DNA of 64,000 nt from Natronorubrum halophilum (GTDB lineage: Archaea > Halobacteriota > Halobacteria > Halobacteriales > Natrialbaceae), in contig NZ_QQTY01000002.1 in the NCBI RefSeq assembly GCF_003670115.1, positions 620,001-684,000 on the forward strand, written 5' to 3'. The notes below the pieces were generated by a model. The model saw only the letters and a program-made list of their open reading frames with translations. It ran no database searches and had not been told where the DNA came from. Shown one piece after another: positions 1 through 64,000 of the stretch (position 1 is the first letter of the stretch; every line of letters starts with the position of its first letter). The translations under genes and the position numbers were made by a program.

Positions 1-2
1 GC

Positions 3-164
3 GCGTTCGCGAACCACGATCCCGTCGACTGTCTCGACGTCATCTCTGATCGCTGTCTCGCAGAAGACGTCCTCGGTGAGAACTGGCGTCGCGAGTATCG
101 ACGGCCACCCCTCGTTCAGAGTGAAAAACGTTCGATGCGCTTCGCGTGGTCAGCGTGGAACTGA
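3..164 (+). CDS. possible 3' end of an unidentified gene (partial)
   Basis: Reading frame 3 is open from the window edge to a TGA at 162-164. Its first 35 or so codons have GC-rich third positions and give plausible protein (AFANHDPVDCLDVISDRC, then GENWRREYRR). The last codons run through the first origin box at 106-129, so the true end of a conserved protein may lie earlier. I do not recognise a family. It could equally be a shadow frame. Confidence 0.25.
   Translation, partial: AFANHDPVDCLDVISDRCLAEDVLGENWRREYRRPPLVQSEKRSMRFAWSAWN
106..129 (-). repeat. origin recognition box 1
   Basis: On the minus strand it reads GTTTTTCACTCTGAACG followed by AGGGGTG. It shares the core CACTCTGAACG plus G-run with the boxes at 310, 454 and 773. 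Orc1/Cdc6 proteins bind such boxes through their winged-helix and AAA+ domains. Confidence 0.75.
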
Positions 165-309
165 TGCACCCGACCGGACCGATCGACTGCGGACGCGTCC
201 TCGACGGTCGCTCGAGTTCGCCGTCGAAGGATCTCGAAGGTATGGCGTCGGTCGGTTTTGGAGCCGCCATCGGGACCGATGACGGTCTCAGTTGACCACC
301 GGAGGGTGA

Positions 310-331
310 CACCCCTCGTTCAGAGTGAAAC
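310..331 (-). repeat. origin recognition box 2
   Basis: The minus strand reads GTTTCACTCTGAACGAGGGG then TG, the closest copy to the consensus of this set. Same orientation as box 1. Confidence 0.8.
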
Positions 332-453
332 GGGCGCGACGGTGTCGCCTGCGTTCGAGGGAAGGTATCCAACGTTCGGTTCGAACGGGAACTAGGAGAA
401 ATCGGACGCTGAAATTCTACGCTGAGAGACGATCCGTGGAACGCTGGTACCCA

Positions 454-476
454 CACCCCCCGTTCAGAGTGAAAAC
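454..476 (-). repeat. origin recognition box 3
   Basis: The minus strand reads GTTTTCACTCTGAACGGGGG then GTG. It differs from boxes 1 and 2 by G for A in the G-run. It is the copy nearest the AT-rich stretch on its left side. Confidence 0.8.
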
Positions 477-540
477 GGAACGCGATGGGGTGCCCCGAAA
501 ACGAGTAGCGGGACTCGAGACTAATTCTCACTATCTCTGT

Positions 541-656
541 CGAGATATGATATCCAATTCGAAGAGATCTTCCGGAAACAACATCCGGTATTAGAAGACA
601 TAATACTACTATGTTAGCTAGACAAGTGTTTCTAGAAGAAAGAGTGGTAAAAAACG
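541..656. other. AT-rich stretch, candidate duplex-unwinding element
   Basis: This stretch is markedly richer in A and T than anything around it, with runs such as TAATACTACTATGTTAGCTA and GGTAAAAAACGG. It lies between oppositely oriented origin boxes (454-476 and 773-795), where a haloarchaeal origin is expected to melt. Confidence 0.7.
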
Positions 657-772
657 GAGGCTGCGCTCCTCGAACTGCCGCTTCGATCGTTACCACTGTG
701 ATCGGAGATTAGACGCCGTTACGACGACAACCGCGTTCATAACCCGACGGCAGTCGCCGCAGCTTCGATCCC

Positions 773-795
773 GTTTTCACTCTGAACGGGGGGCG
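773..795 (+). repeat. origin recognition box 4 (inverted)
   Basis: The plus strand reads GTTTTCACTCTGAACGGGGG then GCG, nearly identical to box 3 but in the opposite orientation. With boxes 1-3 it brackets the AT-rich stretch. Confidence 0.8.
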
Positions 796-907
796 TAGGG
801 GTTCGACTCGAGACCATCACCGAGGTGGCAGTACAGTCTGCATGTGGGGTATCTCCCGATCGGGAGGAGACGGCCGAAAAGCCGGACAACGAAACGTCTG
901 GCGAGCC

Positions 908-941
908 GTTATCAGTCTGAACTACCTTCCATAGTTTTATT
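908..941 (+). promoter_or_regulatory. orc1 promoter with a half origin box
   Basis: A truncated box (CGTTATCAGTCTGAAC at 908-923, no G-run) lies about ten bases before a TATA-like AGTTTTAT (933-940). A start site some 27 bases downstream would fall on the ATG at 966 and give a leaderless message. The position of the half box suggests the initiator may regulate its own gene (inference). Confidence 0.5.
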
Positions 942-965
942 ATGTCTGTCTCCAAGAACGGAGAC

Positions 966-2249
966 ATGGCTGAACAGGCTGGGGACCCGCTCTTCCACTC
1001 TCACGACCCCATCTTTAATCGGAAGGAACTCCTCCACGTCGGTCACGTGCCCGACGAAGACCGCATCGTCGGTCGCGACGACGAGATTGAATCCGTCGCC
1101 GCCGAAGTCGGCGCGATCACGCGCGGTGATCCGCCGAACAACGTGATGATCTACGGCAAGACCGGCACCGGAAAGAGTCTTATCTCTCGACACGTGGCCA
1201 CTCGAGCGCAAAACGCCGCTCGAGGCAACGACATCGACTGCGGTGTTCTCTACGTCGACTGTTCCGAAGCGAACACGGAAACCCGTACGACGCGCCAGTT
1301 GGCGCTCAGTCTGAAAGATCAAACCGGCTATCAGGAGAGCATTCCGGTCCGCGGTGTCGGAACGATGGAGTACTACCAGCACATCTGGCAAATTCTCGAG
1401 GAGTGTTTTAACGCGATCATCGTCATCCTAGACGAGATCGATAAGCTGGACAACAGTAACATCCTGATGCAGCTCTCGCGCGCTCGAGAAGCCCAGAAGA
1501 CGGACGCATACATCGGCGTTATCGGAATCAGTAACAAGGTCAAGTACCGCGAGACGCTCGACGAGCGCATCGACAGCAGCTTCGGTCACCGGGAGCTGTT
1601 TTTCCACCCCTACGACGCCTCGCAGCTCCGCGAAATCATGCGCAACCGCGAGGACGCCTTCCAGCCTGACGTCCTGGAGGGCGGCACGATCGAACTCTGT
1701 GCGGCGCTGGCCGCCAAGAAACACGGCGACGCTCGGAAGGCGATCGAGATCCTCAAGGAAGCCGGCGAACTCGCTCGTCGCACCGGTTCGGAAACCGTCT
1801 CCGAGAGCCACATCCAGCAGGCCCAGGAAGTCGCCGAGATCAACCGGATCGAAGAACTCACGAGCGGCGCGACCGTCCACGCGAAACTCGCCCTGTACGC
1901 GCTGGCGAGTCGCATCATCACCGGCGACCGCGAGACGCATAAGACGCGGAAGATCTACGAGCGATACGTCAGTATCTGCGACCTAGTCGCCACCGATCCG
2001 ATCACCGAGAACGGCCTCTATCGACAGCTCAAGGAACAGGCCTTCCTCGGCGTCATCGAGTCCGAAAAGACCGGCGGCGGCCGCTCCCAGGGGAGTTACC
2101 TTCTGCACCGCCTCGTCACCGACCCGAAACACATCATCAAGGCAGTTCGACGGGACAGCTCGCTCGAGGACTTGCCGACGTACGATCGACTCGGCGATAG
2201 CGCAAGCGCGACGGCGGAGCGTGACGCCGAACTCTCCTCGTTCTCCTGA
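966..2249 (+). CDS. orc1: Orc1/Cdc6 family replication initiator
   Basis: AAA+ ATPase that binds origin boxes, opens the origin and loads the MCM helicase. Walker A GKTGTGKS lies near residues 64-71, Walker B VILDEID near 153-159, a sensor-1 stretch GISNK near 187, sensor-2 GDARKAIEIL near 260, and a C-terminal winged-helix domain from about 310 to 410. The 427-residue length is usual. I chose ATG 966 because it lies about 27 bases after a TATA-like box; an in-frame ATG at 942 would add eight residues. The gene adjoins its presumed cognate boxes. Haloarchaea carry several orc paralogues and the number cannot be assigned. Confidence 0.95.
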   Translation: MAEQAGDPLFHSHDPIFNRKELLHVGHVPDEDRIVGRDDEIESVAAEVGAITRGDPPNNVMIYGKTGTGKSLISRHVATRAQNAARGNDIDCGVLYVDCSEANTETRTTRQLALSLKDQTGYQESIPVRGVGTMEYYQHIWQILEECFNAIIVILDEIDKLDNSNILMQLSRAREAQKTDAYIGVIGISNKVKYRETLDERIDSSFGHRELFFHPYDASQLREIMRNREDAFQPDVLEGGTIELCAALAAKKHGDARKAIEILKEAGELARRTGSETVSESHIQQAQEVAEINRIEELTSGATVHAKLALYALASRIITGDRETHKTRKIYERYVSICDLVATDPITENGLYRQLKEQAFLGVIESEKTGGGRSQGSYLLHRLVTDPKHIIKAVRRDSSLEDLPTYDRLGDSASATAERDAELSSFS

Positions 2250-2341
2250 GCCGTTTACCGGCCCGAACCTCACTGCCGGAACTCGTGCGGTGGTTTCCAA
2301 CGGAGAATCGGCCGCGATTGGCGTGGACCCCGCCACACTCC

Positions 2342-2365
2342 GTTACAGTCTGAACGAGGGGTGTG
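2342..2365 (+). repeat. origin recognition box 5, downstream of orc1
   Basis: Reads GTTACAGTCTGAACGAGGGG then TGTG, matching the CTGAACGAGGGGTG half exactly but with a different left half (ACAGT instead of TCACT). It lies beyond the orc1 stop, so boxes flank the initiator gene on both sides. Confidence 0.65.
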
Positions 2366-2394
2366 GGCGCTCGCTCGTACTGACGCTCGCGGCG

Positions 2395-2557
2395 ATCTCA
2401 CCGGCCTACGGCCGGAGTTGCTGCGCCTCGTGCGCTGCAGCCGAAGTCCCCGCACCTCGTGCGTTGCGACCGGAGTTTTCGCGTCTCGTGCGCTACAGCC
2501 GTAATCTCCACACCACGTGCGCTACGGCCAGAATCCCCGCGTCTCGTGGGCCTCGGC
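2395..2557. repeat. 29-bp degenerate tandem repeat overlapping the gdh 3' end
   Basis: Units start at 2424, 2453, 2482 and 2511, each exactly 29 bases, built on CTCGTGCGCTACAGCCG. A decayed unit precedes at 2395 and a partial unit at 2540-2557 lies inside the glutamate dehydrogenase coding sequence. The fourth unit contains the gdh stop codon (2522-2524). The array looks like copies of the last bases of gdh spread downstream, and 29 is not a multiple of three. Confidence 0.75.
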
Positions 2558-3793
2558 GATCCGCTCGAGGGCCACGATATACGTCGCGTCGCGCCAGGTC
2601 ACGTCCCGCGCCTCGTACTCTTTGCGAACGGCGTTCCAGGCCCGGAGCATCTCGGTCTCGAGTTCTTCGTTGACGCGCTCGAGACGCCACGATCGGCGGT
2701 TGATGTCCTGGAGCCATTCGAAGTAGCTGACCGTGACGCCGCCGGCGTTGGCGATGATGTCCGGTATCACGCGAATTCCGCGCTCTTCGAGGATCTGGTC
2801 GGCGCTCGAGGTCGTCGGTCCGTTGGCTCCTTCGACGATCACGTCTGCGGAGACGTCACGGGCGTTTTCCCGAGTGAGGACGTTCCCGATCGCAGCGGGA
2901 ATGAGAACGTCGACGTCTAACTCGAGGAGTTCGTCGTTCGTGAGCGTCTCGGGTGCCTCGTAGCCGGAGACCATCCCCGGCGTTTCGTCGTGATCTTCGA
3001 CGTCGTTGGTGTCGAGTCCGTCGGGATCGTAGATCGCGCCATCGACGTCCGAAACGGCGACGACGGAGGCTCCGAGATCGTCGAGGTATCGGGCAGCGTT
3101 GGCTCCGACGCTCCCGAACCCTTGGACGGCGACCGTCGTCTCCTCGATGTCCCAGTCGTAGTACTGGATCGTCTCTCGAGTAACGATGCCGACGCTCCGT
3201 CCGGGCGCTTCTTCGCGGCCGTACGAACCGCCGACGACGGGTGGTTTACCGGTGACGATACCGGGGGTCGTTTCGCCTTCCTGCATCGAGTAGGCGTCCA
3301 TGAACCAGGCCATCGTTTGCGGACCGGTCCCCATGTCGGGTGCGGGGATGTCCCGCATCGGACCGATAACTGGACGGAGTTCCTCCGCGAAGCGCCGAGT
3401 GAGTCGTTCCTTCTCGTCGGTGCTGAGTTCCTTCGGATCGACGACGACGCCGCCTTTGCCGCCGCCGAAGGGGATGTCCATCACGGCGCACTTCCAGGTC
3501 ATCCACATCGACAGCCCGACGCACTCCTCCTCGCTCACGTCGGGGTGGTAGCGCAACCCGCCCTTGTACGGCCCGCGAACGCTGTCGTGGTGGGCGCGAT
3601 ACCCCGTGTACATCTCTCTGGAGCCGTCGTCGCGCTCGAGGGGTACCGTCACGCGATAGACGCTCGTGGGATGCCACAGCCGTTCGATGACCCCCTCGTC
3701 GACGTCGAGGTGGGCGGCCGCCCGCTCGAGTTGGCGGCGGGCCGTTTCGACCGCGCTTTCGGGCTCGTCCGCTTTTGTATCTGAGACAGTCAT
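2522..3793 (-). CDS. gdhA: glutamate dehydrogenase (Glu/Leu/Phe/Val dehydrogenase family)
   Basis: Interconverts glutamate and 2-oxoglutarate plus ammonia with NAD(P). The 423-residue protein has the dimerisation/substrate domain at about 40-165 with the lysine motifs YKGGLRYHP (Lys77) and [12 protein letters not shown] (Lys113), then a Rossmann domain with [14 protein letters not shown] from about 220. The C terminus overlaps a 29-bp tandem repeat. It is convergent with orc1. Coenzyme preference cannot be read from sequence alone. The next gene, a semialdehyde dehydrogenase, is divergent and may share glutamate/GABA metabolism. Confidence 0.93.
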
Positions 3794-3950
3794 CGTTGTG
3801 AGTCCGTCTACGTCGTGACCGCCGAAGTACGTCGGCTTGCCAACTCACCCTCTCGTCGGGCGAGTGCTCGCGTCCGTCGCCCCCTCACTCGAGTCGTCCC
3901 TTCCATAGCCACCCTCACGTTTGAAGCGCCTCCTCGTGGTCGACTCTCCC

Positions 3951-5351
3951 ATGTCGATCGAGAGCCAGAATCCGGCGACCGGTGAAGTAGTCGACACCTT
4001 CGACGAGACCTCGAACGAGGACCGGGAGCGCCATCTCGAGCGAGCGATCGAGACCTTCGAGGAGTGGCGGGACACGCCGGTCGAGCACCGCCAGCAGTTG
4101 CTGTCGACGGCGGCGGACGTGCTCCGCGACGGGGCCGACGAGTACGCCGAACTGATGACCCGCGAGATGGGCAAGCCGATCGGACAGGCTCACGACGAGG
4201 TCGAGAAGTGCGCGTGGGTCTGTGAGTACTACGCCGAACACGCCGCCGAGTTCCTCGCGGACGACGTCGTCGCCGGCGAGCCGAACGCTCGCACGCTGAT
4301 CGCCTATCAGCCGCTGGGGCCGATCCTGGCGATCATGCCGTGGAACTTCCCCTTCTGGCAGGTGTTTCGCTTCGCCGCGCCGAATCTCGTTGCGGGCAAC
4401 GTGGGCCTGCTAAAACACGCCTCGAACGTCCCCGGCTGCGCGAAGGCAATCGAGGACATCTTCCGCGAGGCGGGGTTCCCCGAGGGCGCGTTCACCGCCC
4501 TCCTGATTAGCTCCGACGAGATCGACGACGTGATCGCGGACGACCGGATCAGGGGCGTCACCCTTACCGGCAGCGACGGCGCGGGCCGCGCGGTCGCCGA
4601 AACCGCCGGCAGCGAACTGAAGACGAGCGTGCTCGAACTCGGCGGCAGCGACCCCTTCGTCGTCCTCGAGGACGCGCCGATGGAGAAAACAGTCGAGACG
4701 GCGGTTCAGGCGCGGCTCATCAACTCCGGCCAGTCCTGTATCGCGGCGAAGCGCTTCATCGTCGTCGACGACGTCTACGACGAGTTCGTCGACCGGTTCG
4801 TCGAGGCCATGGACGAGCAAACCGTCGGCGACCCGATCGACGAGGACACCGACCTCGGCCCGCAGGCCCGCGAGGATCTCATGGAGGACCTTCACGGGCA
4901 GGTCGAGGAGACGCTCGAGGCGGGCGGCGAGTGTCGCCTCGGCGGCGAGCCGATGGACCGCGACGGCGCGTTCTACCCGCCGACGGTGCTGACGGACGTT
5001 CCCGAAGACGCACCCGCAGATCGCGAAGAACTGTTCGGACCCGTCGCGACCGTCTTTCGGGTGCCCGACGAAGCGGCCGCGATAGAGAAAGCCAACGACA
5101 CCCGCTTCGGTCTCGGCGCGAGCGTCTGGACGGAAGACCTAGCGCGCGGCGAGCGGGTCGCCCGCCGGTTCGAGTCGGGACTCGCCTTCGTAAACGAACT
5201 CGTCAAGTCCGACCCCCGACTGCCCTTCGGCGGCGTGAAGGACTCGGGCTACGGTCGCGAACTCGCCCGGGACGGGATCCGGGAGTTCGTGAACGCGAAG
5301 ACGATCTGGGTTCAACACGAAGCCGGCGAAGAAACCGGAATGGTCGAGTGA
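3951..5351 (+). CDS. aldehyde dehydrogenase, succinate-semialdehyde dehydrogenase type
   Basis: NAD(P)-dependent oxidation of an aldehyde to the acid, most like succinate-semialdehyde dehydrogenases. 466 residues from ATG 3951; an in-frame TTG at 3921 would add ten residues not typical of the family. Visible are PWNFPFWQ (near 130), Lys155 in LLKHAS, Glu229 in LELGGSDPF and the nucleophile Cys262/263 in SGQSCIAAKRF, and the C-terminal PFGGVKDSGYGRE. It lies divergent to glutamate dehydrogenase. Substrate is inferred from family resemblance. Confidence 0.88.
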   Translation: MSIESQNPATGEVVDTFDETSNEDRERHLERAIETFEEWRDTPVEHRQQLLSTAADVLRDGADEYAELMTREMGKPIGQAHDEVEKCAWVCEYYAEHAAEFLADDVVAGEPNARTLIAYQPLGPILAIMPWNFPFWQVFRFAAPNLVAGNVGLLKHASNVPGCAKAIEDIFREAGFPEGAFTALLISSDEIDDVIADDRIRGVTLTGSDGAGRAVAETAGSELKTSVLELGGSDPFVVLEDAPMEKTVETAVQARLINSGQSCIAAKRFIVVDDVYDEFVDRFVEAMDEQTVGDPIDEDTDLGPQAREDLMEDLHGQVEETLEAGGECRLGGEPMDRDGAFYPPTVLTDVPEDAPADREELFGPVATVFRVPDEAAAIEKANDTRFGLGASVWTEDLARGERVARRFESGLAFVNELVKSDPRLPFGGVKDSGYGRELARDGIREFVNAKTIWVQHEAGEETGMVE

Positions 5352-5462
5352 TACGGATCGTTGTACCGTTTTACCCGTGATCGCTCGACCGGGCTAGCGA
5401 TCACCGGTAACGAATTACGACGGACCGTATGAGTGAGCGCTGACCCCTCGGCGAGCACCACG

Positions 5463-5469
5463 CTTTTGC
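5463..5469 (+). promoter_or_regulatory. TATA-like box for the MaoC gene
   Basis: CTTTTGC centred 27 bases before ATG 5493, the spacing expected for a leaderless haloarchaeal transcript. This supports the internal ATG over the upstream in-frame start at 5433. Confidence 0.45.
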
Positions 5470-5492
5470 CGTCGCTGTGCGACCTCGAACCT

Positions 5493-5954
5493 ATGACCGG
5501 ACTGTACTACGAGGAGTTCACCGTCGGGGAGACGATCGAACACGAACGTCGGCGGACGATTTCCGAGAGCGACAACCAGCGATTCTGCGATATGACGATG
5601 AACCAGCAGCCCTTGCACCTGGACGGGGAGTTCGCGGCCGAGACCGAGTTCGGCGAGCGACTGGTCAACGGCCTCTACACGATGTCGCTGGCCGTCGGCC
5701 TCTCCATTCCGGAGACGACCGACGGAACGATCGTCGCGAACCTCTCCTACGACGACGTCGAGCATCCGAACCCGGTCTTTCACGGCGACACGATCCGCGC
5801 CCGATCGACGGTGACGGACAAACGCGAGACCAGCGACGGCGAGCGCGGCGTCGTCACCATGCGCGTCGAGGCGTTCACGCAGGACGACGACCTCGTCTGC
5901 GAGTTCGATCGAACCGTGCTCTCGCTGAAACGCGAGCATGAGACGGTGGACTGA
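5493..5954 (+). CDS. MaoC-like hot-dog dehydratase
   Basis: 153-residue single hot-dog protein of the MaoC / (R)-enoyl-CoA hydratase-like group. The catalytic-loop motif appears as MNQQPLHLD followed by FGERLVNG, corresponding to the D/N-x-x-P-x-H-x-D and FGxxIxHG hydratase signature; the usual catalytic Asp is replaced by Asn in this reading, so activity is uncertain. ATG 5493 is preferred over 5433 because the N terminus MTGLYYEEFTVGE matches the family and a TATA-like box lies 27 bases upstream. The next gene begins three bases after its stop. Confidence 0.82.
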   Translation: MTGLYYEEFTVGETIEHERRRTISESDNQRFCDMTMNQQPLHLDGEFAAETEFGERLVNGLYTMSLAVGLSIPETTDGTIVANLSYDDVEHPNPVFHGDTIRARSTVTDKRETSDGERGVVTMRVEAFTQDDDLVCEFDRTVLSLKREHETVD

Positions 5955-5957
5955 ACG

Positions 5958-6650
5958 ATGGCTGCACCATCATCGATCGACGATCAGGACCTCGAGTGGC
6001 TGTCGCTGGACGACAGCGAGTCCGTGCTCTGGTCCGGCGAGCCGGACCGTCGGACGATCGTACCGACGGCGTTACTCCTCGTGTTGCCGGTTCTCGCGCT
6101 CGCTGTCGTCCCGTTCAACTGGGTTGCGGGAATCGGTCTCACCGCCGTCCTGACACTCTTTACCGTTCCGACCGTCGCCTGGGCCGTTCTCTGGGTCCGG
6201 AGCACGGACTACGTCGTCACCTCGAACGGACTGTACGCGAAACACGGGGTCCTCTCGCGGGACGTCAAACGGATCGACTTCGAGAAGGTTCAAAACACCT
6301 CCTACAGCCAGAGCGCACTCGGGACGCACTTCGGGTACGGCCACGTCGAGGTTAGCTCCGCGGGCGGCTCGGGCGTCGAGATGCGGTTCCGATCCGTTCC
6401 ATCCCCGCGGGAGATCCAGCAACTGATCAGCAGCCGCGTGAAACCGGCTCGATCGCCGGATCGAACCGACGCGAAGCGCACGGACGACGACGTGCTCGAG
6501 GAGATTCTCGCGGAACTCCGAGCGATTCGATCGACGCTGGAAGGCGGTACTGGTACCCCAGGCCGGTCGGACGAATCGCGGTCGACCGCTGCCTCGAGCG
6601 AGGGCGTCACCTTCGAGCGCGAGTCCTCCGACGGGGACGCGTCGAACTGA
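5958..6650 (+). CDS. PH-domain (bPH2/YdbS-like) membrane protein
   Basis: 230 residues. Two hydrophobic helices at about 33-75 (TALLLVLPVLALAVV and a second segment) precede a bacterial-type PH domain at about 78-150 with the typical TSNGLYAKHGVLSRDVKRI and FGYGHVEVSSAGG segments. A Ser/Asp-rich tail follows from about 155. Such proteins sit in the cytoplasmic membrane; their ligand is unknown. It starts three bases after the MaoC stop and is probably cotranscribed. Confidence 0.8.
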   Translation: MAAPSSIDDQDLEWLSLDDSESVLWSGEPDRRTIVPTALLLVLPVLALAVVPFNWVAGIGLTAVLTLFTVPTVAWAVLWVRSTDYVVTSNGLYAKHGVLSRDVKRIDFEKVQNTSYSQSALGTHFGYGHVEVSSAGGSGVEMRFRSVPSPREIQQLISSRVKPARSPDRTDAKRTDDDVLEEILAELRAIRSTLEGGTGTPGRSDESRSTAASSEGVTFERESSDGDASN

Positions 6651-6750
6651 GGGGTCACACCGACCGAATCCGGTTTCGTGACCCGACTATATCGCGCCTC
6701 GCGTCGACCAAATCGCGTCTCGCGGTCCAACTCGAGCGCGTAGGGATCCC

Positions 6751-7101
6751 TCAGGTCGCCATCGAGATCATGTACAGGTTGATACAGACGGCGATCACCC
6801 ACGGGATCGCGAGTCCGGCGGGAACGATGGGGCGGTAGGCTTCGGGGAGCATGGGTCGACAGATCAATCCGATACCGACCGCCACCCCTTTTAGCGCGAG
6901 CATGCCGGCGAGCCCGTGCCCCTCGATCGCGCCGCGGGCGACCGGGTTCGATTCGGCCAGCCCCAGATGGAGGCCGGCGAACGTCGTCACGACGTCGCCG
7001 ACTAACGAAAGCACGACGAGCGCCCAGAGCGCTCGCTCGAGGGATTCCGGTGTCGTATTGCCCGGTAGCTGATAGCGCGGATACGCGCCGTCGGAACTCA
7101 T
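6751..7101 (-). CDS. DUF5658-like polytopic membrane protein
   Basis: 116 residues from ATG 7101; a longer in-frame start at 7167 adds a hydrophilic segment unlike the family. Three hydrophobic helices are visible, with GDVVTTFAGLHLGLAESNP, the conserved Asp-plus-Glu-Asn-Pro pattern of the DUF5658 group, in the first. Function unknown. No operon partner: its neighbours face other ways. Confidence 0.7.
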   Translation of the reverse strand: MSSDGAYPRYQLPGNTTPESLERALWALVVLSLVGDVVTTFAGLHLGLAESNPVARGAIEGHGLAGMLALKGVAVGIGLICRPMLPEAYRPIVPAGLAIPWVIAVCINLYMISMAT

Positions 7102-7379
7102 AGTCTCCCCGCCGGAGTCGAACCGGTCGTCAGCGGCGTCGACCGTCGGGAGCCCGCCCGTCCGCACGCGACGGTTTCACCACTCCGGATATTGTTATGC
7201 TAACCGTAGACGTCACTCGAGTACCGTCGCAGGCGGGTAACCGGCGCAAAACGTCTCGAAACGGTCTCGAGTGAGCGGACGTTCGCTCGAAGTCCACGAA
7301 CCGACGTCCCGCCGCTGATCGAAAACGAGTAGCCGACACCCTCACGCAAAGCGAAACCCGTCGGTAGCGCGCCCCCGTC

Positions 7380-9182
7380 TCAGAGGATCGTTCCGTGTTT
7401 CTTGTCCGGCAGGGACTTCTCGACGTCTTCGTAAAACGCGAATCGAGCGGCCAGTTCCTCGCGTAACGCGCTCGGCGGCACGATCTCGTCGATGACCACC
7501 TCGCTGGCCATCCGGTGGATGTCGATATCTTCCCGGTACGCCTCGCGGAGTTCCTGCTCCGTCCGTTCGCGCTCCTCGGGGTCGTCGATCTCGGCGAGCT
7601 TTCGGGCGTAGACGGCGTTGATCGCCGCTTCGGGACCCATGATGGCGATCTCGCCGGAGGGAAGCCCGATGACGCTCTCGGGGTCGTAGGCGGGTCCGCC
7701 CATCGCGTAGATCCCCGCGCCGTAGGCTTTGCGGACCACGACGGTCTGTTTCGGGACCGTCGCCGAGGACGTCGCGTAGATCATCTTCTTGCCCTGCTCG
7801 AGGATGCCCTCCTTTTCAACCTGCGAGCCGGCCATGAACCCCGGCGTGTCACAGAGGTAGAGTAAGGGAATGTTGAACGCGTCGGATTTCCAGATGAACT
7901 CGGCGGCCTTCTCCGCGGCGTCGGGGAAAATCGCGCCGGCGCGGTGGGCCGGCTGGTTCGCGACGATCCCCACCGGGCGACCGTCGATCCGGGCGTAGGC
8001 CGTGATGATCTCCGCGCCGTAATCGGGGCGTAACTCGAAGTACGACCCGTCGTCGACCACCCGATCGATGACCTCGGTCATGTCGTAGCCCCTGTTCGGC
8101 TCCTGCGGGACGACGGCGTCGATTCCCGCCGGCGAGCTAGCGGGCGGTATCGACGCCCGTCGCGGCGGCTTCTCGTCTGCGTTGTCCGGGAGGTACGTGA
8201 TCAACTGCGCCACGAGTTCGCGGGCGTGCTCTTCGTCTTCGGCGACGAGATCCGCGGAGCCCGATTCGCGGGCGTGAACCTCCGGACCGCCCAGTTCCTG
8301 GAGGTCGATATCCTCGCCGGTGACCATTTGAACCATCCGCGGCGACGCGATCGCCATCGCGGACATGCCCTCGACCATGATCGTGAAGTCGGCGAAGACC
8401 GGGGTGTACGCCGCACCGGCGATAGACGGTCCGTAGAGCACGCAAACCTGTGGTACGCGTCCCGAGAGCATCGAGTGGTTGTAGTAGTACTTTCCGATCC
8501 CCTCGCGGTTCGCGAAGAACCCCGTCTGCTGGTCGATGCGCCCCCCGGAGGAATCCATCAGGTAGAACACGGGTTTTCCGGTCTTCAGCGCGCGCTGTTG
8601 CATCCGCAGGAACTTCTCGACGCCCTTCTTGGCCATGCTCCCGCGTTTGACGGTGTAGTCGTTGGCCATGTAGTGGACGTCGCGGCCCTCGAAGGTCGCC
8701 CCGCCCGTGATCAGCCCGTCCGCCGGCAACCGATCGTCCGTCTCCTCGCCCGCGCCGTCGGGATGCCAGTCGTCGAACGCCGCGAACTTGCCGTCCTCGA
8801 ACTGAAACTCGCTGTTCTCTCCGTCGAACCACAACGCGAGGCGATCCCGGACGAACAGTTTGTCCGACTCGTCGAGTTGGTCGCGGTACTTCTCGGGGCC
8901 GCCCTCGAGGATGTCGTCGATCTCCGCTCGAAGCCGCCGCTCTCGATCGGTCGGGCCGAGGCCGGCGTCCGAATCCGACTCCGACTCCGGACCGGGACGA
9001 GGTTCCGACGGAGGGGTTCGGTCCGGGTCCGCGCTCGAGTCGTCCGTCGCGTCGTGGACCGCCAGCGGTTCGTCATCGTCGTCGGCGTACAGTTCGACCG
9101 TCTCGCCGACGTGTTCGGCGAGCGCGGCGGCGATGGCCGACGCTTCTTCGTCGGACGCCCCTGCGGAAATTCGGACTTTCAT
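7380..9182 (-). CDS. acyl-CoA carboxylase carboxyltransferase subunit with N-terminal small-subunit-like extension
   Basis: 600-residue biotin-dependent carboxyltransferase, long for the family (usually 510-540). The C-terminal 480 residues carry both crotonase-fold halves, with SGRVPQVCVLYGPSIAGAAY and later LYLCDTPGFMAGSQVEKEG and VVVRKAYGAGIYAMGGP. The first 40 residues (KVRISAGASDEEASAIAAAL) resemble the small acc-operon protein (PccX type) of haloarchaeal propionyl-CoA carboxylase, followed by an acidic linker to about 80. It would transfer carboxyl from biotin to an acyl-CoA such as propionyl- or acetyl-CoA. No biotin carboxylase gene is in the window. Confidence 0.85.
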   Translation of the reverse strand: MKVRISAGASDEEASAIAAALAEHVGETVELYADDDDEPLAVHDATDDSSADPDRTPPSEPRPGPESESDSDAGLGPTDRERRLRAEIDDILEGGPEKYRDQLDESDKLFVRDRLALWFDGENSEFQFEDGKFAAFDDWHPDGAGEETDDRLPADGLITGGATFEGRDVHYMANDYTVKRGSMAKKGVEKFLRMQQRALKTGKPVFYLMDSSGGRIDQQTGFFANREGIGKYYYNHSMLSGRVPQVCVLYGPSIAGAAYTPVFADFTIMVEGMSAMAIASPRMVQMVTGEDIDLQELGGPEVHARESGSADLVAEDEEHARELVAQLITYLPDNADEKPPRRASIPPASSPAGIDAVVPQEPNRGYDMTEVIDRVVDDGSYFELRPDYGAEIITAYARIDGRPVGIVANQPAHRAGAIFPDAAEKAAEFIWKSDAFNIPLLYLCDTPGFMAGSQVEKEGILEQGKKMIYATSSATVPKQTVVVRKAYGAGIYAMGGPAYDPESVIGLPSGEIAIMGPEAAINAVYARKLAEIDDPEERERTEQELREAYREDIDIHRMASEVVIDEIVPPSALREELAARFAFYEDVEKSLPDKKHGTIL

Positions 9183-9301
9183 GATCGTTCCTGTGTCGGG
9201 TGGCTAAAAACCGTTTTCGCCCGACGCGGATGGCGACCCGTCGATCTCGTCCATTCGAGACGGATAACGGACATGAGTGCGGGAATCTGTCCATACGCCG
9301 A

Positions 9302-9351
9302 CCACGCGACCGTCGTGCGATCGGGCGTGCAGTGACGTTCAGCGGCCGTTA
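9302..9351 (+). repeat. dispersed intergenic repeat, copy A
   Basis: About 50 bases with the shared core GTCGTGCGA, then GTGCA, TTCAG and GGC, matching 34609-34658 at roughly two thirds of positions in the same strand sense. It sits in the otherwise gene-free 9183-9567 interval upstream of a secreted peptidase gene. The rest of that interval is AT-richer (9361-9430) and probably holds promoters; I see no gene in it. Confidence 0.5.
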
Positions 9352-9567
9352 GAGAATGCAATTTCGATAATTCCAAAACAACCGAATAACGTCGATTCGG
9401 ACGGGTATATCCGTCGAACGCGTAGTATATAGCGCGCGGCATCTGCAGGCATAATGGCTATCCTCGATTTCGTCGTCTTATTCGACCACGAGAACACCTC
9501 CTGTGGACGTGAACAGTAGCGTCGGCGTCACGGCGCGACCACACGGCTGAGTCTCAGATATCGCGGT

Positions 9568-10740
9568 ATGGAAGGCACACACACCGAGCATCTTGGCCAC
9601 CGGCTTGCGACGATCCGTGACCGACTCGAGGCGGGCATGGACCGTCGCGAATTTCTTCGGACCCTCGTTACCGGCGGGTACGCGATCGGCATGGCCCAGT
9701 TTCTCGGCGTCGACGACTTCCTGGGAGCGGACGACGGTGAGGTCCCCATCGTCACCGCTCTCGTGAGATCCGATCCCGACGATCCGTGGTCGCTCGAGGA
9801 GCGGACGCGAACCGTCCCAGCTACGTGGTACGCCGCCGTCGAGAAAGCCTTCGAGTTGAACAATCTGCTCGCACGAACCGCGTTTACCGGCTATCTCGGG
9901 AGTGCCGTCGTTCCGGGCTCGTACAAGAGCGGAGCCGCAACCGTCTCCGTCGGCATCTCGGGCGGCGTGGACTCGTTTCGAGAGACGTTCGGTGGGCTCT
10001 TCGAGAACGTTTCGCTCGATTTCGAGACGATCCTCGATATCGGGGACATCGAGGAGACTCACGAGGGGTTCGAGCCGCGAACCGTCACCTCCGTCTCGAA
10101 CAATGACATTCCGGGTGGCGTCGCCTGCGAAACGGCCGAGAGCATTGCGACGCTCGGTCCTGCACTGTACGATCCGGAGACGGAACAGCGGCTCTTCGTG
10201 ACGGCCGAACACGCGTTCGAGGGCGGAGCCGATCCACACGGCGACCAGCTGTCGCTGCCGGTTCAGGGAACCGATTCCGCCGAGTTGGGGACCGTCGAGT
10301 ACGCCCATCCCGTCGAGGATATCGCCGCCGTCGCCCCCACAACCCAACTCCAGCCGTCGAACGTGATCGATACGCCGTCGCCGACTCGCGTTCGCGGGCA
10401 ACTCACTCGTCTCGGACTCGCGGATCTCTTGGCTCGCGGTCGAGAACTCGAGAAAGTCGGTGCGATGACCGGGCACACGGAAGGGAAAATTCAGGGCATC
10501 GACGCGGTCACCTGCTTTACCGACGATTTCTGTCGCCACGGTCAGATTCGCTGGGGCGGCGAGATGGATCTGACCGACGGCGACAGTGGATCAGTAAGCT
10601 ACTACACCGATCCCGAAGGCGATGACGGGGACATCCTCATCGCCGGATTCAACAACGCCCGCACGTGGTGGCCGGGACAGAGCTACGTCTGGGGCGTCAG
10701 CGCCTACAAACTGACAGAATCATATGGATATCACTTCTGA
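9568..10740 (+). CDS. Tat-exported trypsin-like (S1) serine peptidase
   Basis: 390 residues. A twin-arginine signal (DRREFLRTLVTGGYAIGMA, about residues 25-43) follows a hydrophilic leader; ATG 9637 just before it is an alternative start. The chymotrypsin-fold triad is visible: His in VTAEHAFEG (near 215), Asp in VEDIAAV (near 250) and Ser in DGDSGSVSYY (near 350). Likely exported folded and acting outside the cell. Two small frames overlap and follow it, at 10724 and 10875, suggesting an operon. Substrate unknown. Confidence 0.8.
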   Translation: MEGTHTEHLGHRLATIRDRLEAGMDRREFLRTLVTGGYAIGMAQFLGVDDFLGADDGEVPIVTALVRSDPDDPWSLEERTRTVPATWYAAVEKAFELNNLLARTAFTGYLGSAVVPGSYKSGAATVSVGISGGVDSFRETFGGLFENVSLDFETILDIGDIEETHEGFEPRTVTSVSNNDIPGGVACETAESIATLGPALYDPETEQRLFVTAEHAFEGGADPHGDQLSLPVQGTDSAELGTVEYAHPVEDIAAVAPTTQLQPSNVIDTPSPTRVRGQLTRLGLADLLARGRELEKVGAMTGHTEGKIQGIDAVTCFTDDFCRHGQIRWGGEMDLTDGDSGSVSYYTDPEGDDGDILIAGFNNARTWWPGQSYVWGVSAYKLTESYGYHF

Positions 10741-10885
10741 GTCGACGCTCGACTCCCGACGAATCCCGTTGTACGACACCCTGACCGAACTCGCCGAGAT
10801 CAACCTGACTGGCATCCGAGCGAAGAGTCCACCGATGATCGTCCGAACACCACTCCCCGACACGCACGCATCCGATGGCTACTGA
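10724..10885 (+). CDS. 53-residue hypothetical protein overlapping both neighbours
   Basis: ATG at 10724 lies inside the peptidase gene (17 bases overlap) and the TGA at 10883-10885 lies inside the next gene (start 10875). Product begins MDITSESTLDSRRIPLYDTL; no membrane segment or known domain. Third positions are mostly G or C. The double overlap is what translational coupling looks like, but a chance frame is possible. Confidence 0.4.
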   Translation: MDITSESTLDSRRIPLYDTLTELAEINLTGIRAKSPPMIVRTPLPDTHASDGY

Positions 10886-11114
10886 CGACGCTTCCGATTC
10901 CGATCGAATCGGTCGCACTGTGAAAGGGTTTGCGAGCACCGCCGCTCGACTCGTCGCCGACCTGTTCATCGCCACCTGCTGGGTCCTCCTCTTGACGCTG
11001 CTCTTCCTCGAGAACGGGTGGCCGGAATGGGCGTTTTACGCGCTTCTCATCGTCGGTATCGGCGTTTACGTGGCGATTACGGCGGCGTGGCGTGCGGACG
11101 ATCCGTCGGCGTAG
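10875..11114 (+). CDS. small two-helix membrane protein
   Basis: 79 residues with two predicted transmembrane helices at about 28-45 and 52-70 (ATCWVLLLTLLFLENGW; YALLIVGIGVYVAITAAW) and charged ends. No family recognised with confidence. It lies 134 bases after the secreted peptidase and overlaps the 53-residue frame, so a role with the peptidase is possible but unproven. Confidence 0.7.
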   Translation: MATDDASDSDRIGRTVKGFASTAARLVADLFIATCWVLLLTLLFLENGWPEWAFYALLIVGIGVYVAITAAWRADDPSA

Positions 11115-11170
11115 TCGTCTGTCGACGACTCGCGGGCGAACGACGGCGGCGAGAGCGGCCGGATCGCCGC

Positions 11171-12043
11171 CTACTCGAGTCGATCCTCGAGACGATCGAT
11201 CAGATCGGCGTTGCCGACGTGGACCGGCGTTCGCTCGTGGATGTCGTCGGGTTCGACGGACAGCAGCGACTGCCGGCCGTTCGAGGACCGACCGCCGGCG
11301 CGTTCGATGATGTAGCCGATGGGGTTCCCCTCGAACTGGAGCCGAAGCTTTCCCTCGGGTCGCGACTCGAGGCCGGGGTAGCCGAAGATCCCGCCGTAGG
11401 TGAGCACCTGATTGACGTCGCCGATCATCGCGCCGCCGTATCGGAGTTTGAGCTCCTGTTCGATCTCGCGGGCGTACGCCTGAAAGGCGTCGGGCCAGTC
11501 GGGGATCCGACCGCCGAAGCCGTAGACGACCGGTTCGTCGGGGAGGGTGACGTTCCGTTCGACGATGGTTCGCTCGCCGCCGGTCAGTTCGTACTCGGAG
11601 ACGGTCTCCTCGGTGGCGAGCACCATCGTCGTGATCGGGCCGTAGAGGATGTATCCCGCGGCCACGATGGACTCGCCGCGGGCCGGTACGGCGTCGTCGT
11701 AGATGCCGAAGATCGTCCCCATCGAGTTGTTCGACTTGAGGTTCGAGGAGCCGTCTAACGGATCGACGGCGACCGCGTACGCATCCGCCTCCGCGTCGGG
11801 GTCGCCGCCACAGTCGACGACCTCGGCTCGCTCTTCGCTCGCGTACTGGCCGACGCCGTCGATCGTGGCGAGGCGGTCCCCGAGCAGTTCGTCCGCCCAG
11901 ATATCGGCTTCGACCTGAGTCTCACCGCTGGGATTTTCCTCGTCGACGGTCCCGCGGCGTCCGATAAGTCCCTGTCTGATCTCGGTCGCCGAGCGGCTGA
12001 TCGTGGCGATAACCTCCTCGACGACTGGATCGGACACCGTCAT
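11171..12043 (-). CDS. fbp: fructose-1,6-bisphosphatase, class I
   Basis: Hydrolyses fructose 1,6-bisphosphate to fructose 6-phosphate in gluconeogenesis. 290 residues; metal-binding motif VDPLDGSSN at 93-101 and the upstream acidic pair in YASEERAE near 70; sugar-binding region with YGGAMIGDVNQVLTYGG further on. It starts two bases after the stop of the aldolase gene, so the two consecutive gluconeogenic steps form one operon. Confidence 0.93.
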   Translation of the reverse strand: MTVSDPVVEEVIATISRSATEIRQGLIGRRGTVDEENPSGETQVEADIWADELLGDRLATIDGVGQYASEERAEVVDCGGDPDAEADAYAVAVDPLDGSSNLKSNNSMGTIFGIYDDAVPARGESIVAAGYILYGPITTMVLATEETVSEYELTGGERTIVERNVTLPDEPVVYGFGGRIPDWPDAFQAYAREIEQELKLRYGGAMIGDVNQVLTYGGIFGYPGLESRPEGKLRLQFEGNPIGYIIERAGGRSSNGRQSLLSVEPDDIHERTPVHVGNADLIDRLEDRLE

Positions 12044-12045
12044 CC

Positions 12046-12834
12046 CTACGCCTCGAGTGCGGCGTCGGCGGTTTGTTCCTCGAAGATGACCTTCTCGAGG
12101 GCGTCGAGAATATCGGTGGGGTTCTCGCGCTGCCAGACGTTCCGGCCGACGGCGAGACCCGTACAGCCGGCGCTGACGGCCGCTTCGACGGTCGAGAGGA
12201 ACTCGTAGTCCGAGGTCTTCGAACCGCCGCTCATGACGACGTTCATGTTACCCGCGGCCTTGCAGGCGTGAGCCATCGCATCGGGATCGCCGGGATACTT
12301 GACCTTCGCGATATCGGCGCCGAGTTCGAGGGCGATCCGGGTCGCATAGGAGATGGTGCCGGGCTTGGTGTCGTTTTTCAGCCCCTGTCCGCGCGGGTAG
12401 GACCACATGACCATCGGGATGTCGTGTTCGCGGGCTTTCTCTTGGGCGTCGCGGAACTCCTCGAACATCTCGACCTCGTGGTTCGAGCCGCTGTAGACGG
12501 TGAACCCGACCGCGTCGGCGCCGAGTTCGGCGGCGTAATCGACCGAGCAGTTGACCGGCGAATCGGGTTCGCCCATCCAGAGGTTCGAGGTCCCGTTGAG
12601 CTTCAGGAGGAGGTTGACGTCGTCCTCGTAGCTCGGGTAGTACCCTTCGGCGATTCCCTTCTGGACGGCCATCGCGGTGACGGCGTCGTGGGTCGCCGTC
12701 TCGAAGACCGTCGACGGATCGAGTTTCGCCGGGACCTCCTCGAAGTCGACGGGACCGTGTTCTAACCCGTGGTCCATCGCGAGAATCAGTGATTTGCCGT
12801 CGCGTACGATCGGAGAGTCGTCGATCGGAATCAT
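12046..12834 (-). CDS. fba: archaeal class I fructose-bisphosphate aldolase (DeoC/LacD-type)
   Basis: Condenses dihydroxyacetone phosphate and glyceraldehyde 3-phosphate. 262 residues, usual length; AMDHGLEHGP near 19-28 and the Schiff-base lysine segment AKVKYPG with Lys177 and Lys179, followed by the phosphate-binding MSGGSK and GLAVGRNVWQ. First gene of an operon with fbp two bases downstream. Dihydroxyacetone kinase genes elsewhere in the window (32-34 kb) would feed it with substrate. Confidence 0.93.
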   Translation of the reverse strand: MIPIDDSPIVRDGKSLILAMDHGLEHGPVDFEEVPAKLDPSTVFETATHDAVTAMAVQKGIAEGYYPSYEDDVNLLLKLNGTSNLWMGEPDSPVNCSVDYAAELGADAVGFTVYSGSNHEVEMFEEFRDAQEKAREHDIPMVMWSYPRGQGLKNDTKPGTISYATRIALELGADIAKVKYPGDPDAMAHACKAAGNMNVVMSGGSKTSDYEFLSTVEAAVSAGCTGLAVGRNVWQRENPTDILDALEKVIFEEQTADAALEA

Positions 12835-12951
12835 CTGTAAGACGGTCCAACAGGCCGCTATAAATCTCTGATGGTCCGCGTTATCGAAATTACGTACAAC
12901 CGTAGTAACACGCGCTGCAACCGCTTCGGTTCCGCTCGAGACCGATCGGTC

Positions 12952-13701
12952 TCACTCGAGCAGTTCCCGCGCGTTGTGTCGCCACGTTCGGACGTGCAAG
13001 ACGTTGATCTCGAGCACTCTGGCCACCTCGAAGGCGCTGATCGTCGCCAGTCGTTCCGCTGAACGGATGCCGGCTTCGGCCAGTTTGTCGGCGTCGTCGG
13101 GGCCGACACCCGTGACGGCGGTAACGGGCGTCGGCTTCGGCCACGGTCGCTCCGACGGTTTCTCCCGGACGACCGTCGTGATGGGCGAGCGCTCGTACTC
13201 GAAGGCCTGCCAGTCCTCGTCTCCGCTGACGGCGATCCATTCGCGTTCGGCGTCCCCGAGGCCGCGAACCTCCGCGGATCGCCGCTCGAGGTCGCCGTCG
13301 CTCTCGAACGACCACGGCAGCGAAAACCGCCGCCGAAGTGCGGCCGCAGTCGATTCGTCGATAGCCGCCTCCAGTAGCATTCGGTAGGAGTACTCCTTTT
13401 CCCGGACCGCATCGGGATCGATATCGGCCGCTTCGAGCACCTCCCGCGTCGCGGAGTCGATCTCGTCGGGATCGCGTCGTAACTCCTCGCCAGCCTCGTC
13501 CTGTCCCGACGCGTCCGCCGAGCCGAGGGCACCTTCCTCGTCGAGATCGAGTTCGATCCGGTCGGCGTCCTCCTCGGCGTCGACGTCGATAGCGACCGAG
13601 ATGCCGATCCCCAGGTCGACGGTCTCGGTCGCGTCGTCCGCCTCACTCCCCCTCTTCGCGTTCGGCTCGCTGACGGCATCGTTCCTGCTCACGCGATTCA
13701 C
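12952..13701 (-). CDS. helix-hairpin-helix protein, haloarchaeal
   Basis: 249 residues. The C-terminal 60 residues form a helix-hairpin-helix domain (VTAVTGVGPDDADKLAEAGI, near 190-210), a fold that often binds DNA non-specifically. The N-terminal half is strongly acidic (AEEDADRIELDLDEEG), with a middle helical region. It looks like the haloarchaeal DUF7409-type group, an identification from memory only. No operon partner. Confidence 0.7.
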   Translation of the reverse strand: MNRVSRNDAVSEPNAKRGSEADDATETVDLGIGISVAIDVDAEEDADRIELDLDEEGALGSADASGQDEAGEELRRDPDEIDSATREVLEAADIDPDAVREKEYSYRMLLEAAIDESTAAALRRRFSLPWSFESDGDLERRSAEVRGLGDAEREWIAVSGDEDWQAFEYERSPITTVVREKPSERPWPKPTPVTAVTGVGPDDADKLAEAGIRSAERLATISAFEVARVLEINVLHVRTWRHNARELLE

Positions 13702-13830
13702 CAGTTACCGGTAGCTCACACTGTCGATCCTTGAAGGTTCCCCTCAAACGGCCGGTGCCGACAGCCGGACGGCGCGTTTCGGATCCTGCGGTCGGTCGTG
13801 ACTGGTTTCTATGGCGGTTCGGTCTCGCCT

Positions 13831-14883
13831 TCAACGGCGCGGCGGTGACCGCGGGTCGTCCTCGAGCAGCGACTCGAGTTCGGCGGCGAGGGTTTCGCCC
13901 ATCGTGATCATCGCGTTATCGCCGGGGTGGACCAGATCGGTCGTGAGCCCGTCGATGGTGGGAAGCAGTTCGGGTCCCTCGAGCAGGTGGACGTTTTCGT
14001 GGGGCGTTTCGGCGACGACCTCGCGCAGTTCTTGGCGGAATCGCTCGCACATCCCCTCCGGATCGGCGCTCCGACGGACGTCGCGGGCGTTCGTGAAGAT
14101 GGTGATCGGGACGACCGGTTTCTCAGGGTTGGCACCCGCCACTCGGTCGATCAGCCGCGCGGCCCGCTCGCGGAACGTCGACGCAGAGAACGTTCCGACC
14201 ATATTCACCGACACCGAGAGCGTTGCGACGTCCCAGTCGTCGCGCTGGGCGATGTGGTCGGCCATCGCACCGTCGCAGTAGGCGGTGCCACAGGAGCCGA
14301 GGTTGATGAGATCGGCGTCCAACCGGCGCGCCGTCTGACTCACGTAGGTCAGGTGCTCGGCTAGGGCTGCCTCGCCCTCGGTGATCGACGTCCCGTACGC
14401 GAGATACCGACGATCCGGGAGTTCGTCCTCCCGCGGCGGACGAACGTCGCCGTCGACGCCGTGATAGACCATCGGTCCGCCGCGGTGTTCGCCCGGCAAC
14501 CGGAGCCGACAGACGCGGGGATCGAAGGGGAGATCCTCGTAGGCCGCCGGCTCGAGGTCGATTACCGATTCGGGGATCGAAACCTCGATCGGCGTCGGTT
14601 CCGGGCCGACGACGACTTCCGTCGGTCCCTGGATCGGCCCCCAGAAGACGCGGACGGTTCCTTCCTCGGCGCTCCCGCCGGGCATCGTCGAGAGCGTCAC
14701 CGTCGCGGAACCGTCGGGAACGAACCGAAGTTCAACGCCCGCGGGGTGGCGCATCCGCGACTGCGAACCCTCGTTGAGCTCGCGTCGAACCGATTCCGGA
14801 ACGCGTTGTAGCAGATGTCCGTCTCGGTCCTCGGCCGGTCGGCTATCGCCGACGTTGTGAAATCGGATCCCGTCTCGTCGCAT
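13831..14883 (-). CDS. SGNH/GDSL-family hydrolase
   Basis: 350 residues. An N-terminal beta domain (about 1-150) resembles the carbohydrate-binding part of two-domain esterases; the hydrolase domain follows with Ser166 in YGTSITEG, the oxyanion segment NLGSCGTAYCDG, Asn in SVNMVG and the Asp316/His319 pair in DLVHPGD. No signal peptide is visible, so it may act in the cytoplasm. Probably an esterase on a sugar or lipid ester; substrate unknown. Confidence 0.82.
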   Translation of the reverse strand: MRRDGIRFHNVGDSRPAEDRDGHLLQRVPESVRRELNEGSQSRMRHPAGVELRFVPDGSATVTLSTMPGGSAEEGTVRVFWGPIQGPTEVVVGPEPTPIEVSIPESVIDLEPAAYEDLPFDPRVCRLRLPGEHRGGPMVYHGVDGDVRPPREDELPDRRYLAYGTSITEGEAALAEHLTYVSQTARRLDADLINLGSCGTAYCDGAMADHIAQRDDWDVATLSVSVNMVGTFSASTFRERAARLIDRVAGANPEKPVVPITIFTNARDVRRSADPEGMCERFRQELREVVAETPHENVHLLEGPELLPTIDGLTTDLVHPGDNAMITMGETLAAELESLLEDDPRSPPRR

Positions 14884-15071
14884 GGTTCTACCGACGTTCC
14901 CACCGTCTTATAAGTTTAGTCACGGTTCGGCTGCGCCGGTGGATGAGAATTCCCCGCCGCCGCCGGCGACCTTTCCCTACGTTCCCCACCCGAAGCGCGT
15001 AACCCGAGACATGGGACGCGAGCGGATCGAAGGAACGACGACCACACTCCATCAATTCAACGGCAGATAAA

Positions 15072-15080
15072 TTATTTAAA
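15072..15080 (+). promoter_or_regulatory. TATA box of the 15101 gene
   Basis: TTATTTAAA centred about 25 bases before ATG 15101, inside a short AT-rich stretch in an otherwise GC-rich gap (14884-15100). Indicates a leaderless transcript. Confidence 0.6.
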
Positions 15081-15100
15081 CCTGACATTCCCATCTCGAG

Positions 15101-16411
15101 ATGATGCGATCCGCTCGGTTCACGCTCGCCGTCCTCTGTTGCAGTCTCGTCGTCCTGATCGGTGTCGCGGCCGTCGTCGCCGCACCGCCGCCGACCCACC
15201 TCTGTGGCGTCTGCGGTTCCGGAGTCGCCGACGACGCCGAAATCGACGGCGCGGCCGAACCGGGGACGCTCGACATCTACGTCGACGAGTCCGGGGACTC
15301 GCTGTGGAGCGCCCGCGTCCCCGTCACCGACTCGGCCGCAGAGCGGTACCGATCCAACGGGACCGCACTCGAGGTCGCGGTCGACGACGCGTGGTTCCGC
15401 TCTCACGCGGCCAGCGGCGACGTCGAAGCCGCCGAGTCGACCCTCGAGGACGAAACCGTCGTCGTGAACTACACCGTCGCGGACGTCGCGCGCCCGGGTG
15501 TCGGCGAGTCCTGGATCGTCGATTACTTCGCTGCTGGATCCTCGAACACGCGGTATCAACTGGCCGCACAGCGGGTGACGATCCACGCACCCGACGGGGC
15601 CGTCGTCACGAATCAGCCCCGGCACGCGACCGTCGACGACGCGGCCACGTGGACGGCGAGCGCCGAGGACGCCTTCGAAAGCGACTTCGATGACCAGACG
15701 TACGTCACCTACGCGCCGTCCGGACTTCGGGGAACCGCGAGCGGGTACGCGACGATCGGCCTCGAGACCGGTCCGACCGCACTCGAGAAGGGCGTTACCG
15801 GCGGCCTCGTTCCCGGAGCGCTGATCGCGCTCGCGGGGATGGCGGTCGGCCGCGTCGACTGGGGACGCGATGCGTTCGACCTGGCGGGCTTCGAGCGACT
15901 GTTCGTCGCGATCGGATCGATCGGTGCGATCGGTCTGCTCGCCACGAGTGCGGTGGCGACCGGACGCCCCTTCAACCCCGTTTTCGGCGCACTGAGTGCG
16001 CTCGGTATCGGGTACGCCGCGATCGGGATCGCGGCTCGCCGGAGCGATTATCGACGCAGTACCCGCGGGTTGAGCGCTCTCGCGGCGCTCGTAACCCTGG
16101 GGACCGGCGCGTTGCTGTGGCTCCTCGGCGGTCCGGCAGCCACGTTCGTCCTCCCCTTCGGACTGGCGACTGCGCTCTTCTTGCCGATCGGGTACGCGTT
16201 CGAACGCCGCTCGAGGCCGCTCGTTCCGCTCTTCCTCGCGACTCTCGCCGCGTTCGCGTCGATTGCGGCGGCCGTGCTCCTCGCGCTGCTCGTCTCGCCG
16301 AGGGGATTCGGCGTGTTCATCTACTGGCTCATGGTGGCGTTCTGGGTCCCCGTTGTCGTGGTGTTCGGCTATCCGCTCGCGCTCATGGGCCGTCGCCTCG
16401 CGAGGGAGTAG
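15101..16411 (+). CDS. exported-domain polytopic membrane protein
   Basis: 436 residues. Signal-like first helix (about 5-28), then an extracellular domain to about 220 starting with a CGVCG pair of cysteines, then six or seven hydrophobic helices to the end. No family recognised. ATG 15101 fits the TATA box; a second ATG follows immediately at 15104. It is convergent with the squalene/phytoene synthase gene. Confidence 0.75.
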   Translation: MMRSARFTLAVLCCSLVVLIGVAAVVAAPPPTHLCGVCGSGVADDAEIDGAAEPGTLDIYVDESGDSLWSARVPVTDSAAERYRSNGTALEVAVDDAWFRSHAASGDVEAAESTLEDETVVVNYTVADVARPGVGESWIVDYFAAGSSNTRYQLAAQRVTIHAPDGAVVTNQPRHATVDDAATWTASAEDAFESDFDDQTYVTYAPSGLRGTASGYATIGLETGPTALEKGVTGGLVPGALIALAGMAVGRVDWGRDAFDLAGFERLFVAIGSIGAIGLLATSAVATGRPFNPVFGALSALGIGYAAIGIAARRSDYRRSTRGLSALAALVTLGTGALLWLLGGPAATFVLPFGLATALFLPIGYAFERRSRPLVPLFLATLAAFASIAAAVLLALLVSPRGFGVFIYWLMVAFWVPVVVVFGYPLALMGRRLARE

Positions 16412-16492
16412 TCACTGGCGCGGTTCGCGAACGACGGTATCGCGCGGCAAAAAGGATTTACGGACCGACCAGGCCGAGCGCCTCGGGGCGGT

Positions 16493-17539
16493 TCACTGGT
16501 GCAGCGGTTTCTCGGCCATCTCCCTGCGGAGTTCGGCCAGCGTCGACCGCGAGATATCCCCCTCGAACGTTTGTAAGAGCGCGTACACTTCCGTCCGCGA
16601 GATTTTGACGTCGCCCTCGCGGACGACGTCCTCCGGGCGTTCGCGAAGTTCGCGCATCGTCCCGACCGCGAGCAGGTACGGAATCGCCCACGCCGAGAGC
16701 CGGTTGCCGTGGGTCTCCGGCACCACCTCGAGGTAGCGCTGGGCGTCGTCGAGGTACGTCTCCGCCCGGCCGGTCACTCGCTTGATCACGTTCGTAACCC
16801 CGCCGTGGTTGTCCATGTCGGTGACCTGCTCGACGTCGACGTTCTCGGCCTCGAGCCACTCGGCCGGGAGATAGACGTTATTCTCGTCGTGATAGTCCGA
16901 CTCGACGTCCTTGGCGATGTTGACCAGTTGCAAGAGCAACGCGAACGAGCGGGCGTTCTCTCGCAACTCCTCGGCGCGCTCCTGAGAGGCACCGCGGGCG
17001 ACGAGCCCCGTGATCAGCGTGCCAACCGTGCCGGCGGCGTACCAGCAGTACTCCTCGAGTTCCTCGAGCGTCTGTAAGCGCAATCCGCCTTCGTCGGCGT
17101 ACCGACTCGTGAACATCGCCATTCCGTCGACGAGTTCGCGGACGGGTTCGCGCATGATCTCCCGAGGATCGTCGTCGAGGGATTCGAACGTCCGCAACAC
17201 GCGCGGGGTCTCGGCGACGACGTCCCAGTCTTCGTTGCGCTCGTCGGGAATCCACGGCTCGACGTCGTCCATGAACGCTACAGCGGTCTGATCCGAGTTC
17301 GGATCGAGCAACCGATCGTAGTCGGTCAGCAGTTCGGTCTGTACCTCCGGCGGAATGTGACCCGCGTCTTCGATCGTGTCGGCGACACGACAGAGGAGGT
17401 ATCCCAGACAGATGTGTCTCGCCATCGGCTCCTCGAGTCGGTCGATAGTAATCGAGAAGGTCCGTGAAACGCCGTGAACCGCGTCGTAACACCACTTGAG
17501 GTCGGCGTCAGTTGGAGGTTCGGTCTGGCCCGTGGTCAT
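16493..17539 (-). CDS. squalene/phytoene synthase family protein
   Basis: Head-to-head condensation of two prenyl diphosphates. 348 residues; first Asp-rich motif DTIED at 54-58 and second in NIAKDVESDYHDENNVYLP near 205-223, both needed for magnesium-diphosphate binding. The N-terminal SRTFSITI and GYLLCRVADTIED look closer to squalene synthases than to the shorter phytoene synthases, so squalene is my first guess. No other carotenoid or squalene genes adjoin. Confidence 0.85.
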   Translation of the reverse strand: MTTGQTEPPTDADLKWCYDAVHGVSRTFSITIDRLEEPMARHICLGYLLCRVADTIEDAGHIPPEVQTELLTDYDRLLDPNSDQTAVAFMDDVEPWIPDERNEDWDVVAETPRVLRTFESLDDDPREIMREPVRELVDGMAMFTSRYADEGGLRLQTLEELEEYCWYAAGTVGTLITGLVARGASQERAEELRENARSFALLLQLVNIAKDVESDYHDENNVYLPAEWLEAENVDVEQVTDMDNHGGVTNVIKRVTGRAETYLDDAQRYLEVVPETHGNRLSAWAIPYLLAVGTMRELRERPEDVVREGDVKISRTEVYALLQTFEGDISRSTLAELRREMAEKPLHQ

Positions 17540-17726
17540 CTACTCTCTGTGCGTTCGTTCCCGTTCCGGAAAAACGCCGCGGTCCCGGCGGGATATTCCG
17601 TTCGAGGATCGTTTCGAGATCCTTTCCGAGATTGAAGCATTGGTTCCGGAAGGGACCGGCCTCTAGTAATCGGTCCCCAGCGTGTTCCGACAATACGTCT
17701 ATGGGAAGCGACGATGAGGCGCACAC

Positions 17727-18368
17727 GTGACACGAACCGTACTCGTCGCCGGTGCTCACGGACAAGTGGGACAGCACCTCACCGAACTACTCGGCGAACG
17801 CGACCACGAGGTCAGGGCGATGATCCGCGACGAGTCCCAGGTCGAGGACGTGGAGTCCCTCGGTGCCGAGGCGGTCGTCGCGGATCTCACGGCGTCCGTC
17901 GATCACGCCGTCGAGGGCTGCGATTCGATCGTCTTCGCCGCCGGCTCCGGTGGCAACGACGTCTACGGGGTCGATCGTGACGGGGCGATCAACCTACTCG
18001 AAGCCGCGGAAGAGTCGGGAGTCGACCGATTCGTCATGCTCAGTTCGATGGGGGCCGACGACCCCGAATCGGGTCCCGACGCGCTCGAGGACTATCTGAT
18101 CGCGAAAGCGGAAGCCGACGAACGGCTCCGACGGAGCGAGGTCGCACATACGATCGTCCGACCGGGCGAATTGACGAACGAGCCGGGAACCGGCCGGATT
18201 CGGGCCGCAGAGTCCCTCGAGTCGGGCGACGGCGACATCCCTCGCGAAGACGTCGCGCGGACGCTCGCGGCGGCGCTCGAGCGGGACGACCTCGCCGGCG
18301 AGACATTCGAGATCCTCGGCGGTGACGAGCCGATCGACGAGGAACTCGAAGCGGTCGGCTCGAGGTGA
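17727..18368 (+). CDS. NAD(P)-binding atypical short-chain dehydrogenase
   Basis: 213 residues from a GTG start. N-terminal dinucleotide motif VLVAGAHGQVGQHL, a central VMLSSMGADD and an NmrA-like end with VRPGELT. The active-site Tyr-x-x-x-Lys of classical members reads YLIAK. This group (YwnB/YhfK-like) acts as oxidoreductases or redox sensors. Followed by a terminator-like T run and a repeat region before the acyl-CoA dehydrogenase. Confidence 0.82.
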   Translation: MTRTVLVAGAHGQVGQHLTELLGERDHEVRAMIRDESQVEDVESLGAEAVVADLTASVDHAVEGCDSIVFAAGSGGNDVYGVDRDGAINLLEAAEESGVDRFVMLSSMGADDPESGPDALEDYLIAKAEADERLRRSEVAHTIVRPGELTNEPGTGRIRAAESLESGDGDIPREDVARTLAAALERDDLAGETFEILGGDEPIDEELEAVGSR

Positions 18369-18378
18369 ACCGCGACCG

Positions 18379-18434
18379 TTTTTTGAGCTGTGCTCCCCGG
18401 ACTGGAGGCTACTCCCCGGACAGGAGAGCACAGC
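18379..18434 (+). terminator. T-run plus inverted and direct repeats after the dehydrogenase gene
   Basis: A GTTTTTT run (18378-18384) is followed by a 9-base inverted repeat, GCTGTGCTC at 18387-18395 and GAGCACAGC at 18426-18434. Its loop holds two copies of CTCCCCGGA (18393 and 18412). The T run would serve as an archaeal terminator; the repeats lie in the leader region of the next gene. Confidence 0.45.
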
Positions 18435-18471
18435 GGTAACAATAACAAGGCGACACCCCGATGACTCGAAC

Positions 18472-19719
18472 ATGGACTTTTCGCTCTCGGCCGAGCAACA
18501 GCAGATCCGGGACATGGTATCGGAGTTCGTCGACGAGGAAATCGTTCCCGTCGCGGAGGCGATCGACCACGAGGACGAGTTCCCAGCGGATCTCGTGGAC
18601 GAGATGGCCGAACTGGGTCTGATGGGAATGCCGTTTCCCGAGGAGTACGGCGGTGCCGGACTCGATTACCACTCCTACGCGATCGGCCTCGAGGAGATTT
18701 CGCGCGGCTCGGGCGGCCTGGGAACGATCGTCGCGGCCCACACCTCGCTGGCGGGTAACATGCTCTACGAGTTCGGGGACGAGTCCCAGAAGGAGGAGTT
18801 CCTGACGCCGTTGGCTGCGGGCGAGGACATCGGCGCGTTCGCGCTCTCCGAAGCGGGTGCGGGCAGCGACGTCCCGGCGATGGAGACGACCGCGGAGAAG
18901 AGCGAGGCGCAAAGCGCCTCGGAACGGAGTAGCGCGGAACGACGTTCCGCGGACCGTTCGAACGGGCAACGCCCGCGAGAAGACGGCGCAGCCGCGGAGA
19001 AGGACGGCGACGAGTACGTCGTCAACGGCGGCAAGCTCTGGATCTCGAACGGCTCCGTCGCGGACACGGTCACGCTCTTCGCGAAGACCGATCCCGAGGC
19101 GGGCAACAGGGGGATCTCCTCGTTTATCGTCCGTCCCGAGGAGGACGACGGGTTCATCGTCGAGGGTACCGAGGAGAAACTCGGCGACAAGGGCTGTCCG
19201 ACGGCCGAACTCCGGTTCGACGATCTGCGTCTCCACGAGGACCGCCGACTCGGCGAGGAGGGCGAGGGCTTCGTTCACGCGCTGAAGACGCTCAACGGCG
19301 GTCGCATCACGATCGCCGCCCGCGGCGTCGGCATCGCCCGCGCGGCCTTCGAGGAGGCCCGCGACTACGCGAACGAGCGCGAGCAGTTCGGCCACCCCAT
19401 CGGCGAGTTCCAGTCGATCAAGCACAAGCTGGCGGACATGGACACGAAGATTCAGGCGGCCAGCATGCTGATGCACAAGGCCGCCGACAAGAAAATCCGC
19501 GGCGAGAACTACATCAAGGACGCCGCGCAGGCCAAACTCTACGCCAGCGAGGTGAGCCGCGAGGTTGCCAACGAGGGCATCCAGATTCACGGCGGCTACG
19601 GCTATACCAAGGATTTCCCCGCCGAGCGGTTCTACCGGGACGCCAAACTCAACGAGATCTACGAGGGGACCAGCGAGGTGCTCCGAAACACGATCGGCGA
19701 CCAGTTGCTCGAGGAGTAG
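18472..19719 (+). CDS. acyl-CoA dehydrogenase with in-frame palindromic insertion
   Basis: FAD enzyme oxidising acyl-CoA to 2-enoyl-CoA. 415 residues from ATG 18472 (MDFSLSAEQQ), about 34 longer than usual. N-terminal helical domain, FAD-binding FALSEAGAGSD near 123-133, NGGKLWISNGS near 185, and the catalytic-glutamate segment IYEGTSEVLRN near the end. Residues 144-177 are a Ser/Arg/Glu-rich, low-complexity insert encoded by a 102-bp palindromic element between AEK repeats; removing it joins METTAEK to DGDEYVVNG, the standard family sequence. The insert falls on the middle beta domain, probably in a surface loop. Confidence 0.93.
   Translation: MDFSLSAEQQQIRDMVSEFVDEEIVPVAEAIDHEDEFPADLVDEMAELGLMGMPFPEEYGGAGLDYHSYAIGLEEISRGSGGLGTIVAAHTSLAGNMLYEFGDESQKEEFLTPLAAGEDIGAFALSEAGAGSDVPAMETTAEKSEAQSASERSSAERRSADRSNGQRPREDGAAAEKDGDEYVVNGGKLWISNGSVADTVTLFAKTDPEAGNRGISSFIVRPEEDDGFIVEGTEEKLGDKGCPTAELRFDDLRLHEDRRLGEEGEGFVHALKTLNGGRITIAARGVGIARAAFEEARDYANEREQFGHPIGEFQSIKHKLADMDTKIQAASMLMHKAADKKIRGENYIKDAAQAKLYASEVSREVANEGIQIHGGYGYTKDFPAERFYRDAKLNEIYEGTSEVLRNTIGDQLLEE
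18890..19002 (+). repeat. 102-bp in-frame insertion with three hairpins and flanking direct repeats
   Basis: The 11-base word CCGCGGAGAAG occurs at 18890-18900 and again at 18992-19002. Between them lie three perfect hairpins with 3-base loops: GAGGCGC/GCGCCTC (18904-18920), CGCGGAAC/GTTCCGCG (18933-18951) and CGGGC/GCCCG (18963-18975). The unit is exactly 34 codons, keeps the frame and adds only a hydrophilic loop to the protein. It looks like a small palindromic mobile element. Confidence 0.75.
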
Positions 19720-19820
19720 TCCTCGATATCGGCCCGTCGCGCTCACCGACAACCGGATTCTGTTCAATGGGTTCGGAACGAAGGCTCCGTGTCCGATACC
19801 GCGTCTGTACATCTCATCAA

Positions 19821-19828
19821 CATATTTG
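19821..19828 (+). promoter_or_regulatory. TATA-like box for the 56-residue gene
   Basis: CATATTTG centred about 30 bases before ATG 19855, consistent with a near-leaderless transcript. Confidence 0.4.
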
Positions 19829-19854
19829 CACCCTGATTGTCTACGTCGAAGTAG

Positions 19855-20025
19855 ATGGACCGAACGGAGTTGTTTCTCGCGATCATCGCGTACACGCTGA
19901 TCGTGATGGTCTTCGTGGATAGCGGTGAATACGGCGAGTTCGCGCTGATACCGCTTTTTGTACTGCTGTTTGCGCTCCCGATCTACGTCGTGATTCATCT
20001 CGTCAACAATCCATCCCTCGAGTGA
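19855..20025 (+). CDS. 56-residue two-helix membrane protein
   Basis: Product begins MDRTELFLAIIAYTLIVMVF and continues with a second hydrophobic helix (FALIPLFVLLFALPIYVVIH) joined by a short acidic loop. The TATA-like box upstream and clean helix-loop-helix pattern argue that it is real. Function unknown. It lies between the acyl-CoA dehydrogenase and a PadR-like regulator that faces it. Confidence 0.6.
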   Translation: MDRTELFLAIIAYTLIVMVFVDSGEYGEFALIPLFVLLFALPIYVVIHLVNNPSLE

Positions 20026-20061
20026 TCGATTCGGTCGACCCGTCCGGTTTCGGTCCGCCGT

Positions 20062-20361
20062 CTACGCTTGTCCCCCGTCGTCCTCGAGACACCCTCGTAC
20101 CCACTCGTAGTGGTCTCGAACCCGTCGCTCGCCGCCGTCGGTGAGCGCGTAGACGTCGTGAATGCCGTCCGTTCGCTTTTCGACGAAGCCCGCGTCCACG
20201 AGCGCCGACAGCGAGCCGTAGAACGCCTTCGGCTCGAGGTGGGCGTCGTAGTGGGACTCGAGACGGGACTTCAACTGCTGGCTGCGCAGTTCGCCCTCGT
20301 CCGCGCCGGCGAGCAGGAAACAGATGTCGCGGCGGCGACCGCTTCGGAGCCACTTGGTCAT
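20062..20361 (-). CDS. PadR-like winged-helix transcriptional regulator
   Basis: 99 residues from ATG 20361 (MTKWLRSGRRRDICFLLAG); a longer frame to 20445 adds an arginine-rich segment typical of non-coding DNA. The winged-helix includes LRSQQLKSRLESHYDAHLEP, FYGSLSALVDAGFVEKR and the wing HDVYALTDGGERR. Such regulators are common in haloarchaea and bind DNA as dimers; the target is unknown. The DUF3267 gene upstream on the same strand ends after... its start faces away by about 108 bases and may be cotranscribed. Confidence 0.8.
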   Translation of the reverse strand: MTKWLRSGRRRDICFLLAGADEGELRSQQLKSRLESHYDAHLEPKAFYGSLSALVDAGFVEKRTDGIHDVYALTDGGERRVRDHYEWVRGCLEDDGGQA

Positions 20362-20469
20362 ACCTCGGCGTTGGGCGGCGGACGCTCGAGCGTTACGGTT
20401 TCGCCGTCCGGAACCCGACTCGCGTCGGCTCCGTCCCACAGGCACGAACCGCTCGAAGACTGAACTCGA

Positions 20470-21399
20470 TTACTCGAGGCCGAGCGCGCGATACCCTTCG
20501 CGGCCGAGCGCCCACGTGATGCCGCCGAGCGCCGTGAGACCGACCACGAGGGGAGTCCCGATCTCGAGATGGACCTGGCCGTACGAGCGGAGTTCGTGCC
20601 GGAAGAGGAACCAGCGACCGGCCGGATCGCCGAGGACGACGGTTCCCGAGCCGACGGCGAGCGAGAGAAACACCATGCCGAGGACCGCGATCGAAAGTAT
20701 CGCGAGCGTGCCGACAGCGCCGGAGATGACCGTCGAGAAGAGCTGCGTGCCGGGAATCCGGCTACAGCCTCCGTCGGTCGTGCTGTAGATGCCGAACCCT
20801 TGCGTCTCCGCGTCGGGGAGCGCGCCGACGCGAACGTCGGCGGGATACTGCAGGAGGACGCCGGCCATCCAGAGGTCGCCGATCGAGCCGGCGGCGTTGG
20901 CCGCCAGCGGGACGAGCAACAGGGCGGAGGGATAGACGACCAGTGCGGCGAGACCGACCGCCGTGATTCCGACGAACGGTGCCAACAGGGCGACGAGCAA
21001 CTGGTTTCGCGTGTAACTCGTCCCCGCCGTCTCCGCGTAGGCGTACGGCAGGAGGAAGTACGAGACGCCGATACCGTACCCCGGATCGCCGCCGTATCGG
21101 GCCATGAACACGCCGTGAAGCAGTTCGTGTAAAATCACGACGAGCGCGACTACCCCGACCGAAACGACGAGCCAGACGACCGCGTCCGTCGGCCCAAGTA
21201 TCGTGATGACGATCGGCTCGAGCGAACCGCCGCGGATCGCCGCGAGGACGTGGCCGAACGCGTACGCGGAAGCGAAAAAGCCGACTACGGAGACGACGAC
21301 CCACTGGAACGCGACCGATCGCGTACGGCGGAACGTCGCGATCAGTTGTGGCGGGCTCTGGGGGACCGTATCGCTCACGGGCAGATCCTCACACGGCAC
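20470..21399 (-). CDS. DUF3267 putative membrane zinc peptidase
   Basis: 309 residues with about six hydrophobic helices. The zinc-ligand motif HELLH (91-95) lies within a helix as in site-2-type membrane peptidases, and the GVFMARYGGDPGYGIG that follows fits the DUF3267 group. Whether it cleaves a protein is unknown. A GTG nine codons into the frame (VSDTVPQSPP) is an alternative start. Same strand as the PadR-like gene downstream. Confidence 0.78.
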   Translation of the reverse strand: MPCEDLPVSDTVPQSPPQLIATFRRTRSVAFQWVVVSVVGFFASAYAFGHVLAAIRGGSLEPIVITILGPTDAVVWLVVSVGVVALVVILHELLHGVFMARYGGDPGYGIGVSYFLLPYAYAETAGTSYTRNQLLVALLAPFVGITAVGLAALVVYPSALLLVPLAANAAGSIGDLWMAGVLLQYPADVRVGALPDAETQGFGIYSTTDGGCSRIPGTQLFSTVISGAVGTLAILSIAVLGMVFLSLAVGSGTVVLGDPAGRWFLFRHELRSYGQVHLEIGTPLVVGLTALGGITWALGREGYRALGLE

Positions 21400-21504
21400 C
21401 GAAAAATCGGTATCGGTTCCCGGCGTTCACGGTCGTCCCGCTATCTTCCAGTCGGACCCGCCGAAATCGATAGCTTCCCGGTACTCGGTCCGTGAGTCAC
21501 GACC

Positions 21505-21807
21505 ATGTCCGACGATCGAACGGCCGAGGCGAACGGCATCAGGGCGAGCTACGACGAGACCGAGACGGAACGCGTCCTCGAGTTCGAGGCCGCCGGCGAG
21601 GGGTCGGCGATCCGACCCGGTGCGACCGCGGCGATCGCGCAGAACCGCGAGGGGTACGCCATGTTGAAAGTGCGACCGACGGCCGACGGCGACGAACTCG
21701 AGCGCTACTACGGCTTCGATATGGCGCTCGACCACGCCGCGGAACTGCTGGGCGTCTCCCAGCGTGATCTGCCGGTACCGCCGGCGGCGGAAGATCTCGG
21801 GATGTAA
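21505..21807 (+). CDS. small conserved haloarchaeal protein
   Basis: 100 residues, acidic, no membrane segment. The segments EGYAMLKVRPT and ERYYGFDMALDHAAELLGV are well-formed and recall the haloarchaeal DUF7111 group (from memory). Function unknown. Divergent from the DUF3267 gene. Confidence 0.7.
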   Translation: MSDDRTAEANGIRASYDETETERVLEFEAAGEGSAIRPGATAAIAQNREGYAMLKVRPTADGDELERYYGFDMALDHAAELLGVSQRDLPVPPAAEDLGM

Positions 21808-21826
21808 GCGACCCGTTCGCTCAGCC

Positions 21827-22153
21827 TCACGTAACGACCGCATACAGAAACAGCATGCAAAAGTAAACGAGTATCAACGCGCCGAGCGCCTGCAGACGGA
21901 ACCGACGGATCTCCGCTCTTTCCTCGAGATAGGCGCGTTCGAACGCCGCCTGTTCCCGATCGGAGATCCGGGCCGGATGCTCGAGGCCCCGATGGAGCGT
22001 CTCGAGTCGCGCGTCGTGAAACGGTTGTCCGCAGTAGGGACACTGAACGGCGGGTTCGTCACCGCGAACGACGGTGTTCGGGCCGTCGCTCTTGACGTCG
22101 CCGTCGTCGAAGCGCTCGTGATCGATCGCGTCTGGTTGGCCGGACGTGGTCAC
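21827..22153 (-). CDS. membrane-anchored C2H2-type zinc-finger protein
   Basis: 108 residues. A zinc-finger-like CPYCGQPF with Cys38, Cys41, His54 and His59, then a charged helix and one C-terminal transmembrane helix (ALILVYFCMLFLYAVV). Haloarchaea carry such short proteins next to cytochrome-oxidase or heme genes (DUF7410-like, from memory). It is divergent from the heme o synthase gene 189 bases away, hinting at a shared promoter region. Confidence 0.72.
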   Translation of the reverse strand: MTTSGQPDAIDHERFDDGDVKSDGPNTVVRGDEPAVQCPYCGQPFHDARLETLHRGLEHPARISDREQAAFERAYLEERAEIRRFRLQALGALILVYFCMLFLYAVVT

Positions 22154-22342
22154 TGTCGAGTGGGTACGCGATCATTCCCTATCCGTGCTCGCCTTCGTTC
22201 CATATGTGTTACACTATCGCGACTCGAGACGATGCCGAACGATCGACTAACGCACAGCCTGACAGTCAGTGTCTCTCGGATAGTGGGTTCCAAAAGCGGG
22301 AGCCATAAATACACGGAGTCGAAGTTTTAGACAAGAATAGCC

Positions 22343-23791
22343 GTGGCAACCGCATCCGCGCCGTTTCCTCGTCCGATCGGCACCCGACAGCGCTTTTCTG
22401 CGCTTCTCGCAGCGACCGCGCTGGGCGTCTACCTCCTGTTGATCATCGGCGCAACGACTTCGATCACGAACGCGGCGTCGGCCTGTTCGACGTGGCCGAC
22501 CTGTCACGCGCCGGTCGACCCGCTGAGCCAGACGGAACTCGCGATCGCGTGGGGCCACCGCATCGCGGCCGTCCTCGTCGGCGCGCTCGTCGCCGTAACG
22601 GCCGTTACTGCCCTCCTCGGTGACGTCTCGAGTCGCGTTCGGTGGACGATCCTCGTCGGTGCCGTCCTCTACGTCGTCCAGGTCGGCGTCGGCGCTGTCA
22701 CGGCCATCTCCGGTCCCGCGGCCATCGCTCCCGGACTCCACCTCGGACTCGGGCTGGTGATCTTCGCGGCCATCGTGCTCGCCCTCGCGTGGGATCTCGA
22801 ACTCGCGACCGGCACCGCGAACGATTCGATGGACGCGCCCGAACCGCTCGAGGCCGACGCGACCGGGGCGGAGGCGGGGAGCGCCCGATCCCTCCCCTCC
22901 AGCGGCCTCGCTCGCGCCCGACTCACCGCCTTCGCGTACTTCAAGATGATGAAACCGCGGCTGATGTGGCTGCTCTGTCTCGTCGCCGCCGCGGGGATGG
23001 CGCTGGCTGCCGGTCCCGCGCTCGATCGCTACACGATCGTCGCGACGCTCGGCGGCGGCGTCCTCGCGATCGGTGCGAGCGGGACCTTCAACCACGTCCT
23101 CGAGCGCGACGTCGATCGGAAGATGTCCCGCACGGCGGATCGACCGCTGGCCACCGACCTCGTTCCCGTCCGGAACGCGCTGGCGTTCGGCGGGCTGTTG
23201 ACGGTCGTCTCGCTGGGCATGTTTCTGACGATCAACAGACTCGCGGCCGCGCTCGGACTCGCCGCGATCATCTTTTACAGCGTGGTCTACACGCTCATGC
23301 TCAAACCCAATACGGTCCAGAATACGGTTATCGGCGGGGCTGCGGGTGCGCTCCCTGCGCTCATCGGCTGGGCTGCCGTGACCAACGAGATCGGACTGCC
23401 CGGGCTCGCGCTCGCGGGCGTGATCTTCCTCTGGACGCCGGCGCACTTCTACAACCTCGCGCTGGCCTACCAGGACGACTACGCTCGCGGCGGCTTCCCG
23501 ATGATGCCCGTCGTGCGCGGCGAAACCGAGACGCGAAAGCACATCATCTACTACATCGCGGCGACACTCGTCGGGACGGTCGCGCTCGCCTGGATTACGG
23601 ACCTCGGCGCGCTCTACGCGGCGACGGTCGCGATCTTCGGCGGCATCTTCCTCTGGGCCGCCATCGTCCTTCACTTCGAGCAGACGGAGACCGCGGCGTT
23701 CCGCGCGTTCCACGCCTCGAACGCTTTCCTCGGTGCCGTCCTCGTGGTGATCCTCGTCGAGGCGCTCGTGTTCACCGGATCGATCGTCTGA
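22343..23791 (+). CDS. ctaB: heme o synthase with N-terminal CtaA-like half
   Basis: Protoheme IX farnesyltransferase making heme o for terminal oxidases, in the membrane. 482 residues from a GTG start. The C-terminal 290 residues are a UbiA-type prenyltransferase with NHVLERDVDRKMSRTADRPL and the second Asp motif YQDDYARGGFPMMPV. The first 150 residues add four helices with ACSTWPTCHAP and WGHRIAAVLVG, like half of a heme A synthase (CtaA/COX15). A Ser/Ala-rich linker joins the two. This two-part form is known in haloarchaea. Confidence 0.88.
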   Translation: MATASAPFPRPIGTRQRFSALLAATALGVYLLLIIGATTSITNAASACSTWPTCHAPVDPLSQTELAIAWGHRIAAVLVGALVAVTAVTALLGDVSSRVRWTILVGAVLYVVQVGVGAVTAISGPAAIAPGLHLGLGLVIFAAIVLALAWDLELATGTANDSMDAPEPLEADATGAEAGSARSLPSSGLARARLTAFAYFKMMKPRLMWLLCLVAAAGMALAAGPALDRYTIVATLGGGVLAIGASGTFNHVLERDVDRKMSRTADRPLATDLVPVRNALAFGGLLTVVSLGMFLTINRLAAALGLAAIIFYSVVYTLMLKPNTVQNTVIGGAAGALPALIGWAAVTNEIGLPGLALAGVIFLWTPAHFYNLALAYQDDYARGGFPMMPVVRGETETRKHIIYYIAATLVGTVALAWITDLGALYAATVAIFGGIFLWAAIVLHFEQTETAAFRAFHASNAFLGAVLVVILVEALVFTGSIV

Positions 23792-23935
23792 TCCGGTCGA
23801 GGCGGCGTTCTGATCGGATCACACAACGATATCCGGATTCCGGAATCCACACCCCTCACACGCTCTGGAACCGACACTCGCTGCCGACTGATCCGTCGGC
23901 GACGCCGCGTCGCTCTCACCGAACCGGGAACCGAC

Positions 23936-25564
23936 TCATCGGGACGCAGCGATGAATCGGTTGACGGTTTCGTCGCTGCCGGCGACGATGAGGGCGTCGT
24001 CTCGCCGGACGGTGAACTCCGGACCGAGATCCGTCATCAACTCGCGGTTTCGCTCGGCCGCGACGACCGTACACCCCAGCCGTGCACGGACATCGATCTC
24101 TCCCAGCGTTCGCCCGGCGAACGCGGGAGCGTCCGTGCGGACGATCTCGAACTGGGTCTCCGGCGTCAGCACCTGCTCGTCCTCGAGCAGGATCGAGGAG
24201 AGCATCCGCCCGGTCACCGTCGACAACGCGAGGACGTATTCGGCACCCGCTCGGTAGAGTTTTCGAACGGTTTCGGTTTCGTTGGCTCGAGCGATCACCT
24301 CGGTCTTGGGCGCGATCTTCTCGATAACGAGCGTCGCGTAGATGGCGGCCGTATCGTCGTTCACTGCGAGAACGACTGATCGGGCGTTCGCGATATCCGC
24401 GGCGGCGAGCGTCGTTTCGTCCGTGATATCTCCGACGATATCGACGCTGTCGGCCTCACGCCTGTCGATGACCGTGTGGGCGAGGTCGTCCGTCTCGAGC
24501 GCCTCGCTGACGGTGCGACCGACCTCGCCGTGTCCGGCGACGATCACGCGGTTCGAACGGTCTTCCGCCGGTGCGACCGTTCGCGAGGTCAACTCCGTTA
24601 GCCGCTCGTGAGAGCCGGCGACGAGCAAGATCGTGTTCTCTTCGATGACCGTCTCGGGACCTGGCGCGGGGACGAATTCGCCGTTGAGCCACGTGCCGAT
24701 CACGCTGATGCCCATGCGGTTCCGAATGCTCGACTCGCCGATCGTCCGTCCGATGAGCGCACTGCCTCGCTCGACGAGGAACTCGGTAATCTCGAGGCGT
24801 TCGCCGAGTTCGATCGTCTCCTGGAGTTCGGTGGTCACCGCCATCGCGGCCTTCGCTGCGAGACCGCGACCGAGAACCTGGCGCGGCCGAACGACGACGT
24901 CCGCGCCGGCGTAGCGGTGGTAGACCGTGACGCCCTCGTCCTCGGCGACGCTAATGATCTGTATGTCGTCGTGAAGCTCTCTCGCCGTGAGGATCACTTC
25001 GGGGTTGGCTTCGTCGGAGATGTCGACCACGAGAGCGCGCGCGTCGTCGATGTTCGCCGCTCGCAGCGTCTGTTCGTGCTCCGGATCGCCCACCATAGCC
25101 TCGATGCCGTCGTCGGTGAGTTCCATGACGGTCTCCGGGTTGTCGTCGACGAACACGGACGGAACATCCGCGGCCTCGAGTTCGTTTCTGAGAACGTCTT
25201 CACGTTCCCTGTGCGAACAGATGATGACGTGATCTGCGAGATCGGTCGACGCCGGCGGCTGCGTCGCAAGCGCCCGCTGAAAGAGCGGCACGACGAACAG
25301 CGGGAGCGCGAGAAAGACGAGCAACACCCCGCTGAGATTCATCCCGATCACGATGAGATTCATCGGGGTGGTGTTCCAGGCGTCCGTATCGCCGCCGAAC
25401 CCGGCGGTCGTCAGCGACTCGATAACGACCTGAATCGACTGGTATATCGTTCGCTCCTCGCCCTCGAACGTCATCATCCCCCATCGGTAGATGTAGCCGT
25501 AGGCGATGACGATCCCGAAAACGGCGACGAGCGACAGCACGATCCGTCGCCACCACGTGTTCAT
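23936..25564 (-). CDS. potassium channel with two RCK (TrkA) domains
   Basis: 542 residues. Two transmembrane helices (about 8-28 and 68-92) bracket a pore segment with filter-like TTAGFGGDT in place of the textbook TVGYG. Then RCK1 (VIICSHREREDVLRNEL onward) with its TrkA-C part, and RCK2 starting VIVAGHGEVGRTV, again with a TrkA-C part to the end. It would be gated by ligands such as nucleotides or calcium binding to the RCK ring. Potassium handling is central to salt-in halophiles. No operon partner. Confidence 0.85.
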   Translation of the reverse strand: MNTWWRRIVLSLVAVFGIVIAYGYIYRWGMMTFEGEERTIYQSIQVVIESLTTAGFGGDTDAWNTTPMNLIVIGMNLSGVLLVFLALPLFVVPLFQRALATQPPASTDLADHVIICSHREREDVLRNELEAADVPSVFVDDNPETVMELTDDGIEAMVGDPEHEQTLRAANIDDARALVVDISDEANPEVILTARELHDDIQIISVAEDEGVTVYHRYAGADVVVRPRQVLGRGLAAKAAMAVTTELQETIELGERLEITEFLVERGSALIGRTIGESSIRNRMGISVIGTWLNGEFVPAPGPETVIEENTILLVAGSHERLTELTSRTVAPAEDRSNRVIVAGHGEVGRTVSEALETDDLAHTVIDRREADSVDIVGDITDETTLAAADIANARSVVLAVNDDTAAIYATLVIEKIAPKTEVIARANETETVRKLYRAGAEYVLALSTVTGRMLSSILLEDEQVLTPETQFEIVRTDAPAFAGRTLGEIDVRARLGCTVVAAERNRELMTDLGPEFTVRRDDALIVAGSDETVNRFIAASR

Positions 25565-25679
25565 TGCTCACTATACACGTTGGTGCGTGTGTGCTGTATA
25601 GGTTCGCCACGTCAGCGAGCGGCGATCAGCGGGCTCGAGTCGAGCAGTGATCGCTCGGAACCGACTCCCGAGAGATCGA

Positions 25680-26681
25680 TCACTCGCTCGAGCGCGCCGC
25701 GTCGATCCGCTCGAACCGCTCGTCGCCGAGTTCGATCTCGACCGCGCCGACGTTCTCCTCGAGCTGGTCGGGCGTTCGCGCGCCGACGATCGGGACGCAC
25801 GTGAACCGGTCCTGTTCGATCAGCCATCGCAGGGAGACCTGCGCCGGCGTGGCGTCGACCTCGCTTGCGACGGACTCGACGGCCTCGAGGACGTTCCACG
25901 CCCGTTCGGTCGCGTAGTACTCGTCGAACATCTCGTCGAGGCTCCCCCGGGAGCCGTCCGGTGCTTCGACCGATCCGTCCTCGGTTCGATCGTACTTTCC
26001 GGTCAGCAAGCCGCCGCCCAGCGGCGAGTACGGACAGACCGCGAGATTCTGGTCGGCACAGACGTCGAGGTAGTCGCCGACCTCGTCGTACTGGGCCGCG
26101 TTGACCATCGGCTGGGTGACGTCGAAGCGCTCGAGGCCCTCCGCGTCGCTCGTCCACAGCGCCTTCGTGAGCTGCCAGGCGGCCATGCTCGAGGCACCGA
26201 GATAGTTGACCCTTCCCTCGCGGACGAGTTCGGTGAGCGTTTGTATGGTCTCCCGAATCGGCGTGTTCTCGTCCCAGCGGTGGATGTAGTACAGATCGAG
26301 GTAGTCCGTACCCAGCCGCTCGAGGGTGCCCTCGATCTGGGCGCGGATGTGCTTGCGTCCGAGGCCGGAATCGTTCGGACCGGGTTCACCCCGGCCGTTG
26401 AAGGGGAAGTAGACCTTCGAGGCGAGAACGAGGTCCTCGCGGTCGTGGTCGCGATCCGCGAGCCACTCGCCGATCCACCGTTCGCTCTTGCCGTCGGGAT
26501 CGCCGTAGACGTTCGCGGTGTCGATGAAGTTGATGCCGTGCTCCCAGCAGGCGTCGAGGAGTTCGTGTGCCTCCTCGCGGTCGGTTTCGACGGTCCCGCC
26601 GCTTTCCTTGCCGAAGCGCCAGGTGCCGAAACAGAGTTTCGAGACGGTCGTGCCCGTGTTGCCGAGCGTGGTGTACTCCAT
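25680..26681 (-). CDS. aldo/keto reductase
   Basis: 333 residues, (alpha/beta)8 NADPH-dependent oxidoreductase of the KCNAB/YajO-like group. Start chosen at ATG 26681 (MEYTTLGNTG); 26708 would add nine residues. Catalytic tetrad: Asp in FIDTANVYG with its Tyr, Lys in ASKVYF, His in YYIHRWD. The C terminus has the cofactor motif CVPIVGARTPDQLEENV. Substrate unknown. Divergent from the universal stress protein gene. Confidence 0.88.
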   Translation of the reverse strand: MEYTTLGNTGTTVSKLCFGTWRFGKESGGTVETDREEAHELLDACWEHGINFIDTANVYGDPDGKSERWIGEWLADRDHDREDLVLASKVYFPFNGRGEPGPNDSGLGRKHIRAQIEGTLERLGTDYLDLYYIHRWDENTPIRETIQTLTELVREGRVNYLGASSMAAWQLTKALWTSDAEGLERFDVTQPMVNAAQYDEVGDYLDVCADQNLAVCPYSPLGGGLLTGKYDRTEDGSVEAPDGSRGSLDEMFDEYYATERAWNVLEAVESVASEVDATPAQVSLRWLIEQDRFTCVPIVGARTPDQLEENVGAVEIELGDERFERIDAARSSE

Positions 26682-26763
26682 ACGCGTCGGTTCGTCTGCG
26701 AGGGCCAAAACGGATGGGGAAGCGGCGAAGCCGGTCGATTACGACACGGACGGGCGCTGAACG

Positions 26764-26768
26764 TTTTA
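26764..26768 (+). promoter_or_regulatory. TATA-like box for the universal stress protein gene
   Basis: TTTTA centred 27 bases before ATG 26793, fitting a leaderless transcript. Confidence 0.5.
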
Positions 26769-26792
26769 CCGCTTCGCCCGTAATGTTGGCGT

Positions 26793-27203
26793 ATGAACCG
26801 TGTTCTCGTCGCCATGGACGACTCCCGAGAGGCCCGCGATGCGCTGGAATACGCGCTCGAGCAGTTCCCGAACGCGACGGTTTACGCCGCTCACGTCCCG
26901 GAGGTGGCAAACGTTTCGTTCGATACCAGTCTCGGTGCATCGATGACCGACGAGGCGGAGGACCGCGCGGAGGACGTCCTCGAGACCGCGACGACGATCG
27001 CAGGGGAGCACGGACGGACGATCGAAACCGAACTGGTGTTCGGCCACCCGGCCAAGGCGATGGTTTCCTACGCCGAGGAGAACAATATCGACCAGATTAT
27101 CGTCGGGAGCCGCGGCAGAAACAGCGTCGATCGGCTGCTGCTCGGCAGCGTCGCGGAGACGATTATCCGCCGAGCGAACTGTCCGGTCACCGTCGTTCGC
27201 TGA
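26793..27203 (+). CDS. UspA-type universal stress protein
   Basis: 136 residues, single Usp domain. N-terminal MNRVLVAMDDS and the ATP-loop GSRGRNSVDRLLLGSVAE with the GxxGx9GS pattern intact, so it belongs to the ATP-binding class. Cytoplasmic. Its TGA abuts the TCA (reverse stop) of the convergent transporter gene with no base between. Confidence 0.88.
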   Translation: MNRVLVAMDDSREARDALEYALEQFPNATVYAAHVPEVANVSFDTSLGASMTDEAEDRAEDVLETATTIAGEHGRTIETELVFGHPAKAMVSYAEENNIDQIIVGSRGRNSVDRLLLGSVAETIIRRANCPVTVVR

Positions 27204-28292
27204 TCACTCGTCCTTGGGGTACTCGAGTTCGTCGGTCGGTCGGTCGCCCGCGGCCTCGGTTCGGTCGGGTTCACGACCCGCCGGGCCGGTTTCGTCGTCC
27301 GATTGCTCGGAGTGGGCACCGGCGTCGCGCTCCGGTGTGTCTGCGGTCAGGTCCGGGCCGCTGGCCGGCATGGCCGGGACGTACGCTCGGCCGACGGGAC
27401 CGCCGATGAGCCACTCGCGGATCGTCAACTGGCGCTCGGCCCCGTCCTGACGGGCGGCCTCGAGGCGTCGTTCGGTCGTCTGGAAGTAGTTGACGACAGT
27501 CACGAGCAACACACCGCCGATCGTATTGCCGAGCATCACCGGCAGGACGAACTCGCTCAGACCGACGAAGAGGTCGATCCGGCCGTTGAACACGAGGAAC
27601 ATCACCTCGGTGAAGGAGACGACGACGTGGAACAGGTCCGCGAACGGAATCATGAGGAAGGCCATGTAGACCAGGAAGAACCGGGTGATCGTATCGCGAG
27701 AGGCGAAGTCCAGCCAGACGACGCCGGCGACGATCAGTCCGGCGAAGGCCCCCTTGAAGAACAGGTCGGCGAACGGCGTCTCCATCCCTTTCATGGCGAT
27801 TTCGGTCGCCGCGACGGCTGCATCGTCGGAGAACACGCCGGTCTGCGAGAGCACGAGCGCCCCGACCGTACCGCCGACGAAGTTGCCGACCAGGACGATC
27901 ACCCAGACCCGAAACAGGGCGGGGAGACTCGCCAGCCGCTCGAGAACGAGCGCGACCGGCGGCAGCGTGTTCTCGGTGTACAGCTGGTAGCCGCCGAGGA
28001 TGATGTAGATGAAGCCGATCGGATACATGAAGCCGCTCAGGATGGTATCGCCGTCGTACTTGGCGTACATCGTGGCGTATACGAGAACGGTCAACGTGAT
28101 CGCAAAGCCGGCCGCGAGGCTGCTGAAGAACAGTTCACGAAAGCCCGTATCGATCTCGTCGTCCGCGGCCGCGATGATCCGCTGGAACACCTCGTTGCTC
28201 TCGAATCGGTCACGGACCACGGCACCCACCGCTGGCGCGCCGTGTCGCGATCGTTCGACGCTCTCTCGAAGGTCCCGATCGGAGTCCGGCAT
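27204..28292 (-). CDS. formate/nitrite transporter (FNT) family protein
   Basis: 362 residues. Six hydrophobic helices at about 55-290 with VGNFVGGTVGALVLS and PVMLGNTIGGVLLVTVVNY, typical of FNT pentameric channels for formate, nitrite or related anions. N- and C-terminal hydrophilic tails are long; the last 60 residues are acidic and Thr/Glu/Pro-rich. A TTTT box about 27 bases before the start suggests a leaderless message. Substrate unknown; no nitrite or formate enzyme adjoins. Confidence 0.85.
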   Translation of the reverse strand: MPDSDRDLRESVERSRHGAPAVGAVVRDRFESNEVFQRIIAAADDEIDTGFRELFFSSLAAGFAITLTVLVYATMYAKYDGDTILSGFMYPIGFIYIILGGYQLYTENTLPPVALVLERLASLPALFRVWVIVLVGNFVGGTVGALVLSQTGVFSDDAAVAATEIAMKGMETPFADLFFKGAFAGLIVAGVVWLDFASRDTITRFFLVYMAFLMIPFADLFHVVVSFTEVMFLVFNGRIDLFVGLSEFVLPVMLGNTIGGVLLVTVVNYFQTTERRLEAARQDGAERQLTIREWLIGGPVGRAYVPAMPASGPDLTADTPERDAGAHSEQSDDETGPAGREPDRTEAAGDRPTDELEYPKDE

Positions 28293-28489
28293 TGCTTCGG
28301 GTTCGGAGCTCTCCAGTGAAAACAGCTCTTGTTCCAGTTATTGTTGCGACATACTGTCGGCAGGAGAGACGGACCCGTGTCCTACGGAATCGCGACGCAC
28401 CGATGGCCAAAGTCCGACAGGAGCAGCGTCGAAACGGGTCGTTACAGCCGCGGACGCGTTCACCCGCCGCTCGAGTGACGAGTCCGCTG

Positions 28490-29059
28490 CTAGTTCCGAC
28501 CTGCCGGAACCGCGAACTGGAACGCGAACCCGTCGTCCGTCTCGGCGACTTCGAGAACGCGTTCGATGAATGCGGTCTTCTCCGTCGAATATGCGGCGAG
28601 ATCGTCGTGTTTGGCCGCCAGTTCGCGTTTCAGGGCTTCGTACTCCGCACGGAGCGCGGGGTCGGCAGCGAGGACATCGCGCGTGGCGACGCTGATTTTC
28701 CAGCCGTCGCTCGAGAGTGCGAAAACGTGATCGTTGAACCGCTGGCCGCTTTCGCAGCGAAACACCGGCTGCCATCCCTCGGTGTTCTCGACGCGGGTAC
28801 CGCCGAGTTCGGTCTCGAGCGTTCGAGATACGTCGCGAGCTGCATCGTCCGCGACGACGATATCGAGATCGACGACGTCTTTCGCCGCGAGATCGGGAAC
28901 GGCGGTCGATCCGACGTGTTCGATCCGTTCGACGGCCGCCTCGAGCGAGGCGTCGGCCAGTGCGTCGTACACGCGGTCGCGTTCGGCGACGAACTGTTCG
29001 CGCCACGCCTCGCCTCTGGACGGAACGAGTTCGATCGGATCGTCGTTCGCGTTGACCAT
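28490..29059 (-). CDS. GrpB/UPF0157 family protein
   Basis: 189 residues with the nucleotidyltransferase-like signature HVGSTAVPDLAAKDVVDLDI near 48-67 and further family segments (NDHVFAL, EYEALKRELAAKHDD). Function in archaea unknown; family members are sometimes fused to dephospho-CoA kinase. The 28293-28489 gap upstream of the transporter holds its promoter and nothing else I can identify. Confidence 0.82.
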   Translation of the reverse strand: MVNANDDPIELVPSRGEAWREQFVAERDRVYDALADASLEAAVERIEHVGSTAVPDLAAKDVVDLDIVVADDAARDVSRTLETELGGTRVENTEGWQPVFRCESGQRFNDHVFALSSDGWKISVATRDVLAADPALRAEYEALKRELAAKHDDLAAYSTEKTAFIERVLEVAETDDGFAFQFAVPAGRN

Positions 29060-29180
29060 TGTTTCGCGAACACGTGTCTACGGTTTGAATCCTCCGCCAA
29101 GAGAGCATCCTTGTCGGAATCGTCGGGAGGGTGCCCAGTCAAGGCTGCGCGATTGACACCGAAACCCGGACCGGACTCCC

Positions 29181-30137
29181 TCAGTCGAACGACGGGAGGA
29201 TCTCTTCCTCGTAGAACTCGATCGCCAGATCTTGTTCCGGACCGATCTGGTGGAAGTAGACGTGGTCGTAGCCGGCGTCGATGGCCTGTTCGATGCTGTC
29301 GATGTGATCCTGTGGATCCGGGCTGGTCGTCGTTCCGGCCTCGGCGATATCCTCCTTTTCGACCATCCCCGCGGCCTGCTCGAAGTGGGCCGGCGTGGGT
29401 AGCACCTGCGCGAGTTCGCCCGGAATCGAACCGTTGGGCCACTGCTCGTAGATGGTGTCGATCGCTTGCTCCTTCGTCTCGGCGTAACAGCCGTGCACCT
29501 GGGTGTATTTCGGCCCGTCGCCGCCCGCGCCCTCGTAGGCCTCCACCGGCGTTTCCTTCGGGCCGGAACACCAGAGGCCGTCGGCGTTCTCGGCGACCCA
29601 CTCGGCCGTCTGCGGACCGAACGCGCTGCCGATCGTCGTCGGCTGCTCGTCGGGACAGGTGTACAGTCGCGCGTTCTCGACCGTGTAGTGCTCGCCGTGG
29701 TGGCTAACGGTCTCGCCGGTCCAGAGCTTCCGCATGACGTCCATCGCCTCGTCTAACATCTCGAGGCGGACGTCGTGTTCCGGCCAGCGCTCGCCCGTCA
29801 CGTGTTCGTTTAAGTTTTCGCCGGTGCCGACGCCGAACGTGAACCGACCGCCGAACATCTCGTCGATCGTGGCGACGGCGTGAGCGACGTTAACCGGGTG
29901 GATGCGGGTCGTCGGGCAGGTGACGCCGACGCCAACCTCGATATCGTCCGTCGCGGTCGCGATGCCGCCCAGCGTGGACCAGACGAACGGTGACTCGCCC
30001 TGCGCCGAGACCCACGGGTGGAAGTGATCCGAAATCGAGAGGAAGTCGAACCCGGCTTCTTCGGCGCGGCGGGCAATGTCGACGAGTTCGTTCGGGCCGT
30101 GCTCCTCGCTCGAGAGGGTGTAACCGATCTGAGTCAT
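29181..30137 (-). CDS. LLM-class F420-dependent oxidoreductase
   Basis: 318 residues from ATG 30137 (MTQIGYTLSSEEHGPNELVD). Luciferase-like barrel of the TIGR03557 glucose-6-phosphate-dehydrogenase-like group: FLSISDHFHPW, ATATDDIEVGVGVTCP, FTFGVGTGENLNEHVTG are visible. It would use coenzyme F420, which haloarchaea make; substrate unknown. The frame stays open far upstream (to 31586) antisense to ptsI, which is a GC artefact. It is divergent from ptsH. Confidence 0.88.
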   Translation of the reverse strand: MTQIGYTLSSEEHGPNELVDIARRAEEAGFDFLSISDHFHPWVSAQGESPFVWSTLGGIATATDDIEVGVGVTCPTTRIHPVNVAHAVATIDEMFGGRFTFGVGTGENLNEHVTGERWPEHDVRLEMLDEAMDVMRKLWTGETVSHHGEHYTVENARLYTCPDEQPTTIGSAFGPQTAEWVAENADGLWCSGPKETPVEAYEGAGGDGPKYTQVHGCYAETKEQAIDTIYEQWPNGSIPGELAQVLPTPAHFEQAAGMVEKEDIAEAGTTTSPDPQDHIDSIEQAIDAGYDHVYFHQIGPEQDLAIEFYEEEILPSFD

Positions 30138-30228
30138 TCTCGCGTCGCTACCACGAATCGGCAGGTAACGATTCGGCTTGCGAGGGCCGCACGCTCCGTT
30201 TGCCCGTGACCGGCGACGAGCAACGACC

Positions 30229-30236
30229 AGTTTACG
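30229..30236 (+). promoter_or_regulatory. TATA-like box of the ptsHI operon
   Basis: AGTTTACG centred about 28 bases before the ATG at 30260. A message starting there would begin with a 17-codon frame before ptsH. Confidence 0.45.
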
Positions 30237-30259
30237 TCGGCCGAGGCCGTACGAGCGGT

Positions 30260-30313
30260 ATGGAATCGAACTGCCTGCTGACGGATCTCGAACGCAGCCG
30301 AGGTCGCGCATGA
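30260..30313 (+). CDS. 17-residue candidate leader peptide before ptsH
   Basis: ATG at 30260 opens the frame MESNCLLTDLERSRGRA, and its TGA overlaps the ptsH ATG as ATGA (30310-30313). A TATA-like box lies at leaderless distance upstream. Either ptsH has a leader peptide that couples its translation, or this is a chance frame in the leader. Confidence 0.35.
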   Translation: MESNCLLTDLERSRGRA

Positions 30314-30576
30314 TCGATCGGTCCCTGACTGTCGTCCCGGAGAACGGGCTGCACGCCCGGCCCGCGGCGCGGTTCGTCTCGACGGCGAGCCAGTACGACA
30401 GTGTAATCGAGGTATCGACGGAAGACGGCGAACCGGTCGACGCGAGCAGCATGCTCGCCGTCACCGGACTGAACGTCCGCAGCGGCGAGCGGGTCACGCT
30501 CTCCGTCGACGGCCCGGACGAGGACGCGGCGTTCGAGGCGCTCGAGGAGATTCTGACGACCCCGGAGGAGGAGTGA
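30310..30576 (+). CDS. ptsH: phosphocarrier protein HPr
   Basis: 88 residues. Carries phosphate from enzyme I to the DhaM subunit. The phosphorylated His is in NGLHARPAARFV (His15) and the second conserved segment reads SSMLAVTGLNVRSGE with the regulatory-type serine. The frame is open upstream, but ATG 30310 gives the family N terminus. Enzyme I begins 12 bases after its stop. No sugar-specific membrane PTS component is in the window. Confidence 0.92.
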   Translation: MIDRSLTVVPENGLHARPAARFVSTASQYDSVIEVSTEDGEPVDASSMLAVTGLNVRSGERVTLSVDGPDEDAAFEALEEILTTPEEE

Positions 30577-30588
30577 GGTGATCGGTCG

Positions 30589-32277
30589 ATGACCGAGTCC
30601 GACGAGGAACGACGACTCGAGGGAACCGGCGTCACGCCGGCCGTCGGCGTCGGTCCCGTCCACTGGCTCGCGGCGGACCTCGAGTTGCCGGACCCGCCGG
30701 ACGCCGACGCCGTCGACCCGTCGACCGAGCGTGAACGCGTCGCCGACGCTCGCGAGCGGGCGCTCGAGGCGCTCGACCGGGAACGGGAGGCGACCGCCGA
30801 GCGCGTCGGCGAGAGCGAAGCGGAGATCTTCGACGCGCACGCGGCGTTCCTGACCGATCCGCAACTCGAGGACGGCATCGACGAGGCGATCGACGACGGA
30901 CTGCCGGCCGCACACGCCGTACGGGCGGCGTTCGAGGATCCGATCGCGCAGTTCGAGGCGATGGAGGGATCGATGGCCGAACGCGCCGACGACCTCCGGG
31001 ACGTCCGCGACCGACTCGTTCGAACGCTCCTCGGACGCGAGTCGACCGGTATTCCCTCCGGTAGCGTGCTCCTCGCGGAGCGACTGACGCCGAGCGACAC
31101 GACCGGGCTCGACCCCGACGCGGTCGCCGGCGTCGCGACGGTCACCGGCGGGCGAACCGCCCACGCGGCGATTCTCGCGCGGGCGCTCGGCCTCCCCGCC
31201 GTCGTCGGCGTCGGCGAGGAGTTGCGCGAACTCGAGGCGGGAACCCGCGTCGTGGTCGACGGCGAACGGGGTCTCGTAATCGTCGATCCAGACCCCGAGA
31301 CGCGAGCGCGAGCGGAACGAGAGCGCGATCTCGAGCCGATCGCGGAGCCCGTCGAAACCGCCGACGACCGGCCGATCGAGGTCGCGGCGAACGTCGGCGG
31401 CGACGATTTCGCGGCCGCCGCGGACCGCGGTGCCGACGGGATCGGCCTCTTTCGGACGGAGTTCCTCTTTCTCGATCGCGAGGAGCCGCCGACCGAGGAC
31501 GAGCAGTACGAGGCGTACGCGGACGCGCTCGAGGCATTCCCCGACGGACGAGTGATCGTCCGAACCCTCGACGTCGGCGGGGACAAACCGCTGCCCTACC
31601 GCGAGGGTGCGCCCGAGCGGAACCCGTTTCTGGGAGCTCGCGGAATTCGGGTCGCCCTCGGGGAGCTTTCGGACCTCTTCGAGACGCAGTTGCGGGCGAT
31701 CTGTCGAGCGGCCGCGACCGAGGACGGGGGCGATCTCGCGGTGATGTTCCCGATGATCGCGACGATCGAGGAACTCGAGGAAGCGCTCGCCAGGCTCGAG
31801 GCCGCCGCGTCGGAAGTGGCCGAGGAGGGCGTCGATCGCGAGCGTCCCGAAGTCGGCGTGATGATCGAGACTCCGTCGGCAGCGTTCGTGGCCGACGAAC
31901 TCGCCGCGCGCGTCGACTTCCTGAGCATCGGAACGAACGACCTCACCCAGTACGTGATGGCCGCCGACCGCGAGAACGAACGCGTCGCCAATCTGCAGGA
32001 TCCGTTGCACCCCGCGGTGCTCCGGGCGATCGACCGGACGACGAGCCACGGCAGCGACGCGTGGGTCGGCGTCTGCGGCGAACTCGCCGGCGATCCGGCG
32101 GTGACCGAGTTGCTGATCGGTCTCGGCGTCGAAGAATTGAGCATGAGCCCGATCGCGATTCCGGCGGTCAAACGCCGAGTTCGTGAGATCGACTCGGCGG
32201 AGGCGCGGGCGCTCGCCGACCGAGCGCTCGAGGCGGAAACGCGCGAGGACGTTCGGACGCTGCTGGACGGCGAGTAG
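30589..32277 (+). CDS. ptsI: phosphoenolpyruvate-protein phosphotransferase (enzyme I)
   Basis: 562 residues. Autophosphorylates from phosphoenolpyruvate and passes the phosphate to HPr. N-terminal HPr-binding helices, phospho-His192 in GGRTAHAAILARALG, PEP-binding barrel with GIGLFRTEFLFLDRE and SIGTNDLTQYVMAADRENE, and the catalytic Cys near the C terminus in VGVCGELAGD. In an operon with ptsH and convergent with dhaM six bases away. Confidence 0.95.
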   Translation: MTESDEERRLEGTGVTPAVGVGPVHWLAADLELPDPPDADAVDPSTERERVADARERALEALDREREATAERVGESEAEIFDAHAAFLTDPQLEDGIDEAIDDGLPAAHAVRAAFEDPIAQFEAMEGSMAERADDLRDVRDRLVRTLLGRESTGIPSGSVLLAERLTPSDTTGLDPDAVAGVATVTGGRTAHAAILARALGLPAVVGVGEELRELEAGTRVVVDGERGLVIVDPDPETRARAERERDLEPIAEPVETADDRPIEVAANVGGDDFAAAADRGADGIGLFRTEFLFLDREEPPTEDEQYEAYADALEAFPDGRVIVRTLDVGGDKPLPYREGAPERNPFLGARGIRVALGELSDLFETQLRAICRAAATEDGGDLAVMFPMIATIEELEEALARLEAAASEVAEEGVDRERPEVGVMIETPSAAFVADELAARVDFLSIGTNDLTQYVMAADRENERVANLQDPLHPAVLRAIDRTTSHGSDAWVGVCGELAGDPAVTELLIGLGVEELSMSPIAIPAVKRRVREIDSAEARALADRALEAETREDVRTLLDGE

Positions 32278-32283
32278 TCACGC

Positions 32284-32667
32284 TCACACCTTCGAGACGT
32301 CGCGCGCCTCCTCGGCGGACTCGCGGACGGTCTCGACGGTGGCCGATGGCGATGTCGCGGCGACCGCCGCGTTGAGCGCCCCCTCGAGGACGGGCGCGTC
32401 GGCGATGACGACGTCGTCGACGCCGGCCATCTCGATCGCGAGTTCGGCGTTCATGACGGCGCTGCCCAGATCGACGAGGACGACCACGCCGTCGCCGTCG
32501 GACGCGGCCTCGATCGCCTCCCCGATCGGGTCAGGGCTGGTGCCGATCCCGCCGTCCGGGTCGCCGCCGACGGGCTCGAGGCCGCCCCCGCCGCCCATCT
32601 CGCGGGCGATCTCGCAGATCCCCTCGGCAGCTTTGGCGCTGTGGGAGACGACGACGATGCCGACCAT
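32284..32667 (-). CDS. dhaM: dihydroxyacetone kinase phosphotransfer subunit DhaM
   Basis: 127 residues, EIIA-Man-like fold; phospho-His9 in VVVSHSAKAAEG receives phosphate from HPr and hands it to the ADP bound in DhaL. A Gly/Pro-rich insert (about 26-45) is not typical. Contains LVDLGSAVMNAELA. It is the last gene of the dhaKLM operon, with a one-base overlap with dhaL. Confidence 0.92.
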   Translation of the reverse strand: MVGIVVVSHSAKAAEGICEIAREMGGGGGLEPVGGDPDGGIGTSPDPIGEAIEAASDGDGVVVLVDLGSAVMNAELAIEMAGVDDVVIADAPVLEGALNAAVAATSPSATVETVRESAEEARDVSKV

Positions 32668-33467
32668 CAGTCGTCCCCCTCGCTCGGACTTTCGGCCTCG
32701 CTCCCGCCGCCGCCCGTCTCACCGGTCGGACCGGACTCGTCGGATTCGCCCTCGAGTTCCGCCGGATCGACGTCCGCTTCGGCGTCGACTTCGCCCTCGA
32801 GATCGCCGTCGAGTTCCTCGGCCGCCACCGCGAGCAACTCCTCGAGGATCATGAACGTGCTCGTCGCGCCGGGATCCTGGTGGCCGACGGAACGCCAGCC
32901 CAGGTAGGAGGCCCGCCCCTTCTTCGCGCGTATCGGGGTCGTGAACTCGACGCCGCGGCGGGCGGCGTCGACCGCCTTGGCCAGCGCCTCGAGCGGTTCT
33001 GTGTCGTCGACCTCGATCGATTTCTTGTAGGTGTGGACGGCCGGGGTGAGCGCGTCGATCATCGTCTTGTCGCCGACCGACGCCTTGCCGCGGCTCTCGA
33101 CGGTCTCGAGGTAGGTCTCGGCGAAGGCGACGCTGGAATCGGCCGTGATCCCGCCCTCGAGTTCCTGACTGGCACTCATGATCGAACCGCCGTAGAGGGG
33201 ACCGGAAGCGCCGCCGACCTCCGAGACGAGGGCGACGCCGATCGTCTTGACGAGGTCAGCCGGGTCGTCCGCGTCGCTCTCGGAAACTTGCTCGAGCGCC
33301 GCCTGAAACCCGCGGTTCATGTTCGCGCCGTGGTCGGCGTCGCCGATCGCCGAGTCCAGTTCGGTGAGCGTCGATTTCTCCTCGGCGAGCCGGTCGGCGA
33401 CGGCCTCGAGCGCCGTGACGACGAGGTCGCACTGATGGTCGAGATCCGCCGCCATCTCACCGCTCAC
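32667..33467 (-). CDS. dhaL: dihydroxyacetone kinase ADP-binding subunit DhaL
   Basis: 266 residues. Binds ADP-Mg as a fixed cofactor; metal ligands in IGDADHGANM (Asp43, Asp45, His46), then GGASGPLYG and the C-terminal GATSTFMILEELL. The last 50 or so residues form an extra Asp/Glu/Gly/Ser tail not seen in the usual 210-residue subunits. Overlaps dhaK by 11 bases. Confidence 0.93.
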   Translation of the reverse strand: MSGEMAADLDHQCDLVVTALEAVADRLAEEKSTLTELDSAIGDADHGANMNRGFQAALEQVSESDADDPADLVKTIGVALVSEVGGASGPLYGGSIMSASQELEGGITADSSVAFAETYLETVESRGKASVGDKTMIDALTPAVHTYKKSIEVDDTEPLEALAKAVDAARRGVEFTTPIRAKKGRASYLGWRSVGHQDPGATSTFMILEELLAVAAEELDGDLEGEVDAEADVDPAELEGESDESGPTGETGGGGSEAESPSEGDD

Positions 33468-34461
33468 CCGCGACCGTCAGCCCGGGCGTTTCGGCCGGGT
33501 GGGCGAGCAGTTCCTTCAGTTCGTCGTCGAGTTCGAGCACCGTGATCGAACAGCCCTCCATGTCCAGCGACGTCATGTAGTCGCCGACCCGGGCGTCCCA
33601 GGTCTCGAGGCCCGCCTCGCCGAGCAGTTCCTGCAGCCGACGGTTGACGACGTAGAGCTCCATCAGCGGCGTCCCGCCCATGCCGTTGACGATCGTCGCG
33701 ACTTCCGCGCCCGACTCGAGGTCGAGGTCATCGAGGACGGCCTCGATGAGGTGGTCGGTGATCTCGTCGGCGCTCATCACGTCCGTCCGTTCGGTGCCGG
33801 GTTCGCCGTGAATGCCGATGCCGAGTTCGATCTCGTCGGCGCTCAGGTCGAAAGTCGGCTCGCCCTTCTCGGGCGTGACACACGAGGTCAGGGCCATCCC
33901 CATCGTCCCGACGCGGTCGTTGGTCTTCTCCGCGACGCGTTTGACCTCCTCGAGATCGTCGCCGCGGTGGGCGGCCGCTCCGGCGACCTTGTGAACGAAG
34001 ATCGTTCCGCAGACGCCGCGTCGACCGGACGTGTACAGCGAGTCCTCGACGGCGACGTCGTCGTCGACGACGACGGACTCGACCTCGACGTCGGACTCCA
34101 TCCCGGCCATCTCGACGGCGGTTTCGAAGTTCATCACGTCGCCTTCGTAGTTCTTGATGACGCAGAAGACGCCCTCGCCGCCGTCGCAGGCCTGGATCAT
34201 CTCGCTCAGCTGATCGGCCGTCGGCGAGGTGAACACCGCGCCGGCCGCCGCGCCGTCGAGCATTCCGTCACCGATGTAGCCGGCGTGGGTCGGCTCGTGG
34301 CCGCTTCCGCCGCCGGAGACGATGCCGACCTTTCCCTCGACCGGCGCGTCCTCGCGGACGACGACCTCCGTTCCGTCCAGTCGCCGGAGGTCGTGGGCCG
34401 CGACCATTCCCTCGAGCATTTCGTCGACGACGCGGTCGGGTTCGTTGATGAGTTTCTTCAT
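33457..34461 (-). CDS. dhaK: dihydroxyacetone kinase substrate-binding subunit DhaK
   Basis: 334 residues. Binds dihydroxyacetone through a hemiaminal with His218, which falls exactly in GIGIHGEPG, beside the glycine loop SGGGSGHEPTHAGYIG at about 49-64. With DhaL and DhaM it makes dihydroxyacetone phosphate from phosphoenolpyruvate-derived phosphate. First gene of the operon; dihydroxyacetone is an abundant carbon source in salterns where these organisms live. Confidence 0.95.
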   Translation of the reverse strand: MKKLINEPDRVVDEMLEGMVAAHDLRRLDGTEVVVREDAPVEGKVGIVSGGGSGHEPTHAGYIGDGMLDGAAAGAVFTSPTADQLSEMIQACDGGEGVFCVIKNYEGDVMNFETAVEMAGMESDVEVESVVVDDDVAVEDSLYTSGRRGVCGTIFVHKVAGAAAHRGDDLEEVKRVAEKTNDRVGTMGMALTSCVTPEKGEPTFDLSADEIELGIGIHGEPGTERTDVMSADEITDHLIEAVLDDLDLESGAEVATIVNGMGGTPLMELYVVNRRLQELLGEAGLETWDARVGDYMTSLDMEGCSITVLELDDELKELLAHPAETPGLTVAGER

Positions 34462-34471
34462 GAATTACCTT

Positions 34472-34481
34472 TATGTACATA
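34472..34481 (-). promoter_or_regulatory. palindrome TATGTACATA before dhaK
   Basis: A perfect 10-base palindrome 10 bases upstream of the dhaK start codon (34461), in a stretch AT-richer than its surroundings. Could be an operator or part of the core promoter. The rest of 34462-34795 holds a dispersed repeat and no gene. Confidence 0.35.
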
Positions 34482-34608
34482 TGGACGTAACCGCTGATAA
34501 GCGTTCTCGTAAGCCCGACTCGAGACGGAGCGGAACCCGCCTCGAGCGTCGGCAGACCGTCTCGAATCTCGAACGGTATAGTAACAACTGAAACGATTTA
34601 CACACTGA

Positions 34609-34658
34609 TCGCACAACAGTCGTGCGACCAGGTGTGCATTGATTTTCAGTGGCTACTA
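34609..34658 (+). repeat. dispersed intergenic repeat, copy B
   Basis: Matches 9302-9351 with the shared words GTCGTGCGA, GTGCA, TTCAG and GGC. Located upstream of the dhaKLM promoter region in a gene-free gap. Confidence 0.5.
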
Positions 34659-34795
34659 TATCGAACACCGCAACTGACGGCGCGGCGAATCGAACACCTC
34701 ACCCGCGACCGGGAGATACCGGGCCGGGTGGTAGCTGAAGTCGGCTTCCTCGGCCGGGCGATTATCGCTCGAGCCGGACCCGCGACTTCCGTGAC

Positions 34796-35890
34796 CTAAT
34801 CTTTCACCTCGAGAAACGAGAGCGACCAGTTCTCCGCGTCGGCGAGTTCCCGCCGCGAGAACGGACCCGTGCCCTCCTCGCTCCAGAGCGGTCGAATCGC
34901 CATATGGGTGGGGGTACAGAGCCGCGAGAGGATCGGCGTCTCGTAACTGACGAATCCAAAACGGGAGAGCAGCGTCGACGAGAGCGTTTGATCGGTCACC
35001 GACAGCGTGCTGGCACCCTCGTTGTCCGCGATGACCGCGGCGAGCAGGTCGGCGAACGCGTCGTGGTTCGCCCCCAACGGCACTGCATCGAACACCATCA
35101 CGTCCCCGTCGCCGTTGGATCGCGTCACGAGAGCGGCGACGGGACGGCCGTCGCGGTTGGCCACGTACACGGTGTGGCCGGCGGACGGAGCGTCGAGAAC
35201 CCACCGGTAGTACTGCGCTTCCCGGTGGACGTGGAAGGTGCGAGGAACGTCCGACTCGTAGATCGACTCGAGAGCGTTCCCGGGCGGCGACGCGTATCGT
35301 TCGACGTCGTATCCCGCGCTCGTCGCCGCGATCTGCTCCCAGAGTCCCAGACCCGTCCGTGCGATGGAGTCCGCCACGCGTCCGGCCGGAGCGGCAGCCT
35401 GACCGGTCGGTAACAGTTCGCTGGGACGTTGCAGCCGGTAGTACATCGGCACCACCGTTACCTCCGACCAGCCGAGTTTCTGCTGTGCGCCGAGCGACGC
35501 GGCGTTCGGAAAATTGAAGAAAAATGCCGACTCCCGATCGGTGTAGTGACGGATCCCCCGTTCGGTAATCCGTGAGTACAACCCCTTTCGGCGGTGGTCG
35601 GGGTGGACGACCGCGTCTACCGGTTTGAGCGCCGAGACGACGCGCTTGCCCCGGCGAACCCGACAGGGAACGTACCCCTGTATGGCGACGATTTCGCCGT
35701 CCCGTTCGGCGAGCGTGATCGGGACGTGCGAGAGGTACGGGTCGTCGACGTACTTCCAGTCGAACCAGTCGACGCTCGGTCGATACCCCCACTCGGTCTC
35801 CAGCAACGAGAGAATACCGTCACGGTCCCCCGGTTCGTACGTTCTAACCCGGTAGTCGTCTGAACTGCCCGTTTGATTCTCCAGCGCCAT
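34796..35890 (-). CDS. GNAT-family N-acetyltransferase, double-domain
   Basis: 364 residues. First GNAT domain at about 13-150 with VHPDHRRKGLYSRITERGI, the acetyl-CoA-binding pyrophosphate loop; a second, diverged domain at about 200-330 with ANRDGRPVAALVTRSNGD. This arrangement resembles Eis-like acyltransferases. Substrate unknown. No operon partners; the next gene is divergent. Confidence 0.8.
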   Translation of the reverse strand: MALENQTGSSDDYRVRTYEPGDRDGILSLLETEWGYRPSVDWFDWKYVDDPYLSHVPITLAERDGEIVAIQGYVPCRVRRGKRVVSALKPVDAVVHPDHRRKGLYSRITERGIRHYTDRESAFFFNFPNAASLGAQQKLGWSEVTVVPMYYRLQRPSELLPTGQAAAPAGRVADSIARTGLGLWEQIAATSAGYDVERYASPPGNALESIYESDVPRTFHVHREAQYYRWVLDAPSAGHTVYVANRDGRPVAALVTRSNGDGDVMVFDAVPLGANHDAFADLLAAVIADNEGASTLSVTDQTLSSTLLSRFGFVSYETPILSRLCTPTHMAIRPLWSEEGTGPFSRRELADAENWSLSFLEVKD

Positions 35891-36144
35891 GTGACCGATT
35901 TCGACGGATACCTCCTTCGTTAAGTGGACGCATTGACGTTCTGCGCGAATGAAACGGGTGAAACCGAACCCGTCCCCGTCTCGTGTACGGCGAGAATACG
36001 GGCAGTAGACACGTCGTATTTCGAGAAGAGCGGAGACCGGATCCGATCCGAGAGCGATCGACGGCGAATTCGGATTCCGGGAGTCGAAGACGACCCTGGC
36101 GACGAATCGAACCCCTTACCCCCGGTCGACCGAAACCGGCCCGT

Positions 36145-37134
36145 ATGGAAGCCGTAGTCGAAGCAACGGCCCTCGAGAAGTCCTACGGCGAGACGGTCGC
36201 GCTGTCCGGTGCGTCGATCTCCGTCGCGAGCGGCGAGGTCTTCGCGCTCATCGGTCCGAACGGAGCCGGCAAGACGACGCTCGTGCGCGCGCTGACGGGG
36301 ACGACCGAACCCGACTCGGGGACGGCACGCGTCCTCGGAGAAGCGCCGACGGCCATCGACCGGGACCGACTCGGGGTCCTCCCGCAGGAGTTCTCGCCGC
36401 CGGATCGGCTGAGCGCCCGCGAACTGCTCTCCTACTACGCCGGACTCTACGACGACGCCCGCGAGGCCGACGACGTCCTCGCCGACGTCGGCCTCGCGGA
36501 CGCCGGCGAAACGTGGTACGAGGACCTCTCCGGCGGCCAGCAACGGCGCGTTTGCGTCGGCTCGACGCTGGTCAACGATCCGGACGTCCTCTTTCTGGAC
36601 GAACCCACGACGGGTATCGACCCCGCCGGCCGGCGAACCGTCTGGCGACTGATCGAAGACCTCGCCGCCGGCGGGACGACCGTCGTGCTCACCACCCACG
36701 ATATGGCCGAGGCGGAACGGCTGGCCGACCGCGTCGGTCTCCTCGCCGACGGCTCGGTCATCGCGAGGGGGACCCCCGACGCGCTCGTCCGCGAGCACGG
36801 CGGCTCGAGTCGCCTCACCGTCGAAACGGCCGCCGGACTCGAGGCGTTCGCCGACCTCGAGCACCCGGTCGAACGACCGGAACGCGGTCGGAGCCGGAGT
36901 CGAAATCCGGACGACGCGGTCGTCGTTCGCGACATCGACCCCGTCGAGATCACTGCCGTCGTCGACTTCCTCGAGGATCGCGACCTCGAGTACACCGGGC
37001 TGACGTGGGCCGAACCCGACCTCGAGGACGTCTATCTCGAACTGGCTGACGAAACGGAACTCGAGCGAACCGATCGAGTCGGCGGCGACTCGACCGAGGA
37101 ATCCGACCTCTCACAGACGGGTGAGACGGCGTGA
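36145..37134 (+). CDS. ABC transporter ATP-binding protein
   Basis: 329 residues from ATG 36145. Walker A GPNGAGKTT (near 39), signature LSGGQQRR (near 131), Walker B VLFLDEPTTGID and switch His in LTTHD. The C-terminal 90 residues form an accessory domain typical of ABC-2 exporters. Its TGA overlaps the GTG of the permease gene. Cargo unknown (drug or lipid type export by family). Confidence 0.9.
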   Translation: MEAVVEATALEKSYGETVALSGASISVASGEVFALIGPNGAGKTTLVRALTGTTEPDSGTARVLGEAPTAIDRDRLGVLPQEFSPPDRLSARELLSYYAGLYDDAREADDVLADVGLADAGETWYEDLSGGQQRRVCVGSTLVNDPDVLFLDEPTTGIDPAGRRTVWRLIEDLAAGGTTVVLTTHDMAEAERLADRVGLLADGSVIARGTPDALVREHGGSSRLTVETAAGLEAFADLEHPVERPERGRSRSRNPDDAVVVRDIDPVEITAVVDFLEDRDLEYTGLTWAEPDLEDVYLELADETELERTDRVGGDSTEESDLSQTGETA

Positions 37135-37904
37135 GCCGACTCGGTCGCGTTCGGTCGGAGACGAGCGCCGGCTGGCGCTCGTTCATCCGCCGTCGGACGG
37201 CGGTCTTTTTCACCTTCTTTTTCCCGGTGATCCTGATCGTCATCTTCGGTGCGCTCGTGCGAACGGATCCGACGGGCGAGGGGCTGTTCACCGAGCCCGC
37301 GGCGTACTACGTCCCCGGCTATCTCGCCGTCGTCGTGCTCTTTACTCCCCTCTCGCGGATGGGCAGCGAGGTCGCCCGTCACCGCGAGGGCAACCGATTC
37401 GAGAAGCTCGCGACGACGCCCCTGACCCGGGGGGAGTGGCTGCTCGCCCAGACCGTCGTCAACGCGGTCATCATCGGCCTCGCGAGCCTGCTCATCCTCG
37501 CGCTCGTCGTTCTCCTGACCGGAGCCGAGATCGCGTTCTCGCCGCTGCTCGTGCCCTACATCCTCGTCGGCGTCGTCTGTTTCTGCGGTGTCGGCGCGAT
37601 GCTCGGCAGCTACACCGACTCTCAAGACGGGGCGGTCGCCGCCAGCAACGCCATCGGTCTCCCCCTGCTCTTCCTCTCGGAGACGTTCATCTCGCTCGAG
37701 CAACTTCCCGGCTGGTTCGAGCCGTTCGTAAACCTCTCGCCGCTGACCTACTTCGCGCGCGGCGTTCGCGCGGCGACCTATCCGGAGGCCGGAACCGCCG
37801 CAGTGGCGGGCGTCGATCCAGCGCTAGCGAACCTCGGAATTCTCGCGGTCGTAGCCGTGATCGCGTTCGCACTCGGCGCCCGGTCGATCCCGCGGACCGA
37901 CTGA
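37131..37904 (+). CDS. ABC-2 type transporter permease
   Basis: 257 residues from GTG 37131. Six hydrophobic helices; segments GSEVARHREGNRFEKLATTP and TFISLEQLPGWF, NLSPLTYFARGVR are hallmarks of ABC-2 permeases. Overlaps the ATPase gene by four bases, forming a two-gene exporter. Confidence 0.9.
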   Translation: MSRLGRVRSETSAGWRSFIRRRTAVFFTFFFPVILIVIFGALVRTDPTGEGLFTEPAAYYVPGYLAVVVLFTPLSRMGSEVARHREGNRFEKLATTPLTRGEWLLAQTVVNAVIIGLASLLILALVVLLTGAEIAFSPLLVPYILVGVVCFCGVGAMLGSYTDSQDGAVAASNAIGLPLLFLSETFISLEQLPGWFEPFVNLSPLTYFARGVRAATYPEAGTAAVAGVDPALANLGILAVVAVIAFALGARSIPRTD

Positions 37905-37913
37905 GCCGGGTGG

Positions 37914-38402
37914 CTACTCGAGGTCCCGCATTCGGTCGGAAAAGTCCCAGCCGGAGACGACCGCGGGATCGATCGTTATCGTCACCTCGTCGCGTCGCTC
38001 GGACAGGAGGGTTCTCGCCAGTTCGGAGTCGGTCCCGCCGAAATATCGCTCGAGAAGCGCCCGCAGCGTCTCTTTCTCCGGATCGGGGTCGATCGACGCC
38101 GTCCCGCGGCCGCGAACGCCCCGGTAGGGCGGACGGTTCGTTGACACCTCGAAGGCGACGGCCGGATCGTCGCGGAGGAACGAGACGAGATCCGCACTCG
38201 AGGCGGTGGCACACTCGAGGACCCAGTCGGGATCCGCGCCGGTTTCGGAATCGTCCTCGATCGCGTTCGGGAATCTGGGCCGGTACCACAGCGAGACCAT
38301 CCAGAGGCCGCCGGGCGTTCGGCAGGCCACCCGGACGGGGACCGTCGTCTCCTCGAGGAACGTCGCGATCTGGGTCGGGGAGCGAGAGCCGCGGATCTGC
38401 AT
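37914..38402 (-). CDS. pyridoxamine 5'-phosphate oxidase-like flavin split-barrel protein
   Basis: 162 residues from ATG 38402 (MQIRGSRSP); a longer frame to 38483 runs into the HtrA gene. Beta-barrel segments VPVRVACRTPGGLWMVSLWY and VSTNRPPYRGVRGRGTASI fit the PNPOx-like group that binds FMN or F420. Substrate unknown. Start lies 40 bases from the end of the HtrA-like gene on the same strand. Confidence 0.75.
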   Translation of the reverse strand: MQIRGSRSPTQIATFLEETTVPVRVACRTPGGLWMVSLWYRPRFPNAIEDDSETGADPDWVLECATASSADLVSFLRDDPAVAFEVSTNRPPYRGVRGRGTASIDPDPEKETLRALLERYFGGTDSELARTLLSERRDEVTITIDPAVVSGWDFSDRMRDLE

Positions 38403-38442
38403 ACCCGCACTTTCGATCGCGATGACAATAATACCGCTCCCG

Positions 38443-39501
38443 CTACTGGACCGCGATTCGACCGTCGGCCTCCCCATTCTCACCGGGATCGATTCGCGTC
38501 CCTAACTGAACCGTCTCCCGCGTCTCTCCCGCGGGTCGACGGACCGTTAGCTCGGCGGTCTCTCCCGGCCACGTCTCCGTGAGCAGGTAGCTCGTCAATT
38601 CCTCGGTCGAGCGGACGTCCTCTTCGTCGATCCCGACGAGAACGTCGCCGCCGACCGGGACCTCGCGACCGCGAACGCGTCGGCTCGAGTGACAGCCGCC
38701 GAGTACGCCGCTGGCCGGTCCCTCCCGAACGTCGACGACGAGGACGCCGCCCGGCTCTGTCAGGTCGTTCGCGTCGGCGACCGCCGGCGAGACGTCGAGG
38801 GTGGTGACGCGCAGCGTGGCGTGTTCACAGCGTCCCGTCTCGAGCAGATCGGGGACGACGCGGGCGACGACGGCCGGCGAGATGGCGAAGCCGATGTTGT
38901 CGCCGCTGCGCGCGCGATTGACGCCGACGACTTCGGGCGTCCCGTCGGCCGTGACTGCGACCAGCGGGCCGCCGCTGTTGCCCGGATTGATCGGCGCGTC
39001 GGTCTGGACGACGTCGGGAATCGTGAAGCCGCCGCCGACGGGCATCGTTCGCGAGACGCCGCTGACGATGCCGGTCGTGATCGTCCCGTCGAGCCCCATC
39101 GGGTTTCCGAACGCGGCGACCGGCTGCCCGGGTGCCGGATTCGTCGACGCGACCGGTAACGGCGTCGCCGCCGCCGGGAGGTCGTCGACGGCGACGACAG
39201 CGAGGTCGGTGTACGGATCGGTTCCGACGAGGCGGCCGACGCGCCAGTCGCCGTCGCTGAAACGAATCTCGAGCGTTGGCGAGCCGGACTCGTCGGGGAG
39301 TCCGCGACTCCGTCCGGCCCCGTCTCGAGCGAGGCCGGCGATGACGTGGTGATTCGTGACGACGTGGCCGGTCCGGTCGTAGACGAAGCCGGAACCGGCC
39401 CCGCGGCCGGCTCGAGCGTCGGGTGCGTCGACGTAGATCGACACGACCGCCGGGACCACGTCACGGTACAGGTCGGTGTAGTGGAACTCTCCTTCTGACA
39501 T
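38443..39501 (-). CDS. HtrA/DegP-like serine protease without export signal
   Basis: 352 residues from ATG 39501 (MSEGEFHYTD). Trypsin-like domain with His52 in VTNHHVIAG, Asp99 in PYTDLAVVA and Ser176 in NPGNSGGPL, all present; a PDZ domain at about 240-340 with VLVGIDEEDVRSTEEL. The N terminus has no signal peptide or membrane helix, so it is probably cytoplasmic, unlike bacterial DegP. May handle damaged proteins. Confidence 0.88.
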   Translation of the reverse strand: MSEGEFHYTDLYRDVVPAVVSIYVDAPDARAGRGAGSGFVYDRTGHVVTNHHVIAGLARDGAGRSRGLPDESGSPTLEIRFSDGDWRVGRLVGTDPYTDLAVVAVDDLPAAATPLPVASTNPAPGQPVAAFGNPMGLDGTITTGIVSGVSRTMPVGGGFTIPDVVQTDAPINPGNSGGPLVAVTADGTPEVVGVNRARSGDNIGFAISPAVVARVVPDLLETGRCEHATLRVTTLDVSPAVADANDLTEPGGVLVVDVREGPASGVLGGCHSSRRVRGREVPVGGDVLVGIDEEDVRSTEELTSYLLTETWPGETAELTVRRPAGETRETVQLGTRIDPGENGEADGRIAVQ

Positions 39502-39639
39502 TGAATCTCGGCGACCGAGGGGTCGTCGATTACCCGAGGTTAGGGACGGGCGGCAATAAACTGTGTCATACCATACCAAGACGTACTGTCGCGACGAACG
39601 GCCGGTCTCGAGTCGCCGCCCGCGGAGACGACGAGGGCG

Positions 39640-40218
39640 TTAGAACGTGTACCCGTAGATATGATTGAGCATCACGTACGTGACGACGCCGAGGACGAGG
39701 CTCAGGATCCACGAGGCGGCGGCGATGCGGCCGACCTTCGCGTGGACGGTCTGTCGAAGCTCCGCGGGCGTGTGCGTCAGCCCGAGGATCAGCGCGTAGA
39801 GGACGACCGGTACCGAGACGATCGAAAGCAGGATGTGAACGGCGAGCATCGCGAGATACACGTAGTAGACGAGATCGGGTCCCTCGAAGTACTTCTCGCC
39901 GCCGCCGCCGACCCTGAGCAGGTAGACGACCAGGAACAGCAAGATGAGCGTGAACGCGCTGATCATCGCCAGCCGGTGTTTTTCGACCTCGCCGGCTCGG
40001 ATCCAGTACCAGCCGGCGATTAGACACACCGTCGCGGCCGTGTTGATCACCGCGATCGCATGCGTGAGCAGGTTGATTTGCTCGAGCGTGAGATCCGGAT
40101 AGATCGGGATATCGAGGAGGAACGTACCGATAACAAGCGCGTAACCGACGATCGTCAGGAAAATCGTCGCACCGATCGGCTGTTCTCGAAGCCGTCGTCT
40201 CGCATCGGCGGTTGCCAT
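39640..40218 (-). CDS. DUF420 membrane protein
   Basis: 192 residues with five hydrophobic helices and conserved histidines in INLLTHAIAVINTAATV, EVEKHRLAMISAF and AVHILLSI. DUF420 proteins occur with cytochrome-oxidase assembly genes (CtaM-like). Located in no such cluster here; heme o synthase is 16 kb away. Confidence 0.85.
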   Translation of the reverse strand: MATADARRRLREQPIGATIFLTIVGYALVIGTFLLDIPIYPDLTLEQINLLTHAIAVINTAATVCLIAGWYWIRAGEVEKHRLAMISAFTLILLFLVVYLLRVGGGGEKYFEGPDLVYYVYLAMLAVHILLSIVSVPVVLYALILGLTHTPAELRQTVHAKVGRIAAASWILSLVLGVVTYVMLNHIYGYTF

Positions 40219-40284
40219 TACTGACTGTTCGAACAGGCCCCGTATCTGTCTTGCTGTTCCGGACCGCGGCGACTCGAGGACGGT

Positions 40285-41049
40285 TTATGCCGAGAACGGC
40301 AGTCGATCGAGTCGTTCGCGGACGAGCGGACGCAGTTCGAAGAGGTAGCGCTCGATACCGTCGTCCGCGGTACCCTCCGGATCAGGAACGCGCTGGGTGT
40401 ACATCACCGTCTCGACGGTCACGTCCGTCGGGATCTCCTGGGCGATGACGATCGCGTCGAGGGCCATCCCGGGAGCGATATCGACGTCGATCCCGCACCA
40501 GCGCTCCGGTAGCCGCTCGGCGTGGGGCGTCACGATGCTCGAGCCCTCGTAGAGAAACCCGTCGTCACCGATGAAGCTCGTGTTCGCCGTCCCCTGCCAG
40601 GAGAGCGTCTGCGAACCCGTATTCTGGACGCGAAAGAACGCGACCGTTCGGTCGGCCGCTGCGGGCACGTGACCGTCGACGAGACGCTCGAGGGGGACGT
40701 CGTGGACCAGCGCGGACAACGTTACCGCGAGATGCGTGCTGCTGACCGTCAGGCCCTCGAGACCGTGATTTCCGGTGGTCTCGCCGTCGCCCTCGTCGGG
40801 ATCGTACGTCGGCCGGCTGGACTGACAGAGCTCTCCGTCGCTGTGTTCGATCGCGCTGGCGTTCGGTTCGTGGTCTTCGGGCGGCCGTTCGCCGATGATC
40901 GCTTCGTAGGCACCCTTGATCCGGAGGAACTGTTCTCGAGAGCCACCCTGATCCGGATGGTGATCCTTCAACAGCGCCCGGTAGGCTCGTCGAACCGCCC
41001 GATCGTCGGCGGTTAACGGGAGACCGAGGGCCTCGTAGTGACTCTCCAT
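40285..41049 (-). CDS. J-domain protein
   Basis: 254 residues. N-terminal J domain (about 1-55) with the HPD tripeptide in LLKDHHPDQGG, which stimulates DnaK ATPase. No Gly/Phe or zinc-finger regions of a full DnaJ. The remaining 190 residues are a beta-rich domain (LSWQGTANTSFIGDDGFLYE) of the kind found in haloarchaeal J-domain proteins; function unknown. Confidence 0.85.
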   Translation of the reverse strand: MESHYEALGLPLTADDRAVRRAYRALLKDHHPDQGGSREQFLRIKGAYEAIIGERPPEDHEPNASAIEHSDGELCQSSRPTYDPDEGDGETTGNHGLEGLTVSSTHLAVTLSALVHDVPLERLVDGHVPAAADRTVAFFRVQNTGSQTLSWQGTANTSFIGDDGFLYEGSSIVTPHAERLPERWCGIDVDIAPGMALDAIVIAQEIPTDVTVETVMYTQRVPDPEGTADDGIERYLFELRPLVRERLDRLPFSA

Positions 41050-41153
41050 TCATCCGTAGTAGGATTCTTCGACGAAAAGAGTCTTTCCGTCCTTCGATTA
41101 TTCAGTTGACAGTCACGACGGAGAACCTGTCGACGGCGTCCCGCAGAGCCGGC

Positions 41154-41441
41154 TCAGTCGTCCAGTTTCTCGAGCGTTACTGATTCGTCCTGACCGATAG
41201 TGACATCGTATCCACAGAATCGAAACGAGACTTCGCCGCCGGCCCGCGCCACATCGCCGGCTCGTGGTGCAAAGAGCGTATCAAGCGCTTCCGGGTCGAT
41301 GACGGAGTGCAACGGTTCGTACGTTGGTGGTTGCAATTGCTCGGGCGGAACGCCTTCAGCCTCGGCGACGGCTTCGACAACTGCCTGACTCGGTACGTCC
41401 CGATACGCGATATCGATGCGGTCTCCATCCCCCGCTGTCAT
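41154..41441 (-). CDS. HalOD1 output-domain protein
   Basis: 95 residues, covering the HalOD1 domain almost end to end with PPTYEPLHSVIDPEALDTLF and GGEVSFRFCGYDV. HalOD1 is a haloarchaeal domain thought to act in signalling output. Stands alone with no sensor partner nearby. Convergent neighbour is none; leuS lies on the same strand 191 bases further left, and that gap shows no gene. Confidence 0.85.
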   Translation of the reverse strand: MTAGDGDRIDIAYRDVPSQAVVEAVAEAEGVPPEQLQPPTYEPLHSVIDPEALDTLFAPRAGDVARAGGEVSFRFCGYDVTIGQDESVTLEKLDD

Positions 41442-41632
41442 ATCGCCACTGTACCGAACCCGGTCGAATAAAACTGTCCTTCCTAATCGCGTTTCCGACG
41501 GGAACGCGGACTGTTACCTTCGATATCGAAGGGTTACAGATCCGTCCGCTTGCCGGTGCTCTCGTTCGCCACCGACACCACCGAACGGACGGTCGACGAC
41601 TGGCGTTTCGATTCCGATGCCATCGCCGCCAC

Positions 41633-44323
41633 TCAATCGATGTGGATCGCCGGCTTCCCGGGTCGTGCCTTCCCCGCGACGTCGTCATCGTCGGCCGCCT
41701 GACGGACGACGATCTCGGCGTCGAACTCGTCGACGAGGAGCCACGCGCTTCGCTCGAGGATCGCCAGTTCGTCCTCGGCCGTGAGCACCCGCTCGAGGTC
41801 GCTCCGTCCCGTCCGTTCGGCCAGTTCGTCGACGAAAGGGGCGACGGTCTCGCGGTCGATCTCGAGATCGGCTGTCAGGACCTGGTCGACGAGCGCCTCG
41901 GTCCCTGCGACCTCGATCGTCCCGTCGACGTATTCGCCGACCAGCTGCGTCACGTCGTACTTCCAGGGTTGAGCAACGACGAGTTCGATCCGTTCCGGCT
42001 CGTCGATCGCTGCGACGTCGACGATGTCTCGAACGTCCTCGAGCGTCGTCTCCACGAGTCGGCGCTCGCGCTGTGCGGTACTCACGTCGTGTTCGGGCTC
42101 GGGCCAGTCGGCCTCGACGACCAGCCCTTCTCCCCGGAGCTTGTTCCAACATTCCTCGCCGAGGTGGGGTGCCATCGGGGAGATCAGGGCCGCAAGCGTC
42201 AGCAGGCCGCGCCGATAGATCTCGCCGTGTGGCTGATCGTACGCTCGGTAGCGACGGAGCAGCCGCGCTAACTCCTGAATCTCGGTGGCGGCCCGGTGGA
42301 ACCGGAACCGTTCGTACTCGTCGGTGACTGCGGCGATCGTTCGGTCGGTCTCCCGAGCGATGTAGTCGTCGTGACCCCGTTTCTCGAGGCGCGTCTCGCC
42401 CTCGTCGACGAACGCGGCTGCCATCCCGTAGAGCGTCTGCTGAAGGTCGTAGGCCCCGCGGACGTTGTTCGCGGTCCACTCAAAGTCCTGTTCGGGGTGG
42501 GCCGCCGAGAGGACGAACAGCCGCGTGGTCTCCGCGCCGTACTCCTGGGGCGCGACGACGTTGCCCCTCGAACTGGACATCTTCTCGCCGTCGTACAGCA
42601 CCGTTCCCTGGCTCTTGAGGTTCGTGATGGGTTCGCGGCGATCGAGCAAGTCCAGATCCGCGAGCGCCCGCGTGAAGAACCGGGTGTAGAGCAGATGGAG
42701 GATCGCGTGTTCCTCGCCGCCGACGTAGACGTCGACGGGCAGCCACTCGTCGGCGAGGTCGGTGTCGAAGGGCACATCCTCGAGGTGCGGCGAGAGGAAG
42801 CGCAGGTAGTACCACGAGGAGTCGACGAACGTGTCCATCGTGTCCGTCTCGCGACGGGCGGGGCCGCCGCAGTTCGGGCACTCGGTCTCGCGGAACGAGT
42901 CGTGCTCCTCGAGGGGGTTTCCGGTCGTCCGGACGAACTCGGGCAGTTCGACCGGTAGCTCGTCGTCCGGCACGAGTTCGTGCCCGCAGTCGTCGCAGTG
43001 GACGACCGGAATCGGCGTCCCCCAGTAGCGCTGGCGGGAGATCAGCCAATCTCGCAGCCGGTAGGTGACGTCCTCTTCGAGTTCGTCGTGGTCGGCGACG
43101 AGTTCCTCCCGGGCCGCTTCGCTCGGCGTCCCGTCGTACTCGCCGCTGCCCTCGAGGACGCCCTCGCCGGTGTAGGGGCCGTTCTCGAGACCCTCGTCCG
43201 CGTCCCCATGGGCGGCGCTCTCATCGCCGTCAGTAGCCGACGGCTCGGGAACGATCACCCGCTCGATCGGCAGGTCGTGCTCGAGCGCGAAGGCGTGGTC
43301 GCGCTCGTTGTGGCCGGGGACGCCCATCACCGCGCCCGTACCGACGTCTTCGAGCACGTAGCCGGCGACGTAGACCGACAGTTCCTCGCCGGTCAACGGA
43401 TGGGCGGCCGTCGCATCCGTCTCGATTCCCGACAGTCCCACCTCGCCGGGTTCCTGTTCGCGAACCGTGTCGACGTAGTCGGCGACCGCGTCGTCGTCCT
43501 CGGCGAGCGCCCGTGCGAGTTCGTGGCCGGGCGAGACCGCGAGAAAAGTCGCGCCGTAGATCGTCTCCGGTCGGGTGCTGAAGACGTCTACCGACCCGTG
43601 ATCGCGGACGTCGAACGCGATCCGCGCGCCCTCCTGTCGCCCGATCCAGTTGCGCTGGATCTCGCGAACCCCGTCGGACCACCCGTCGAGATCCTCGAGA
43701 CCGTCGTGGAGCTCCTCGGCGTAGTCGGTGATCGTGAAGAACCACTGGTCGAGTTCCCGGCGGCCGACGGGCGTCTCACAGCGCCAGCAGACCCGATCGC
43801 CGTCCCGTTCGGCTACCTGCGCCGCGGCGAGTACCGTCTCGCAGTCGGGACACCAGTTGACCGACGCGGCCTCGTACTCGACGAGTCCCGCCTCGTAGAG
43901 TCGCTTGAACAGCCACTGGTTCCACCGGTAGTACTCGGGTTCGCAGGTGGTGATCTCCCGCGACCAGTCGTAGCCAAAGCCCATCGTCTCGAGTTCCTCG
44001 CGCATTCGACGGATACACGCCTCGGTCCAGGATCGGGGGTCGGTCTTGCGCTCGAAGGCGGCGTTCTCGGCGGGGAGTCCGAACGCGTCCCATCCCATCG
44101 GATGGAGCACGTCGTCGCCCTGCATCCGCCGATAGCGCGAGTAGGCGTCCGTAATCGCGTAGTTACGGACGTGACCCATGTGAAGCGTCCCCGACGTGTA
44201 GGGGAACATTCCGAGGACGTAGGTCGGGTCCTCGGCATCCTCGGGCAACGCGTAGACGTCGTCTCGCTCCCAGACGTACTGCCAGAACTCCTGCACCTGC
44301 GCGTGATCATAATGAGTCGTCAT
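41633..44323 (-). CDS. leuS: leucine--tRNA ligase
   Basis: Charges tRNA-Leu. 896 residues, class I synthetase. HIGH-type motif LHMGH near 48 within PYTSGTLHMGHVRNY, a zinc-ribbon pair of CxxC segments, the editing (CP1) domain at about 220-400, and KMSKS-type KMSSS in DGEKMSSSRGN. An acidic insert follows the editing domain (SATDGDESAAHGDADEG). The bacterial-type length and arrangement are usual for haloarchaea. Confidence 0.95.
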   Translation of the reverse strand: MTTHYDHAQVQEFWQYVWERDDVYALPEDAEDPTYVLGMFPYTSGTLHMGHVRNYAITDAYSRYRRMQGDDVLHPMGWDAFGLPAENAAFERKTDPRSWTEACIRRMREELETMGFGYDWSREITTCEPEYYRWNQWLFKRLYEAGLVEYEAASVNWCPDCETVLAAAQVAERDGDRVCWRCETPVGRRELDQWFFTITDYAEELHDGLEDLDGWSDGVREIQRNWIGRQEGARIAFDVRDHGSVDVFSTRPETIYGATFLAVSPGHELARALAEDDDAVADYVDTVREQEPGEVGLSGIETDATAAHPLTGEELSVYVAGYVLEDVGTGAVMGVPGHNERDHAFALEHDLPIERVIVPEPSATDGDESAAHGDADEGLENGPYTGEGVLEGSGEYDGTPSEAAREELVADHDELEEDVTYRLRDWLISRQRYWGTPIPVVHCDDCGHELVPDDELPVELPEFVRTTGNPLEEHDSFRETECPNCGGPARRETDTMDTFVDSSWYYLRFLSPHLEDVPFDTDLADEWLPVDVYVGGEEHAILHLLYTRFFTRALADLDLLDRREPITNLKSQGTVLYDGEKMSSSRGNVVAPQEYGAETTRLFVLSAAHPEQDFEWTANNVRGAYDLQQTLYGMAAAFVDEGETRLEKRGHDDYIARETDRTIAAVTDEYERFRFHRAATEIQELARLLRRYRAYDQPHGEIYRRGLLTLAALISPMAPHLGEECWNKLRGEGLVVEADWPEPEHDVSTAQRERRLVETTLEDVRDIVDVAAIDEPERIELVVAQPWKYDVTQLVGEYVDGTIEVAGTEALVDQVLTADLEIDRETVAPFVDELAERTGRSDLERVLTAEDELAILERSAWLLVDEFDAEIVVRQAADDDDVAGKARPGKPAIHID

Positions 44324-44539
44324 TGTAGCGAGTGGTCTTGGCGGGTACTGGGTGTGCCGGCTATATCATTGTTCGGCTGCCCGTCGCGATTCCCGCGAGA
44401 ACGACGGATTCGCGTCTCGACGAGCGGCCGGTCCGATCGGCACGGGGACCGTACGAGATTCGCCCGCTTCCGTCACGAACGGTTGACATCGAGTCTCAGA
44501 AACCGCTTCTCGGTCGTCGTCCGCTGTTCGTGTCTCGGA

Positions 44540-46378
44540 TCACTGTAGCAGGTGTTCGTCGGGACTCGTCACCGCCGCCGCATCCCGAGTCAGCGTCTCC
44601 CGCGTTTCGTCGCCCGTATCGATAGTCGACTCGTCGGTCCGGCGGGAGCCGCCAAACTGTTGTGCCGACTTCTCGAGGACGTAATCGCCGAGAACGAGCA
44701 AGTCGAGGCCCATCCCGTAGAAATCCTTCACCGCTTCCGTCGGCGTGTTGACGATCGGTTCGCCGTGGTCGTTGAACGACGTGTTCAACAGGACCGGAAC
44801 GCCGGTGACGCTCTCGAACTCCGAAATGAGGCGGTGATACTGCGGGTTCTGGTCCGCTCGAACGGTTTGCGGGCGCGTCGAACCGTCCGACGGGTGAATA
44901 ACGGCTTCGAGTTCGGCCGCCTTCTCGGGGCGGACGTCGAACGCGTCGACCATGAACGGTGCCGGCTGGCCGTCGACGAGGTACTCTTCGGCGGCTTCCT
45001 CGAGCATCGATGGGGCGAACGGTCGCCACTCCTCGCGATGTTTGACGAACCTGTTGACGCGGTCGCGCGAGGCGGCGGTCCGGGGGTCGGCGAGGATACT
45101 TCGCGACCCCAGCGCTCGTGGACCCATTTCCGTCCGTCCCCGAAACCAGCCGACCAGCGCCCCGTCCGCGAGTTGTTTGGCGACGTATCGCTCGAGGTGG
45201 TCGGGCTCTGCGTAGTCGATCTTGTTCATCTGCAGCTCCGATTCGATCTCCTCGCGGTCGTAGCCGGGCCCGAGGTAGACGGTCGACAGCCGCTCGACCG
45301 AAGACGGCTTCTGATCGGACCAGCCCGCACCGAGCGCCAGTCCGGCGTCGTTTGCGACGGGTTGAATAAAGGTCTCGTCGACGACGGTCGCCTCGCGAAT
45401 CCGTTTGTTGAGCTTGCAGTTGAGCGCGACGCCGCCGGCGAGGGCGACGTTTCCGGAATTCACCGTTCCGACGTACGCTCGGACGATGTCCAGGACGATC
45501 TCCTCGAGGAGTTTCTGTGCCGTGTACGCCAGGTCTTTTTCCCACTGGTCGAACTCCCCCGGCGTCTCCTTTCGCGGTCGATCGAAGGCGTCCTCCAGCA
45601 ACTCGATGCCGTGGCCGGTGCCCCAGCGTTTCGTGAGCGACGTTACGTCGTAGTCCGCGCCGCTATCGACGAACGTCCGAAGCGTGCGCTCGATATCGGG
45701 GTTCTCCTCGCCGTAGGGTGCCAGCCCCATCACCTTCCCCTCTCCGTTGAACATCCGGTAGCCGAGATACTCCGTAATAATTGCAAAGAACAGCCCGAGA
45801 CTGTTCGGGTGTTCGTACGTTCGCACTCGCGTGAGCCCCCTGCTGTCGCCGCGCCAGACGACCGTCGAATCGTACTCCCCTTTTGCGTCGAGCGTTAGCA
45901 CGAGCGCGTCGTCGAACCCCGACGGGTGGAACGCGCTCGCGGCGTGACAGCGGTGATGAGCGCGCAGTTCGATCGGCGGAACCGGGGTGTCGATCTCCGC
46001 GAGGCGACGCTCGACCTGTCGCGTCGGTGCAAACCGGCTCTGACACTCCGAGACGACCGTCTCCTCGAGCGCGGACAGCTTTCTCGCGAGCCCCGGCGCT
46101 TGGAGGGCGTCGGTGACGTAGTGCGAGCGAATCCGAGACCGGAGGCTGGGGTCGTACGGCAGCAAGATCGTTTCGATGTCGGTGAACTCGAGGTCTCGGA
46201 ACTCGAGACAGGCCTCGATCGCTCCCGTCGGAAACGTCTCGGGAGCGTGCTTCTCCCGCGTCAACCGTTCTGCTTCGATACCGAAGACTGGCGTTCCGTC
46301 CTCGAACAGGACAGCACTGGGATCGTGCTGACCGTACAGACCGATCGCTGGTTTGAACGCGAGTCGATAGTCACTCAT
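44540..46378 (-). CDS. NodU/CmcH-type carbamoyltransferase
   Basis: 612 residues from ATG 46378 (MSDYRLAFKPAIGLYG); the frame runs further upstream but lacks support. N-terminal Kae1-like domain with DPSAVLFEDGTPVFGIEAERLTREK split over residues 16-40, HHRCHAASAF near 148 and LAGGVALNCKLN near 320; C-terminal domain with WFRGRTEMGPRALGSRSILA. The enzyme makes carbamoyl-adenylate and transfers carbamoyl to a hydroxyl, as on Nod factors, antibiotics or polysaccharides. Beside the glycan genes a sugar target is likely. Confidence 0.9.
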   Translation of the reverse strand: MSDYRLAFKPAIGLYGQHDPSAVLFEDGTPVFGIEAERLTREKHAPETFPTGAIEACLEFRDLEFTDIETILLPYDPSLRSRIRSHYVTDALQAPGLARKLSALEETVVSECQSRFAPTRQVERRLAEIDTPVPPIELRAHHRCHAASAFHPSGFDDALVLTLDAKGEYDSTVVWRGDSRGLTRVRTYEHPNSLGLFFAIITEYLGYRMFNGEGKVMGLAPYGEENPDIERTLRTFVDSGADYDVTSLTKRWGTGHGIELLEDAFDRPRKETPGEFDQWEKDLAYTAQKLLEEIVLDIVRAYVGTVNSGNVALAGGVALNCKLNKRIREATVVDETFIQPVANDAGLALGAGWSDQKPSSVERLSTVYLGPGYDREEIESELQMNKIDYAEPDHLERYVAKQLADGALVGWFRGRTEMGPRALGSRSILADPRTAASRDRVNRFVKHREEWRPFAPSMLEEAAEEYLVDGQPAPFMVDAFDVRPEKAAELEAVIHPSDGSTRPQTVRADQNPQYHRLISEFESVTGVPVLLNTSFNDHGEPIVNTPTEAVKDFYGMGLDLLVLGDYVLEKSAQQFGGSRRTDESTIDTGDETRETLTRDAAAVTSPDEHLLQ

Positions 46379-46389
46379 CTTCCTGGTAT

Positions 46390-46427
46390 CTCCTTCCCCA
46401 CCGGTTGATACTATGAGGCTATTAAAC
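46390..46427 (-). promoter_or_regulatory. promoter and Shine-Dalgarno site of the carbamoyltransferase
   Basis: On the minus strand a TATA-like GTTTAATA (46420-46427) precedes GGGGAAGGAGA (46389-46399), a strong ribosome-binding site 11 bases before ATG 46378. This leadered arrangement differs from the leaderless genes elsewhere in the window and supports the chosen start. Confidence 0.55.
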
Positions 46428-46601
46428 GCCACACCGAGTGGCTGCGCGAAAAGGGGCCCCGTATCAACAGTTGTTACAGTTACGGTACACCGGTTGGATG
46501 GGAGACGCGTTACGTGATAACGGACCGGCACATCGGCGTGTGGACACGCTGGTGACACGAGCGTTCGTAGCCGATACCGGGCGTACCGGTCACGCCGCAC
46601 G

Positions 46602-46626
46602 GATCGTTCATGCGGATGAAACGATC
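46602..46626 (+). promoter_or_regulatory. near-palindrome before a TATA-like box
   Basis: GATCGTTCAT and ATGAAACGATC form a stem with a four-base loop and one bulged base, directly upstream of TTAATAGCCGTATA (46627-46640). It looks like an operator placed against a core promoter for the 46672/46888 genes. Confidence 0.4.
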
Positions 46627-46671
46627 TTAATAGCCGTATAGTGAACCGCAGAGCTACGAACAATTATCATA

Positions 46672-46872
46672 ATGCAACGAAGCGTGTGGTACAAGAGCCC
46701 GCTTCGACAGTGTGCTCTGGCCCAACTATGCGTCCAGCCGCCGCCAGCGGGGCCATCGCCCCCGACGGCGCGAACGCAAACGATCAGTTCCGATCGGTTG
46801 GCTACCGCGGCGTCAGAATCGGTGGAAACGTCATCCGACGTGATGGCGAGCGTATCGCCAGACGAACACTAG
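46672..46872 (+). CDS. possible 66-residue protein upstream of the stalk protein
   Basis: ATG 46672 follows a TATA-like box by about 38 bases and the stop is 15 bases before the 46888 gene. The second half (DRLATAASESVETSSDVMAS then VSPDEH) looks like haloarchaeal acidic protein; the first half does not. A competing frame from GTG 46641 exists. Could be real or leader DNA. The 46379-46671 gap otherwise shows only promoters. Confidence 0.3.
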   Translation: MQRSVWYKSPLRQCALAQLCVQPPPAGPSPPTARTQTISSDRLATAASESVETSSDVMASVSPDEH

Positions 46873-46887
46873 ATCTCAAAGACAACT

Positions 46888-47895
46888 ATGCGTCGTAATG
46901 TTCAACAGGAGCGGGCGGAGACGCGATCGATTCAGACGAGTATCCAGATACTGCTTACTCTCAGCGGCGTCGTGTTGTTAGCCGCCGGCCTCGTGCTCGC
47001 TGCGAGTGGCGCATCGATAGGCGGCGCGATCGGCGCTGTCAGCGACGAGTTGGGGGGATCACAACCGGCTGACGACGATCCCGGTACTACCGGCGACGAT
47101 GGAGCGAACGGGGGTGATGAAACCGACGGCAACGACAGCAGCAGCGATGACAGCGACGGAGATAGCTCCGGCGACGACGGGAGTAACTCCGGTAGCGATG
47201 ATAGCGGCTCCGATGACGGGAGCGGGTCCGATGATGGCGATAGCAACTCTGGAGACGATGGTAGCGGCTCCGATGACGGGAGCGGATCCGGTGATGGCGA
47301 TGACGGCTCTGATGACGGCGATAACGGGTCCGGTGGCGACGGGGGTGACGGGAGCGATAACGACAGTGGTGGGACGAATACGGTAACGGCTACCGTCGAA
47401 GACGACAGCGGTGATCCGATCGAAGGAGTCATCGTCGAAGTGGACGACTTCGGCGTCAGCGAAACGGGCACCACCGACGACGACGGCGAGGTCGAATTCG
47501 ATCTCGAGGACGGCGAGTACACGATCACCGCCTCCACGGACGGCTACGAAACGGCCGAGAACGACGTCACGGTCGACGGCGACGACGAGACGGTCACGCT
47601 AACGCTCGAGGAAGAAGCGGACGACGGGACACACACGCTGACGACCGTCGTCGAAGACGGTAACGGCGACCCGATCGAAGACGCCGACGTCACCGTCGAG
47701 GAGGACGCCGGCTTCTTCGGCACGGGCGACACCTGGGACGGATCGACCGACGACGACGGCGAGACCGAGTTCGATCTCGAGGACGGCGACTACACGATCG
47801 CCGCCTCCGCGGACGGGTACGAAACGGCCGAAAACGACGTCGAGATCGACGGTGACGACGACACGATCACGCTGACGATCGAGGAAGACAACTAG
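46888..47895 (+). CDS. membrane-anchored Ser/Asp/Gly stalk protein with two beta domains
   Basis: 335 residues. One N-terminal helix (about 20-42, LTLSGVVLLAAGLVLAASG) with no cleavage site obvious, then an Asp/Ser/Gly-rich stalk at about 57-165, then two homologous 75-residue domains of the carboxypeptidase-regulatory/PEGA-like beta type: each ends in DGYETAENDV followed by an acidic strand and TLTIEE- or TLTLEE-like end. The layout resembles surface adhesins with Ser-Asp stalks. The Ser residues could carry glycans. Next to a carbamoyltransferase and glycan genes. Confidence 0.75.
   Translation: MRRNVQQERAETRSIQTSIQILLTLSGVVLLAAGLVLAASGASIGGAIGAVSDELGGSQPADDDPGTTGDDGANGGDETDGNDSSSDDSDGDSSGDDGSNSGSDDSGSDDGSGSDDGDSNSGDDGSGSDDGSGSGDGDDGSDDGDNGSGGDGGDGSDNDSGGTNTVTATVEDDSGDPIEGVIVEVDDFGVSETGTTDDDGEVEFDLEDGEYTITASTDGYETAENDVTVDGDDETVTLTLEEEADDGTHTLTTVVEDGNGDPIEDADVTVEEDAGFFGTGDTWDGSTDDDGETEFDLEDGDYTIAASADGYETAENDVEIDGDDDTITLTIEEDN
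47056..47388 (+). repeat. low-complexity Ser/Asp/Gly-coding repeat
   Basis: Irregular repeats of GATGACGGGAGCGGATCCGA-like units encode the stalk of the 46888 protein. Such DNA expands and contracts easily by slippage, so length may vary between strains. Confidence 0.75.
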
Positions 47896-48685
47896 CGTCG
47901 CTTTCACCCCGATCCGGCCAACGGAATCGATATCGTCGACCGCTCTCGTTCGCGCGGTTCGTCGAGTACGTGCCGACGACCTGCTTACTGACTTTCCGAC
48001 TGTGGATCCCGAGCGCGTAGCTCGGCGCGTAACACCTCGTACTCGAATCGCGGCGGATCGTTCCCTCGTACGTAGATCGAAGTATCGTCTCGAGTCTCGT
48101 CACTGACGCGGCCCGGCTGACGACCGTTCTGGCGACGAGCGCCGATTTTCGATATTTGCCGATGGAGTAGATGGTCATAAAATAATATATTTGTATCTAT
48201 CGTGCGTTGTCCTTCACAGGATGCTCACTTAGCAGACGGTCGTCCTACGTGAGGAAGAAGAGGCCGTCCTCGCGTGTCAAGCGGCACTACCAAAGACGGA
48301 TGTTTTCCGAAGAAATCCTGTACGGCAGCATAGCGGTGCTGCATCTATAGCGTGGCTTCGAATCAACGGTCACGGGAAACCACAGATTCGAAACGCGGAC
48401 CGCTATCTTTTGTTCCTCAGCCACTGGACTAACGAGTCGGATTCTCGACCGACTTCCGAGCCACTGCACTGTCGTTCGAAGTTCCGATGTGCACGTGATC
48501 GCCATCTTTCGCTGCAACTCGCCTTCTCAGAGCATCCTGAAGCTAGCACTCGAGGGGGATCACCAAGAGCCAAGAATCGATATGAACAGACGCCAACCTA
48601 CGACCGATCCAGCAGTACAGCAGACTACCCAAATTACCCGCCAGAGCTCCCTTGATATCCAGCGTATCCAGTACGGAGCGAACCG
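47896..48685. other. 790-base gap without a convincing gene
   Basis: Contains a very AT-rich spot (48178-48200, ATAAAATAATATATTTGTAT) that could be a promoter, and several short frames on both strands none of which looks like protein. From about 48180 the base composition is less GC-rich than the rest of the window, continuing into the phosphotransferase pseudogene. It may hold remnants of decayed genes. Confidence 0.5.
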
Positions 48686-49665
48686 ATGACAAACGACAAC
48701 ATCACAGCAGGCGAAGACGTCGCGGCAGCCCTCATTAATGCGTTTCCCGAGCGAGAGATTGAGAAAGTGCTTCCCGCGGGACCGTCTTGGAACGACCGAA
48801 ACGAGGCGGTGCGTGTCGAGTTCGCCGACGGCAAACCGGTGTTTCTAAAGATCGCCGCAGATAGTGATGGGGCTCGAATCACTCGGGAATGTGCTGTTAT
48901 CGACTACGTCGGTACACACTGTAATGTAGTTGTGCCAACAGTGGTTACAAGCGGGACCACCGGTGAACCCCCGTATCTCGTTACGGCACCGATGCGCGAG
49001 CGGAGTCTCGCAGCTCAATGGCAGAGTTGAGCAAAACTAAACGAACGACCGTTCTCCAACAAATCGGGATCGCCCTCGCAGACGTTAATTCTCAGGAGTT
49101 CGAGCAACACAGTCACATCGTGGGTGGTGATGCGGACGGGTTGATCCTCGATACCGGATCGTGGACCACTATCCTCGTTGAGCGAATCGAGATGATGCGA
49201 GAACTGGCGTCTTCGGATCGCTTTGAGCATTATTATGACGAGGTGATCGAGGGTGTCAAAGCAAATCAAGAGCGTCTCGACCTCGCACCTGCGACTCTCG
49301 TCCACGGCGATCCGGCCATGCCAAACTCCTTCCGGAGCGAAACGACGCTCGGCTTCATCGATTGGGAAATTGCGCATATCGGCGACCCCGCCAGGGAGCT
49401 CCACAGAGCGCAAAACCAGCTACTCGAATCGAGAGACCTTGGAGATGACGAACGGCTCGTGACTGCACTCCACGACGGGTACCGACAACGCGCTGGGTCC
49501 TTACCAGTCGGACTAGATGAGCGTGCGTCAATTTATGATGCAGTTCGATTCCTCGGGACGGCTGGATTCTTCGACAAAGTCGTTGAGTTCTCCGACGAGT
49601 CGCCTGAAGAAGTTGCGACGTGGATTGAAGCAGAGATGACCGAACGCCTTACCGCCATTCAATAA
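48686..49665 (+). pseudogene. aminoglycoside-phosphotransferase-family protein, frameshifted
   Basis: Two overlapping frames give one kinase-like protein. The first (48686-49030) holds the N lobe, with the ATP-binding lysine in PVFLKIA and the hinge LVTAPM, and stops at TGA 49028. The second (from 49018) continues with ELSKTKRTTVLQQIGIALA and carries the catalytic loop LVHGDPAMPN and metal-binding FIDWEIAHIGDPAREL. One missing base near 49010-49027 explains the break. Codon use is AT-richer than in neighbours, suggesting transfer. Two separately translated halves are a less likely alternative. Confidence 0.7.
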
Positions 49666-49672
49666 GTAGACG

Positions 49673-49966
49673 ATGGACAACAAAGATCGGCAGCCGAACG
49701 GGTCATACTGCTTCCTACGGGCCGACAGCGAGGAACGGTGGTCGTTCATTCAGCAGTATCTCGAAAACTCCCATCGAAGCGCTCTGGATATCGGCTATGC
49801 ACAACTCGATTTTACCTATAAGAGACGTCGTTGTCTACGTGATCAGATGGCCGCGAGACGATCAGCGTGTCACTCGGTTCGGCTAGTACTACTGTGGCGT
49901 ATCCACCGCGTCGGAGACGCGTCAAAAAGTCACTTGGTCCCGTTCGCGCCGATCATTCGACGGTGA
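49673..49966 (+). pseudogene. probable remnant of a SAM-dependent methyltransferase
   Basis: The first 45 or so residues (LRADSEERWSFIQQYLENSH, then RSALDIGYAQ) look like the start of a class I methyltransferase, where motif I should read like LDIGCGxG; here the glycine-rich loop is damaged. After that the frame becomes arginine-rich and unconvincing and runs to the 3' end of glmS. It starts seven bases after the phosphotransferase stop. Identification is tentative. Confidence 0.4.
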
Positions 49967-51758
49967 CGCTCTTTGCGAGGTTGCGCGGCTTGTCGATCGG
50001 CCGACCGAGCAGGTTCGCGGCGTGATAGGAGAGCAACTGGAGCTGAACGTTCGCGAGCAGCCCCGCCCAGACGGGATGAGTGTCCGGAACCGACAGGTGC
50101 GTATCGGCGACGTCGACGAGCGGGTGTTCGTCCGGACCGATGGCGACGATCGGCGCACCGCGCGACTGGGCCTCGATCGCGTTCGTCTTCGTCTTCTTGT
50201 CGTCACCGGTCGCGACCGCAAACAGCGGCGTCTGCTCGGTGACGAGCGCGAGCGGCCCGTGTTTGAGTTCGCCGGACGCAAAGCCCTCCGCGTGCTCGTA
50301 GGTGATCTCCTTGAACTTCAACGCCCCCTCGAGCGCCACCGAGTGGCCGAGCCCGTTACCGATAAAGAAGTACGACTCGCTGTCGACGGTCTCCCGGGCG
50401 AGCGCCTCGGCCTGACTCGTCTCGAGAACGGTTTCGACGTGCTGTGGAAGGTTTTCGAGGTCCTCGAGCATCGCGGCTCGATCCTCGGCGGGCGTCGCGT
50501 CCGGCACATCGGCGGCGATGCGCTGGGTGAGCAATGCGAGCGTAACGGCCTGCGAGGAGAACGTCTTCGTCGCGGCGACGCCGACCTCCGGGCCGGCCCG
50601 AATGTAGACCGCGTCGTCCGCCGTACGGGCAGCCGTCGAGCCGACGACGTTGGTGACGGCGAGCGATTGTGCGCCGCCGTCCGTCGCTCTTCGGACCGCA
50701 TCGAGCGTGTCCGCAGTCTCGCCGCTCTGGGTGACCGCGACGACGAGCGTGTTTTCGTCGACCGGTCCGGACATGGACTCGTACTCGCTCGCGCGGATGA
50801 CCTCCGTACGAACGCCGGCCGTCCGCAGGAGCTGTGCGCCGTACATCGCCGCGTGGTAGGACGTTCCACAGGCGACGAACTGCACGGTCTCGATGTCCTC
50901 GAACGAGTCGGCGGGGAGGGTTTCGAAGGCGACGTCACCGTCCTCGACTCGGCCCTCGATCGTGTTCGAGAGCGCCGTCGGCTGGGTGTTGATCTCCTTG
51001 AGCATGTAGTGGTCGTACTCGCCTTTCCCCGCGTCCTCGGGGTCCCAGTCGACGGTGTCGACCGGTCGGTCGACCGGCGATCCCTCGAGATCGGTGATCC
51101 GATAGGAGTCGGGGTTGAGGACGACGATATCGCCGTCTTCGAGGTAGATCACTTCGTCCGTGTAATCGAGGAACGCCGGGACGTCGCTGGCAAGGAACCA
51201 CTCCTCGTCGTTGAGTCCGAGAACAAGAGGTGACCCCTTCCGTGCGGCGTACACCGCGTTCTCGCCGTCGACGATCGCGGCGATCGCGTAGCTTCCCTCG
51301 AGCGTGTCGACGGCTCGACGGACGGCGAGTTCGGTGTCGCCGGTTTCCGTCCGGTACTCGTCGATGAGGTGTGGGATCACTTCCGTGTCGGTGTCGCTTT
51401 CGAACTCGTGGCCGTTCGCTTTGAGATCCGCCTTGAGCTCGTCGTAGTTGTCGATGACACCGTTGTGGACGACCGCGACGTCGCCGACCGTATCCGTGTG
51501 GGGGTGGGCGTTCTCGTCAGTCGGCGGCCCGTGCGTGCTCCAGCGGGTATGCCCGATCCCCATGTTTCCGTTCGGATGGACGTCAAGGGTCGATTTGAGG
51601 TCGGACACTTCGCCCGAGCACTTGTGGACTTTGACTCCGGATCCGTTCTGGACGGCGATCCCCGCCGAGTCGTACCCTCTGTACTCGAGATTCTCGAGGC
51701 CCGAAAGCAGCGTCTCCGCCGCATCGTCGTGGCCGATCCGCGCGATAATCCCGCACAT
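49953..51758 (-). CDS. glmS: glutamine--fructose-6-phosphate aminotransferase (isomerizing)
   Basis: 601 residues. Makes glucosamine 6-phosphate, the first step to UDP-GlcNAc. Nucleophile Cys2 of the glutaminase domain in MCGIIARIG, then LEYRGYDSAGIAV and GIGHTRWSTHG; two SIS sugar-isomerase domains with CGTSYHAAMYG, VAVTQSGETADT and the C-terminal DKPRNLAKSVTVE. Starts within a GGTGAGCGG ribosome-binding context. Its product feeds the glycan operon 1.6 kb away. Confidence 0.95.
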   Translation of the reverse strand: MCGIIARIGHDDAAETLLSGLENLEYRGYDSAGIAVQNGSGVKVHKCSGEVSDLKSTLDVHPNGNMGIGHTRWSTHGPPTDENAHPHTDTVGDVAVVHNGVIDNYDELKADLKANGHEFESDTDTEVIPHLIDEYRTETGDTELAVRRAVDTLEGSYAIAAIVDGENAVYAARKGSPLVLGLNDEEWFLASDVPAFLDYTDEVIYLEDGDIVVLNPDSYRITDLEGSPVDRPVDTVDWDPEDAGKGEYDHYMLKEINTQPTALSNTIEGRVEDGDVAFETLPADSFEDIETVQFVACGTSYHAAMYGAQLLRTAGVRTEVIRASEYESMSGPVDENTLVVAVTQSGETADTLDAVRRATDGGAQSLAVTNVVGSTAARTADDAVYIRAGPEVGVAATKTFSSQAVTLALLTQRIAADVPDATPAEDRAAMLEDLENLPQHVETVLETSQAEALARETVDSESYFFIGNGLGHSVALEGALKFKEITYEHAEGFASGELKHGPLALVTEQTPLFAVATGDDKKTKTNAIEAQSRGAPIVAIGPDEHPLVDVADTHLSVPDTHPVWAGLLANVQLQLLSYHAANLLGRPIDKPRNLAKSVTVE

Positions 51759-52363
51759 CAGCCGCTCACCCGCATTCGAGTGGCAGTTATCGGCCCTGGC
51801 ACACTATTAGACGAGCGGTGTGTAACGGGGCGACTCGCGGCTGCGATGGTCGTGTCCAGTCGACTCGAGACGGCTGCCCGACGTACAGTGCTGTTGTGGT
51901 TCATTGTTGTTGTCTCCCCGTATTCGACGATTGCGAACGGGTCTGGTCTTCATCCGTCTCAACGCCAACTCGGGCCATTACTATACCACGAATAAGACGG
52001 TCACTATCGGTAGCATAATGCTGAGTTCGTTTGCACATTCTGCAATCTATGCTCCGTTCGACCCGTCGTGATGAGATATCATGACGTACGTCCGGTTCGA
52101 CTCGTCTCGAAACGCGTGATCGGTGCAACTCTCCGGGAAGCCGTGCGGTGTCTCGGCCCGAAGGCCGTCGTCGGACGGTCTCACGAAACCGCGGATAGTC
52201 CGTGTGAGCGCCTTACTGGGATACTAAACGCTATCTCGACGAAGGCGGCGGACTCACAGAAAAACGTGTCTCGTCAGCGAACGCGTCCGAACCGGTCACG
52301 GGTTCACGAGTGCTTCCGAACCGGACTCGAGTATACGGCGGTGCGCGAGAACTGGATGCGCGA
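51759..52363. other. 605-base gap between glmS and a membrane regulator gene
   Basis: Upstream of glmS (minus strand) a TATA-like CTAATAG near 51810 could be its promoter. A short AT-rich stretch (51978-52025) follows. Frames crossing the gap have no protein character. I see no gene or structural RNA. Confidence 0.5.
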
Positions 52364-53011
52364 TTACGGGAGCGGTCTTTCAGCGTCGTCCAACTGCGTC
52401 TCGTCGGTTGTCTCCCGATCGGACAGGGTAATGACGTTCTCTCGGCCGACCGACGTCTTCTCTATCGTGCCGTCGGAGTGCATCTGCGAACAGATCCTAC
52501 TGACTTTCGACTTCGACCACCCGGTCTCTTCGGCGATCTGATGCTGTCGAATGCGACCGTGGTTTGCAACGAGCAGCCGAACCACCTCTCCCTCGTCGCT
52601 CAAGAGTTCGGGTGGTGTCTCGGGTGAGAGATACCGCTCGTACGAGTGGTGATCATCGGTAGGTGTGGTGTCCGTGCCTGTCGATTCGCTTTCACCTGCT
52701 GCGTTCGATACCAACGGGAGCGTGGATAACTCGATGTCACGTCTCGACACCGATTTGGTGAGACGAACACCGATGAGCCCGCCGATCAACAGAAACAACA
52801 CCACGATCAGGGCCACTTCCGCGAACGCTGACGGACGGAGTAGCGACACCCAAGCTAACGGTCCACCGAATCGCTCGCCGAACGCAGGGAACGTCGATGC
52901 GATCGTGTGTGCGTCGAACTGGTGAATCGAAGCCAAAACCGTATCAGTCGAGACGGTGCTGTGAATCGACGTATGCGTGGTTTCGGCGCTGGTCTGGGAA
53001 GTGGACACCAT
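52364..53011 (-). CDS. membrane-anchored winged-helix regulator
   Basis: 215 residues. One transmembrane helix (about 65-85, EVALIVVLFLLIGGLIGVRL), then an acidic linker and a C-terminal winged helix at about 140-205 (VVRLLVANHGRIRQHQIAEE, then GWSKSKVSRICSQM and GRENVITLSD), matching the DUF7343-type haloarchaeal domain. The N-terminal 60 residues would be outside the cell. This suggests a one-component membrane sensor. Divergent from the nucleotide-sugar dehydrogenase operon, which it could regulate. Confidence 0.8.
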   Translation of the reverse strand: MVSTSQTSAETTHTSIHSTVSTDTVLASIHQFDAHTIASTFPAFGERFGGPLAWVSLLRPSAFAEVALIVVLFLLIGGLIGVRLTKSVSRRDIELSTLPLVSNAAGESESTGTDTTPTDDHHSYERYLSPETPPELLSDEGEVVRLLVANHGRIRQHQIAEETGWSKSKVSRICSQMHSDGTIEKTSVGRENVITLSDRETTDETQLDDAERPLP

Positions 53012-53150
53012 GGGTTTCGGTTCTGAGGCGGCCGGTCCGTGGACTGAGCCACGTTGATCGTGGTTCGCCGACCGTAGCCGAATATCGGATCTACGGGGCC
53101 TTCATTATGGATCCGTATAATCCGGCTTAACAACGATTTAAACGCTCACG

Positions 53151-53210
53151 CCGGCGATTTCTCCATAACCGCCTGAGTCACCGGTATTCCCCCATAACGA
53201 CCGGCGATTC
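53151..53210 (+). promoter_or_regulatory. repeated words in the divergent promoter region
   Basis: CCGGCGATTTCTCCATAACC (53151-53170) recurs imperfectly as CCGGTATTCCCCCATAACGA (53181-53200) and again as the half unit CCGGCGATTC (53201-53210). They lie between a TATA-like box near 53117 for the regulator gene and the dehydrogenase start, so they are candidate binding sites for a transcription factor. Confidence 0.45.
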
Positions 53211-53368
53211 TGTGAGATGCTACTGTTGCAACCGTTTATTCGAGCTATAGTAAACCGCCCGAGGCGACTTTGCCGATCTGAAGAACGTCCGTCGACTGCG
53301 AATCGAACAGTATCGGACAGTCACCGTCGCACTCCGCCGTGTGGCGGTCACACAACACCGTATCACCC

Positions 53369-54769
53369 ATGACCACAACAATCAGCGACACGGAGAAGCG
53401 AGCGGACGAACGAGAGGACGAGCAGTACCCACTCCACTCGAGTGACAAAGGTACCACCCTCAGACACACCGAAGAGCAGTCCGCCCGAGAGGCGACGATC
53501 TGTGTCGTCGGGCTCGGCTACGTCGGATTACCGCTCGCGGTTGGCTTCGCACAATCGAACTACCGCGTCATCGGGTACGATGTCGACGAATCGACTGTCG
53601 ACCAACTGCAGGAGGGTGTGGATACGACCGGTGACCTCTCCGACGAATCGATCCAGGACGGCGACATCTCGTATACGACCGACGCAACCGAAATCGCCGA
53701 GGCAGACTACGTCATCATCGCCGTTCCGACGCCGATCGACGAAGACGATCAGCCGGATCTGAGCTACGTCGAGAGCGCGGCGACTACCGTCGGCTCGAAG
53801 ATGGAGCCCGGAACGACGGTCATCCTCGAGTCGACCGTCTACCCGGGGTCGACGCGAGAAGTCCTCATTCCGGAACTCGAGTCGGCGTCCGGGCTGTCCG
53901 CCGGAACGGACTTTTTCGTCGGCTATTCGCCCGAACGTGCGACGCCTGGCGATGCCGAACACGGGCTCAAAGACGTCGTCAAGGTCGTTGGCGGACAGAC
54001 GGAAGAGGTGCTCGAGGACGTGGCCACCCTCTACGAGTCGGTCGTCGACGCGGGCGTCCATCGCGCCCCGTCGATAGAAGTCGCCGAAGCGTCCAAGGTC
54101 GTCGAAAACACCCAACGCGACCTCAACATCGCGTACGTCAACGAGCTCTCGATGGCGCTCGAGCGACTGGATATCGACGGGCAGGCGGTCCTCGAGGCTG
54201 CCGGCACGAAGTGGAACTTCCACGACTACCGGCCGGGACTGGTCGGCGGCCACTGCATCCCGGTCGACCCGTACTTCTTTACGTACCGGTCGGCCCGAGA
54301 AGGGTTCGATCCCGAACTGATGCGAATGAGTCGGAAGGTAAACGAGTCGGTCCCCGGCTACGTCGCCGACCTGACGATCAAAGCGCTCAACGAGTGTCAC
54401 AAGACGCTCCGGGACAGTCGCGTGCTGGTTCTGGGACTGTCGTACAAGCCGGGCGTCGGTGACATTCGAAGTTCGAAGGTCACAAACGCCGTCGATACGC
54501 TTCAGGAGTACGATATCGATATCGAGGGATTCGACCCGTTCGCGGACAACGATGCGGTTCGAGAATCATTCGAAATCGAGGTTCAGGATCAACTCTCGTT
54601 CGAGGGCTTTGATGCCATTCTGCTCGCGACCCCGCACGCGGAGTTCGAGCAACTGGACCTCGAGGCCGTGGCAGGCGACCTCGCGGAGGATCCCGCGTTG
54701 ATCGACGTGACGGGTGCCCTCGAGGAAGACGCGGCCGTCGAGGCCGGATTCGTCTACCGGAGGTTATGA
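53369..54769 (+). CDS. UDP-sugar 6-dehydrogenase (TviB/WbpO-like nucleotide sugar dehydrogenase)
   Basis: 466 residues from ATG 53369 (MTTTISDTEK); 53339 is an alternative. NAD-binding ICVVGLGYVGLPLAVGFA near 44-61, catalytic Cys296 in GGHCIPVDPYFF, and the C-terminal domain with LGLSYKPGVGDIRSSK. The segment around the cysteine resembles UDP-GlcNAc or UDP-GalNAc dehydrogenases making uronic acids more than UDP-glucose dehydrogenases. The first 40 residues are an acidic extension. First gene of a glycan operon; its stop overlaps the next ATG. Confidence 0.92.
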   Translation: MTTTISDTEKRADEREDEQYPLHSSDKGTTLRHTEEQSAREATICVVGLGYVGLPLAVGFAQSNYRVIGYDVDESTVDQLQEGVDTTGDLSDESIQDGDISYTTDATEIAEADYVIIAVPTPIDEDDQPDLSYVESAATTVGSKMEPGTTVILESTVYPGSTREVLIPELESASGLSAGTDFFVGYSPERATPGDAEHGLKDVVKVVGGQTEEVLEDVATLYESVVDAGVHRAPSIEVAEASKVVENTQRDLNIAYVNELSMALERLDIDGQAVLEAAGTKWNFHDYRPGLVGGHCIPVDPYFFTYRSAREGFDPELMRMSRKVNESVPGYVADLTIKALNECHKTLRDSRVLVLGLSYKPGVGDIRSSKVTNAVDTLQEYDIDIEGFDPFADNDAVRESFEIEVQDQLSFEGFDAILLATPHAEFEQLDLEAVAGDLAEDPALIDVTGALEEDAAVEAGFVYRRL

Positions 54770-54885
54770 TGCAACTGGGTCACACACTCGACCGCCGGGA
54801 CCTCGACACGATCGTGTCGGGGCTGTGGGGACCAGCGAGAGTCGTCCCTGGCCGAGACTTCGTCAGCGTCGCGGAGGTGACGTGA
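54766..54885 (+). CDS. 39-residue frame between dehydrogenase and glycosyltransferase
   Basis: ATG 54766 overlaps the dehydrogenase stop as ATGA, and the TGA ends two bases before the glycosyltransferase ATG at 54888. Product MMQLGHTLDRRDLDTIVSGL then WGPARVVPGRDFVSVAEVT, with no hydrophobic segment. Such exact packing suggests it is translated. It may be a tiny protein or the remnant of a lost gene. Confidence 0.4.
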   Translation: MMQLGHTLDRRDLDTIVSGLWGPARVVPGRDFVSVAEVT

Positions 54886-54887
54886 GG

Positions 54888-55952
54888 ATGCAAGTTGTGA
54901 TAACGATCCAGCATCCGGGACACGTCCACTTCTTTCGCCACCCCATCGACGAGCTTGAGTCCCGCGGCCACGAAGTCCACGTCTTCGCGCGCGAGAGCGA
55001 CGTGGCGATCGAACTCCTCGAGGCGTACGGTATCGACCACGAGGTACTGGCCGGCGAGTCGGGATCGCTGCTCTCGCTGGCGACGGTCCAGGCGACCTAC
55101 GAGATGCGACTGTTGCGTCGAGCACAGCGGATCGATCCCGACGTAATCACGGCTATCGGCGGCGTTGCCGCTGCCCACGTCGCCTCGGTGTTGGGCACGA
55201 AGAGCCTCGTCTTCTACGACACCGAGCACGCGACGCTCATCACGAAGCTCGCGTACCCGTTCGCGGACGTGATCTGTACGCCGTCGTGCTATCGGGAGGA
55301 GATCGGACCGAGCCAGGAGACCTACGACGGCTATCACGAACTCGCCTACCTCCATCCCGACCGGTTCGACCCCGACCCGTCCGTTCTCGAGGCGACCGAC
55401 CTGTCGCCGTCGGACACCTTTGCCGTCGTTCGGCTCAGCAGCTGGGAGGCCTCCCACGACGTCGGCCACGGCGGGTTCGACGACCCTCGAGACCTCATCG
55501 AGAAACTCGAGGACGCGGGGGTTTCGGTCCTGCTCACGATAGAAGGGGAACCGCCGTCCGATCTCGAGTCCTACCAGTTTACGACGCCGCCGGAGAAGAT
55601 GCACGACCTGCTCGCGTACGCGGACGTCGTCGTTAGCGAAGGGGCGACGACCGCCGCCGAAGCTGCGGTGCTCGGTACGCCGGCGGTTTACGTGAACCCG
55701 GCGTCCCTCGGCTACACGATCGAACTCGAGGACGAATACGGGCTGTTGTTCGGATTCAACGGGTCGGACCGCCACACTCGAGCGCTACAGAAGATCGACG
55801 ATATCCTCGAGGAGCCGGACGAGACGTGGGAACGTCGTCGGAACCGCCTCCTCGAAGAGCGGATCGACGTGACCGAGTACGTCGTTCAGCGGATCGAGGC
55901 GCTCGCGCATACGCGCGCGATGAACCCAACTCCTGCAACCAATACGAGCTAA
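54888..55952 (+). CDS. DUF354-type glycosyltransferase
   Basis: 354 residues. GT-B fold like UDP-GlcNAc 2-epimerase/MurG: starts MQVVITIQHPGHVHFFRHPI, has ITAIGGVAAAHVASVLG and the donor-site region VVSEGATTAAEAAVLGTPAV near 250. DUF354 proteins are widespread in archaeal polysaccharide clusters. ATG 54888 chosen because it lies two bases after the 39-codon frame and matches the family start. Probably membrane-associated at the cytoplasmic side. Confidence 0.88.
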   Translation: MQVVITIQHPGHVHFFRHPIDELESRGHEVHVFARESDVAIELLEAYGIDHEVLAGESGSLLSLATVQATYEMRLLRRAQRIDPDVITAIGGVAAAHVASVLGTKSLVFYDTEHATLITKLAYPFADVICTPSCYREEIGPSQETYDGYHELAYLHPDRFDPDPSVLEATDLSPSDTFAVVRLSSWEASHDVGHGGFDDPRDLIEKLEDAGVSVLLTIEGEPPSDLESYQFTTPPEKMHDLLAYADVVVSEGATTAAEAAVLGTPAVYVNPASLGYTIELEDEYGLLFGFNGSDRHTRALQKIDDILEEPDETWERRRNRLLEERIDVTEYVVQRIEALAHTRAMNPTPATNTS

Positions 55953-55954
55953 CG

Positions 55955-56917
55955 ATGAAGGTACTCCAGTTGGTCACCTCGCCGCGGCCGTTTTTCGACC
56001 AGCAGGTGTCCGTCCTCGAGGAGCGGGGCGTCGACTGCACCGTTCTCGGCGTCCCCGGAGCGCACAGCGGCGATTCGGGTCGGTCGGTGTCGGATTACGT
56101 CAAGTTCCATCCGAAGATCCTCTCAGCCGTTCGATCGACGGAGTACGATCTGGTCCACGCGAACTACGGTCTCGTCGCACCGTTCGCCCTCGCTCAACCC
56201 ACCCGACCGGTGGTTGTGACGCTGTGGGGATCTGACCTGATGAGCGAGTTGGGTTGGCTTCGATCGCTCAGTCGATACGGTGCCCGCCGCTCGGACGCGG
56301 CGATCGTTCCGAGCCGAACGATGTCGCGCGCACTCGATACCGAGCACGAACTGATTCCCTTCGGCGTCGACACCGACCTGTTCAGGCCGATCCCGCGCCG
56401 GGAGGCCCGTGAGCACCTCGGTTGGGAGACCGACCGACCCGTCGCGCTCTTCCCGTACGATCGCGATCGATCCGTAAAGGACTTCCCGCGGGCTCGCCGG
56501 CTGGTCGAACGGGCCGACGCCGATATCGAACTGCGGACGATCACCGGCGTCGACCACGAGGAGATGCCCTACTACATGAGCGCGAGCGACGTCCTCCTCG
56601 TGACGTCGCGACGCGAGAGCGGCCCCATGGTCGTCAAGGAGGCCGCCGCGTGTAATCTCCCGATCGTCTCGACCGACGTCGGATTCGTCCGCGAGACGGT
56701 CGAGAACGTGACGAACTGTTTCGTCAGCGACGCCGACGGTGATCTGATCGCCGGACTCGAGACCGTCGTCGAAGCGGGCGGTCGTTCCAACGGCCGCGAA
56801 GAAATAGACGGGCTCAGCCTCGACACGCTCGGGGAAGCGCTCCTCGGCCTGTATCGACGAGTGCTCGATTCGAACGAACCGGCTGGCCAGCGAACGGGGG
56901 TAAGCCATGGGGTATAA
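55955..56917 (+). CDS. family 4 glycosyltransferase
   Basis: 320 residues, GT-B retaining transferase. N-terminal MKVLQLVTSPRPFFDQQ, acceptor-side HANYGLVAPFAL, and the donor-binding SRRESGPMVVKEAAACNLPI with the E-x7-E pattern. Starts two bases after the preceding stop and overlaps the next gene by 11 bases. Donor and acceptor unknown. Confidence 0.9.
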   Translation: MKVLQLVTSPRPFFDQQVSVLEERGVDCTVLGVPGAHSGDSGRSVSDYVKFHPKILSAVRSTEYDLVHANYGLVAPFALAQPTRPVVVTLWGSDLMSELGWLRSLSRYGARRSDAAIVPSRTMSRALDTEHELIPFGVDTDLFRPIPRREAREHLGWETDRPVALFPYDRDRSVKDFPRARRLVERADADIELRTITGVDHEEMPYYMSASDVLLVTSRRESGPMVVKEAAACNLPIVSTDVGFVRETVENVTNCFVSDADGDLIAGLETVVEAGGRSNGREEIDGLSLDTLGEALLGLYRRVLDSNEPAGQRTGVSHGV

Positions 56918-58889
56918 GCGACTCTCGGAGCTGCGACCGCTACGCCTCGACACCGTCGCGGCGATCGGCGGTCTCCTGATCGCGCTGGCGCTGCTTCCGC
57001 TGCGGTTTTTCGCCTCGCAGATCTATCTCAAGACGGTTCCGATCGTTCTGGGGACCGCGTGTACGTTGTATCTCGTCTCGCTGTACCAACGGGAACACTC
57101 GAAAGCGTTCCCGAGGCTCCCCTCGGAAGTGTCGATGGCGCTTCCGAGCGTCGTCCTCGTCGGACTCTCGGCCCTCGTCCTGTTGACGGTGATCCAGGGC
57201 ACGCGGACGATCGTCTTTTTCGGACTGGCGAGCGTCGTCGGGACGCTCGTGATCGGCCAGATCGTCTTCGCGAGCGAGCGGGATCTCAATCCGAAGCTGT
57301 TGTTGCTCCAGATCGTCCTCTTCGCGCTCATCTTCCGATTTACCGCGCTGTACGCGACCCCGGGATACATCGGAATCGACATCTGGACGCACGCGGAGCT
57401 GACGGAGGCGATCGTAACGGAACGGTCCGTCGGCGGAATCTCCGACGACAAACACTACGCCTCACCGTTTTATCACCTGTTAGTCGCCGCCTCGTCGCTG
57501 CTGTACGACGTTCCGCTGCGCGCCGCGTTGTATCTCTCCGTCGGAATCGTGATGCCCATCTCGGTTCTGCTCGTCTACGCGACCACGAACTTGCTCGTCT
57601 CACAGCGGTGGGCGACGCTTGCGGCCGCGCTCTTCGGCTTCGCCAACTACGTCGCGATGTGGGGGATGCATCTCATTCCGACGAGTCTGGGGTTGGTCTT
57701 CTTCCTCGCGATGTTGTACGCGTTGATCCGCGTGATGCGGATCGAGTACACGATGCGAGACTTCTCGTTGTTACTCCTGTTGAGCGTCGCCGTCATCCTT
57801 ACCCACCAGGTGTCGACGTTCATCATGCTCGTGTTGTTGCTCGCGGCGTTCCTCGCGCAACTCGTCTTCGAGGTTGGCCCCCTCGGGTTAGCCCGATTCG
57901 ACACGAGCGTCTTCCGAGCGAAGAAGCCGGTCAACCTCGTCGGACTCTTCGTCTTCGTCGTTGGCCTGACGATCTTCGTCTGGTCGCTGACGCCGTATCG
58001 CCAGCAGTCGTTCCTGGCGACCGTCCTGAGTTTCTTCACCGAAACGCTCGAGGAGAGCGCAGGCTTTCTCAACCTCGCGGGCGGGACGTCGGAAGAGGCC
58101 AGCGGGGCAGCCGAGGCCGCGCCGACGCTGCTCGAGCAGATCATCCCGTACGTGGATAACCTCGGCTTTCTCTTCTTGCTCGCCGCGACGTTCGCCGGCT
58201 GTCTGTACGTCGTCCACAGACGGCGTGCCGAACAGTCGGTGTTCACGCTCTTGCTGGCTGCGGCCTTCATGCTGGTGTTCGTGCTCGGATTGCCGATGTT
58301 CGGCATCAGGAACTTCATCCCGACGCGGTGGTTCGCGTTCCTCTTCGCGCCGATGGCGATCCTCGGCGCGATCGGCATTCGAACGATGGTTCGGGGACTC
58401 GAGCCGAGGATCGTCGTCTCCGTGCTCCTGGTGTTCGTCCTCATCTATCCGGGGGCGATGATATTCGCAGCCGAAAGCAACACCGATAACCCGGTCTTCA
58501 ACGATCACCACGAACAGCTCGCGTACAACGAGGCCGAGCTCGCTGCGGTCGACCGGATCGGGGAGTTAACGGGTTCACCGAACGGAAGCGAGATCCGGCC
58601 CGATCAACGGTTCCACACGGATCACCCCTACCAGACGGTGATCTGGCGTACCGGTGCCTATCCGCGGTCGGGAACGGGGATCGCTGAAGTTCCCGACGGC
58701 GGCGCTGCCGACCACAACTACACGGTGTATCGGTCGACGCAGTCGACCGGTGCGACGTACTTCAACGACGCCGACGGAAACGGACGAATCAAGCAGATCT
58801 CTCAGGATCGACTCTGCAGTCCGGATCAGGCCACCATCTACACGAACGGGGACGTGACGATCTGTGCGGACTCGTCTGCATCCGGATAA
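56907..58889 (+). CDS. large polytopic protein of the glycan operon (GT-C-like)
   Basis: 660 residues with about 12 hydrophobic helices up to residue 530 and a C-terminal 130-residue hydrophilic domain. An acidic motif GIDIWTHAELTEA in the first large loop (near 155) and a later HQVSTF resemble the loop-borne acidic residues of GT-C lipid-linked glycosyltransferases, but no family is certain. It could be the oligosaccharide-elongating or -transferring membrane enzyme. Overlaps the glycosyltransferase gene by 11 bases; last gene of the operon. Confidence 0.78.
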   Translation: MGYKRLSELRPLRLDTVAAIGGLLIALALLPLRFFASQIYLKTVPIVLGTACTLYLVSLYQREHSKAFPRLPSEVSMALPSVVLVGLSALVLLTVIQGTRTIVFFGLASVVGTLVIGQIVFASERDLNPKLLLLQIVLFALIFRFTALYATPGYIGIDIWTHAELTEAIVTERSVGGISDDKHYASPFYHLLVAASSLLYDVPLRAALYLSVGIVMPISVLLVYATTNLLVSQRWATLAAALFGFANYVAMWGMHLIPTSLGLVFFLAMLYALIRVMRIEYTMRDFSLLLLLSVAVILTHQVSTFIMLVLLLAAFLAQLVFEVGPLGLARFDTSVFRAKKPVNLVGLFVFVVGLTIFVWSLTPYRQQSFLATVLSFFTETLEESAGFLNLAGGTSEEASGAAEAAPTLLEQIIPYVDNLGFLFLLAATFAGCLYVVHRRRAEQSVFTLLLAAAFMLVFVLGLPMFGIRNFIPTRWFAFLFAPMAILGAIGIRTMVRGLEPRIVVSVLLVFVLIYPGAMIFAAESNTDNPVFNDHHEQLAYNEAELAAVDRIGELTGSPNGSEIRPDQRFHTDHPYQTVIWRTGAYPRSGTGIAEVPDGGAADHNYTVYRSTQSTGATYFNDADGNGRIKQISQDRLCSPDQATIYTNGDVTICADSSASG

Positions 58890-59910
58890 CGATTGGGAGA
58901 GGGCCCGTTTCGTCGGTTGATTTTCCGTGGAACTCGCAGCTACCAAGCAGCGCTCTACACACCGCCCCGCAACGATCGATCCAGTCGCTGTCGATCGGAT
59001 CTGAGCGATAACGAGCCGATCGATGACACTACTCAAGGTCGTTACGAACGACGGTGAGCGACGGCTAAGAAGGTCTACGTTCCTCGCTGTCGGGACTCGT
59101 CGTCCCTGTCGTTAACTACTGCTACCATCGACGAGCGATGACCCGTTCGCGAACTGCGAAGCGTGAGCGGACCTCGAAGATCACCCAGCGGAGAACGTGG
59201 TCTCACGGGAGTCGAGCGCTTTCTCGAGTCGTGCGGACACCCCAGCCCCGCTGTCCCTCTCGGTTCCTGTAAGGAACGCTATGGAGATTCTCGGAACCCG
59301 AGGACAAAACGGGCACGACGATCCGAAAGCGGTTACGGGAGTCGCGTCAGCGGCTACGATAGCTATTCGAAATCACGGCCGGTGTTAGCTGCGGAGCCGC
59401 TCCGACGTCAGCAGTGATCGGCGCACCGCCGAACAGCCATAGCGGCGCTACCGCGATTCCCGCTACGAGTCGGATAAGCGGTCTGCGGCGACGTTCCGTC
59501 ACTGAGAAGGAGGTTCGCATACCGGAGAGTAGACGAAGCAGGCGACAAAACCGCCGTGACCGTCCGTCGACCGCGATTCGAGTGCTCGGCCCGAGCAAAA
59601 GGGGTGAGCACGTCGGCAACGTGGTGAGAGAGATGCGAGCGAGAATGCACCGACGATAAGCCGGTTGCCGTTTCGGATAGCAATCGCGTACACGACGGGA
59701 CGGACGACCGGCGCGACGAAAAACGAACGACAGAGCGCGTAGCCGGTCTCAGTGGTCCCGACCGTTCAGCGATTGGCTTATCGACGGGGTCGGGAAACGA
59801 AGAATCGATAGCGACGGCCGCGGCCTCACGACTCGAGGGAGCGCTCGGAAACCGCGTTCACAAACGGGAGTACAGTAGGCGGTAGTCGCGAGGCGTTCCC
59901 GCGACCACAC
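58890..59910. other. 1-kb gap after the glycan operon
   Basis: GC-rich, with short frames on both strands that lack protein character except the possible small frame at 59347-59520. No tRNA or obvious repeat seen. It could contain a decayed gene or an unrecognised non-coding RNA. Confidence 0.45.
59347..59520 (-). CDS. possible 57-residue exported peptide
   Basis: ATG 59520 opens a frame with an arginine cluster (ERRRRPLIRLVAGIAVAPLW) followed by a hydrophobic stretch, like a signal sequence, ending in a short hydrophilic tail. No TATA box is clear. Only weakly supported. Confidence 0.2.
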   Translation of the reverse strand: MRTSFSVTERRRRPLIRLVAGIAVAPLWLFGGAPITADVGAAPQLTPAVISNSYRSR

Positions 59911-60897
59911 CTACTCGAGCTCGATTGGCAGATTGATCGCACGGTATGCGTTCTCGGTTGTCGGATCCGACGGCGGATCGCCCTCGTAGAGGAGCACCGT
60001 CAGGCGGAACTCGTCGCCCTGCATCGATGGCGTGACGTTGAGCGTTTGCTGGTGCGTTTCGCCGTCAGCGACCGTTGTCGACTCTCTGACGAGTTCCTCC
60101 GTTTCGTGGACGGTCACGCCGTCATCCTCGTAGCTCACCTGCTCGAGCAGTACCACCGTCGTGTAGGTGCGCTCTTCGTTCTCCTGGTTGGTGATCGTCG
60201 TCTGCAATTCGTTGGGCTGGCCGGCAGTGTACGTCGACTCGTACATCGTATCGGTTTCGCCGGTCACGTCCTCGGTGTCGACTGAAAATTCAGTAAATCC
60301 GTCGTGTTCCGGCGAGTTGGCAACTGCAAAGCCGCCGCTCGCCACGAGAAGGATCAATGCGACAACGAGTGCGATGTTATACGGCCGCGGGTTCGTTCTC
60401 CTGAACGCGTTCTGTCGTTGCGTGAAAAACAGCGGTTCCGACGAGAGCCTCGGCACGAATCGTTGCTCCGGTGGACACCGATAGCGAGAACCGATCGCGA
60501 TCAGTGATAGCGCGACGGTGAGTAACGCAATCCCGGAAAGCACCATTCCGAGCGTCAAACCCCTAGGGGTTGCGGACGCAATAAGGGCGGTCGCCGGAAC
60601 GAGGGCGACACTAAACACCACTGACAGGACGAGCCGTTCGATCGTCTCGAGTCCTCCGGAAGCCAGCAGTGGATTTCCGAGTCCGGTTTTCTCCTCGTCG
60701 AACGACTGGTAGTTGTCGTTCGGTTTGTCGGGAAACATGGCCGAGACGAGCGCATACCCCGGAAGAAAGAGAACGAGCGGAATCGTTACCGCTATTCTTG
60801 TGATGCCGTCAACTCCGGAAAATACGCCGAACGTGAGGGTACCAGTGACCGCGATGACGACTGCCAGATCGAAAAACCACCAGTGGTTGTCGCTCAT
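59911..60897 (-). CDS. DUF1616 membrane protein
   Basis: 328 residues. Four hydrophobic helices up to residue 150 and a fifth near 175-195, then an extracellular beta domain (about 205-325) with TYTAGQPNELQTTITNQENE. Segments such as FLPGYALVSAMFP and LETIERLVLSVVFSVAL are the DUF1616 signature. Function unknown; these genes are common in archaeal glycosylation loci. TATA-like box at 60924-60930. Confidence 0.82.
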   Translation of the reverse strand: MSDNHWWFFDLAVVIAVTGTLTFGVFSGVDGITRIAVTIPLVLFLPGYALVSAMFPDKPNDNYQSFDEEKTGLGNPLLASGGLETIERLVLSVVFSVALVPATALIASATPRGLTLGMVLSGIALLTVALSLIAIGSRYRCPPEQRFVPRLSSEPLFFTQRQNAFRRTNPRPYNIALVVALILLVASGGFAVANSPEHDGFTEFSVDTEDVTGETDTMYESTYTAGQPNELQTTITNQENEERTYTTVVLLEQVSYEDDGVTVHETEELVRESTTVADGETHQQTLNVTPSMQGDEFRLTVLLYEGDPPSDPTTENAYRAINLPIELE

Positions 60898-60923
60898 TTC
60901 GTGGATAATCGGTGTCAGGGTGG

Positions 60924-60930
60924 TTTATTA
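60924..60930 (-). promoter_or_regulatory. TATA-like box of the DUF1616 gene
   Basis: Minus-strand TAATAAA centred 30 bases before the start codon (60897). The remaining 60931-61248 gap is AT-rich to the right and holds no gene. Confidence 0.45.
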
Positions 60931-61248
60931 TCACCCGAGTAAGCCCCGCGCAACCGGGTCGATCTGACGTCTGTCTGACCCCGATCTATAATCATCTCGA
61001 TACTGGATCTGCTCTCGCCGCTTTCGATGGTCATCGACGGTTGCAAACAGCGAGATACTCACGGGTTCGTAGAGTATCTCGAGGAATATTTTCCGCCATC
61101 ACTAGCGTAATAAACTTTGCACCAATACCGTATATTGCAGATAGAGAGTCCTAGAGGCGGAATTATTGGGTTATGAAATAACATAAAAAGTGATAAACTG
61201 CGATGAAACTATTGAAATCGTGTATTTCTGGGATGTGAGGACCAAACC

Positions 61249-61257
61249 CTTTATTAC
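61249..61257 (+). promoter_or_regulatory. TATA-like box of the 61286 gene
   Basis: CTTTATTAC about 33 bases before ATG 61286, within a strongly AT-rich stretch from 61090 on. A short leader with AGGGAG would precede the start. Confidence 0.5.
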
Positions 61258-61285
61258 CCACTTCTGTTTAAGGGAGACTGGACCG

Positions 61286-61873
61286 ATGAAATCGACACAT
61301 ATCAACTCGGAAGAACAGGATAGCCAGGAGATAGATACCGAGACGGACTGTCCTTCCGAAGCGTCTGCGTTCTCGAAAGACGAAATCTTTCATCTGCTGC
61401 AAAACGAACGCCGTCGGATGGTGCTCCGGTACCTACGCGGTACCGACGAACCCGTCCGCATGCGCGATATTGCGGAACAGGTTGCGGCCTGGGAACACGA
61501 GACCACCGTCAAAGAGCTCACGTCCACGCAGCGCCAGCGCGTTTACATTCCCCTCTATCAGTCTCACCTCTCGAAGCTCGATCAGGCAGGAATAATCGAC
61601 TACCAGCAAAACCGCGGAATCGTCGAGCGAAAACCGCTCGCCGACCAGGTCGATCAGTACCTTCAGGTCGATCCGTCCATCGAATCGGTGAACGAGCAAC
61701 GTAGCGACGAGGGGTGGGACGATTACTACATCGGCGCAACAGTCGTCTGTTACGTCTTCTTGCTCGGTGCAGTGATGGAACTGCCGTTTATGTCGTTCCT
61801 CTCGGGGATCGCACTGAGCGCGTTGATCCTGCTCCTCTTTACAGTGCTGACTATCAGCAGACTCATCAATTGA
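61286..61873 (+). CDS. DUF7344-type winged helix with two C-terminal membrane helices
   Basis: 195 residues from ATG 61286 (MKSTHINSEE); 61190 is an alternative. The winged-helix domain at about 30-120 has EIFHLLQNERRRMVLRYLRG, VRMRDIAEQVAAWE, TSTQRQRVYIPLYQSHLSKL and DQAGIIDYQQNRGIV, all DUF7344 landmarks. Two helices follow (ATVVCYVFLLGAVMELPFM and the last 25 residues). It is probably a membrane-tethered transcriptional regulator. Convergent with a second such protein 13 bases away. Confidence 0.82.
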   Translation: MKSTHINSEEQDSQEIDTETDCPSEASAFSKDEIFHLLQNERRRMVLRYLRGTDEPVRMRDIAEQVAAWEHETTVKELTSTQRQRVYIPLYQSHLSKLDQAGIIDYQQNRGIVERKPLADQVDQYLQVDPSIESVNEQRSDEGWDDYYIGATVVCYVFLLGAVMELPFMSFLSGIALSALILLLFTVLTISRLIN

Positions 61874-61886
61874 GAGCGTCGACGGA

Positions 61887-62432
61887 CTAGATGAACGCCT
61901 GAAAGACCGAGATATCGAACGTCGTCGTCGCAACTGCGGCTATCACTCCGATTAGCAACATGGCAGCGATCAGTGCGATGAGCGTGTACAACACTTTCGC
62001 CCAGATTCTCCTGAGGCTGGCCAGCGAAAACCGCGACTCCGTTCTGGCATACGACGTCTGATACTCGACGAGACCGTCGTTCGTGTCGAACTCGATATCA
62101 CCCGACGCGTCGAGTTCCGGAAGTCGGTCTTGATGGAGCCGTTCGTGAACGTTCGCCCAGGTATCGATCGGCGGTCGTGCCGGGTGAAGTAACTGATCCG
62201 TCACTTCATCGACGGTTGTTGGTGTCCCTACCTCGTCGAGCGCAGCTAACAGCTCGGTGTCGGACTCCGGGATAAAATTCGCCGCTCGCTGCGTATCCTC
62301 GGGATCACCCTCCTGGACGGTGTTCGGTGGGGCGTGATATATCGTAACCCCGGAAGTAGTATCCGAATTCTCGGATCGCTCCTCTGGGGAATCATCTGAC
62401 GAAGAGCGAAGCCAAGACGGTGTCAGACGCAT
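61887..62432 (-). CDS. DUF7344-like winged-helix protein with one C-terminal membrane helix
   Basis: 181 residues from ATG 62432 (MRLTPSWLRS), which lies 26 bases after a TATA-like box; 62471 is an alternative start. The partial winged helix shows TELLAALDEVGTPTTVDEVT, WANVHERLHQDRLPELDASG and IEFDTNDGLVEY, the second half of the DUF7344 pattern. One C-terminal transmembrane helix (YTLIALIAAMLLIGVIAAVA). Same design as its convergent neighbour. Confidence 0.78.
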   Translation of the reverse strand: MRLTPSWLRSSSDDSPEERSENSDTTSGVTIYHAPPNTVQEGDPEDTQRAANFIPESDTELLAALDEVGTPTTVDEVTDQLLHPARPPIDTWANVHERLHQDRLPELDASGDIEFDTNDGLVEYQTSYARTESRFSLASLRRIWAKVLYTLIALIAAMLLIGVIAAVATTTFDISVFQAFI

Positions 62433-62452
62433 ATTCCACGGTAAAACCCCTT

Positions 62453-62462
62453 GGCATATAAG
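62453..62462 (-). promoter_or_regulatory. TATA box of the 62432 gene
   Basis: Minus-strand ACTTATATGC centred about 26 bases before ATG 62432, giving a leaderless start and deciding between the two possible ATGs. Confidence 0.55.
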
Positions 62463-62600
62463 TATTCTCACGGTTCTACAATCGCAAGCAATATATCTGG
62501 TTGTTAGCGCGGTTGCACCGATTTTTTACACAATTAACATCTGACAAATATCAAGGAAACAGACGGAAATTGGCAGCCAGCGAATGTGTTCTCTAACGTG

Positions 62601-64000
62601 CTATCCTACCGAGGACTCCGGCGGAGTCAACCACGGTAGCGGCTGCTTCTTCGGACCTAGCCCGCGCTCGAGCCAGCCACGAAGATCGGTAAGTCGCAGT
62701 TTATGTCTGGCCGGCAGTTGGTGGACGTACGCCATATCGGATAACAGCCGCTGGTCGAACCCGTACTGCTCGAAGAGCGTTTCACGATCCGGCCACGGGG
62801 GTTGGAACGCCGGGAGAAGCGGCGTCTTTCGACGGACGAATCCCTCGATCTCGTTGAGGAGGGTACTATCGTACGGTCGATCGGGTGGTCTGTATCGCAA
62901 GATTTCGTCGTCCAGTTGCTCACACGCTTGCAAGAAGGTGTCCGTCGTTCGGTGTGCTGGCGGCGTCTGTAGATGCCACTCGATCAGTTCGCGATCCGTC
63001 GCCAGAAACGACGTGATGAACTGATCCGAGAGGTGGTTGTGGAACGGAACCGACGGCTGGTTGGCGATCCCAACGCAGGTGAGCGTGTTCTGTATCGTCT
63101 CCGCGTGCGAGCGCCTCGAGTCGATTTCGTCGGCGAGTGCCTCCCTGACGAACGCTTCTGGATCGACGTCGAACGACGTTCGGTCGGCGAGTTCGAGGCT
63201 CGCCTCGCGGCTGTATCCGAACTTCTCGAGCAACACCTCGACCGGGTCCGGATCGGGATCGAGGCGACCGGTCGGAATGCGTTTATCGAGGACGTCGACG
63301 GTATCCTGTGCGGTAAAATGGCCCCGGAAGAAGGTGTCACTGAGGAGGCCGTGGTACATCGTGTCGACGTCGATCTCGTCCGTGTAGCCGGCGTGGTGGA
63401 TGTGCAGCGATTCTTTGATCCCGTTCGAGTACCGTATCTTCGACTCGTCGGGACGGAGATACCGCTCGTCCGGCGGAAACGCGGTATGGCTCGCGCCGTA
63501 CTGGTCGGCGAGCTGTTTCGCTCCCTGTACCTCCTGTGCGTTCGGTGCACCGACCGTGTAGCTGTGGTCGATATCGGTCACCTGCGAGAGGATGATCCGC
63601 GAATCGTATCCCGCCGAGAGGAGCACCCCCTTTCGTCCAGGGAGCACCGATCGCCGCTGAAGCGCTCGTTCGAGCCGATCGGCGAGCTCTCCCGCGTAGT
63701 CGAACTCGCGCGGTTGGTAGACGAAGCGATCGAGCGACTCGACTGATGCGGGCGTGAGCCGACTATCCAGCGGGAGACGATGCAGTTCCGTGATCGCCGT
63801 TTTTTCGCCGAGCGTCACACCCATGTGGAGGAACTCGAGGATTCCATTCCGGTTCACCGTCGGCTCGGTAATCGTGCGGCTGACCTCGGCGGCGTCGGTT
63901 CCGAAGACTCGAACCCCGGGTTCGTCGGTGTAGAAACACTCTCGAGATCGGACCGGATCCGTGGCGACGAACCCCCCGTCACTCGTCCCGTCGTCGAGAA
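62601..64000 (-). CDS. asparagine-synthase-like protein (5' part beyond the window)
   Basis: At least 466 residues; the frame is open to the right edge (FYTDEPGVRVFGTDAAEV is read above 63857), so the start is missing. The ATP-pyrophosphatase domain has VLLSAGYDSRIIL in place of SGGxDSS, then SYTVGAPNAQE and the helical C-terminal half. The amidotransferase domain, if present, lies mostly outside the window. Such proteins near glycan genes can amidate sugars or lipids, as well as make asparagine. The 62433-62600 gap shows only promoter-like DNA. Confidence 0.85.
   Translation of the reverse strand, partial: LDDGTSDGGFVATDPVRSRECFYTDEPGVRVFGTDAAEVSRTITEPTVNRNGILEFLHMGVTLGEKTAITELHRLPLDSRLTPASVESLDRFVYQPREFDYAGELADRLERALQRRSVLPGRKGVLLSAGYDSRIILSQVTDIDHSYTVGAPNAQEVQGAKQLADQYGASHTAFPPDERYLRPDESKIRYSNGIKESLHIHHAGYTDEIDVDTMYHGLLSDTFFRGHFTAQDTVDVLDKRIPTGRLDPDPDPVEVLLEKFGYSREASLELADRTSFDVDPEAFVREALADEIDSRRSHAETIQNTLTCVGIANQPSVPFHNHLSDQFITSFLATDRELIEWHLQTPPAHRTTDTFLQACEQLDDEILRYRPPDRPYDSTLLNEIEGFVRRKTPLLPAFQPPWPDRETLFEQYGFDQRLLSDMAYVHQLPARHKLRLTDLRGWLERGLGPKKQPLPWLTPPESSVG

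Follow-up and report, generated by a model that had tools for sequence, protein, structure and literature searches.

Protein-coding palindromic repeats have so far been a Rickettsia curiosity, accompanied by one report from a methanogen. Rickettsia palindromic elements (RPE) are dispersed palindromic repeats of ~100–150 bp that lie in frame in unrelated conserved genes and are translated as an extra peptide (PMC10969869, PMC2229807). They are described as long stem-loops that end in CGTC and have terminal inverted repeats of 12 bp (PMC2229807, PMC3733652). From Methanocaldococcus jannaschii, palindromic repeats with coding potential were reported (Suyama 2005, as cited in PMC2229807). GTAG-type REP sequences, which are cut by RAYT transposases, have short stems (5–13 bp) and short loops, fall into subfamilies with compensatory stem changes and are in some cases intragenic; REP sequences lie mainly downstream of genes, often as head-to-head pairs, and are tied to RAYT genes, with no archaeal REP included in that account (PMC3733652). 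The SMRs and PATEs of Haloquadratum walsbyi come from a haloarchaeon: SMRs span ~80–110 bp, carry prominent terminal inverted repeats and, in the case of SMR-A, target other mobile elements (PMC3119063). In nematomorph mitochondria, perfect inverted repeats within coding sequence are gained and lost between species, and their arms change in concert (PMC6649704).

Here we describe a previously unrecognised family of small palindromic elements, inserted in one frame into dozens of conserved genes across Halobacteria. It resembles RPE in being dispersed, palindromic and in frame in unrelated conserved genes, and to this extent the original prediction—that a hairpin-rich insert in a haloarchaeal gene resembles a Rickettsia-like protein-coding palindromic element—held up. 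Its anatomy differs, however: the haloarchaeal element strings together three or four short hairpins, each with a loop of 3 nt, is GC-rich, is found in an archaeal class and contains a discrete 54-nt unit with neither a long stem-loop nor a terminal inverted repeat. With the M. jannaschii repeats, as far as the citing paper describes them, it shares the fusion of archaeal palindromic repeats into protein genes, whereas those belong to a single species only distantly related to Halobacteria. Short stems and loops and compensatory changes recall REP sequences, as may the GTAG that 41 of 63 copies have at the hairpin foot; in contrast to REP sequences, the haloarchaeal copies examined are mostly intragenic and in one frame, and no link to a transposase was found. 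SMRs and PATEs are likewise haloarchaeal, transposase-free and without target duplication, but SMRs have terminal inverted repeats and are not described as in-frame coding inserts (PMC3119063). The nematomorph repeats differ in being long (up to 284 bp), in overlapping the original protein sequence and in not forming a dispersed family of inserts. From MITEs, the 54-nt unit is set apart by the lack of terminal inverted repeats and of a target-site duplication, although a second, 48-nt unit does have a 9–11-nt direct repeat. What is new is the anatomy (tandem short hairpins with 3-nt loops, an 18-codon unit), the host class and the scale, while the principle is already known. We found no report of such elements in Halobacteria in the open-access literature, subscription journals being outside the scope of the search.

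The copy from which we start lies in a Natronorubrum acyl-CoA dehydrogenase gene of the window (the whole 64-kb stretch of DNA analysed), which belongs to a genome of 4.67 Mb. This insert is very probably a copy of a dispersed Halobacteria family of small palindromic elements that reside in protein-coding genes, and is translated there, with translation being inferred. The existence of the family, precise present and absent sites, a single orientation and frame, intact flanking domains and compensatory stem changes are all directly demonstrated. The gene and the parts of the insert are as follows.

18472–19719, plus strand: acyl-CoA dehydrogenase host gene, 415 aa (Pfam Acyl-CoA_dh_N, _M and _1)
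18890–19002, plus strand: insert with both flanking direct repeats; same-genus orthologues join exactly across this stretch
18890–18900, plus strand: left direct repeat CCGCGGAGAAG, codons Ala-Glu-Lys, matching the native site of empty orthologues
18903–18921, plus strand: hairpin A, CGAGGCGC-AAA-GCGCCTCG, 8-bp stem, loop AAA; the module recurs in other genes
18929–18932, plus strand: GTAG at the 5′ foot of hairpin B (among 63 distinct copies, 41 have GTAG and 13 ATAG)
18930–18983, plus strand: discrete 54-nt (18-codon) unit B–C, missing from the 48-nt insert of Halobaculum saliterrae at the same site
18933–18951, plus strand: hairpin B, CGCGGAAC-GAC-GTTCCGCG, 8-bp stem, loop GAC, with compensatory stem changes across copies
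18963–18975, plus strand: hairpin C, CGGGC-AAC-GCCCG, stem of only 5 bp (from the fold and the family alignment)
18984–18994, plus strand: weak hairpin D, CGGC-GCA-GCCG, 4-bp stem; the module recurs, for example as GACGGTGAAACCGCGAGC
18992–19002, plus strand: right direct repeat CCGCGGAGAAG, by sequence inspection

The in-frame hairpin stretch of 102 nt and 34 codons had been placed between two copies of CCGCGGAGAAG, and the sequence is as described: the copies are spaced by exactly 102 nt, and the net gain is 102 nt or 34 codons. Of the three perfect hairpins with 3-base loops that had been proposed, two are exact with 8 bp each, the third comprises only 5 bp, and the weak fourth had been missed. 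Folded as RNA, the insert region scored 3.9 standard deviations better than dinucleotide shuffles, none of 200 shuffles being as good, and a search of the element against Rfam gave no match at any gathering score. Perfect hairpins with loops of 3 to 5 nt were about as frequent in the 64-kb window as in simulated sequence, and 854 kb of the genome held 11 clusters of loop-3 hairpins, no excess over the 6–17 obtained in simulations. Counts of hairpins or clusters were therefore dropped as evidence. Since hairpins are not rare in this GC-rich genome, it is the shared sequence of dispersed copies, together with precise empty sites, that provides evidence beyond chance.

At the acyl-CoA dehydrogenase site, the DNA of same-genus orthologues reads …GCGATGGAGACNACNGCNGAGAA(A/G)GACGG…, with none of the 102 nt present. 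An insert conserved at the protein level in all orthologues would have spoken against the original prediction; same-genus orthologues and solved structures alike lack it. Across Halobacteria, most of 80 orthologues have the short form, and a minority carry ~15 extra residues in the same place. The protein matches 120 solved acyl-CoA dehydrogenase structures, and the alignment is interrupted precisely where the insert lies; for 5ol2, the best homologue with a solved structure, both halves of the alignment meet there at one residue. No solved structure containing the inserted peptide was found. AlphaFold2 predicted the insert, positioned between two middle-domain strands, to be devoid of secondary structure (pLDDT ~28), in a model that is itself moderate (overall mean pLDDT 72).

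Shorter inserts made of the A hairpin and the D part occupy the same site in other genera: they measure 48 nt in Halobaculum saliterrae, and 45 nt both in Halorubrum and in two Natronolimnohabitans genes. Halobaculum litoreum is empty at this position, with flanks closely similar to those of H. saliterrae. The 48-nt unit is flanked by the 9–11-nt direct repeat, and the window insert equals the 48-nt insert with 54 nt (18930–18983) inside it. Going by sequence alone, the window insert is best read as a putative composite of a 48-nt unit and a discrete 54-nt two-hairpin unit. Because the 54-nt unit stands alone elsewhere, nested insertion is the simplest history; later loss of B–C from the short forms cannot be excluded, as the A-B-C-D composite is also common in other genes.

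Two further observations concern this site. The direct repeat at inserts of the 48-nt type follows the host's own sequence—GCGGAGCGC in Halorubrum and GCnGAGAAG in Halobaculum (loci L177, L189 and L182)—which is the pattern expected of target duplication. Separately, a paralogous acyl-CoA dehydrogenase in two Natronorubrum genomes (L006:1501–1953 and L015) has, at this very position, an in-frame insert of unrelated sequence that consists of two perfect hairpins (7 and 11 bp).

To map the family, we built a covariance model of the B–C unit from 11 copies that nucleotide similarity had revealed in the genus. The model returned at least 1881 matches in 124 of 125 Natrialbaceae genomes (best, 87 bits), as compared to 29 matches in 25 Natrialbaceae genomes (best, 28 bits) for a control model derived from reversed sequences; since no more than 43 candidates per genome were scored, the counts for copy-rich genomes are lower bounds. 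Class-wide, 308 of 391 Halobacteria genomes matched at 1e-5. Genome-wide statistics for the window's own genome rest on the model search and on 854 kb of sequence, in which seven matches scored below 1e-4. The absence of any further copy would have refuted the mobile-element interpretation; instead, the window's genome has copies in further genes, and almost every haloarchaeal genome sampled has copies as well. The exact linker 17-mer GCGGACCRTTCGARCGG is present in 16 haloarchaeal genomes and was not detected in ~310 other genomes of the phylum sampled outside the haloarchaeal order, and its reversed control scored zero in every genome sampled. Between copies in unrelated genes, nucleotide similarity covers at least 54 nt including the linkers and reaches 90% over 70 nt. 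The 54-nt core follows the consensus TAGCGCGGAnC-nnn-GnTCCGCGGACCrTTCGAGCGGGC-nnn-GCCCGCGAGAAGA, often preceded by hairpin A, in many stem versions, and followed by weak hairpin D. We also considered viruses as carriers and rejected them: the nine exact linker matches in IMG/VR all lacked the hairpins and are ascribed to chance. In several unrelated genes (L115, L116, L122, L127), a different upstream hairpin module, GTTGCGTC-nnn-GACGCAAC (peptide VASxTQR), was seen just before B–C.

To assign copies to genes, we relied first on the GC content of coding positions and second on Pfam. Hosts related to aminoacyl-tRNA synthetases and tRNA comprise IleS, ValS, GlyRS, PheS, GatE, Trm5 and a tRNA pseudouridine synthase; metabolic hosts comprise CarB (carbamoyl-phosphate synthase), MoeA, CobN, acyl-CoA ligases, FrhB, a chorismate-binding enzyme, a PurU-like formyltransferase and a HemQ-like protein. 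Further hosts are an HhH-GPD DNA glycosylase, an ABC transporter, a P-type ATPase, carboxypeptidase Taq (an M32 peptidase), a GNAT acetyltransferase and a Nudix enzyme. In IleS, ABC_tran, HAD hydrolase, AMP-binding, CPSase_L_D2, GatB_N, CobN and HhH-GPD, a single Pfam domain spans the insert, and plasmid records annotate copies within merA and cobN. Every copy with a decidable gene frame has the same orientation and frame, encoding the peptide SSAERSSADRSSGRSPREDG or a variant of it, and only one of the six frames of the element contains a stop codon. GC3-based frame calling was wrong for a few copies (L114, L132, L245) that lie amid hairpin arrays or gave close scores; here, the frame followed by the Pfam domains is the common one. 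Most copies examined lie within genes, and some are intergenic or at gene borders (L214–L222, L224, L227, L231, L235–L237).

Two further genes offer filled and empty sites for the 54-nt unit on its own, and in neither does the unit have terminal inverted repeats or a target-site duplication. Nine Natronorubrum have a PheS of 517 aa and a tenth has one of 535 aa, a difference of exactly 54 nt. Of the 122 Natrialbaceae genomes with a DUF5783 gene, most lack the unit there; it is carried by a few genomes from several genera, and in a tree of the flanks the filled copies group mainly with empty congeners. Since the DUF5783 inserts share private variants (GACGATTCG, GAGAACA) and the gene also harbors partial remnants or decaying copies of the unit, repeated independent hits are disfavoured; the data rather point to one old insertion with repeated loss, or to short-tract recombination. 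No gain of the element within one species was observed, so current mobility is not shown. A candidate target motif directly 3′ of the insert, GACGGYGA, drawn from the acyl-CoA dehydrogenase and DUF5783 sites, was discarded, as the native PheS site reads GAGTGGGGAG.

Stem changes are nearly always paired. Across the 63 distinct copies, pairing holds in 99.1% of stem cells, and where the sequence departs, the change affects both arms in 64 cells and a single arm in 8 (counted as cells, not as independent events); sliding the structure along the alignment, as a control, destroyed this signal. Loops are among the most variable columns of the family alignment. The IleS inserts of three congeners differ from one another in both arms of stem A and are identical in B–C. 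Third positions of identical codons differ at 3.9% in the B–C unit (11/279) versus 20.6% in the flanks (416/2017), a contrast that is inflated because the compared copies were chosen by score.

These patterns could mean that the hairpins are retained for a function of the RNA or DNA—mRNA stability, translation pausing or protein binding—with their spread being secondary. The low third-position divergence and the compensatory stem changes are in line with this idea, yet most orthologues in close relatives lack the insert, implying that it is not needed in any given gene; the best-scoring copies that were compared favour conserved ones, and decaying copies exist in the DUF5783 gene. We consider this account unlikely. 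Paired stem changes could also come about if the inserts were old, vertically inherited disordered loops whose palindromes were generated in place, through replication slippage or template switching, with no mobile element involved. Template switching could give the IleS pattern, and the unrelated two-hairpin insert in the paralogue (L006, L015) at the same site fits a local origin as well. Against it, unrelated genes share primary sequence over at least 54 nt, linkers included, and close relatives differ by the presence or absence of precisely this unit. Slippage may maintain palindromes after insertion, but it cannot copy sequence to another gene. As an origin it is largely refuted by the shared sequence at unrelated loci, and as a whole we deem this explanation very unlikely; as a maintenance mechanism, judged from sequence comparison, slippage remains possible.

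Copying between genes could, in turn, have occurred solely through homologous recombination or gene conversion between paralogues such as the acyl-CoA dehydrogenases. Haloarchaea recombine freely, which would favour this route, and several acyl-CoA dehydrogenase paralogues have related inserts at one site (L039, L051, L134, L176, L182). The host genes nevertheless span many unrelated families, which refutes recombination as the sole route and leaves that version with very little support; at individual loci, for example DUF5783, recombination may play a part. Lastly, the insert might never reach the protein, being removed from the RNA as an archaeal bulge-helix-bulge intron or skipped by the ribosome, like the hairpin elements of some mitochondria. 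The strong RNA folding and the location within essential genes are compatible with removal or skipping. At the insert borders, however, the minimum-energy fold contained no bulge-helix-bulge (two 3-nt bulges, 4-bp helix), only hairpins with 3-nt terminal loops, and every verified coding copy has one open frame and a similar hydrophilic peptide (SSAERSSADRSSG-type), which would not be required if the insert were removed or skipped. This possibility we regard as hardly tenable.

With a dispersed, translated palindromic element as the preferred explanation, the window copy would probably have formed in two steps: a 48-nt A+D insert with its 9–11-nt direct repeat, followed by entry of the 54-nt B–C unit into it. 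We infer that inserts would survive only where a surface loop accepts a hydrophilic, disordered peptide of 18–36 residues. The single frame would likewise be what remains after selection, as other insertions would bring a stop or a hydrophobic or basic peptide. The element might move as a single-stranded intermediate folded into hairpins, in the manner of REP or IS200/IS605, handled by an unidentified enzyme; this is only weakly inferred, from the absent target duplication and the GTAG foot. An association with IS200/IS605 itself was rejected: the element is absent from all three IS200-type (Y1) transposase loci of the window's genome, and Y1 genes are lacking altogether in G034 and G035, two genomes with ~30 copies of the element. 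No autonomous partner gene of the element was found.

It is conceivable, if rather doubtful, that a class-wide haloarchaeal mobile system moves 18-codon hairpin cassettes via single-stranded DNA into coding sequence, with templated repair keeping the arms perfect, and thereby keeps providing core proteins with disordered peptides inserted in frame, its enzyme being not yet known. What moves and proofreads the hairpins is the question raised. Coding palindromic repeats here span a whole archaeal class of free-living organisms with available genetics (Haloferax, Halobacterium) and affect aminoacyl-tRNA synthetases and other core genes. The family supplies exact pairs of empty and filled sites as well as a way, open to testing, for mobile DNA to add peptides to functional proteins, and it explains odd disordered insertions in haloarchaeal protein alignments.

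Several loci depart from the single coding insert. In one genome (G327; L214–L218), five intergenic copies of equal score, near the middle of each locus, lie within a hairpin array of ~200 bp that has T and A runs at its borders; a non-coding relative of the element has probably multiplied there recently. Other intergenic copies (L038, L046, L219, L221, L222) adjoin a conserved sequence resembling tcggttggggagg, which may be a further repeat or a structured RNA. An FrhB/FdhB-like gene, which in several genera contains consecutive hairpin modules of several kinds, seems to be a hot spot (L104, L105, L109, L111, L114, L118 and L132, near position 1500, with Pfam shown for L114 and L132).
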